Assembly: GCF_018691265.1 (NCBI RefSeq)
Contig: NW_024881283.1
Location: forward strand, 8,427,731 to 8,491,730
DNA from: Tyto alba
Taxonomy: Eukaryota; Chordata; Aves; Strigiformes; Tytonidae
Reading direction: 5' to 3'
Length of the DNA: 64,000 nt
Both the position numbers and the translations under genes were made by a program. Of the stretch, positions 1 through 64,000 are shown in pieces (the first letter of the stretch is position 1; each line of letters starts with the position of its first letter). Under the pieces are notes generated by a model. The model did no database searches. It had not been told where the DNA came from and saw nothing but the letters and a program-made list of their open reading frames with translations.

Positions 1-132
1 CCACCTCCACCAGCCCACAACGCTGAGCTCGGTGGCACCGGCACGGTCCCCACCGCAGCCCAGCCCCTGCTCCCCACGCACAGGGTGAAGCCACCCGGGA
101 TGGTTTTCAACAAGCGCTCGCTGGTGTTCTAA
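1..132 (+). CDS. Last coding exon (partial) of an unrecognised plus-strand gene
   Basis: Frame 1 is open from the window edge to a TAA at 130-132 and gives a proline-rich tail ending MVFNKRSLVF. The stop is followed 60 bp later by an AATAAA, so this looks like a genuine 3' end. I do not recognise the protein. In human the gene beyond SYNC is NHSL3 (KIAA1522), but there it is transcribed away from SYNC, whereas this exon runs towards SYNC. Either another gene lies here or the local order differs. The call rests on only 43 codons of low-complexity sequence plus the poly(A) signal. Confidence 0.5.
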   Translation, partial: PPPPAHNAELGGTGTVPTAAQPLLPTHRVKPPGMVFNKRSLVF

Positions 133-192
133 AGCAGCTGTACACACTTTGAGCTTTATTTTTAACATCACATTGTGTGTGTCCCTCCCAGT

Positions 193-198
193 TAATAA
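193..198 (+). terminator. Poly(A) signal of the gene ending at 132
   Basis: An AATAAA hexamer lies about 60 bp after the TAA stop, within an AT-rich stretch that contrasts with the GC-rich surroundings. It would give a very short 3' UTR. Confidence 0.5.
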
Positions 199-214
199 AT
201 CTGTTGCTGCCAGA

Positions 215-2330
215 CTAAGCTAGCATCAAAAAGATAAAAAAAAAAAAAGCCAACCCTAATTTAACATTTCTGGAACATCAATTCCTTTACTTCATCGGGG
301 AATTAAGAAGAATATTGCGAAACCTGGATAAAGCAGCAGCCAAAAACTGGACTAAAAGTGCTCGCAGGCAGCAGGACTCCACCACCACATTCTCGGGGAG
401 CCTGGGGAGCGGGAGCAGGCTCGCTGCTGCCGTGCTGCTGAGGGTTAACAGGCTGCCTTCATCGGGGGGGGGGGGGCCGCAGGCAGTGCTCACAGAGGAG
501 AAGAAGAAAAAGCTTTCGGCTTTCTTGGTCCCAGCTTCCATGAGGAGAACCAGAGCCAGCCCAGCACCTCAATTCCCTGCTCTGCATCAGACCCTCGGTC
601 CAGCCCAGCCGCTCTCCCAGCCTCGGTTCCCATCCCAAGGGGGTGATCACTCCTCGGCTTCCGGAGGTTATTGTGGAGATAAACATGTTTGGAATCGCGA
701 GGTGCTCGGATACCATGAGGCTGGGGCCACGGGGGTGCTCAAAGCAGGCGGGCTGCGGGCAGGTAAAACAGCCTGGGGCTGGCGGCACCCTGGCAGCCAC
801 CGCACACCCCAGCACCGGGCGCTACAGCAGGAATTCTCTCACAGCAAAGAAGTGCACCGGCATATAAAGGGGACCCTGCAGCCAGCGGGGCCCATTTGCC
901 CAAACAGGGCAAAGCATCCAGTTGGGAAGCGGGAAAGGACTCAGCTTCCAGCTGGGATGGAGCCATGTCCCCACTCGGCATAAAGCTGCTGGGGTTCCCC
1001 CCCCCTCCGCCAGAGAGGAGGCCTGAAACTCGCCCATGAGCAGGATTACCCGCCTTTCCCCTACACAGCTCAGCTGTTTGAGCAGCCAGAGATGGGATCT
1101 CTGATTAGACGGACCCACAGGTTTGATCCAAAGTGGAAATACTTTCATCCTCCTGCTCCCATGATTTCAGTGCTGCGCAATTCCGACCTCACCGACACCC
1201 AGATTGTGAACGGGCAGATGCCCAGGCTGAGGAACTAGTCCTGACCCGCGTCTCCCCGGAACGGCTTCCCTCCTTCCCTCCGCACCCCGAGCCGTCCCAA
1301 GACCCTGCGTGGCTCCTCCCCACTCCCCCGCAGCCAGGATGCGCCGGGGATGGTCAGAGGTGCCCTGTCCCCCCTCTGTGACAAAGGCACCGGCGGGGTG
1401 ATGGGGAGCTGCTGAATCACCGGCCTGATCCAAACCACCACCACCCCCCCCAGCACTGCACAGACATGGGGAAAACCGAGAGCACCCGGAACCTACAAGG
1501 ACCTGCTGAAGCTCTGCCCTCTCCCCCTCCCACAGCTCCCAGCTGATGTTTGGGGAAATTCCCAGCTGGGGCAGGGGCTGGCTGGCTCCTGCGGCGCGAG
1601 GGCTGGTGGTGTTGGCGGCGAGGCCAACGCGGCCTCCGGGCAGGTCAGAGCTGCGTGTGGCAGCTGACGCCGACGCTCTCCAGCCGCCCTCGCCTTCCCT
1701 TCCCACAGCTCAGCCCAAACCGCCGCCGCTCGAGGCATCCCGACCCCCCGCCTCCGTCATCCAGGGAAGCGTGATCCCCCCCCCCCATCTCGTGGGGAAG
1801 GATGCTGGTAACCCTGGCACGTGCTGGCGGTGTCCCGAGGATGCTCGCGGCCGGAGGTGGTCAAGCAGGGTGGGGCTCCCGGCACACTCTGCACGCCGGG
1901 TGATTCAGCCACGCACGCAAGCTGCAACCGTCGCACATCCCCGCTGCTTTCCCTCGCCGCGCGCCGCCGAGCAACCGGGACGCGGCATCTCCGGGCCCCA
2001 CGCACGCCAGGCGGGATGCCAGGGGCTGCCACCGTGGCCGAAAGCACAGCCCGGAGGGGAAGGGTCCCACAGCCCCCGGGGTCGGCCACGGCACAGCCCC
2101 TCCGTCACCGGCGTGGACTGCAGGCAGGCAGGCGCTCGGGGAATCTCTCCTGGACACAGGAATATCAAATTGACAGCGCGGTGACAGAGCCTCGGCTGAC
2201 ATGAGCAGGGTGTGTTTGCAGGGAACAGGGTGGCGAACGGGCTGGAGGTCCCCGAGCTGCAGCACTGACGGGCAGTGACTTCGCATTTCGAGGATTAGCT
2301 GGTGAACAGTGCAACTTTAGGGGAAAGGGG

Positions 2331-2364
<34 letters not shown>

Positions 2365-3380
2365 AAAGGCTGGCAGAGCTGCTGGGGGCGTTTCTGCACT
2401 GCAAAGAGGAACATCACATGCTCCGGCACATCTCAGTTTTTCTGCTCAGGTTTCAGCGTTGGGCCGTGGCAGCAGCATCCACGCACAGCAGACTGAGAGG
2501 GAGGTACCAGCATCCAAAGGACCCTCTGGCCAGAGAGATCAGCTTCTTCCCAAAACCCTTTTGCCTTTCTGCAACCACTCCTATCAGAGAGCCCTGTGTG
2601 CTTCTCCAAGCAGTAAACATGCCTGCATGCAGTCCTGGGTGCCTGGAAATTCACCCCCCCAGGGCAAATTGAGGAAGAAGGACCCAGGCGACAGCATCCT
2701 GCTGCGTTTGGGTGCCACAGAAGCGGCCTCTCCCTTGGCAAAAGCACGGTGACGTCCCCGCCGGAGATGCCCTGCAAGGAGGGCAGTGGAGTGACACAGA
2801 CGGTGTCCCCGATAGCACGGGGTGGGAGAGGCTGAAGACTTCTTTGAGCACGGGGTGATACCTCCAGCAACTACTGCCTCGCCGGGACACCTACTACTGC
2901 AAAACAAGCGCGCCAAGGAGACGAGCATGACCAGACACGCCGCCACCCATCGCTCTGCTGAAGGTCCCAGCCCACGGGAGGCCGGGCTGAGCCCATGGAT
3001 CCCCGTAACACGGCCTCGGGGCAGCGAAGAGAGGGCACCCACAGCACCTCCCGCTGCAGAATTGTCCTCGTCAAGGTGGCAGGGACGTGGCTGGGCTATG
3101 GAGGCAGCACCTTGTGAAGTGGCCGGGGCGAGGGCCATATCTAGGACAGGAAGGGCCACACCTGGAGCATGCAAACACCCTGCTCAGGAGGAGGAGGAGG
3201 AGGAGGAGGAGGAGGAGGAGGAGGAGGTGGCAGTGGCTGGCGTCCCTCCAGGTTTCCCTCAGCCCCATTGACCTTCTGACTCAGCGGAGAGAGAACCTAC
3301 CCAGTGAACCGGCACCAGCCCTCGGGGCAGGGGCGAGATCGCACCAGGGACTGCCGGATCCAGCCTGCTGCCACAGCGGC
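215..3380. other. GC-rich non-coding stretch
   Basis: No exon can be supported here. Open frames on both strands are short, overlap one another and have low-complexity composition. The stretch holds a G run near 467-477, a pure A run of about 33 bases near 2330-2362 and an (AGG)n microsatellite at 3186-3227. It could be intron or intergenic DNA. Confidence 0.6.
3186..3227. repeat. (AGG)n trinucleotide microsatellite
   Basis: About fourteen perfect AGG units lie immediately left of the 113-bp minisatellite. The strand is strictly purine, so it can form triplex or slipped structures. Confidence 0.9.
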
Positions 3381-4139
3381 AGCCACCGTGGCCAGCACAG
3401 CCCCCATGGCCACCACCACGGCCACCGCCTCCTTCACCCCCCTTCAGCCACTTCTGCTGCCACCACGGCCAGCGCCTCCGCCCCTCCTTGGCCACCACCA
3501 CCCCCCTTCCTTGGCCACCTCCACGGCCACCACCTCAAATCCTTGTCAGCCACCACTGTCACCCCTCTTTGGCCGCCATGGCCACCACCTCCGCCCCTCC
3601 TCAGCCACCACTGTGACCCCTTTTTGGCCACCTCCACGGCCACCACCTCCACCCCTCCTTGGCCACCACCACCCTTCCTTGGCCACTTCCACGGCCACCA
3701 CCTCCGCCCCTCCTCAGCCACCACTGTGACCCCTCTTTGGCCACCTCCATGGCCACCACTTCCACCCCTCCTTGGCCACCACCACCCTTCCTTGTCCACT
3801 TCCACGGCCACCACCTCCACCCCTCCTCAGCCACCACTGTGACCCCTTTTTGGCCACCTCCACGGCCACCACCCCCACTCCTCCTCAGCCAGCACCGAGA
3901 CCCTTCTTTGACCAACTCCACAGCCACCGCCCCGACCCTCCTGGGCTTCCACCGTGACCCCTCCTCGCCCACCTCCCCGGCCACCACCTCGAGCTCTCCT
4001 TGGCCACCTCCACCGCGACTCCCCCTTGGCCACCTCCGTGACCCCTCCTCACCCACCACCTCGAACCCTCCCCACCCGCCACCATCACCCCTCCTCGCCC
4101 ACCTCCCCGGCCACCACCTCGAGCTCTCCTTGGCCACCC
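3380..4139. repeat. Minisatellite, 113-bp higher-order unit, C-rich strand
   Basis: The array is built from variants of GGCCACCACC and CCCCTCCTTGGCCACC. The phrase CAGCCACCACTGTGACCCC recurs at 3602, 3715 and 3828, a constant 113-bp spacing, with a half-period copy at about 3547. Units degrade towards both ends. Because the repeat lacks stop codons, it generates long open frames on both strands (for example around 3659-4438 and 3601-4224). These are by-products of the repeat and not genes. Confidence 0.85.
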
Positions 4140-4149
4140 CCGCCGCCCC

Positions 4150-4640
4150 CCCCCCCCCGCCCCTCACCTCCTCCCTCCGTCCCGGCCGGGGAGCTGCCGC
4201 CCTTCCGCCGCCTCCGCCGGCCACGGAGCCAGCTCAGGGCCCGGCGCAGCGAACCCGCCCGGGCCTTCCTCCTCCGGGGGGGACCCGCCACCGAGGAGCC
4301 GCCGTCGCCGCCGCCGCCGCCGCCGCCTCCCGGCTCCGGCTCCCGCTCGCCGCCCGCCGCAGGTGCAGCCCCGGCGGACATGGCCGCGGCGGGCAGCGCC
4401 CCGCACCGCCCCGCACCGCCGGCAGCCGCTGCCCATAGGGCCGGGCCCGCCCGGCTCCGGCTGCAGCCCCGGCCCCGCTCCGGGCTCCCGCCGAGCGCCC
4501 GGCGCCGACGGAAAGTTTCTGCGGGGCGGGGCCGGGCTGCGGGAGGCCCCGCCCGTACCCCCCCCCCCCCTCCCGCCCGCAGGTGGCCCCGGTGGCGGCG
4601 GCGGAGGGGTGTCACCGCTCCCCTCGATGCCACCTAGGTG
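4150..4640. promoter_or_regulatory. CpG island with candidate minus-strand promoter/first exon
   Basis: A dense CpG stretch of GC-rich unique sequence directly follows the minisatellite. On the minus strand it contains an ATG in good context and a consensus splice donor (separate entry). No TATA box is seen. Confidence 0.5.
4168..4381 (-). CDS. Candidate first coding exon of a minus-strand gene, possibly NHSL3/KIAA1522-like
   Basis: On the minus strand an ATG at 4381-4379 in strong context (GCGGCCATGT) opens a 71-codon frame that ends at a good donor, GAG|GTGAGG, with GT at 4167-4166. The peptide is Gly/Pro-rich, then basic around SLRRALSWLRGRRRRRK. The position, one gene away from SYNC and diverging from it, is where human NHSL3 (KIAA1522) starts. 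That is the only reason to propose the name. Downstream exons would lie left of the window, but the plus-strand gene end at 1-132 does not sit easily with that. A non-coding CpG-island frame is the main alternative. Confidence 0.35.
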
Positions 4641-7600
4641 TTTCCACACACCCCCCCCCGGGGCTGCCGGGGGTCCCCAAGAAGTGCCCCCCCCCCCCCC
4701 CCCCCCGGTGAGTACCGGCTTTGTCCCCAGTGCTCTCACCCCTTGGGACCCTCCGTCCCACCACCCCCCCCCTTCCCGTGGTGCTGAGCATCAGCGGGAG
4801 AGAACCGGAGCAAAACACTCCCGTGCCAGGATCGGGGCGGGTAAATGCGGCATCGTGGCGCGGTGTCCTGCAGACCCCCGGGGGTGGCTGTCCCTGTCCC
4901 CCAGGAGAGGAGCCGGGGACAGCAGCCGTGTCCTCCCTGCCCTCTCCCCGCAGCCACCACCAGTTCCTCACCTGATGGGCCTGAGGGTGACACTTGCTGT
5001 GTCACTGCCGATGCCAGCGCCCGGGGGGGGGGGACACGGTGCTCTCCACCAGCCGCCGACCTGTGAAACCCCCCTGTGCCACACTGCTTCTTGCTGCTAA
5101 TAATGACTCAACCCCTGAAAATGAAATGACACTGGGAAGGGGAGTGCAGCCGCTTGACGTGGCTCACCCAGATTCTGCCTGCGGCCGAGAGCGCGCCCGG
5201 GAGCTGGCCCGGGAATGGCAGCGGCTCTCGGGAAAGATTTCATTGCTCACTACAAGCCTGCGTGGCTCAGAAGAGTGAGCACGCGGATCCAGCTGCGAGG
5301 GGACAGCAGGATGCACGAGAGCTTCGGCCGGAGCAGCGACTCATCCCGGCAGCGAGCAGGTTGGTGGCAGGACGCACGGCAAAGCCGAGGTCGTGAGCCC
5401 AGCCAAGAAAACAAGTGGTTTCTGCCGCATTTCCACCCTCTCAGCTCGGTCGGGTTTGGGTTCCATTGCGGATGCGTTTCCTGATGTGAAAAGCTGCATC
5501 GTTGCTTTTAAGCCGCATCCTTCCCGAAAGGCTCGCAAGGGCCTGGCCGTGTGCCCGGAGGAGTTTGCCAACTGCTGGAAATGACTAGAAGAATTTACAA
5601 AACAAGAAGATTGTCCCTCCCGGGGGGCTTCCCGGCGCGTTGCCATCTCCTGTGGGATTCAGGCACCGGCACTTGGTGCTGTGCAAACCCCAGCATCCTG
5701 CTGCTGTTCAGTCGTACCAGTGATCAGGGATGGGGATGTGGCACCGAATCCTGGGCGATGCCTGAGGAAGGGCTGGGGCTTGCCGTGGTTTTGTGTCTCT
5801 GCTTCTCATTACCCCCCTGAGCCAGGACTCAAGACCTAAATGAGCTCTGAAATAGTTGGGCAGTGATTTCCTGGCACCCCCCTGCCCTCCGTGATCCCAG
5901 GGGAGCGGATCCTTCCTGGGGTGGGGGCTGAGCACGCCGCTGCCCTCCGATGCTTTAGCTGACCCACGTCAAGGTGAACTGTGCTGAGGAAAAGCTAATC
6001 CCCAATTAGGGTGTTTGTGTTGACTTTCTGCTGCTGGCTCCAACTTCCGAGTCGTTAGCCTCCCAAAAAAAGATCTTGGTTTTCACATCTTGCACCTCCT
6101 CGGATGGCAGCAGAACCAGTTTGAAAAATATATTTGCACACAGTCATGGGGCATTGTCCAAATAATTACAGCAAAAGGGAGAGTACCTGTTACCCTCTGG
6201 GAAGAGCTCTTGTCAGATGGGCAAGGAAAATAGAGGAGGAAGGTGAAGAGGAAGGTTGTCCTCAGTTTTATAGTCCCAGTCCTGGTGGAGAAGGAAAGTC
6301 CAGGAGCTCCCTAAAGCACCAGCCCTTTGTGCAGAGCCCCAGAAAGCTTTACCCCCTCTCCAAACTGCTCCAGCGCCGGCAGCATGCCGGGGTACCCAGC
6401 TGGATAACTCATTTTCCGCTTGCACAGCCAAGATGGTCACAAGGATGCTGGGAGGCTCATGGGGAGAGCAGCCGGCTGGAGCTCCGCTCCCGCGAGGCCA
6501 AAGCAGAGGCACGTGGGAGGGGAAGCAGAGAGACGGGGGGCTGCAATGTGTCCTAAGACCCTCCCCTGCCGTGCCACATCCCTGGGAGGCGAGATCCCAA
6601 ATGGCACCTAAGGGTGCCAAAACACATCGGCCACCGGCTGCGGCATCATGCGCTCCAACAGACACTGAAGCTCCTGCCCCTCGCGCCGGGACGGCTCGAG
6701 CTTGGCGCAGCCGGCGCGTTGGGGTGTGCTCAGCCCATCCTCTGCCCCTGTTTCCTTCCCCTCGCTGGGGCAGAGGGAGGGATGGCTGCTCCCTCGTTAC
6801 TCATTAACACCTCCGGTGCTCGTGGGCAGCTGGGACAAGGTCCCTGCACAGCCACACCGGCCCAGCTGAGACCTGTGGGTGCTGCTTCCCACCCTGCTGT
6901 ACCCCTGAGTAGGAGCCACTCGCTCCAAATCCCTCCCGTGGGGACCAGAGCTAGAGCTGGAGCTGCTGCTCATGCCGGGGTATGGAAAATCCCAACAGCG
7001 AGCCCTCTCCATCGGTGCTTGGGCAGCAGTGACGCTGCAACACGGGCGCTGCTTGTTGTGATGCTGCTTTAAAAATGGGTTTTGTAAACGGGTGCCTGGG
7101 TCATAAATGTCATTGGAAGAGCAAACGCAGGCGACTCCTTGCTTGGGTGTGTTGTACAAGGAGATGGTGATGAATAAATAGCAGCGGTTGTTCCCTGCCT
7201 GGCTTCCTCATGCTGGAAGGGATGGCTCTGTCGCAGCCTCCCAGGAGCATCACCCAGTGTCCCAGCAAGCAGTCACGAGAGGCAGCTCCTGCTCCTGTGC
7301 AAGCGCCTGGAAAGGGAAAACCTGCAGGAAAGTCAGCACAGCCCCGGTGCCCGACAGGCACAGGGTGGGGTGTAGGATGTCATGGGCACATTGGCTGATT
7401 TGCCCCATAAGTCCCCCCCAGGCTGGCGACAGGCGCTTGATGCGGCCGATGGGACGTGGCAGCCCCAGCCCTGGGAATTGAAATCCCCCGGCATGGGGTG
7501 GGACACGTGGGGGCTGCCGGGAGAGCTGCCGGGACAGGCAACCTTGACAGAAATATTTAAACCCCAGCGTCTGCAGTGTTTAAAGGCTGGTATCTGGGCC

Positions 7601-7837
7601 GAGCAAAGATAAAGCTGAAGGGGTGCGATGTGGGAGCGGGCGCGCTGGCAGGGGTCCCTGCAGCTGGACCCCCCACCCATCCCCACTCTGCTCCCCCCGG
7701 CTGGGCTGGTGTTTCCCTCGGGAGCAGCGATGGCAGGAATGGTGATTTCCTCGTCCCCCCTGGCCGCAGGGCAGAGCAGGGACCCAGCACCCAGATAAGC
7801 GGGAGCCGCCGGCGCCTGTGGCCTGGGGGCAGGGTCT

Positions 7838-7895
7838 GCCCTCCACCCCCCCCTCCACCCCCCCCTCCCCCCCCCCCCCCTCCACCCCCCCCTCC

Positions 7896-7934
<39 letters not shown>
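7838..7934. repeat. C-rich repeat ending in a 38-nt poly-C tract
   Basis: Degenerate CCCCCCCTCCA units run into an uninterrupted run of 38 C residues at 7897-7934. The complementary strand is a 38-nt G run, which can form quadruplexes. Length may be unreliable in the assembly. Confidence 0.9.
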
Positions 7935-7935
<1 letters not shown>

Positions 7936-8040
7936 CTGCCGTGGAGCTCCCAAGGTCCCTGCGGGGCAGACGGCGCCTTCGGGCTCCTGCTTTCATCTCT
8001 GCCCCAGCTGGGCACATGCTCACATGGCACTCCCCTTCTA

Positions 8041-8069
8041 CTTCCTCCTCTTCTTCCTCCTCCTCCTCC
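8041..8069. repeat. (TCC)n microsatellite
   Basis: Imperfect pyrimidine-only TCC/TTC repeats. Confidence 0.8.
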
Positions 8070-9694
8070 GGCCCCGCTGGGTCACCTCCCTTCCGTCTCC
8101 CAGGATCTATCCTGAGCCGCTTCGCCCGGGCGGGTGCACCGGGAGTTTTGCGATGGTGGGTGCGTGATGAGCCCCCCGGGTGCCAGGTCCTGCGACTCGG
8201 CCCTGTGCCGGCTCCCACAGCGACGTCCCCCCGGCACCCCGGCATCACTGCCCGTGGTGGGCACCAAGGCGGGGGGGCCGCCCCCAGCTCTCAGCTGGGG
8301 AAACTGAGGCAAGAGGCAAAGCGAGCTAAGCTGTTCCCAAACGGCCAGGGGCAGCCAACCCCCCAGGCTCGAGTGGGTGTCCCCAGGCACCATCCCCACG
8401 CAGCCACGACGTCTACGGCTTCATCCAGGGACCCCCCCACACCCGCCCAGGGCGAAGGGGGCCACCTTGCAGGGGGCAGGGCAGGAGCGGGCGCACGGTG
8501 GTGCCGCCGTCCGAGCCAAGATCCGTCCCTGGAAGCGCTCCCGGCTCCAGCAATGAATCACACTTTCCCCCTGAGATCAGATTGCAGCTCCCACGCGCGG
8601 GGGGCCGGATCCGGCACCGCTCACCCTGCCACGGCCGGACCACCCCCGCCCCCGAACCCTCAGCACACGGAGCCGCGGTGAGCTGCACGGTATTGCTCAG
8701 CTTCACCGCTGCTAAATCCCATCGATGCCGGGGTTTGGGCAGGTTGGGTACCCCATGGTGCTGCCGGTGCTGCCAGAGCCCCTGGCCAAAGAGGCCCCAA
8801 AGTTGGGCAAGCCTCCCTGGTACATTAAGCCCATCCCTAAAGATCCGGGGGGGGCAGGACAGGGACAGAACCAGGGTGGCTGTGCCAGGGTGGTGGTGCC
8901 AAAATCGTGGTGCTAGGGTGGCGAGGCCGCAGCGCTGGCTCCGTCCCGGCCCTCGGGGCAGATCTGCCATGCGTGACAGGGAGGAAAAATCCTCCAGGAA
9001 GGGGGAACGGCAGCACCAGGTCACCAGAGATGACGCAAAGTGATTCACGGCTGCTCTGCGCTCCCCACAACCCCCTTCAGCTGCTCGCTGGGTCCGTGCC
9101 GGAGGCAGGGCAGCGACCGGAGCCTCCACCATTTACTTGAACAGCCAGAACATTCTGTCTCTCAAATACTCTCCTGCCTTTTGCTATTCCCTCCGGCAGC
9201 GCCGCCGATAACTCCCTGCCAGCTCTGTTTACCAGAGCAAAGTCCACGTTGGTTCACAGGCGACGGCGTCTCTCCCCACCGGCCGAACCCAGTGCTTGCC
9301 CACAGCCGGCCGGGCTCTGCCGAGCGCATCGGGGTCCGGCCGCTGACACCCGAGCCGGCCGTTGCCTGGTTATATCCACAAAACAGCCCCGCGCCGGGGC
9401 CGGGGCCGGGGTATCCTCTTACGGAGCAGAGAACAGCTGAGCCTCTTCAATCCCCACCCTGCTCTTGGCAGCTCATCACATAAACCCCAGCTGGGGCTCA
9501 GCAGCGCCGCTGCCATCGTCCCCTCCATCCCCTACAAGGGTTTGTTGGACCCAGCCCGCACGACCTGCAGGTTTCTCTCCTTGGCAGTTTCAGCTCTAGA
9601 TATATATTTATACACCCAACTTGTGCGAATTAACAGCATTCCTCTCCTATTGAGTCAAAAGTCTCGGCACAAATAGAGGCGCTTCATGGAAAAA

Positions 9695-9800
9695 AAAGGG
9701 AGGGGAAAAAAAAAAAAAAAAAAAAAAGGTGGGTCATGCTGAAAAAAGCAACAGGATCAAAAAAAAAAAAAAAAAAAAAAAGAAAAAAGAAAAAACCCCC
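9695..9800. repeat. A-rich simple repeat, two long A runs
   Basis: Two A runs, at about 9709-9727 and 9759-9781, are separated by unique sequence in an otherwise GC-rich region. There is no recognisable retroelement body upstream. Confidence 0.8.
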
Positions 9801-11020
9801 ACCTAAATCTCCCTTTTCCTTTTAAAGCTCTGTTCCCAGGAGATGGTCAAGCGCAGTTATTTTAAACCTGATTTCGGCAGCCCAGCGGCGAGCAAGGCAT
9901 GGGCAAGGTGTCGGTGACGGTGTCGGTGACGCGGGGACGGGGTGGCACTGGGCGATGTTGCAAGCTGTGGCGCGCGTTGCTGGGCGATTTTGGGGCACGT
10001 AAGCTGGCGACTTCCTGAGCGGCAAGCGCCGACTTCCTGAGCCGAGGCGGCAGCGGGCAGGGTCGGACCCTGGCAGAGGTAGGTTTGGTTGGCTCTGGTT
10101 CCACGGGGGACGGCCGGGCCGAGTGCCCGCTGGCTGTGCCACCACCCCGGGCTGTTGCACCCATGCCAACACGGCAATATATCTAAAAGATGTATTTTCG
10201 ATAAATATACACTAATAATATAACCGCCGAAGGGTCGGTTTAGGGTGCCGTGGGGTGGAGAGGATGGGGATGGGCGCCGCAGGGATGGTGGGTGAGCAGA
10301 GGTGGGAAACCACATCTGTGGGCAGCAAAGGCAGCGGTGAGGGCAGCGTCACTGCCAGGAGCCTGGGAGTGTGGCCACGGCCACCACGGGGCTTTGCAGA
10401 GTGAAAAAAAACAGCTTTTCCATCCCCAAACCAGAGGGGAAAGGGGCGGCAGGGCCAGGGGTGTGGGTGGAAGGGGGAGCGGAGGCTGCGTTCTGCCATT
10501 GCTGCGGTGTTTGTGGGGCCAACCTGGGGCATCCAAAGAACCCTGAGATATTGGTGTTTAATACATTAATGCGCTTTAATAAATACAGAGGGGAGTGCAG
10601 CACCGCGCTGCCAGCACCCTCGAGCACCCCGCTCCGTGCACAGGATGAGGCTGCAGCATTTGGCGGCCATGTGCTGCATCCTCCAGCATTTCCCCTTTCA
10701 GACGCCTGGGTCGGAGGCGAACCCCACACAGCCCCGGGGGACAGTGGCCGGGCACCCCACTGTCCCCATCCCGGCCCCCCACGTCCTGCCCGGGACCCCA
10801 GCGGGATGGGACCCCGCAGCTCCCGGGTAGGAGCCCCCCAGCGCTGTGGGAAGGGGCAGGTTTGAGGCTGCACAAAACAAACTGCTTTAAATCACGGGTG
10901 TGAACAGCCGAAGCGGGATGGGGGGCTGTCGGGGAGGCTCCCCAGGGATGCCGGCTGCTGGCTGCGGCCAGCCCCTGCGGCTGCCTCTGCCAGGGATGCA
11001 GGCGGCTTGGCCTTCCCCGC

Positions 11021-11070
11021 CCTCTTCCTCCTCTTCCTCCTCCTCCTCCTCCTTCTCCTCCTCCTCCTCC
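11021..11070. repeat. (TCC)n pyrimidine tract
   Basis: Imperfect TCC/CTTCC repeats. The minus-strand frame through it encodes an Arg run and is not considered coding. Confidence 0.8.
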
Positions 11071-11751
11071 CCGGGGCGGAGGGAGGCAGCCGCCCACAGC
11101 TGGCACTGCAGGCGGTGGCCAAGCGAAGAGGCTGCTCCGGGGAATCTGATTTCCAGCCCTGTTTATTAATAACCCCCCCCCGCCCCATGCTAAATCCATG
11201 TGCAGCGCAGAGCCGGAGGCGCTGGGCTCCAGGGGAGGAAGGTAAGAGCCCACCCGGTGCGAGCAGGGGGGAGCAGAGAAAGAGCTGGTGTCCGCTGGGA
11301 GGGTGAGGGGGGTCCCATGGGTGCGGGATCCTTGGTGAGGTTGGGGGAGTGGGACAGGTGAGGGGCCTGCCAAAGTCTGGGGTGCAGGGATGGGGTGTGG
11401 GGGTGTCTGAGGTTCAGCACCCAAGGAGCATTGCTGGACCCTCAGGAGTGGGGGGGAACAGCCCCTCCTGGGGTACCCAGGAGTGCTGCCCACCTGGGGG
11501 GCTCTGGGATGATGGGGGGGGGGGTGAGAGTGAGCCCCTGCACCGGGCTGCGGGGGTGGGATGGCTGTCCTCCCCTTCCGCCCCGCCGATGCAAAGCAGA
11601 GCTGAGAACTTTGCAAAATAAGCGCTGGCACTGGGAGAGGGCAAAGAAAAATGAAGCAGAGCCCTTTTCCCACCTTTCCAGGAGCTGCCCCCTCTCCAGC
11701 CGATGGGCCGTTGAGTCCAAGGCTGCGATGTGTCATCGCTGCTGAAAACTA

Positions 11752-12035
11752 CCTTATTAGGAGAGAAAGTATCGGTGAAAATCAGTTCTTTACTTAAAGC
11801 CATTGCTGCGAGCTGAGGGCTGTCTGCGAGTGCCAGCCTGTGCTCATTCCTCGGGGGATGACTAGACATGAGCTCAGCAGCGTGGCCGGGAGGTGAGAGC
11901 ATCCTCTTACCGAACCCACCGGCTCCTGGAAGAGGCAGGAAAAGCCCCGGCTTGTTCCTGAGGATTTTCCTCTCCTTCCTACTCCAAATAGCACCCGGGC
12001 AAATGTGAGATGTGAGTATTTGGTGGTGGCAGCTG
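11752..12035 (+). promoter_or_regulatory. Candidate muscle regulatory cluster upstream of SYNC
   Basis: A perfect CArG box, CCTTATTAGG (11752-11761), is followed by an MCAT/TEAD-type CATTCCT (11845-11851) and a CAGCTG E-box (12030-12035). These motifs bind SRF, TEAD and myogenic bHLH factors in muscle promoters. They lie 0.6-0.9 kb before the first SYNC coding exon, and syncoilin is muscle-enriched in mammals. The motifs are seen; their function and the transcription start are inferred. Confidence 0.35.
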
Positions 12036-12591
12036 CAAGTACCGGGCTGGGGATAATGATGGGATCGGATGACTCTGCAAAGCGGAGCTTGCTGGGCTCC
12101 TGATGCAGAAGCTACCGCTCTCTCGGGCATAGTCCATGCGGTGCTTTCCTCCATCTCAGCCACCTTGGATCCTGCCTGCCTTTTAGCAGCACGTTCCCTT
12201 GCCATGAGGTTATGCCACATTGCTAAAATCCCAGCAAGTTTTACTGGGAGTGCCCATGCTGGTCACACCGGTGCTGCTGGAGGAGATTGGCTGCGACACG
12301 GTGGCAGTTCCCATCAGCACCAGACTAACTCTTGGTTTTGGGGTCCAGGTTTGCACCCCTCGCTCTTTCTCTGTGGCAGTCAGTCACTTTAAGAGGGTTT
12401 TCTTCCCTTGTTTTAGCCCGTGCCAGAGCCGACAGTTTGGGTCCAGGTTGCCGTCAGAGTGCAGCCCTGCCCAGTTTGCACAGACTGTGGTGACACGGGG
12501 ACGGTCACAGCAGCCGGGCCACAGCGAGAGCACCCCCAGCTCAGCCTGCTGTGGGGCTCCCACATCTCACAGGGCGGAGAGGAAGGGCTGA

Positions 12592-16650
<4,059 letters not shown>

Positions 16651-17086
16651 GAATGATGGACTTTTCCTCATTGTAGCAAAAGTAAAGGACAGAGGCATCT
16701 GCAGGGGACATCTCCTCTTGCTGCTTATCGTACCCGCTGCGCAGCAGCTGCCTGGAGTCAGGAATACCAGACAATCCTTTGTCTGTGTGTATTTCTCAAG
16801 GTGCTGCTGTTGATTGTATAGTAAAACTGCTTTTCCACAGAGGAGCAGAGAAAATAATACTTGCACTGAACAATGGACTTATATGAAGAGTAACAGATGT
16901 ATGTTTTGCTGTGTTTAGAAAAATGTATTGTGTCTTGTTCCATAGGTGGATTGTAAAAGCCTGCACAGAAAGTATTGTTCTGGAAGACAGGGTTAAGGGG
17001 GTTGATTTTTAAAGTTTACATGCAAGAGAAGCTTCATCCTTTTAACAGGATTTTCTTTTGTATTTCAAGGGTCTCTGCTGTATTGC

Positions 17087-17132
17087 AACATGCTTAAAGG
17101 TTCTTTCCAACCTAAACGATTCTATGCTCCAC
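17087..17132 (+). mobile_element. CR1 LINE 3'-end fragment (relic)
   Basis: The sequence around AGGTTCTTTCCAACCTAAAC followed by GATTCTATG resembles the conserved CR1 3' terminus of birds. Only the last few tens of bases are recognisable. It lies in the SYNC 3' UTR. Confidence 0.65.
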
Positions 17133-17196
17133 CATGGGCCACAGAAACTAGTTTGTGGAGAAGAGGTTTCCACTTTATATAAAGTCTCACACTGAA

Positions 17197-17202
17197 AATA
17201 AA
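17197..17202 (+). terminator. SYNC: Poly(A) signal of SYNC
   Basis: The AATAAA lies about 550 bp after the SYNC stop at 16650, giving a short 3' UTR. The RBBP4 signal on the other strand is only about 490 bp further on. Confidence 0.6.
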
Positions 17203-17692
17203 GGTCAGAGTTTAAGGATCCTTTTAATTCTCAAAGCTGTGTCTCAAAATAACAGGCTTGTGTGTCAAACCAAGTTACTTAGAAGGTATGAAACTATTCA
17301 TGCTGCAGACTAACAAAAAAAAAAAAAAAAAAAGTTCTGTGGCAAGGGCTAAAGGCAGACGGAAAATTCAGCCAGCAGCACACTTCAGAGAGAAGGCAGA
17401 CTTCAGTGCACTCTCAACTGCTTTGGGATATTAAGTACTCATTTCACAAAGGAAGCAGCAGAAACAAGAGGGGGAGAAGCATCCATATGTTACAAACTAA
17501 GGAATAGCTATACCAGCACCTAGTCTCATAGGACACAGAGGTAGAGACTATGCTCTTCCTTTCTCTGCTTTCTGAAGAGGTACAGTTTACACTGGAGAAA
17601 ACAGTTAATGCAGAAGGAAAACATCAGCTCACAAAAAAAAAAAAAAAAATTAAAAAAACCCACAAAGCTACACAGCATTTACGTAGAAAAAA

Positions 17693-17698
17693 TTTATT
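17693..17698 (-). terminator. RBBP4: Poly(A) signal of RBBP4
   Basis: TTTATT on the plus strand reads AATAAA on the minus strand, about 1.06 kb after the RBBP4 stop at 18760. It is the most distal good signal before the convergent SYNC 3' end. Confidence 0.55.
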
Positions 17699-18759
17699 CC
17701 ATCTGAAGCACTTACACGCAATTAGTCATGAAGAGCATGGAGAGTAACAGGTTGCTGGTGGAACAGGACACCCTAGTGGAAGATGTGCAGGAACTAGTGG
17801 TCAAGGACTAACTCCTAAAAAAAGTAGTTCATCCACATTTAATTTGCTTTACAGATACCAGCTACCAATGCTGTTTCAGGTTACCAGGCATGCCATCTGT
17901 GGTACATCAGTTGGTAAAAACATACACCTTTACAACTTGGCGGCCCCAAGTTTTAAAAACCATTTCACAGAAAGGAAAGAAATATACGTGAAAACACAGC
18001 TCAAGAAACACACAATAGAGCAAAATACATGGAAGGTGAACAATGTTCTGCAGGAATAGCTAACGAATCCAAACTGCTGTTGCCCAGCAAACGGGAGAAA
18101 AGGGAAAGGAAGGAAGGAATGAAAAAACCCAGAATTACCAGTAGAGACAAAAATATAGAAAGAAATTCATTTTCAGTTCAAGTCAGAATCTGCAAGTCTG
18201 TTTTGTAACTGCAGAGGCAGAAAAAAACACAAGGTACAGATTAACTAGAGGAATCCCAAGACTTTTAAGTTGTGCTGAAGAGGACAAGACCTTTCATACT
18301 CCATTTCTGAACTGCCAATGGATTAACACTTGTATCATCTCCATTGGCTCAAGTATACTCTGGCAGCTCTACCAACTTAACTTTTGTTTAAATTAGGCAA
18401 AAGCCTGCAGCTGTAGCAAGCTAAAGAGGAAAAAAAAAAAAAAAACAAAAAACCAAAAAACCAACCAAAACCAAGTTTGCTCTGTGTGATGAAGGCAGCT
18501 AAAATGGGCCAGCCAGCCCTATACACAAGAGATTGCTGTAGCAAATCTGACCAAGGAGCTACAGCACGGTACCATCTGAGTTGGGCTAAGCCCTTTGCTT
18601 AGGGAGTACTCACTGTCTGGGTTAAAAGGCTGTTGATGGTATCTACAGAAGGATGGCTGAACACAAAGTCTACGTGTGTCTCAAAACCAGTGTTAAGTCA
18701 ATATCAGGGTTGAGAGGGAAGAGAAGGAAAAAAGACTAAAAACAGGAAAAGGTGGTCAT

Positions 18760-26568
<7,809 letters not shown>

Positions 26569-27149
26569 GGCGGGGCGGGGGGAGAGCGGGGCGGTGGCGG
26601 GGCTGGGCTGGGCTGGGCCGGGCGAAGCGGGCGGCCGGTTCCTCCGCTCCCTGCTCGGACCCCTCCGGCCGCAGGCTCTATTGTTTCCTGCCCCCGCTTG
26701 CGTGCCGCTCCGGCGCCGCGCACCCCTTCGCGCGCCAACGCCGGCCAATCACCATCCGCCGCCGTGCAGCGGCCGCCAATCGGCGGGAGGCACGGGGCGG
26801 GGACACGGGGCAGACGAGCGCGCCCGGTGGTCACGTGGGAAGGGGGGGGGAGAGCGGGAGGCGGCTGCTGAAGCTCCCCTGGGAGCCGCCATTTTCCGTA
26901 GGGGGGAGGCCCTCGCTTGCTCTTAAAGTGGCAGCGCCTCTCGCTGAGGGGCGGCTCGGCGGCGACCGCGGCGGGGGGCGGCGGCGGCGGCTCTTGGGTG
27001 AGGCCCCGGTTTGGGAGCGGGAGGTTCCGTGGCTGCGGCTGCTGTTCCCTCCGGTCATCGCAGCCGTGGGCAGACTGTCGGGACCGGATCGGATCGGTGC
27101 GTGTGTGGGGCCGAGGCCCGGCCCTCGCGGCCCTCCCTCCTCAAAGGGC

Positions 27150-28617
27150 TGCTCAGAAACCCTCGGAATATCCTCAACGTGCTCTTGGGTTATTAATTGT
27201 CAATAATCACGAATAGCTTCCCTTTTTCCCTAATTCGGCGCAGCGGTAAGCTTTAGAGAGCAACCCGGAGTACGTAGCTGGTTCTGATAAATCTGCTGTG
27301 AGTAGCCCAGGGTGCTCAGTTGTGGATCTGGCCGTCCGCAGTCAAGGCTTCACAGGTTTAAAATCAAACTGTGTGTTCATCTGGGTGTTTATTCCCTAAG
27401 AAGAGCACAGGCTTCTCCTATTCAAACTTCTCTTTGCATCATACTTAGATGCTTACCAGAAAATATAAACTGGAAATCCTGTGTGGTCTTGTTTGTAAAC
27501 CTCAGAATAAGAACCACTCCTGTTAAAAAGTAGGCTTGATGATGTTACATGCTATCATTTGCATTATTTGGGGAAATCTTGGGCTCAGCTATGGATAAAT
27601 TTTATGCACAAAAAAAATTAAGAGTGAGAATGGTTATTATATCTGGAAATCTGGGGAGGTCTCATATGAGGAAAATTAATTAGCTGGAAGTTAATCAGGT
27701 TCTCCAATTTGTATCTGTTAGGATTACAAATGAAAGCTTGCATGAAACAGCAACTACTAAGATCTGGTCTGAGAATTAGACTTTTAAATGGGGATTCGGT
27801 ACAGTTCATTGTTTGGTTGGGGCTTTTTTAATTAAAACATTTTAATTAAATTTCTTAATTTTTAATTAAAAAATATTCTGCAAGAAAAAGAACATAGGGC
27901 AATTCCAGCACTTGTGTGACAGTCATATTTCCCATGCATGTGCTTCTAGGTTTGACAGCTTAAATACAATCCCTGTCCTAAGAGAAGGTGACCTTTATTC
28001 CTAAAGAAAAGTAATTGGTAAGGTCATATCTAGGGTTTTGGAGGCAATGCATATTTCAGCTTGCTGTGTAACGTACCAGTGTGTTAAGTACCCTCAGCTG
28101 TAAAATTCTGTAAAAGTTGTCTGAAGCATGAAAGTTTAATTTACTTCACAGCTGTTTTCATTATTTTTCATTATTACTGTATTTTATTATTTGAGGATGA
28201 ATTAAATGCTTGGTGTTGTACACAGCAAGGAAGAAGAAACATGGTTCTTCCCAGAAAAGGTCAAAGTCCACTTTTTCTATAAGGGCTGTGATCCCTTGAC
28301 TTCACTGGCTGAACATAACTCATATCAGTTCATGAGGCAAGTGGTGTCGGCTTGAAGTCCAAACGTCCCCTGTCTCCTGCTGACAGTTTTGATAGCAAAC
28401 AACTTAAACAACGTGCATTTAGTATCTTGTTCTGAATACCTGAGCCTGTGTACAAGTGTTATCAAACTGTTATCAAGTGAAAAACTGAACTGAGAGGCAA
28501 TTCTCCCTCTTCTACCGCAGCATCCCAGGGGAAGCCTGGCAGGGTTGATGCACTTGCCGAGGTCGCCGTGTTTCCTACCACCAGGAAGTGAGTGAGTGTT
28601 GCTCGAGCCCAGCAGCT
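27150..28617 (+). other. Probable 5' intron/UTR of ZBTB8OS
   Basis: This AT-rich stretch has no coding potential. A usable acceptor, TTTCCTACCACCAG, ends just before the ZBTB8OS start codon, which fits a spliced leader exon from the CpG island. Confidence 0.4.
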
Positions 28618-31600
28618 ATGGCAGCCGATGAGAGGGACTACAACCTGACGGAGGAGCAGAAGGCTGTCAAAGCCAAATACCCACCACTCAATAAGAAATA
28701 TGAATGTGAGTATTTGTAACCTGATCCTGCTGCAGCGTATGTGAGACAGTACAACTGTGAGTGGGAGGGAGGAAAAGGAAGATAGCAGGATATGCTTTTT
28801 AGGCACGTGTGGGCTTTATAAATACACCAGTATCGTATGTGTTTAGACTGTGGGATGCATCTGTAGTTGAATTAATGGAGACAAGATATCTACAGTTTTC
28901 ATTATCACAGATAAATGCCTTTCTTTTTATGGGTGCTAAAGAAATCATGATAGAAATAAATTAGTTACGTCTCACCTTGAAAACTTTCCCCTTTCAAGCT
29001 ATTTCTTAGCAAGGCAGTACATTTTTCTCTCTCTCTTATATACTGAGAGATATTCAGGAGCATGCATGTTGGTCTTCTGTGTGGTGTTTTTTCTCCTGTA
29101 TGCACTACTTAAAGATCATTATCTCTCCCTTTCCCCACCCCTGGAATGTCTTCTAAGAACTTGCCAAGCAAGTGGGTGGCAGCCCAAGGGCTAGCTTCAG
29201 GCACTCACAGGAGACCATTCCATGTCTGACTTCTCTATTTCATCCGTGTCTGTCGGGAGGGATGGTGCCTATTACTCTCTTAGAATATATAAATTTTTAG
29301 GATGCATTCAGATCTGTATTCGATAGCAGTGAAGAAATATGGTGACATATTACAACCGTCATGCTGTTTCCCTAACTGGAAGAGCTTTTATTCTTCTTTT
29401 ACATCCACTGGAATTTGTTTGCTTTAGAGACCGTTGTTGAGAATCCATTAATAGTGTGTGAACGATCTAAACAGCATCAGAACAATCTTTCGGTTAGTGA
29501 TCATGGTATGGCATTTATGTTACATCCCAAGTTAGCTCTGTTTCTGCCAACCTGGTATAATTTTGCATTTCTCTCATTCCTCTGAATGAATATAAATGAC
29601 GTTCATGTAAAGCTTGGTATATGTTTGGGATATTAATTCTACCTTGTTAGTGAAGATTGCCTCCTGTTTTGTGTTATGTACTTTTTTTTTTCTTTCTCAT
29701 TTTTGCATAATGGGTGTTTTTGGGTGTGGACAGGTATATTTCTTCACTGAGCCAGAAATATTTGCAAATCTCATCCTCGGCATGAATAGTTTTCAGTCTT
29801 GCAGACTTCAGCAAAAACTCTTTATTCCCAGTTAAAGTTTCTTTTTATTGCAGTTAACTTGTAGAAGCCTGTTGTGTTACAACAGCCATACCTTGCACAC
29901 AGGGTTGTACACGTAGGGCACTGACATAATTACATTAAACACTGTTTTTCCACTTGGCAGAAATAATCCAAGATTCACCTGTGCTGACTTTTTCTAATAT
30001 ACTAGAAAATAGATTATCACTGTTTCACATCTGAAAATGAATGCAAAAAGTTATTGTTATAACAACAATATCTGATTTCCTTTTTTTAAATCTAGATTTA
30101 AAAAATACTTTTAGTGATGTCATGCCTTTTCTTTTTCCTTCCTCCTCAGATTTGGATCACACAGCAGATGTGCAGTAAGTATGGACAGCTGGGGTTTCTC
30201 AATATGACAAATTGATTATTTCTTACACTGCTATAAATTTGGAGTAACTGTCAAAGATTGGTTGCAGATGTACACCTTGTGGAACTCTGAAATGTTACAC
30301 ACTGGGTTTTTTCATGGTCTACTTTGTTTCTGCTCTTGAGAGAGTATAGAGCTACTTTGTTTCTGCTCTTGGGAGACTATAGAACCATATGTTTGATTTC
30401 TTTTATAAATGTAACATTCCTATGGTGCTTCTGATTAAGCCTCTTGTTACTTGGAAATGCCTTTTGAAATCTCCTTTTAATCTCTTTCCCCTTAAACCAA
30501 ATTTCTTCTGAGTAGTCCATTTTTTATATACATCAATTAGGCAAACCAGAAAATAACTTTCTTGTTGTCTGGTAAAACATTTATTTACCATATTCTCCCA
30601 AGAAACTCTTCTCACAAACCTCAAGAATTAAAATCTCTGTAATCTGCCCAAGTGCATGGGTATAGAAAAGCAAGTATTTTTGTTCATTCACTTTCTCTGC
30701 ATTAATTCTTGTGCTCTGATTGCTCACCTGCATAATACTTTGGGATTCTTTTTTGTTGTTGTTGTTGTTATGGTCTGGTATATTATCTCATGTCTTTTCA
30801 GGCTACATGCCTGGGGAGACACTTTGGAAGAAGCCTTTGAGCAGTGTGTTATGGCCATGTTTGGCTACATGACTGACACAGAGACTGTGGAGCCTGTGGA
30901 TACAGTAGAGGTAGAGGCAGAAGGTAAGGCCACGCTGAGTTTTTATATTGGAACTGTATGAACCCTGAGGGAGAAGGGTACCAAAATTTTGAATTTTACG
31001 TGTAGTGTTGTTGCAGTTAATCAAAATCTAATCAAGCATCACTAATCTGAATCGTCTAATAGTGCAGAAGCTGTACATCTGATGTACTCTTAAAACATTG
31101 GGTTGTTCTTGCTGAGACAATCAACTGACTACCTGCTTTGCTTTAACCGTGCAGGACATGACATGTTGTCTCTTCTCTTCCACTTCTTGGATGAGTGGCT
31201 GTATAAATTCAGTGCTAATGAGTTTTTTATACCCAGGGTAAGTGTTCTGTTTTGATCTTTTCCCATTTGTAGGTTGAGGATATTCTCTGATAACACCAGC
31301 TGTGAACACAGTGTTATTTTAGGGAAAAAAAAAAAAAGGGACACAATGGATCACTTAACCACAACACATGGAGAATTGAAAATACCAGGGCAGAAAGATT
31401 TGAGAAACAAATTGTTAAGCTTTGTTACCACAAGCACCAGTTATTAGCTGCTATTATATGGTAGGGGCAGCTCTGCTGCCTTTGTGTTCCAAGTAGCAGT
31501 GTATCTCTTTGAGGCTGCTCAGATTCTCTGGGTTTAGATTCCATCTAAACAGTGAAATACAACTCTTGTAAATGGGATTTACTGAGAACTTCCGCCTGAA

Positions 31601-32774
31601 GATAGATGTTACTGACATATTTCTCTCACTTTCTCTGCAGGAGGTGAAAGTGCTTTACATTGACCGAATGCAATTCAAAATAAGATCAATTGGGTGAGCT
31701 TCAACAATCAGCTGAGTAATTAATGTCCTTACTGAAAACACACATATTGCCTTCAGAGCAGCCACTCTGAAGTGCTGTGATGTGCTGGAGTTCACTGATG
31801 CTTTCTAAAAAGTGGATTACGGACTTCCTTTTCTCTTCCTTTGAGGCTTCAAATTAAAATCTCACTGTCCTATGCTTATCAATTAAACTAATTATAACAT
31901 TTGGTAAATACTACCAAAATTCCAACCACCTCTCTTCTTTTTTCCTTTAAAGGTGGGGAGAAGAGTTCTCTTTACCCAAACACCCGCAGGTATGCAGTGG
32001 TTCATCTGTACATCTTTTACATTTTAGTGGTAGGATGGGGAGGTGTGGTGTCTTTAAATCAGACCTTTGAGTTCTCAAGAGATCAAAGCATAAATGTATC
32101 TGAATGGTATCACAGGCACTAAACTTAAGATCTCACTTTCTGCTTGTTTTTTGTGAATGTGTTCCTGAAACCGTTGACCTGAGCATCTGATGCTTTCTCA
32201 GCGCTAGCAAAAGTCAACATTTGGCTTTCTTTTTGTGATGCTGATAAAACAGTAAACCAATCTATATTCAGAATGTGTACATGGGTTTGGGTTTCACAGT
32301 ATTACCACAGCATTTTGCTTAGTCAGTTTTTGCTGATTTTTTTTTCCCCCTAAAGCATTGCTAGAAGCAAATCCTTATCTCCCTGCCAACTCTTTAGCTG
32401 TGTCAGTATAAGCATAGCAAATGTTGATGTTCTGTCAGAGGTAAGAGGAGGAATTTGTAGTATTCAAGAGGCAATAAAATAAGGGAAGAGTTACTTACTC
32501 ACTATTTGGCCTGGCCAAGTCATTGCCATTAGTGTGCCAACTTACTCATCAGAACAAATACAGCTTTTTAAGAAGAACTGTTAAACTGGATAGCATTTGT
32601 AGAAGGCAGTAAGTACTGTGTATTATTGTGAACTGCTACAAGGGATGTAATTTGGAAAATCCATGCTTCTATGTCTTTTCTTTCTAGGGCACAGAGGTCA
32701 AAGCCATAACTTACTCGGCAATGCAGATCTGTGAAGATGAAAAGCCGGAAGTCTTTGTCATCATTGATATTTAA
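28618..32774 (+). CDS. ZBTB8OS: Archease, tRNA-splicing ligase cofactor (7 coding exons)
   Basis: Coding exons are 28618-28705, 30150-30174, 30802-30923, 31155-31237, 31641-31693, 31953-31989 and 32688-32774, all with GT..AG borders. They total 495 nt, 164 aa (human 167). The protein starts MAADERDYNLTEEQKAVKAK. It carries the archease signature LDHTADVQLHAWG, the AFEQCVMAMFGYM helix, FLDEWLYKFSANEFFIP and the conserved C-terminus VFVIIDI. Archease activates the RTCB-containing RNA ligase complex for tRNA and XBP1 splicing. The DHTAD aspartate and the C-terminal Asp-Ile are the expected metal-site residues and are present. The start ATG has a G at +4. Exon 2 is only 25 nt. Confidence 0.97.
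30319..30384. repeat. Two-copy 33-bp tandem duplication in a ZBTB8OS intron
   Basis: The phrase CTACTTTGTTTCTGCTCTTG occurs at 30319 and again 33 bp later at 30352, with the following bases also similar. It looks like a small recent local duplication. Confidence 0.85.
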
Positions 32775-33925
32775 AACAAGAAAAGTGTGGAAAGTGTGGT
32801 CGAGTGGATACTTGTCACTGGCTGGCAAAAATCCCTTGAAAACTGTAATCCATGTGAAAGTAACTAAGGAATTGGCCAATTCAAGTCATAAATTGAAGGG
32901 AATATTGTGAGGAATGTCAGCCTCTGTTTTGACTTGAGGATGGTGAGATAGAGAAATACCTGCATGCCGGGAGAAAAAGAACTAGCTGTTGAGAGGAAGA
33001 GTTGTGGGGATTGAAAGTCCCTCAGGAATGCTAGTAGTCAGCTGTTAAGGCTGATATATGTGTTACGTGCTATATGAACTAAGTAGGTAAATTAATGGAG
33101 CTGCTATCTAAAATACTATCTTTTTGCTGGGTGGCAGGAGATATAGTAATCTACATTATTTCATTTGCAGATTCTAATTCTGAGGTGATACCACTCTTCC
33201 ATATTATATAAAGGGTCCAAAATGTCTATAGTGGGTTGGATTTAATGCAGAAAAAGTTCTGACCATGCAAAGGTCACCAAAGAAATTACACCAGTTAAAA
33301 AAACCACCACCACACCTTCCAGACTACTTTAAAAAAAAAAGTCATGCCAGCAGGTGGTGCTGAATTGCTGTAAATAAATTTCAATATGAACTCTGAAAGC
33401 ATGGGACCATGTGCATGGGATCCTAGTAGCACCTATTATCACTCTCAAAATTAGGCTGCTTTGCTGCCATGGTAGAAGGGGATTCACTGGACTCTGTGGG
33501 TTCACTACTAACTGTCTTTTGAAAGCTAATTCTCTTTTAGAAAAAGCAGACGATTCAGATCAGCTTCTCTAGCTTCCTTTAGAAAGGACAATACAGACAA
33601 TCCTTTTATGTCAAAGGATCATGGATTTCACCGAATCAAAATTAATCAAAAATAATCAAAAGTGTATTTTGTTTTAAATCACTGGACAGTAAATGTGTAT
33701 TACCTGCCATGGCTACTTAAATGTGAGAGGGGCACAGTAAGGGACAGTCAGTGCTGGACTGACCTGCTTTTTTTATTGTAAATGCTACGGGTGCCTCACC
33801 TCTGCAGGTACTGTCTCATCTTTATTTTATTGTAAAGTCATTTTAAATAGATCTGGTTTTATTTCCATATTGTGAAGATCGAGGGATAAAATCCCTCTTA
33901 TTTTTCGAAAAAGCTTCGATGCTGA

Positions 33926-33931
33926 AATAAA
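33926..33931 (+). terminator. ZBTB8OS: Poly(A) signal of ZBTB8OS
   Basis: AATAAA in an AT-rich context about 1.15 kb after the stop at 32774. It is the best distal signal before the next CpG island. Confidence 0.5.
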
Positions 33932-34099
33932 ACTTGACTGAAAGCATTAACGGGTTTGTGTGCGAATAATTCTGGCCAGTACGCTTTGCTCTCTGCTAAG
34001 GCGAACAGACTTTTTAATAAATAAGAACAGCGATAGGCCTATCTGATGGTATAAAAAGAGGTATGATTTTTACACACTGGGTTTTCCTCCCTCCTCAGG

Positions 34100-34490
34100 A
34101 GAAGCCCCAGGGCCCCAGCACAGGCCCAGCACAGTGCCTGGCCAGACACAGCAGCGCTGCAGAGGGACAGCGAGGCTTGCGCCCGCCTGCCGGCGTTCCT
34201 CGAAATGGACGACTCCGGGCCCTCCCCCGGCACGGCGGGCCACGGCTCCCGCCGGGAGGTGAGGGCCGCGGCGGGCGGCAGCTCCCCCCGGCGCCGCGGC
34301 CCCTCAGCCGGGCAGAGCGCGGCTACCGCCCCCTCACCGGCAGGGTTGGCACCTCATTGGCTGGCTGGGTCAAGCGACTGGGATTAGCCAATCAGGCGTC
34401 GAGTTGAGGCGGCTTTGTTCTCTCCGCAGAGCCGGAGGCGGCAGCCGGGGCCGCTGAGGAGATGGCGCTGGGGCTGAAGGGCGGTGGCGG
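34100..34490. promoter_or_regulatory. Orphan CpG island with two CCAAT boxes and a candidate first exon
   Basis: An isolated GC-rich island lies between the 3' ends of two convergent genes. It holds an ATTGG (34356-34360) and an AGCCAATCAG (CCAAT at 34388-34392), 28 bp apart in opposite orientation, as in bidirectional NF-Y promoters. On the plus strand an ATG at 34205 opens an 18-codon frame (MDDSGPSPG...) ending exactly at a GAG|GTGAGG donor at 34258. A second ATG in good context lies at about 34462. I recognise no gene. No downstream exon is evident. Confidence 0.5.
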
Positions 34491-34499
34491 GGGAGTCCT

Positions 34500-35830
34500 C
34501 TCCTTTTGCCCAGCCCTCTAAAATGGGAGAAGAGAAATTTATGTAGTTAAAATGTAACTTTGTAGAAGTGCTGAGATGTCCTGCGTATACCATCAGTCAC
34601 CGGCTGTAGGAACACAGTAGAATGCTCTGCTTTTAGAAACAGTGATAGGAGCTTGCCAGAAAAACACTTGGAATTAATTTAAGTAAGTGTTAATCATCTA
34701 TTTTTTATTTCAGTATTAAGTACCCACTATAAAATAGACTTTAAATTCTCCTTGTTCCATTTACACAGCTGTGGGAGTGACAGGTTTCAGCTAGTGTTTA
34801 CTGGAAGTCGTATTATCTCACTGCATTACAGAAGCCCAATGACTGGCTGTAGTCTCACGGAGCTGAGGCCTACTGAGACAACTACCTGAAAGTAGTTAAT
34901 TAAAAAACATGCCTGAACTGCAAACCTTTCTTTTATTTCTGTTAGTTGAGCAAGTTCTGTAGTGACTTTGAGTGCATCTCTGTGGGATCAGGTAGATGTG
35001 GGAGTGGCTGTTCAAGCAGCCAGATTCAAAGAACACAGGATTCACAGGACTACTAGACTTGTAGAGGCATTTGCCAAAAGATTCTGTTGATGCAAGAAGT
35101 TTAGATGAGTTTAAGGGTAGAGTGGTGAAGTACTTGGAAAAGATAGGCATTGGTGATTACTAAATGTACAAATCCCAAATTAAGAAAATCCTCTAAACTG
35201 AAAATGGCTGGAGTTTGGGAGAACATTAGGGAATTATTATACAGGCTTGCCTTGTTCTCCCTTTTCCCTCGGTATCTGTTAATGGCAACTATTGGAGACA
35301 GGGAGAATCTTGATGTGAATCAATATAGCTGTTCTCAAATTCTCTACAGGGAATTTTTGCTTGCTTGGCAGTAACCTCAGGCTACAGATTCTGCTAACAG
35401 GAAAGGAAATGCAGCATAAAATGAGACATGAGACCAAACAGTGGCTCTTTATCAAGAGTACCTACTGGGAATGCCATTCTCTGCTCTCAGACAGAATGTT
35501 TCTTCTATACATTCTCCCTAAGATTTTTTTTATGTTAGTACTAAGCATTTTCAGTTTCTCTAGAAAGTGGAGGTTCTCTGACCCAAATGACTGGGAAAAA
35601 AATATAATGACTAAAAAAGTTTAAGAGACTCCAGAATTACAAAGGTTGCTTAAACTCTAAGGGAAACTGTCCTTTCTAAAGTAGCTCCATGATCTAAATC
35701 ACAGGTGTCACACTGAAATTAAAGGAACTTGTCCTCTTTATTCTATTGGCACGAGATAGACAGGAGTTTAAGCAAATCTTGCACCAGTCCTGAAAAAAAA
35801 AAATGGAAAAAAACTGACAACTGTGCTTCC
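34500..35830. other. Intergenic stretch between the orphan CpG island and the ZBTB8A-like 3' end
   Basis: AT-rich sequence with short open frames only. No conserved domain, RNA gene or repeat family is recognised. Confidence 0.5.
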
Positions 35831-35842
35831 AGTGATGGCACT

Positions 35843-35848
35843 TTTATT
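35843..35848 (-). terminator. Probable poly(A) signal of the ZBTB8A-like gene
   Basis: TTTATT on the plus strand reads AATAAA on the minus strand, about 615 bp after the stop at 36462. Confidence 0.45.
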
Positions 35849-36461
35849 TCTTTGGGACCACATTAGTGTGTCTCTGTACGGCACGTGTATTCTTTTAAAA
35901 CTTCTCATGCTTTTCTGAATGATAAGAAGCAGTAAGCTCACCCAGGAAACAAAGCTCTTGTAAATAGGTTCTTCAACAGGAAGAATTCCATTTGTTTTCT
36001 TTACTCCTTTCTTTTGAAGTTTCTGATGTGTATATACATGTTAATTACAGTGTCAACAAAAACGTGGTTTACATTTCTTAACTGCTTACTGTAGTAAGAC
36101 TTTTTCAAAGCAAATTATCAATATTGGTTTTTAAAAAATCTATATAATATAGAATCTTTGTAGAACTGTAAAGTGGTTCACACTTTCATTATGAACAGGA
36201 GTTCTGAGCAAGTCTTTGTAATATAGATCAATTCTTCTAAATAGTTTCTAGATAATAAGTACTTTCTGGATTACATTTAGAAGCAGTTACACTGTTGCAT
36301 GTCTGCAAGTACAAAAAAAAAATTGCTTGTAGTCCATATTTTACTGCTCATTATAGAATTTTAGCAATATTTAATTTGAATGAAGGTAATAAACCAGCAT
36401 TAGTTGGTGGGACACAAGTAATTTAATCTTGAGTACAACAGTAACGAATATACAAATATAT

Positions 36462-39114
36462 CTACCTAAGATTTGGTTTCACCTTTTCATCTACCTCATC
36501 TGGAGTATCATCATTAACATGTCGGACAACCAGATTATACGGTTCCTCCTCCATCGTCTCTTCATCTGATTTCTGTTCCTCCTCTGAAGCCCATTTGGAA
36601 CGTTTGTTTCCCATGGAGGAGACAGGAGAATGTTCTGCATCTAAGTCGTCAGGGATGCTATCAAAATTAGCTTCTGCCAGACACTTATGGCACAGTCTGT
36701 AGCGTCTCGTTCCTTGCTGAACAACACATCCTGTTAGTTCAGTTACGTGATGCTTGCATTTTCTGCAGATCAGTTTGCAAGCTTGATGTATCTAAAGAGA
36801 TTTAAAATTTGAAAATGTCAGTGTTCACCCAAAAGCAGATTTAAAAATTTTTTTTAGAAAACGAAAATTGAATTAATCATTCTAAAAAATGAAATTTAAA
36901 ACATAATTTGCCAATTTAAATAAATAATTAAGGTTGATGTGCAGCTAGGAAGCTTTTCTGGTATTAGTTCTGGAAATGACTGAACAGCTGGTACCAATGG
37001 CATCCTGTGTTTTTTTTCCTAGGCTGAATCTCCGATTGAAATGGCGTACCGTTTGGAAGTGGTTACGTAAATGCTCTAGTCGGGTGAACCTTTTCCCGCA
37101 CACTTCGCATGGGTACGGTCGCTCCCCTGTGTGACACCGAAGATGTCGCTTCAGGTCTGCGCGTCGTTTCACCGTGTGCGTACAGAAGGGGCATTTGAAT
37201 CGCATCCGAGGTAGGTCATCTGCTACAGAAAAACACAGGTAAAATGTCAAATAGCAGTAGCCTCTCTTCATGTAGTAGATTGATTATTTTTCAGCTTAGA
37301 TAAGCCATTCATTTTTCCTCTGGTCTGTCACAAATAGGAAAAATCCCATAATATAATCCCCCAAACCCAGTATTTCTCATTGAACATGCTGAACAGTCAT
37401 TTGATAGCGTATTCTTTCTTACTCAGGGTATTTTTTAGATATACAGATGATCATAAATACACAGCTGTTATATATAGTCATTGTATCTGACTCTTCCATC
37501 GGCTAACAGTTCATAGCTTTGACACTTATAATCTATGTAATATACTGGGATGCCCAAAGTCTTAAAAATATGCAATTATAATAAAATAGAGGTACATGAA
37601 TTTCCAAGGGAACGCACATAAGGATACACCTGTCAACTTTATTCCATCACCACAGGCATACGCTGTCAGTCCATCAAGAGTTTAGATGCTTTATGTAGTG
37701 TGGCCAAACAGTCATGAAGCTTGGGCTGGTTTAGACCTTAAAGGAAATGCAGCGTCCTGCCCGTGACAGGACCTCCTCTTGTGATGGACTTAGGTTGAAT
37801 GCCTCTATTGCTGCCAGGTGTTGGGGACATTACAAGAGAAATTCAGTCCTTCAGGTCCCCAAGTCAATGACAGCTCTTGAGGCTTCATTAAAGTCCACTT
37901 GGGTCCAAATAATCTGGAACGTATTGTTTTAACTTTACAGAATACCTGAGTCAAGCTCTCTGATGCTAATTCTCATGCCCTGTTCTAGCTTCAGAGTTTC
38001 TCATTCTGCTAGGCACTATAATTGAGTAGATCAAGAAAATAATCGGCAACTCTAGGCATCATTTTGGTTTTCATGCAGCCATGCAAATTCTCTCCAAAAG
38101 ATCATCTGATTCTTCCAAATAAAGACAAACTTTGCAAAAACGCATGTATTTTTTACCTTCGTTCCAACTACCCATTATACCTAAAATTGCGGGCACTGAG
38201 GTGGTCAGTTCTTCTGCCTTTAATTCCATGAACTCAGGAGTTCTTGAAAGTTCTTGTTCTAGCTGAGCAACAGTCCACCTCTTTGGTATCACTTCTGATT
38301 CGTGATTATATCTGTAATCATCATGATCAACGTTATTCTCGGCATTGAATTCATCCTCCTCTCTAACCTGAGAGATGTGGCTGGGATCCGACGCACTGCA
38401 ACCTCCGCTGGCCCGCTCAACTTTGTTCGATTTATACTGCACAAAATCACGGGTCTGTGACAGCCCGAGGTGCTTTCGGCGCTTTCTCGTTGAGGCCTGT
38501 TTTCTGCCTCTTTTCGATAGCTGTGTTTCTGCCTGCTGAAGAATCACCTGTGAGGATAGGTAGCTGCTGTAACTGCTCCAGGAATTTTCATTCACTGTAT
38601 TAGCCTTTTCTTCTGGGATTGAATAGGAACGCCTGGGGTTGCTCTTTGCTTTCCTTCTTGACCGATAAAGTGATGGACGCACAGGTTCACTGTTTGTACT
38701 TTTGGCTGAAAGGCTGAGGTAATGATCCTTCTCCTTTTCGTTAATATCCAGCGAGGACTTAATGAACGTCTTACAGACATTGAGAATATCTGTCATCTGC
38801 AGGTAGCTAGCAGCTGACATTACTTCAATCACATTTTGACCGGTTAAAGACAATATACCCGAATACACAAAGTCCAGGATAACCATAAATGTCTCTGGAG
38901 AAAAGACCTCAAAAGTAGCTATTGTTGGCTGACTCGTCTCCTTCGAGCTCTGCGAAAGGAGCATTTTGAAATAGCCACTGCTGGCAAACAGCACATTGCG
39001 ATGTGCTTTAAAGACCTTTCCCTCAACCAGGATATTGCAGTCACAGAACAAGTCTTGCTTCCGCTGTTCGTTTAGCTGCTCTAGGAGGTGAAACTGGTGG
39101 GAAGAAATCTCCAT
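36462..39114 (-). CDS. ZBTB8A-like BTB/zinc-finger paralogue (3 coding exons)
   Basis: Coding exons are 39114-38157, 37222-37050 and 36791-36462, with acceptor and donor signals at each border. They total 1461 nt, 486 aa. The first exon begins at acceptor 39144, with a 30-nt 5' UTR before the ATG. The BTB/POZ domain spans about residues 10-120 ([45 protein letters not shown]). A basic, Ser-rich linker follows. Two C2H2 fingers then start [16 protein letters not shown] and [14 protein letters not shown], and a CxxC/CxxC zinc module ([18 protein letters not shown]) precedes an acidic tail ending KPNLR. It is intact and shares the exon structure and phases of ZBTB8A 10 kb away. It is probably a nuclear DNA-binding regulator by family. 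Xenopus also has two ZBTB8A loci, so the duplication may be old. Confidence 0.92.
38934..39057 (-). other. 124-bp block identical to ZBTB8A BTB exon (conversion tract A1)
   Basis: Every base matches 48838-48961, including third codon positions. Differences resume on both sides, starting with the first base outside the block at each end. Confidence 0.9.
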
Positions 39115-39516
39115 TCCAGTCAGGGAGTAAGAGGAAGGCTTGCTCTAAAGTAAAAAACCAAGTATAATCATGACAATCTAAACCAATGTTGTTGAATCCT
39201 ATTTTAAAGATATGAGCTCGATTTTTAAAGACATGAACATCGTGTGTGTATCTCCAAACTCCCTGCAGTCCCTACCCCGCGTAATAAATAACACGAGGGA
39301 AGAAACAACTCTAGAAGAGGTGAAAAGATGTGTCAGCGGGATTCCTGCTTATCCTAAAAAATTTAAGATTACATCGACGAAGACGAGAACGGTCCACAAA
39401 CAGAGAAAAAGCCCTTGGCCCCCCCCTTCCCCCCCCCCCCCCCGCCGTGGGGAGGCCACAGCTGCCGAGAGCCGCCGCGCCTTGAGCCCCCCAGCTGTGG
39501 GCGCAGCCTGGGCCGC

Positions 39517-40563
39517 CTGCCCCGGCATTGGCGGAGGCCGCCGTCACTCAGCCGCACGCCCGACCCGATTGGTCGCTCGACCACCGGCAGCCCGGGACGC
39601 CCGACGGCGCCGGACCCGCCCGCCAAAGCGCCGAGGCGCCTCCCGGCTCCGCGGGCTGCCGCCCCCGCTCCCGCCGCCGGGACCGCAGCGCCAGCGCCCG
39701 CCAGCGCTCCGGCCGGCCCCGCGCTCCCCTCCGACGGGCCGGGAAGGGACGGGCCGGGCCGGGCGCGCAGCCCGCAGCCGCCCGCCTTAGCGGAGCCCCG
39801 GCTGCCGCTCCGCCGGCTCCGCGGGGAGCTCCCCGCCACGCTGCCGCCGCCGCCCGGTGCCGGGCGCCCGGCGTGGCCCGAGCCGCTCCCGGCCCGGCTG
39901 CCCGCAGCCTCCCCGCGCTGGCAGCGCCCCCGCCGCCCCCGTGCGCGGCCCCTCTCGCCGCGCACCCGCCGCCCGCTCCCGCGCAGCCCTTTGTTGCCGC
40001 GCCTGGCTCCTGCCAGCCGCGCCCGGGGCTGCAAATGGCGCCCGCCGAGGACGCGGTGCAGCCCCGGGAGCGAGCGGCTGCGAGGGGCGGCTGCCAGCGG
40101 GGCCGCCGCCCGCGGGCCCCGGCGCCCGCGGAGCCTGCGGAGCCCGCGGCCGTGCCTCGGTGCCCCTCGCAGCAAGGCTCGCTCCGGGGCCGTTTCCGCC
40201 CCCGAATCCCGGCGCCCTGCCTGGCCTGCCGGCGTGCGGGAGCCGCCACTCACCGGCTGGGTCCTGCGGGCGGCTGCCGCCGAGCCGAGGGGAGCGGGCG
40301 GTGGATGCGGGGTCCCGGGCCCCGCGTCGGGGCTCGCCGTGGCTGAAGGCGACGCGCCGGTCCCGCAGCCCCGAGCCCTGGAAGCCCGAACGTGAGAGAA
40401 ACAAAAGGTATTTGCTGACGTGGGCGTTGGACAGAGACGCCCGAGGGCTGGGGACACAATTAAAGGGGCAACGCACCGATTGCAGGCGCAGCCCAGCGGC
40501 TTCCTCGGCCTGATCGCCCTGCAGCCGGGGCTGCTCGCCTCTTCCCACTCCCACATGCTGCCC
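39517..40563 (-). promoter_or_regulatory. CpG-island promoter and non-coding exon 1 of the ZBTB8A-like gene, duplicated at 49518-50556
   Basis: A GC-rich island of 1047 bp lies upstream of the BTB exon. On the minus strand a donor, CCAGCCG|GTGAGT, ends a likely non-coding exon at 40254. ATTGG (CCAAT) motifs occur at 39527-39531 and 39567-39571. The whole block matches the second copy with no substitution and two indels (1 bp and 9 bp). Long open frames on both strands here are an effect of CpG richness and are not counted as genes. Confidence 0.85.
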
Positions 40564-40925
40564 GGGAGGCCCACCACCCTAACACAGACAATGCATTGCT
40601 ATTGTTAAAGGCCAATCTAGATATCTTTGTGTGTGAAAGAAAGGCGCCACCTGAATGGGAAATAACTGTAGTTTTGTGGCATGGGATATATTACATTGCT
40701 CAGTATAACAGCATTTTTATAACAGGGAAGTTTTCTGTTAAAACAATGGAAATAATCCTAATCCAAAGTACTGCAAGCAGGAATGCAATATGTCAGAATG
40801 TCTTTTTTTTCCCTTCTGTGTGGAAGGAGAAAATCAAATCAGGATGCCCATTAGAAGACAAGACACTTTCAATATTGTGCCTGTCAGAAGATGAGACAGA
40901 TTCCATCTTGTTCCTCTAGATCATT

Positions 40926-40990
40926 TTGAGAAAGAACCTCTGCAGGTCATCTGGCACAATCTCCTCAAAGCAGGCTCAGTTAGAACACAG
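40926..40990 (-). mobile_element. CR1 LINE fragment (relic, minus strand)
   Basis: The segment with AACCTCTGCAGGTCATCTGG and CTCAAAGCAGG resembles the reverse complement of the avian CR1 3' region. It starts about 360 bp beyond the duplicated CpG island. Confidence 0.6.
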
Positions 40991-43329
40991 TAAAAGAACA
41001 GTTCTCATTTGCACAGTAAAAAGTGTCAGGTTGGAGTGTGTCAGAGAGCTTCATTAGTGTTTAAGTTAGTACAACAGCTAAACCAAGACATGGAAATCTT
41101 TTTCCTGCCATTCCTCTGTTTTTCCTTTTTTTTTTTTTTTGTTCTGTGTTGCTACTATATTTAAAATTCTTGAAGCACAAAGTAAGATGTCTTTCTGCAT
41201 TTCAAGAGTTAAATCTGATCAAACATGCTAACTCCAGTGTGGGTGGTTTTCTAATTTAAACAGTATAGAAAATATTTAACTAAATTGTATTATAAGCTTT
41301 TCTAAGTTTCTTATCAAATTATACCCATCACTGAACAGACATACAGGCTGTTGGTACAGATTTATACCTAATGGGAAAATTACATTGAAAGTCTTGATGT
41401 TTATAAGATCCTTTTCTTCAAAACTCAACCTTTTGGCTGGAATTAGAGAAATTTTCTTCTATTTCTTTCTTGTATGTGTTGCCTTCCAACTAATAGTAAC
41501 CTTCTAGTTGACTTCTGACTTTCCTGAGATGTTCCAGAAAAATCAAGCAGGTGTTGGAATGCCTCTACTAAAATATTGAACTACTCTTAGAATCCTGCTG
41601 TACTTAGTCATGTAGAAACAATAAAAGGAATACAGATTTAACTCTTTGGACTCTTTTTGGATTATAATTTACATTTCTTTACCTTGCAAATGGTTAGAAG
41701 TCCCCAGTGCCACCTTGACCAGATCACTGCCTCAGCAGTCCACTGAGGTAGTTCCTTATGAATTTGTAAATTCATTAAATAAACCCTAACCATGTGTGCT
41801 TATTCCTGACTGCTGCTATCTTTAGCCTCAAGTCTTTGGTTAAAATATAATTTTAAAAAGCCTTTTTTTAGGATAAATTAAACAAGTTTAGTTTAGCTGT
41901 AATCCTCACTTAATGCAAATCTTGACTCCGCTAGCCCTCTGCAGTTAAGGCTTTCGATAGACATGAATAGATAGCACTGTTGTTATGCTGACAGATGCTA
42001 GTGATTGTCAGTGCTGGGATCTGGGCACAGTCATTGACTTGGCTGTACCCAGATGGTTGGTCAGGCATTTTTCAGCTAAATCAAGGTCCATTTAAAAAAT
42101 GCATGGGATTGAAGATAGTGCTGTTAGCCTCTGTGCAGGCTATCTGAAGTTCAAAGTTTCTGCAGACTAAGAGACCAAAATATAAGTAAGGTATACATTG
42201 GCATGGCTAGGTAATGGGATAACCTCTAATGGCGACCAGATGCTTCAGGGAAGAAATGTAGTACATTCCATAATTTTATATCCAACGTTACTTTTTTTTC
42301 TAAGTTATCACACTGAGAAATTGAGAGGGATCCCAAAATCCTGGAGGATAGAGTATTTCTTCTGAAGAGCCAGGATTAAAGGAAGGATGGTACATGTAGC
42401 AGTCAGTGTCAGTGTTCCCCTGGAGATCTTTTTACAGGTATTTTCAAAGCTCACACTCAATTGGTCTTTTTGCCTTTTTTTTTTTTTTTTTCTTTTCTCG
42501 GTTCTTTAGAACTGGAATAGAATATGTAGCAAAAGACTGGAAGGGGAGATTCATTCTGAGGTTGTTTCTTGGGGGTCTGCTTTTTTTTTAATCATTATTC
42601 ATTTTTGAAAAAAAAAAAAAACAAAACAAAACAAACCCAACAGTTGGACAAGTGTAATTTTTTGAGATAGTAAATATGGAAGTTTAGATAATTTAATGGA
42701 AAACAAAAAAAAATGGGTTATGATGTGAAGGAGAAAAACTGATCAAATATCACACAAGCCACAGGTTTATGTGACAGGTAGAGTTCTGTAAGAAATACCT
42801 GAAAAGGGGGAAAGAGAAATGTTTTTTAATTCAGTGTTTCAGCCTTTTGAAAGGATGGCAAGATCGTTGTCAGAAAATAAGGATAGTTAAAGGTGAAACA
42901 CTAGACAGAGGATGATGAATCTGTGTCTTCATTCTTGACTGTGGTTTGGTGAACACAATAAACATAAGACATGCAAAAAGAGTCAGGCTTTCAGTGTCAC
43001 ACAGAGGAAAGGACAAAGACACTAGGACTGAACAGAAAGTAGAGGTGAGCAAGAGGAACATCTCTTGAAGTGGACATCCCTCCAACGTTAGATGAAACAG
43101 GGAATGGAAATGCAAATGACAAGAGAATGATGTACTGGAAATGAGTAAATAATCAAAACGTGCATTAGGAAGTATTTAAGAGCATTCAAAGCAACATGAA
43201 GAAGATGAAAGAAGGGAAAGAAAAAAGCAAAAAACAATTTGAATCACACAACCGTTGGTCATAGGGGAACTGTGAATGTTTCTTGTCCCGCCTCCCACAG
43301 GAAGAAGGCCAGCAGCAAGATCAGCTCAT

Positions 43330-43440
43330 CATCAGCTCAGCCATGGCTTTGTGTAGCCAAGTCTTGAACGCCTTCAGGGACAAACAACTCCCAGGCTTCT
43401 TTCTGAACAGCCCGTTCCAATGCTGCACTACAGTTTAAAC
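43330..43440 (-). mobile_element. CR1 LINE fragment (relic, minus strand)
   Basis: The phrases GTCTTGAACGCCTTCAGGGA and CAGCCCGTTCCAATGCTGCA match the general pattern of the reversed avian CR1 3' end, with many substitutions. Confidence 0.6.
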
Positions 43441-45088
43441 CTCTCAAACTGTGATTTGGTGTAAGGGCAGGAGAGAAACAGAATCTGAATGGATTGGTAT
43501 TAGGAGGAGTCAATACAGTTCTATACAGCCTTCTCTAACATTCAGAGATAAAATCAGGTGTCCTACTCGTGACCTGACAAAGTTCTAAAAGCAACACATT
43601 CAAATCAGTCGTGTAAATTAAATTCTGTGGGAACAACCCTATATGGTCTTAACTTTCCTCCTTGAAAAGAAAGAAAATGTTACTTTTGCTAATGAGTGGT
43701 ACATGATCCTACCAGAAGCATGAAGAAGATAGTCATCAGAGGCAATGCAAGAAGATGAAAAGAAAACAAAAACAAATGGGATTACTTTCAGGTAGAGAAA
43801 AACAAGCAAAATATATGACTGTCTATGTGAAATGAAGGACGTAGAAAATAGAAGGCACTTAACATTTATCTTGTCTTGCAATACAAAAATAAGGGAACAA
43901 CAACTGAAATTAAGGTAACAGATGTAAAATTGGTAACCTTTTTAAAATACAAACCATAACTGACTTGTGGGAATGGCAGTTTTGAGCTAAAACTCCAAGC
44001 TTAATAAGATACTTTAAAAATCACTATAGATACCTAGTTATGCTACTGAGAATAACAATATCATATAAAAACAGTAGAAACCCTTATTTGCCAGGCAAAT
44101 CAACAATTAATCTGCCTATATTTAAAAAGTAAACGTATTCATACGGATAGATTATTCCATTTGCCCATTTATAGCCACTTCACATCTTTTTTTGAAGCAT
44201 CTGGTCCTCTGTATTCTTAGTTTATGGTATCTAATTAGATTGAGTATTGATCCCAAAATCCTTTTGCTTCTAAAAATGCCCCCAAGTATACAGAAACACT
44301 TATTAGTCTCACCTTTAGAGTTGGCAGTTAAGACTTCAGGCCTAGAGTGACACTTTATTTTCCCCTCCCTTTAATCCATCCCCAAACACACACACAGACT
44401 AATCCCAGTCACTTTATATTCTGGGGCAGCAGGCACTGATACCCAGAATTTATTGCGCATACTGTTTAATGTAAAGGGAAACGGAAAAATCTGTTAGACT
44501 TGATTTCAGCAAGCATTTTCTCTTGAAATTTGACTGAAGTAATTCCATATTCTTTTCAATATTTCTTTGTTCTGTATCTGATTTAAAGTTGCTCAGGAAT
44601 ATTTCTTAGCTATTTAGTTATACGCATTTCAGGAGTAATAAGCTCCAAGAAATTAACCAGTTGTTCTCACATCAAGTCCATTTTATGGACTGCTGACCAA
44701 AGTGTAACATAAAATCAAGGCAAGTGTAAGTCTTGTTTGGAAAAGATGTTTTCATATGGGTCATCAGAAAGTTTTGTAAGTTCCCCCTTTCCATCTCCCT
44801 CCCCAACTCTAAGCCAACGGACAATAATTTTTGTAGGAATAACAAAATACCACTTCTCGCCTCCTCAGAACATACAAGCACTGGCACATTTGAGGGGAAG
44901 CGCGCTCAATGTTTACACTGTGAACTTAGTAGGAAGTTCTTGAGTTGTCATTTCAGCTGGCCGTCTGCAGCCTGGAAATAAAATGCTGCACTCTCTGGTA
45001 ATGATAATACTAAGAAGGCTATACAGTTTTTACACAAATAAAAATAAAATAATGACTTTTTAGCTGTCCCTGGGAAATAGATTATATA

Positions 45089-45119
45089 GTGTGTGTATGT
45101 ATATATATATATATATATG
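45089..45119. repeat. TG/TA dinucleotide microsatellite
   Basis: A short GTGTGTATG stretch followed by about nine perfect TA units. Confidence 0.85.
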
Positions 45120-46681
45120 GGATTGTTCTGTAATTAATCCCGGGTTTCAGCCAAACATGCTTACAAAGTTGTAAAAAAGAAAAAAAATAAAAGTTTTCTA
45201 AGCCTATAGCCATTGAGTTCAATGATCACAGGATGAAGACTGTAGTAATACTCAGATCTGTCCAAGAAAATTCAGAGTGAAAGCCCTCAGAAGCATACTT
45301 CTGCTCCTCTCCTGTTTACAGTGCTGGTCAAGATAAACTCACTAAGTAACAAAACAAAGTGGCTTATTTTGTTATAGAAGTAAACTTTCTTGACCATTAG
45401 TCATTTCATCTCTTGTAGTATGATTGTAGGTAAAATTACACAAATAAGATGTCTAGAACTTCCAGTACATCTTGTTTTCACTGGCATATAGTAAAGACTG
45501 AAAAAGGTTAAAGTATGTTCACTTAGTGACCAAAAGACTTTGGGAATATATAAATTGGCGACTCCATCTTAAAACTCATCAGTTTAAATTGAGTACAGGT
45601 CAATACAAACAAGAATAGTCAATGGTTTCAGATGGAAAATCTCATCAGTTCCATTTCTAATGATATAGCATATATACTGTACAAATTGTTCTGCCACTGT
45701 TATTGGCAAGTAAAAAGGGGGACAAAGAGAGAAAACAACAGCTAAGGTAACCTTGTAAGGATTGTTTCCTTCACCTTGGCATGGAGAACTGCCACTGCCA
45801 TTGGCAATGCTGTGGATGCAGGGCTACCAGTCCTGTCAGTCTGGCACTTTTGAGAGGTTTTAAAAAAAAGAGTATTTTACTAGCAGTTATTAAAACACAG
45901 CCCAGTCTGAGTTCCCAATCTTCAGAATGAATAAAACGTCTGGCAGCAATTAATGATCCATATTTGTCATCACTTTATCTCTGATGTGTTGACTAGGACT
46001 AGCATTCATGTGTTTATTTTCTTGTAAAGAAATAGGTCTTGAAGGAATAATATGCTAAAGATTCTCCTTATTCTATATTGTACAAGAAAGTACTTTTCCA
46101 GACAAAAGTGCTAAAACATTTTTACATTTTTCTTAATTAGCTGCCTTTTTTCCTCATCATAACATAAAGACTTCACGAAATTTTGTGGAAGATTATCTTC
46201 ATTTCTGAATACTGAAGAGAAGTTTTCTTTATATTCTGACATGTGGGGCATTTATACTTTGTTTATCGCCAGATGATATTATGTATAAACCCCACATCGC
46301 TACAAGTTTAAAAAGTGGGCAATTTACAGCGCTGTGTGACCTTTTTTTTTTTTTTTTAAGTATTTAGACCTCAATCCCTTAAAAGAGGTTTTGAGAAGTG
46401 ACCCATTGTCTACTATAAAAAGTTACTCATGTAGTACTTCAGTTTCCTTGTTCATCCATTATTTCATTTAAGGATGGAATTTTTCTAGTGAAGCAAAGTA
46501 TGGGTATTCTGATAACAAAACTCAGAATGGCCTCAATGGCATGTCCATAAATACATGCAAGTCTGGACCTGTTCAAGAGAAACCAGTGTCTCTGTACGAT
46601 TAACAACAGGCTGGTGGAGGGCTTATGTTCAAAACAGTACATTCTCCCTCTTATACAGAATTCCCAATTCTTGTCTTGCAA

Positions 46682-49018
46682 CTACCTAATATTTGGTTTT
46701 ACTTCCTTTTCATCTGCTTCATCCTCACTGTCATCAACTTGCTGAATGACCAAGTCAGTTGACCCATCCTCCACAATCTCCACATCAGATCTGTTGTCTT
46801 CCCCATAGTGCCACCTGGAATCCTTATCCCCATCTTGTGGAAATTCAAGGGGTGCTTCAGCCTCCAAGTCAATGCGAATACTGTCTATGCCAGCTTCAGC
46901 CAAACATTCATTACAGAGTCTGTAACGTCTTGTCCCCTCTTGGACCACTTGTCCTGTTAGCTCAGTCACGTGGCGTTTACACTTTCTGCAGATAGGCTTA
47001 CAAGCCTGATGAATCTGAAAAAAATCAAAATTAATAAATTTGATAATGTATCCAAAAAGAAGCATTTTTTAAGATGACAAAAAGTAGGGCTGGAGTAGCA
47101 TTAAGTGGATGCGTTAACTCATTTTAAGAGATAGTCAAACGTTAAAAATTAAACCATCAGGCACTGTAATTGCCCACTTAAGCTCTGTTACAGGACTTGC
47201 ATAGAGCAGTACATTTGTGAACAATCAATTAACAAAGAAATTCATCCCCTTTCATACAAATTATGCCTCAAATTGACTTCAACAAAACCAAATTCATTTT
47301 CTATTACCTCTTCTTTACGGGAGTCAGTATATTAACCAGGTACACTTGTACTGTGTTTAATTGCATGGAGACAGGTTACACATTAAAGAAATCATGCAGT
47401 TACTAAAAATACATACTGTTCGAAAATGGCTACTTAGGTGATCTAGCCTGCTAAATCTTTTCCCACATGCCTCACAAGGGTAAGGGCGCTCTCCCGTATG
47501 ACAGCGAAGGTGACGCTTTAGGTCTGCTTTTCGTTTCACCACGTGAGTGCAGAATGGGCACTTGAACCTCATCCTGGGCAGATCATCTGTTAGAAAATAA
47601 TGTGATTAAAAAAATTGAGTCATAACATGTCTAGTCATGTAATGCTCTAGAAAAAGGCATTCTATGAGCAGAATGCAAATTGCTTTTATTAAAAAAAGTA
47701 ATATCACAGGTTTTTCAAGCACAAAAATCTTGTTTTTTCCTGTAAATTACACAGGAGCGTAACAAAGGAAAAGGAGTGGACCGTTAGCTATATTAAAATG
47801 AGCTTAAATATATCACAGAAGATCACAACTTAAATTTGCAAGATGAAGCTGTAGAAACACTAGAGATTATGTATTTTGACAGGCTAGTTTTAATAAACCA
47901 GGTACTTCAGTAATTCAAAATTATTTAAAAATAGTTAAACTTTCCAAACTTACATATCTGGACAATGCAGATGTCTTTTTGGCAACTGTACACTCGTTCA
48001 GTAAAGTACATTTTATCACAGACAGAACAGACAATTCACAGATGACTCTGCACCTACAGCATTAAAATCAACTCTTACCTTCAGCCCAGTTTCCCATGAC
48101 ACCCAGAATCGAGGGCATGCTCGCGTACTGCTCGTCTGCTTTTGAAGACTTTGATTTATTAGAAGAACGGGGTGATTCGTGCTCCTGCTGTGGCACAGCC
48201 AAGCTCCTCGGTATCACGTCAGACCCTGGGCCGTACTGGTACCCCACGTGAGGAGATTCAACTTCTGTTTCAATCTGAACTTGCTCCTCAGACTGAGCAA
48301 TGTGGCCAGTGGGCTCGGCAGCCCTGTCCTCCAGTTTGCTCGATTTATAGTGAGGAATGTCAGAAGGTTGCTGCAGTCCCAGGTGCCGGGATTTCTTTAT
48401 GGAATCCTGCCTCTGCTCGTGTTTGGACAGCTGCTGCTGGGCATTTCTTTGAGAAGTGGGATAGTAGCTGAAATTGCTCCAAGTGTTTCCACCCATCATA
48501 CATGTCCCTTGGTCTGGGCTTAAGTGCGAATGCGGGGGGCTGCTTTCTGCCCTCCAGCCAGCGCCGTACAAGCAGGATCGGTCCACGCCATTTGAATTTA
48601 CATCTTTGTCTGAGAGACTGAAGTAGCGATCCTTCTCCTTCTCACTGATGTCCAGCGATGACTTAATGAATGTTTTACACACGCTAATAACATCGGTCAT
48701 CTGCAAATAGCTAGCAGCTGACATGACTTCGATGACATTCTGACCCGTGAGAGACAGTTTGCCTGAATACACAAAATCTAGAATAACTGTAAATGTGTCA
48801 GGAGAAAATGCCTGGAAAGTAGCTGTCGTCGGCTGAGTCGTCTCCTTCGAGCTCTGCGAAAGGAGCATTTTGAAATAGCCACTGCTGGCAAACAGCACAT
48901 TGCGATGTGCTTTAAAGACCTTTCCCTCAACCAGGATATTGCAGTCACAGAACAAGTCTTGTCTGCGCTGCTCGTTTAGTTGCTGCAAGAGGTGAAACTG
49001 GTGAGAAGAAATCTCCAT
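46682..49018 (-). CDS. ZBTB8A: Zinc finger and BTB domain-containing protein 8A (3 coding exons)
   Basis: Coding exons are 49018-48079, 47586-47417 and 47014-46682, with GT..AG borders and compatible phases. They total 1443 nt, 480 aa. The first coding exon starts at acceptor 49046. The BTB domain is at about residues 10-120, followed by a Ser/Gln-rich linker ending [11 protein letters not shown]. Two C2H2 fingers start [16 protein letters not shown] and [15 protein letters not shown] CxxC/CxxC module ([25 protein letters not shown]) and an acidic tail ([28 protein letters not shown]) end in KPNIR. The C-terminal half is very close to human ZBTB8A, so this copy is taken as the orthologue. It is likely a nuclear transcriptional regulator by family; targets are not known to me. 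Confidence 0.95.
48838..48961 (-). other. ZBTB8A: 124-bp block identical to the ZBTB8A-like BTB exon (conversion tract A2)
   Basis: Perfect match to 38934-39057. It encodes the part of the BTB domain from CDCNILVEG to SQSSKET. Confidence 0.9.
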
Positions 49019-49517
49019 TCCAGAAAAGATGAAATGAAGCGTCGTTCTAAAAAATAAAGAAAATAGCTAGACTCTTGACTTCAGCATCGTGCAACTCAGC
49101 CAAAGATGTCAGGCCCAATTTCATGGATAGCTTTACAAATACTCTCATTTATTTAAATCCATAAAGATATTGAAATATGCACACGCATACATTCTTTTTC
49201 CAAGAAGAAAAGTGATGAAAAAGCCAAATCGGTGCACATTCTTTGGCAGAGACGTGTGTGCTACAGCCAGGCGCATCTCCTTCCGAAGGATGCGGGACAG
49301 GATGTGTGCCACCCGCTGGCAGCTGCACAGCCCTCAGACCTCCTCCAACGAGACCAGGAGCCCTCCGGCCGCTGCGGGTACGGACTGTGGCCGTGCCTTG
49401 AACCGACGTTCCCGCATCGCCCCGCTCCGGCCGGGCTCAAACCGCCGCCGCCGCCGAAGGGACCAGAAATGGGACTCGGCGACACAGCCCCGGCGGCCGC
49501 AGCCCTCCCGGCCCGGG

Positions 49518-50556
49518 CTGCCCCGGCATTGGCGGAGGCCGCCGTCACTCAGCCGCACGCCCGACCCGATTGGTCGCTCGACCACCGGCAGCCCGGGACG
49601 CCCGACGGCGCCGGACCCGCCCGCCAAAGCGCCGAGGCGCCTCCCGGCTCCGCGGGCTGCCGCCCCCGCTCCCGCCGCCGGGACCGCAGCGCCAGCGCCC
49701 GCCAGCGCTCCGGCCGGCCCCGCGCTCCCCTCCGACGGGCCGGGAAGGGACGGGCCGGGCCGGGCGCGCAGCCCGCAGCCGCCCGCCTTAGCGGAGCCCC
49801 GGCTGCCGCTCCGCCGGCTCCGCGGGGAGCTCCCCGCCACGCTGCCGCCGCCGCCCGGTGCCGGGCGCCCGGCGTGGCCCGAGCCGCTCCCGGCCCGGCT
49901 GCCCGCAGCCTCCCCGCGCTGGCAGCGCCCCCCGCCGCCCCCGTGCGCGGCCCCTCTCGCCGCGCACCCGCCGCCCGCTCCCGCGCAGCCCTTTGTTGCC
50001 GCGCCTGGCTCCTGCCAGCCGCGCCCGGGGCTGCAAATGGCGCCCGCCGAGGACGCGGTGCAGCCCCGGGAGCGAGCGGCTGCGAGGGGCGGCTGCCAGC
50101 GGGGCCGCCGCCCGCGGGCCCCGGCGCCCGCGGAGCCCGCGGCCGTGCCTCGGTGCCCCTCGCAGCAAGGCTCGCTCCGGGGCCGTTTCCGCCCCCGAAT
50201 CCCGGCGCCCTGCCTGGCCTGCCGGCGTGCGGGAGCCGCCACTCACCGGCTGGGTCCTGCGGGCGGCTGCCGCCGAGCCGAGGGGAGCGGGCGGTGGATG
50301 CGGGGTCCCGGGCCCCGCGTCGGGGCTCGCCGTGGCTGAAGGCGACGCGCCGGTCCCGCAGCCCCGAGCCCTGGAAGCCCGAACGTGAGAGAAACAAAAG
50401 GTATTTGCTGACGTGGGCGTTGGACAGAGACGCCCGAGGGCTGGGGACACAATTAAAGGGGCAACGCACCGATTGCAGGCGCAGCCCAGCGGCTTCCTCG
50501 GCCTGATCGCCCTGCAGCCGGGGCTGCTCGCCTCTTCCCACTCCCACATGCTGCCC
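49518..50556 (-). promoter_or_regulatory. ZBTB8A: CpG-island promoter and non-coding exon 1 of ZBTB8A, duplicate of 39517-40563
   Basis: A 1039-bp copy of the ZBTB8A-like promoter island. The equivalent donor GTGAGT ends the likely exon 1 at 50247. Compared with the other copy there is one extra C near 49932 and one 9-bp unit fewer near 50132. Sequence to the left (49230-49517) is GC-rich but unrelated to the corresponding flank of the other copy. Confidence 0.85.
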
Positions 50557-53500
50557 AGGCGGGGATGTGATGCCCTAGATGCTTCCTTCTCACACCTTTA
50601 TGTATAGCAGGGTCCTTGATGACCCAAATCCTTCTTTAACGCGCCTACAGCTTCCCCAGAATGAGATGTAACATTTTTTTTTTCTGTTCATATCTGTTAT
50701 CTTCTGAAAAAAAAAAAAAAAAAAAAAAGTGTGAAATCCTAGTACCTGAACCTCTCACATTCTCTTTCCCAAAGTTTGGCATCTTTCTTCTTCCTCTTCT
50801 TGCCACCAGGGTCTTTTCTGTGCTCCTGACACCCCAGTTATTTCTCATTAATACTTGTTTTCCCATGGGAGTCACTGTGCCTTAACTGTATCCTTTGTGT
50901 GTTTTTTAGCCCTTCCTTCCATAAACTTAAGACTTTCTTTCCTGAAACAATTTACGTTCCTTTCCCCACCATAGCATCTAAAGACTCTTTCGTCTGATAG
51001 TTAGAAAGTATCACAGTATAACATATACATATATTTGATTTATATCTGCTTATATTGTAACAGTATTTTTCACCAGCTTAATTTCTCCTTTTAAATAGAC
51101 ATCCATAGTTTTGTAAGTTCAGTCTCCTTTCAAATGTAGGCCACGCTTTCAAAATCTTTCATGAGAGCCATTCTGCTTGCTTAAGACTCCTCTCTGCACC
51201 TGACCAGCTTAAATTAATCATTCTTGAACATGAAAATGATTGGAATTTACACAGTATTTCTCATTAATCTTTTCAGTCCACCGGGCAATGGTGTTAATTA
51301 TCAACTGAAAACATTGTAATATTACATACCTACAACAGGCCAGCCCTTTCCAGCCATGCCACATTGTCAGTCTGTCATCATCATCTGATCAGTGTCACCT
51401 GCAAATTTCATGTAATTTTTCTTGGTTTTAGATCAAAGTCTAAAGAGTATATTTGCAGAACTGATTCCAAAGTCAGCCCAGAGGACCATTAGCATCTTTG
51501 TCCTCGTTGTTCTCCTTCCAGGGTATGGCCACCCAACCCTAGCACCCAGCTTCTCACAGCTCTTTATTAATTAATAGCGTACACCTGCAAGTCAAATACT
51601 GTATGCAGCCCCAGTGTTGCTCATTTCAAAGAGTGTCTACAGGAGCCTGTAATGGGTCAAGGAGAGAAAAGAGAAATGATAAAAGTCTGGCACAGCTTTG
51701 TACAGAATGTCAGTAGAGCGAGAGATGCCTGAGCTAGGAAAAAAAGATGAAGCAGGTGAGATAAATGGAAATCTATAAAATCATGAGATGATCAATAGGG
51801 ACTGATTGCTCACTGCTTATTCCAGCACAAGAGGAAGCCGATAGCAATGGGAGGTGGCAGGGTCAGAGCAACCAAGAGGATGTGGTTCTTTGCCCAGCAT
51901 GCAGCTGCACACTGGCACTGTGTGGCATAGGCTGTGGGGGGCAAGAAATGTTTGTGAGTGTCACAGGGCTACAGTAGTCACGGTCATGAGAGAGACTTGA
52001 GAGCTGCATACAGAAATGTTCGGTGACTTCCAAAGACCCAAGTCACAAATTGTAGGAGACTGGAAGAGCATTCAGGTAACAATATTACTTGTCATATTCT
52101 TCCATGGAGCAACTGATTTTGACTCAAAAATCTCAAGTTGGGGAATTTCATAGAATTTAGTTTATTGCCAACTAACAAACTTTCAACTACTGACTCTGGT
52201 ATTGAAAAATAAAGACAACAAACAACTAAACAATCACTTAGATTGTTTAATATAAACCAGAAAGTTTATATGCAGTATCAGGTTTTAATACTGCTTGAAT
52301 TAATTCCTCTAAAGTTTGATTTTGCTTCTCAGTTCAACTAAGTAGCACCTCTTTTATGTAACATTCTACATATTTTCTCAGATCCATGCCCAAATCATTT
52401 CATCTGCTGAAAACTTCCTTTTGAAAAGAACTATTTGTAGGAATTTGCTCTGTCTGACTTTGCTGACTTTTCAGGTAATTGATACTTTCACTTGTATACC
52501 AGAGTGCTCTGCTTGGTAGTTTGTATCGATATTAATAGGACCTCAAGGGTTCTCTATCTGCTAGGAACAGGTAATAGAATTTGAAAAGTAGAAAAAAAAA
52601 ATGCAGTGGTATCTAGAGCAGCTTAATTTGAATTTTTAAAGGTGTTGCAAGTGCTTTACTCAGAGTCCTTCAGCAACCTTGCTCACGAGTTTGCGCAGTG
52701 CAGCTAGGAATGACCATGGAACAGACCTTGTTTTTTTCATACATAAGGACTGATTTTGTCCTGTTTTGCACAATAATACATCACAAACAATCCACTGATT
52801 CCACAACTTTTATTTGTTTAATCTAGTTTTTTTGGTTTGTATTTCTAAATTTTAGAGTTACTGCTTCTAGCCAAGAAAGTTCCACTTGAAGTTGAGATAT
52901 TGTTTGGAGAGTTTATTCAATGGGAATAAACTTGGCAGCTATGTGGAAGAAGTGCTTCTCAGAGCGACAGAAGGAGTGTTGCAAAGCAAGACTAACAGTC
53001 TGCTTTTCAGAGAACAATTTACAAATTACTTTAAAAAAATGACATTGTTAGTGCTGATACAAAAATTAATAATATAAAATTTGCATTGTCTTATTTGGAT
53101 TTTGGTAACTAAATATAATTAACAGTTAACACCAGTTAATTGTTTTCAGTTTTCCCTAAAATATATTTTTCTCAAAGATCACAGACTTCAGTTATGGTAT
53201 ATTTTCTGACTTTAAATATATAGTGATATTTCTTGCAAAGAAAACTCGAGAGCATATACTAGAACAACTGAAGTACCATAGGTCAAAGACTGACATGCAT
53301 TGATTCACAAGATTAATTTGTTGCAATGGATTTTTCCCAAATACGTAAGTAAAGTAATATGCATTTACCAAGAGTTTTATTTAAAATTTTTTAAATGTAA
53401 GTAAACTTGCATATAACCTAGCTAAAACAACACAATTTCTTTCCTTTTTGTAACACTGAAGAAATAGCTGCATTTTTTTTCTGCTGGATCAGAAATGTAG

Positions 53501-53925
53501 CATACTTGGGGAATTAATTAGTTGCTTTTTTTTTTTTTTTTTTTTTTTCTGGATCTAAAAATGCATTTAATGAGAAAATGTGAACAGGAGGAATTTTAAT
53601 CCATGCTCTTGCAAAAATTGTTGCCTTTGAAATAGTGTTATACTTCTTAAAGAAAAAGTAATTTTCTGATAAAATTTTGTTTAAGAGCTTTTGAGTAACT
53701 TTGTGTGACATAAAAATATATATTTTTTAGTATTTCATAAGTGAGTTCCTAATCATTCCACGTCAGGAAACTTTTCAGTGTTACAGGACCTAATGCCTTG
53801 AGAAGTACAAAGTATGCAAGACCATATCCCTGTCATAATGAGAGTACCTTCTAAGTCACACAGACATGGTCTGGAGATAGGGGAACAAGCAAGACACTAG
53901 AAATTAAGAATGAGATTACAATTTC
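50557..53925. other. Intergenic stretch right of ZBTB8A
   Basis: AT-rich sequence with no supported gene. A possible, very decayed CR1-like segment lies near 51370-51600. A 23-nt T run is at about 53527-53549. Nothing else is recognised. Confidence 0.5.
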
Positions 53926-53929
53926 CATC

Positions 53930-54488
53930 TAATACACTGCCAGCTTGCATTTCATTTGTCTTGGCATCATCTTTACTGTCATCAGCTTTCCGCGTGACAA
54001 AGCCAGTAGACTCACCCATGATTTCTGTAGTTCAGATGTCTTCACTAGGAACCCAAGCTGCATCCTTGTTGTCTTCTGGTACAAATACAAATGCTTGTTC
54101 AGCCTCCAGATCATTTTTCAAAATGAAAAAGAAATCACAATACACTGTCCTAAAATGTTGAGTACAGGGAGGAATCTTCCATCTGCAGTACACCTAACAG
54201 TAGCAGTACACCTAACAGCAGGCCATCTTCTAAACAAAGTTTACAATTTAGGAAAGGTCTGAGATTTGATGGCAGTGTTAACAGGCAGCAGCTGTACAAG
54301 CATCCCAGCACAATTTGTCAGTAAATTCATCTGTACTAGGAACCCAAAAGCCTAATTCTGTCCCAACAGAATTAAATACCTGTTAGACCTATTTTTATCT
54401 TCAGCCCAGCTTCCCTTAACACCTAAAATTGTGAGCATATTTGCATACAGCTCATCTATATTGATGACTTAGACTTTGATCTAAACAA
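53930..54488 (-). pseudogene. Decayed third ZBTB8A copy (terminal exon and end of BTB exon only)
   Basis: On the minus strand 54460-54400 reads DELYANMLTILGVKGSWAE, aligning with the ZBTB8A BTB-exon end [19 protein letters not shown]. An in-frame stop lies a few codons upstream, and the donor GT has become AT. Further on, 54115-53930 reads DLEAEQAF...KDAAW...SED, a TGA stop at 54034-54032, then TTEIMGES...ADDSKDDA. This aligns in one frame with the ZBTB8A terminal exon (DLEAEAPL...KDSRW...EDN...VEIVEDGS...VDDSEDEA). The zinc-finger exon that should lie between is missing, as is the terminal KPNIR and stop. Order and strand match the intact copies. It resembles ZBTB8A more than the ZBTB8A-like gene. 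Confidence 0.85.
54186..54221. repeat. 18-bp tandem duplication inside the ZBTB8A relic
   Basis: CAGTACACCTAACAG occurs twice in succession, 18 bp apart, where the lost zinc-finger exon and introns should be. Confidence 0.75.
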
Positions 54489-54499
54489 TTAATTCCCCC

Positions 54500-57400
54500 C
54501 ATATCATTAGCAAGCTCTTTGACAACCTCTCTTCTCCCTTGATTGCCCTGCACTCCTGCTTTCCTTCTCCCACAGTCAGAGTCCTTTTCACCAAGGGTGG
54601 TAACAACCCTAAGGCCTTCAGAGCCAGGGAGAAAAGAGCAGGAATAAGTGCTTCAGTGCCCCACCTCTCTTGTGTAAAAAATGGAAAAAATATATACTTA
54701 CTGTGAGATTAGTATTTATTTAATGTTTTCAATTCTTTAACTATAAAAGAACCAGACTACATACAACAATATAAACAGATACAGTACATACACAATTTAA
54801 CATACAATAAAGACAAATTCAGTAATGCACCACTGTAGAAAAATGTTACAAAAAGCACTTAAAGATTTGATCCCCACCCCTCAAAAAGAGTAAACAGCCT
54901 GTATGGTGGTGATGGGCATTAATTATCAACTTTGGTTCAGTTTGTTTTTCTCTCTTCCACCCTGATACATACGCTCACAGACATCTCCGCATCAGGACAG
55001 GTACACCTGCAGATCCAGCAGCTTGCGGTAAAACAGCAGTGCAGCTTCTCTATCACTGATCTGTGAAAAACATCGCTATTAAATCTGGAAAGGTCTGCTG
55101 GGTTCACACTGCTGCCCGGTGTGTACTCTGAGTTGTCCGTGAATGCTGCCAAGCTGTCTTTTGTAAAATACTGTAAAGACCCACAATTCAGAACTTTACA
55201 CAATCTTTTTCCCATATGGAACTATTGATCCCAAATACCTGTGGAAGCAGAGCACCAGATAGCAGCCCCTTATTTCAATCCGTAGCACTCCCCTTTCTCA
55301 TCAAAATAATCTGTTTAACATTGGATACTGTTTCTTCTTTGTTCTTTATTTTTTTGAAGTACCCTGATTTTGCTTGTATTGGAGCACCTTTTAAACATCA
55401 CAGATTATGACTTTTTAAAAGTTCAGTAAACAAAAGGAGTTAAACCAGTTAAAAATGTAAAAGAAAATGGACATTCAGAGAAAGCCGGGGTAACTGAATT
55501 TCACATACATCAGATTCAGATGGTACAAATGAAAATGTTATTGTACTGATTAGTATTGTGGGACCATTTACTTTTGATTGAACTACTACACTGATCTGTC
55601 TGGCAATACTGCATTAACTGGCAACATTTGCACATTGGTTTTCAAAAGTGAAAAAGAAAATCTTCCCCCTCTGCCTCAACAAATATGCAGCATCTTGTTT
55701 AATAATACAGTGCTATTACTGTACTGGCTTTCACTTGGACAGATCCTGGAACAGGCTTGGAGATTTAGGAAGGTCCTTGAATCTACCCTTAAATCCATCC
55801 ACATGCTGGTATCTCAAATAAGCAGGTTCTAAAATCAGGGCATCTCTCCAAAGTGTTAATTCTTGTTTAGTTTAGTGAGTATTCTAGCTTCCAGTTTCAC
55901 ACAGGAGGAGAGAAAAATCCTTCAAGTCTCCAAAGACTGGGACACTCAAATTTTTTTGTTATCTAGAAACAGCTGTTACAGCTACCAATAGCTTTTATTT
56001 ACTAACAAAAGATATCTTTCTTGTATTAGAAACACAACTACAAGAAGAAAACAATTTAAAAGCAAGCTTCCTATTTTTGAGCAATACACACAGGTTTGGG
56101 TCAGAACTCACACACCTTAGTTATTAACAACCAAACAACAAGACAGAATTTGAAAAATCAGTAGCACAGTCATTGGCTCCCAAATTAAATTTGTTTCACA
56201 TAATTCCCCTCCAACTCAAAAATAAGCCAGCAGCTAAAAATTAAAATAAGCCTTGCCACTGAAGAACTTTCAGAAGTTCTAACACCTGATTTGGTTTGTA
56301 ATTCTGCAATACTGTCAGTGTATGCTTAAATTTTACCCTTATAACTAGTCTCATGATCAATAGGACCAATTGTGTGTCTAAGCTTCCATAGGTCTGGAGA
56401 CTTAGCTGGTTATCCTAAAAGCATTTAATAAGTACGGAGTCTTATATTTTGACAGTTAAAATATTTTGCATCTTGACTGGCTGTCCAAAGTTTAAAGACT
56501 AGCATATTGCCTCTGGACATGTGGGGATGGCATTTAAAGTTGCTGTGTACAGTATGACGTTTTGAGAGGGGGGTTTTTTTAGGGGTTGGGGTGGATGGGT
56601 GTTTGGTTTGGGTTTTTTTCCTTTTAATTTACTATTATCCAGACACCTGCCTATAACTATTTAATAAAAAACAAAGAAGTTGCTATATTCACTGGTTGTG
56701 TTCTACTAAAAGTGCTCTGCTGATCTACATGGCAGAGATGATGACATCCTAACTGTAACTCCAGGCCTAAAAGCCGCTCTGTGTGGGCATGCACGCCACA
56801 CGTACGTGTATAAATGAAGCCACTGGCAAGGTTTTAACAACTTCATACCCTTTACATTCTCATACATGCTACTAATATTTCTAGATGTGTAGAAAATCTG
56901 CATTTCAAACAATCCAACAAAAGGCAAAAACTAGACTGCCTTCAGTTAGTTGGTTGACATGTTAACAGTAGCCTTTAAGAGAAGAAATGCAATTTTTTAT
57001 GTGCATGTTAAAGGGCACTGTCAACTTGGATCCAAAAATCTTTAATACTAACAAAAATATTTTAATGGCTTTTAAAAAAACCCAATAGTAAACAAGTTTT
57101 GAAATACGAATAATTCCCAGGCACTTCTGAAACAAAAAAATGTATAAACCTGAAGATTCCAATAAAATAATTTCACATTTTTCACTGTTCAAATGAAAAC
57201 AGTGAAAAGAAAGAGGGGGTTCTTACATTTTTCATTGATTCAGGATATTCTAAATCAACACATAAATACAGGTTTTAAATACCATAGTCTGTAAAAGCAG
57301 ATTTAAAAAAGTCTGTTTGTGAAATATCCAATATAATTCAAAATTATCTACAAAGAATATTTGGCAGTCTGTTTCCCCCACCCCCACCTGCATGAATTTT

Positions 57401-60400
57401 ATTGTAGGCATTTGACAGCATTTTCTTCCAGCTAGGATCAGTGACTGCTTTCCAGTTACATGGATTTTTCTCACCCAGCATGAAAAATTAAAAGCTTTAA
57501 AGAGAGTTTAAAAAGTTAAGATGATTATAAAACTACAAAAACTGGTAAGGAAACAAAGTCAGTGTTAATAATATAAAAGATTTTTTAAAAAACCCCAGTT
57601 GCCTGGGTTTTAAGTTGGCAGAATCCTTTTAATCCTTTCCTGCCAAGAATCTGATTCTTGCTTGCAAATTGTCTGTCACCAGAAATGGATATATTTGTTA
57701 TATTAATTTTTAATTCCCAGAAATTGTAATGTGAGCCTTAATGTAGACACTCAGGTTTACTCAGTCAACTCTTGAACGGTAAAAAAATCAAAGCAACCCT
57801 CTCTCTGAGAGTTTTATTTTCTAGACAATCAAAAAGCTCCAGAATGCTCCAAGATCCACAAATATAGTTAAGTCACTTCTACAAATAAGGTTCCGTTTAT
57901 TAAGAATGTGTCATTTAAACTAGACTAAGGGACTTCAGTTATGAAACTGCCTTACAAAACATCAGTAAATTAAATGACCACATTTGGAAGGTTTACAAGG
58001 TCTTGCACCAAGAGGTTAAACGCGCTACGAATACCAGTGCAGCAGGTATTCCTTCAGTGAAATACAGTGCAGTTATGTGCAAAAGTACGTTAAAAGGTAT
58101 ACTCCTAAACAAAGTCAACTACGTAGAGCTAAGACTTTAAGATATGTAGTCTGCATGGCCTTTAAAAAACTTTGAGAAAGAGATTATATTAGAAACAACT
58201 TCCCTAAAAACACTATTTTTGATTCTTCATTAAGCACCATATGAATATTTTAGAACTACTACATCATCTTCTCAAAGCTTGTAGAGGCTGGATCTACAAT
58301 GGAAGATTTCAGGAAAAACATCCAAAAACTAAGTGGAAAGCACAGCAAACAGATTTACATGAACATCTGGTCACAAGAATGTAGAGAAACTACATTTTCT
58401 TCTAACTACAAAGGCTGAAGGACTCCACTGAAAACAAATCAGCACAATATGACAGATCAACAGGAAACATCGATTTTGGTGGTCACTTTCTGGAATGTGA
58501 ACAGCATAACCCCCCTCCCCACCACCCCCGCACCCCTTACCCACTGCTACACAAACCTTAACACAGTTCCATTCTCTATGCACAAGACACACAAGAACAA
58601 TCTCTAAGACCAAAGAAAGCAGGTTGAAGTAAAATCGCTGAAGGTCTCTGCAGTCATTCCTACAGCTCTTATTACATACAGACTTTCACAAGAGGTTAAT
58701 TTTCCCTACTCTGAATGTCTTCACCGTTTCAGAGTTAGCCAGCCCGCACCTCAGCACAGCTCAGCCATGCGAGAAGCCCAATCTTCTGACAGTTTAATTG
58801 TGGTGCACTAGCCAGACCCATGCTCAGCTGATATTCCATCTCTAGCGGCCTCTACCAATATTTACAATGCGGTGGCATCTTCATGCTAGAGTGACCAGAA
58901 ATTGGGATGCCTGGTCACTAAATATCATTTTGGATCCCTATTTACATTCTTACCCCACTTTCATCAGCGAGTTAGTCTCCCAACAAGCACAGATAATCTG
59001 TGACACTTTTTCAGGTGTTCTCGTATGCAGAAGTCTGTCCTTTATCAGATAAGCAGATACCAAAAAAATACCCTCCGGTGTTGGGTAGACTTAACAATAG
59101 AGTAGTAGTCCAAAAGACTAGCCCTGGTATGCTGGAGGTGGCATTTTCAAATGTGCCAGCAAGATTTACAAGCCCACATTTTGCTTAGGTTTTTATAAGT
59201 GCTAAGGACCCAAAGCCACAGAAGGATTTTCAGAGGAGCTCAGCTCCAAATCTGGCATCTCCATGAGTTGTCTCTTGGATGGTTTTAATTTAGATGACTA
59301 AAATAGGGGCTATAAAGCCCTGAATTTTTTAATGATCTTGTCCCAGTGAGATTTTTCTATGATGATGTGTGCCACCATGACACTGTTCAGCTCATACAAA
59401 CTCAATTTTACAGATGACCTGGAATAGGGACTACTGAAAGCTTATGCAACTTAAGTTACAGAAAATAAATATAGCATATGATGCCAATATCTTCTTGTGA
59501 AGGTGGCACTCGTCAAGAACTTACACCAGAGAAACATTTCATAAGTCTTTTTACTTTCTGCTGTTTTCAGGAACCACTAGTAAAGTGACTTGTTTAAAAA
59601 GAAGCTTGTTTCTTCTTTCCTCATCCTACCTGATCTGGCAATGAATTCTTAACTTCATTTGTAACATCAGAATCACCTCTCACAAGTAAATCACATCACT
59701 ATAGGACTACTGTTTCACTGTAGGATGAAGAAGATAGAGAAGCTGAATTGTTCTTTTTCAGTATGTAAAATAAAGGCAGAAGGTATGCAAAAAAACACCA
59801 GACCTGGTTAAATCAGAGGGCTCTCTGTTTTTTAGGTTCCATCTAATGTTTGCCAAATGTAAAAGTCTTTACACTAAAAACCTCAAGAAGCACTGTCTTG
59901 TGAAGTGGAAGGAACTGCTCATTCTTTGTCAGCCACGTCTGTCTACAGGCTTCTGATCTAGCACTCACTCCAGCTAGAAAGACTCATCATGATTTGCCTT
60001 TTCATGAAACACTTATGAACAACACATTAAAGGAGCATTAACAGTCCTATTTCACAGTATATTTCAGTTTTGTCTCTTCGTTAGGGAACAGTAGGCTACC
60101 CATAAGCAAAAAGGCTTTCCGCGGGTGGTGCATTTTATTCTAAAGCTTCCCACCTTGATTTGTGATAGCTTCTATCAACTTACTACTGGACAGGTAAAAA
60201 AAAAAATCTCACCTCCGTTGAAAGCCAACGTTTATCTATTCCAGCAAAGAAACATGAGATCCACAATGAAGTTTTTTTAAAAAAAAAAAAAAACAACATA
60301 AACCATGAGAAGGATCACCAAAGACTAAAAAAAAAATTAGTAAAAGAGAAAGAAAGGGATTTGCATACAAAGAGGCTAGTAAAAAAAATCTGAGCTTTCC

Positions 60401-61359
60401 TAACCAATTGCTTCAAAAAGGGTATTCAGAGCTGTTCCATATGCATAGCTCAGATATTTAACTGCTCCTTGGCTACATCAGCTGTGAATCTGGCTATTTA
60501 ATTTATCAGAATTCCCAAGTAACCTGATTGACAGCTTTTAACTTGTACTGTGAAAAGCTGAAGAAAATTGGGCAGTTCGCTTAGTCTAAACTGAGAGACC
60601 AGGACACTAGACACCATAATGTGTGCTTAACATTTCTTAAGCCAAGACTACTAATGTCTAAATGACATTAAAGACACATCTGAAGATCTGTAGTCCAAGC
60701 TCTTGAGAGAGAAAGATGCAGTAAAAACAATTCAGAAAGAGAAGCTTGTTCTCTAAATACCTGCAATTAAGGACACATGAAATATATTTATTCTTACTGT
60801 CTGTGCTTTCAGCAGCAGCATATTTTTGTTATCCTGGTTTGTCTGCCCTGGTTTCCAGGTCAAATCCAGTCTAAGCAAACACTTAAGGTTTACAATTTAG
60901 ATAATACTGTCCTAATACAGAAGGATCACAACTTAGTTTAGAAAAGTCCAAGGTAACAGATGAAAACTACATTTTTTTTAACGTAATCTTCAGAGAGAAG
61001 ATGGTGCCCCTTTCAGATCAGGGATTAAGGACCATGACAGCATTATTTGAAGAAACCTGTTATCAAAACAACACAGAGATGTTCCACCTGCAAAATCAAA
61101 ACTAGGAGGCAGAGACACCCCTGGAAATTGCTCAAGTACAACCTCTGTGAACCCCAGACAGAAGATTCTTCACAGATTTCTGGTGCACAGCACTGAAAAC
61201 TTAAAAGTATTAAAAATTCCAATTCTCCCCACTCTTGTTAAAAAAAAATGAATAATAAAAAACAGCAAAGTCTCACTAATTGGGCAAATAGGCAGTTTTC
61301 TTTTGCAGACTGACCACTGTCAGAGAGACACTTTAACTGCTTCCACTCTCCTCCCACTG
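54500..61359 (-). other. Possible long 3' UTR of ZBTB8B and intergenic DNA
   Basis: AT-rich sequence with no credible coding exon on either strand. Several minus-strand AATAAA signals occur (TTTATT on plus near 60787, 60134, 55994 and 54713), so the ZBTB8B 3' UTR could be short or several kilobases long. No repeat family is recognised. Confidence 0.4.
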
Positions 61360-62347
61360 CTACATAAGTGTTTCTCGGTCTGATAAACTCCTGTGGATTT
61401 CCTGCTTGTCATCACCATCAGCATCATCATCATCAGCTGGATCATTTTCCTCTCCAGACTCCACATATATGGGCCAATCGTTATCGGCATCACCTTTCTC
61501 TTGGCCTTCTGATGAAGGTTCCATTAGGCTGAGGTTAATGGGCATCGAGTCCTCATGGGTAGTGGTCACGCAGGTGCAGCTGTCACACAAGCCAAAGCGT
61601 CGTAATCCTTGAGACAGGCTACTTGTGAATGTTCTCCTGCAACCTTTACAGATAATTGGCTTGTTTGATCGATGCACCTGAAGTTAAAAATAAAACACTA
61701 TGGTAAAAAAGGCAATTTGCCTTCTTGCCTTAGCTCTTTCTGGGGTGCTGGTTTGCATGTATTCACAGAACAGAAAAACATCTAAGCTAAAGGACAGATG
61801 ATCCCATCACACTTCCAGTGACAAAGATTTGGGGCTACGTATGTACTCATGAACCAAGTATCAGTGACTTAAACTTACTATTAGAAAAGTTTATCTCACA
61901 TTGGCAACAATCATTTTGTCCAACATATTTTGGGAAATATGATCAAGAAATGCCAAAAACTTTTAAAAATTTCCTGATAATTTTTCAAACTTACACTTAA
62001 AGCATGACTCCGAAGGTGTTCCTGCCGAGTGAAACGTTTCCCACACGTCTCACAGGGGTAAGGTCTCTCACCTGTGTGAGAGCGAATATGCCGTTTTAGT
62101 ATTCCTTTCTGTTTAGCCGTGTAGGGACAGAACGGACATTTGTGAAGCTTGATTGGCACAACTAATACATCACCTTTTGGAAAAAAAACACAATGCATTA
62201 GAGTATGCAGTTCACCAGTGTTACCTATGTTGGTTTCTTATCCTTCTTGCTGCAAATCTGAGTCAAGACAATTCCACTTTCCCCTCTCTGCATTTCGCTT
62301 ACCTGGAATTTCTGTAGGTTGTGCGATTTCAGGAGACATTAATGCAG
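61360..62347 (-). CDS. ZBTB8B: Zinc finger and BTB domain-containing protein 8B, 3' part (partial gene)
   Basis: Three minus-strand coding exons are seen: 62347-62303 (45 nt, [14 protein letters not shown]), 62173-61995 and 61677-61360, with stop TAG at 61362-61360. Two C2H2 fingers start [16 protein letters not shown] and [14 protein letters not shown]. They are followed by the ZBTB8B-type zinc module [20 protein letters not shown] and LCDSCTC. An acidic tail with [16 protein letters not shown] ends DRETLM. The Cys/His ligands are intact. The BTB exon is not found to 64000 and must lie to the right. The small 45-nt exon joins in the same phase (1) as the BTB exons of the ZBTB8A genes. The acceptor of that small exon is weak, so it is the least certain border. 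Confidence 0.92.
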
Positions 62348-64000
62348 CTGCAGATGATCAAGTCCCTTGAAAATCATCCTGCCTATACTTACATAGCTGA
62401 TACTCTAACACAACAGAAAATAAAATTAATTTTATTTTAAGAAGCCATTTAATTAAGTGCCAAAATTTTGCTTTAGTGCAGTGGGGTTTCTGCAATATCT
62501 TAGCCATAGAAAGTCTCCTACTTTTTTTTTTTTTTTTTTAGATACCATTAGCGTCAAACAGCATTAGAAACTAAAACAAATTACAGGTAGTAGTAGAGCA
62601 ATGTTTCCCATGTGCGTTTGCAAAGTGCATAAATTTAGATGTAGGGAATCCATCTAAAAATATGAATGCTTGTTTTGACTGCCATTCACTTTAGCCTCTC
62701 TATTAGTAATAACAAGATGAAGGACTCCAATACATTTGCTGATGATATTTTACTTTTCCTAAAATCAAACTATATGCACACAAGTAATATGTAATTTGTG
62801 AAGTCAAATGCAAAAAGAGAGAATTAAATTTTACATAAACACGGGTATTGTCAAGCTTTTCAGTATCAACCCAGATAAAAGCTTCCTTTCCTGCATAAAG
62901 GTTGAGATGTTACACTAAAAGACTAGTTTTCCATGTTTCAGGTATTGATTCAGGAAATCATTTGCATATCAAGCCTTGAGCTCTTTAACAGTCGCCCCAA
63001 AGTAGGTGGGGCTCTAGAACGTTCCTTGTACTAAGGTTTGTCCAACCCAGCCTCAAAAAAAGGAGGGTCTAGTATTAACATGTGAGTGAAATTCATCTCA
63101 CCCAATTTCAGACCTTCACAAGGTATTGCTTATCTCTTCTGGGCATTTAGAGCTCAGTTGTTTTTTTTTTTTAAACAAACAAAAAAAAAAGAGCACTTCT
63201 TAGACCTGCCTTGCTTCCAGGCTCTCTAGAGGTGCCCATTTACCCTCCATCAGCTCTGAAGGGGACCAGGATGACTGGAACAGATGTGGACACTTGAAAG
63301 TTAAGTGGCATTTATCTCATGTCAGCCTGAATGCATGAGAACCATTCTTTTATCAAGACTTTGTATTTCTCAATCCTGGTGTCTTGTGAAAATATTAATT
63401 CTGTTTTACTAAATGCTTACGATGTTCAGTTTTAGCAAAGAAACATAACTGAATGCAAGGTTTGCGTTTTCTTCCCCGCTCCTTATTAAAGCTCATCTAC
63501 CATTAACATTTCTAATACATTGTCATAACACCTGATGTTCTCTATCAAATTCTAGAAGCATTTCCCTTTTAATGATTAACAGTCTGAAGATTTTAAGAGG
63601 GGAATAAATTAAGGAAAGTCTGTGTGTTAGATGCTCTTGCCTTGCTACACATCAAAAACCATAGGCATGAGCTGGTGACTGCACTCTGTTCTGGTGACTA
63701 GTCTTTTGGTGACTGTAAGACTGGATTTGTGATTTTATCAGATTCCTCCTTTTGAAGCAGTGAGAGAATATATTTGGTTTATTGGCTTTAAGATCATATA
63801 TGCATGCTTGAGCTGGAAATTACATGAATGCAACCTTGCTATCTAGAGTAGAATATTCAATGATAGATTTCCTGTCGGTTGCCCACACCATTATGACATT
63901 TTTCACATCCTGAACAACAATGGCACCTGCAGCATTTGTCAGAGCTGCCTCCCGTCTTTGTAAGGCAGTTTGGCGAGGGAAGTCAGGCACCAACATTACT
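62348..64000 (-). other. ZBTB8B: Intron of ZBTB8B
   Basis: No exon, RNA gene or recognisable repeat is seen between the first visible ZBTB8B exon and the window end. T and A runs occur near 62522-62540 and 63161-63190. By inference this is intron leading to the BTB exon beyond the window. Confidence 0.6.

Follow-up and report, generated by a model that had tools for sequence, protein, structure and literature searches.

In the barn owl Tyto alba, two tandem ZBTB8A genes found in the window (the whole 64,000-nucleotide stretch of DNA analyzed here) are preceded by CpG islands that do not differ by a single substitution, and we consider it likely that interlocus gene conversion recently copied one of these islands over the other. 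The conversion reading gains support from a second conversion-like tract in a coding exon and from flanks that are old and locus-specific elsewhere. Recent conversion of the promoter and 5' UTR was the original prediction for this locus. On the strength of the tract in the BTB exon and the old locus-specific flanks, it stands as the best-supported explanation in all but its view of promoter age, which is discussed below.

Gene structure and the shared CpG islands

The two genes (Table 1) are both encoded on the minus strand, and both have introns with GT donors and AG acceptors and unbroken reading frames. The predicted products are 485 aa (gene A) and 480 aa (gene B). Pfam analysis identified a BTB domain in both genes, with C2H2 finger models scoring slightly below their curated cut-offs. 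The gene A protein is 100% identical over its full length to Tyto alba ZBTB8A isoform X2 (P0001). P0001 continues for 48 C-terminal residues past the predicted end of gene A, which suggests that this gene has a further 3' exon. Across all aligned codons, the coding sequences of A and B show an identity of 0.69 by base and 0.65 by residue. Because the P0001 model begins in the translated island, with 101 residues joined at the donor at 40253 to exon 2, the island is the predicted exon 1 of the gene and, by inference, its promoter.

Table 1. Coordinates of features of the ZBTB8A gene pair in the window
Feature	Position	Strand	Remarks
CpG island copy A, identical tract	39517..40563 (1,047 bp)		Intron-side end 39517, upstream end 40563; pairwise alignment with copy B
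CpG island copy B, identical tract	49518..50556 (1,039 bp)		Pairwise alignment with copy A
Predicted non-coding exon 1 of gene A, within tract	40254..40563	-	Donor GT beginning at 40253; used in P0001 for splicing to exon 2
Predicted exon 1 of gene B, within tract	50247..50556	-	Donor GT beginning at 50246; P0122 and P0124 (turtle gene B models) use the homologous exon
Second identical tract, gene A	38934..39057	-	Codons 20-60 of BTB exon; 124 bp identical
Second identical tract, gene B	48838..48961	-	124 bp identical to 38934..39057
Gene A coding exon with BTB domain	38157..39114	-	
Gene A zinc-finger exon	37050..37219	-	
Gene A last coding exon	36462..36791	-	
Gene B coding exon with BTB domain	48079..49018	-	
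Gene B zinc-finger exon	47417..47586	-	
Gene B last coding exon	46682..47014	-	
A-specific upstream flank, old	40602..40687		Match of Phalacrocorax gene A model
B-specific upstream flank, old	50562..50604		Match of Chrysemys gene B model
B-specific intron-side flank, old	49406..49517		Two matched pieces, 49406-49441 and 49477-49516

Pairwise alignment of the two islands gave 0 substitutions in 1,038 aligned bases. Only two differences in length were found: copy B has one extra C at 49928 (in a run of six, compared with five in copy A), and copy A has one additional 9-bp unit (40128-40136) that is missing from copy B. This agrees with the earlier description of a stretch of about 1.04 kb free of substitutions. 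The tract is a CpG island by composition, with a GC content of 0.80, a CpG observed/expected ratio of 0.98 and 164 and 163 CpGs in the two copies. The islands are 10 kb apart and constitute the strongest repeat in a self-comparison of the window.

The match between the copies breaks off at the first outside base on the left and past 40563/50556 on the right. Local alignment of the intron-side sequences (39150-39516 and 49070-49517) gave a score of 20, compared with a maximum of 26 in 60 shuffles, and alignment of the first kilobase upstream gave 27, compared with a null maximum of 29; neither pair shows similarity. When 3 kb upstream of each copy was compared, the sole excess over shuffles (50 versus 35) was a poly-T stretch. 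The abrupt end of homology on both sides, which had also been claimed previously, is thus borne out by the alignment limits and the shuffle tests.

Identity of this kind could also arise as an assembly artefact, if one island had been placed twice or if assembly or a gap-filling step had overwritten a diverged island with the other. The literature already discusses false duplications and losses in the GC-rich portions of bird sequence, a region with a GC content of 80% is hard to sequence, and the two differences observed here (the length of a C run and one 9-bp repeat unit) resemble allelic or sequencing differences. Against this, single HiFi-type reads are usually much longer than 1 kb, and the window is without any N and retains runs of 38 C and 32 A. 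A barn owl reference is described, in the part of the report used here, as the product of PacBio HiFi sequencing (PMC10810427), and the window presumably originates from that assembly; with a HiFi reference and no N in the window, an artefact extending over 1 kb is unlikely. Furthermore, no island assembly error is needed for the identical tract in the BTB exon, and the tested flanks and both promoter exons are present in other species, as described below.

The BTB-exon tract and the age of the gene pair

The coding exons of A and B were previously described as strongly diverged. This is true in general, with the exception of a 124-bp block in the BTB exon that is identical in the two genes. 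Among 118 degenerate codons that encode the same residue in A and B, none of the 39 inside this block differ, compared with 33 of the 79 outside it, and a difference-free codon run of this kind was reproduced in 0 of 200,000 permutations. Synonymous divergence between A and B (NG86 dS) is 0 in codons 20-60, 1.42 in codons 1-19 and 1.44 in codons 62-140, and is saturated in the linker, the finger exon and the last exon. Between the block and the island lie 459 bp in gene A and 556 bp in gene B, most of this being unalignable intron. Such a mosaic is the pattern that conversion leaves behind. Both the island tract and the BTB tract exhibit sharply limited near-identity within far more diverged paralogues, as is expected for interlocus conversion. 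The 124-bp tract cannot be dated because it is too short.

A recent tandem duplication of the genes themselves is ruled out, since synonymous sites beyond the two tracts are highly diverged or saturated. A maximum-likelihood tree was constructed from the part of the protein behind the BTB domain, using 16 proteins, of which 15 came from the 137 fetched and one, owl B, was taken from the window. This tree separates 12 bird A proteins and that of the turtle Emydura from owl B and the proteins of the turtles Chrysemys and Trachemys with a support of 100/100, a value from a midpoint-rooted tree whose bootstrap had not fully settled. Because turtles fall on both sides of the tree, the A/B duplication is placed before the turtle-bird split, and by the same topology the paralogues are older than the identity of the tracts.

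Homologues of the island exon were identified by protein searches with the translated islands, in which scoring was confined to the approximately 8,000 candidates with the most words in common. These gave at least 12 and at least 14 matches, corresponding to at least 21 distinct proteins including the owl's own. Among named gene models, with each locus called from the coding part of the model, the island exon precedes gene A in Falco, Colius, Phalacrocorax, Rhynochetos and Emydura and gene B in Chrysemys and Trachemys. Since homologous island exons precede both A and B in turtles and other birds, the gene models indicate that the promoter pair is ancient and that only its sequence identity is young. 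The original prediction of promoters much younger than their genes therefore holds for the sequence identity, but not for the promoters themselves, whose exons precede A in some of these species and B in others. The kagu ZBTB8A-like protein (P0125, Rhynochetos jubatus, labeled as low quality) has diverged strongly, its BTB domain included, yet its island exon core is conserved. An exact scan for island words (25 bases in genome_contigs and 22 bases in viral_contigs) gave no match; these collections are without bird genomes by design and the result carries little weight.

Flanks and islands in other birds and turtles

To compare the sequences abutting the island, proteins were turned into degenerate DNA and aligned to the owl flanks. 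Seventeen proteins were tested in this manner and seven were retested with 40 shuffles; several start inside the tract and are uninformative with respect to the flanks. On the upstream side, the Phalacrocorax gene A model scored 75.0 on the owl A flank (null maximum 21.2, reached in 0 of 40 shuffles) and 13.7 on the B flank, while the Chrysemys gene B model scored 48.4 on the owl B flank (null maximum 24.2, 0 of 40) and 15.9 on the A flank. On the intron side, the owl B flank matched chicken P0127 (35.7, null maximum 22.9), the contig protein P0129 (37.3, null maximum 22.3) and chicken-like P0126 (28.3, null maximum 25.4), with 0 of 40 shuffles as high in each case.

Other comparisons were less clear. 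The upstream side of chicken P0127 scored 21.3 on the owl B flank, which is not significant (4 of 40 shuffles were as high), and the owl A intron-side flank had no convincing counterpart among the 17 proteins. The last 17-21 bases of P0121 exceeded the shuffles on both owl loci and thus favour neither. The upstream flank of Zonotrichia P0136 appears A-like by eye, with a marginal score of 21.3 against a null maximum of 20.3. In P0134, from a contig of 1,996 bases, the upstream flank is A-like (45.0, null maximum 30.1, 0 of 40) but the start of exon 2 is B-like (13 of 15 residues); this protein might be a reptile gene A, a product of unequal crossover or a chimaeric contig. The tested flanks are sorted by locus in four named or chicken cases, and P0134 fails to follow this pattern. 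On balance, the tract appears to be common to both loci, while the sequence abutting it appears old and mostly locus-specific. This combination argues against both an insertion and a misplaced copy.

An insertion, in which a 1-kb piece carrying the island landed in the other gene independently of homology (a small segmental duplication, for instance), would account for abrupt ends on both sides and for unrelated non-coding surroundings. We nevertheless consider it highly improbable for four reasons. First, the copy occupies the corresponding place in the paralogue: the donor lies 310 bp from the upstream tract end in both genes, and intron 1 is 1,109 bp in one and 1,200 bp in the other. Second, a homologous island exon is already found at both genes in other species. 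Third, the upstream junctions look old. Fourth, the BTB tract would be left unexplained.

Extreme purifying selection, keeping two old islands identical with no exchange between them, is an explanation to which we assign next to no probability. An approximately 100-bp core of exon 1 is indeed conserved at both loci from turtles to birds. Outside this core, the island changes between birds: comparison of P0129 with the owl island gave 76 incompatible columns of 922 and 67 gap columns (with only part of the changes visible through protein), the best local segment between the chicken and owl islands is 174 bases, and whole-island matches to other birds show approximately 37-53% residue identity. 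The islands of other birds differ by both substitutions and indels. Selection alone is therefore insufficient to explain zero differences over 1 kb.

Clustering of the islands was compared using inferred DNA for 17 of the 20 island-bearing proteins from other sources (all except chicken-like P0123, P0130 and P0133). The Emydura (turtle A) and the Chrysemys and Trachemys (turtle B) islands gave no clear signal of grouping by species or by locus. Two pairs of proteins have closely similar islands. P0126 and chicken P0127 share 1,035 compatible columns with one incompatible column and one gap, followed by unrelated tails, and P0121 and P0132 share 757 columns with three incompatible and no gap, followed by tails that match weakly (21.2 versus a null maximum of 18.4). 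In each pair, a second island may be joined to another intron, although chimaeric contigs could give the same appearance. The pairs possibly represent islands A and B, in chicken and in another bird; neither pair is counted as evidence here.

Probable gene conversion in CpG islands of a lineage without PRDM9

The observation of 0 changes in 1,038 bases places the divergence of the two islands below 0.29% (95%). At the bird rates used for dating, 1.2-3 x 10^-9 per site and year, the identity would date to about 0.5-1.2 million years or less, provided that the tract evolves at rates typical of birds.

We propose the following course of events. An ancient tandem duplication would have carried the promoter along, with an upstream breakpoint that we place near the upstream edge of the island, and the two islands would have stayed similar enough to recombine. 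Double-strand breaks, falling preferentially in the CpG islands of PRDM9-less birds, would sometimes be mended with the paralogous island as template. Such repair would overwrite the homologous block and, on occasion, part of the BTB exon; the introns and most of the coding sequence would be too diverged to pair and thus free to drift. The prediction is that both transcription factors share a single core promoter. The sharp ends of the tract are consistent with replacement of the block from edge to edge, and the old duplication breakpoint probably forms its upstream edge.

To our knowledge, PRDM9 is absent from birds. In the zebra finch, which lacks this gene, crossovers and non-crossovers overlap CpG islands above chance and the mean non-crossover tract is approximately 32 bp, according to the portion of the study consulted (PMC12047795). 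The owl pair is similar in that the islands supply a likely source of breaks; it differs in that the zebra finch events are allelic recombination in pedigrees, whereas the owl tract joins paralogous islands and is far longer. With a mean of this size, a 1-kb tract would require one long event or several overlapping ones. The length of the zebra finch tracts thus counts against conversion, as do P0134, the non-significant upstream result for chicken P0127 and the owl A intron-side flank without a counterpart. A broader proposal, which we put forward only tentatively and regard as rather doubtful, is that paralogous CpG-island promoters in birds lacking PRDM9 are standing recombination hotspots, so that this promoter pair has been evolving in concert since before the turtle-bird split, with one control region shared by two transcription factors while most of the rest diverged. 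If the hotspot reading is true, other tandem bird paralogues with island promoters should behave alike.

Conversion of this kind is already known, since homogenization of 5' UTRs and upstream regions has been described for the mammalian BEX/WEX/GASP genes (Winter and Ponting 2005, PMC1274310). In the part of that report used here, as in the owl, linked genes carry young, nearly shared and GC-enriched 5' regions above older, dissimilar coding sequence; in the ZBTB8A pair, the homogenized part is likewise the predicted exon 1 and 5' region, and the coding parts are diverged. The mammalian case involves a short 5' UTR motif in several X-linked gene families, whereas the owl case involves one tandem bird pair in which a whole 1-kb CpG island and a patch of the BTB exon are affected. 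In the tandem HMA4 genes of Arabidopsis halleri, ectopic gene conversion likewise patches the array segment by segment (PMC3749932). There, as far as the consulted portion of the paper describes, the coding sequence was homogenized and the promoters fall into copy-specific groups under selection, whereas in the owl pair it is mainly the promoter that was homogenized. A search of an open-access library found no paper that mentions both ZBTB8A and gene conversion. The ZBTB8A pair thus adds an unusually clean new case to a known kind, and does so in a lineage that lacks PRDM9.

Regulation is commonly expected to diverge early between duplicate genes. In the ZBTB8A pair, the predicted control region would have been rewritten to identity while the proteins parted. 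If this is true in other birds, it would connect CpG-island breaks that occur without PRDM9 to prolonged co-regulation among tandem paralogues. A further caution is that read mapping, expression assignment and dating can be misled when paralogues in birds have identical promoters.

The window contains further features beside the A and B genes. ZBTB8B-like zinc-finger and last exons are located at 61360-62237 on the minus strand, and the window therefore contains a ZBTB8 cluster in tandem. A long open frame on the plus strand (12592-14025) includes tandem repeats of a GIPLDVDA-like unit at 12888-13198; based on gene order, this gene is probably SYNC. Several diverged copies (67-79% identical) make up a GC-rich minisatellite at 3383-4155.
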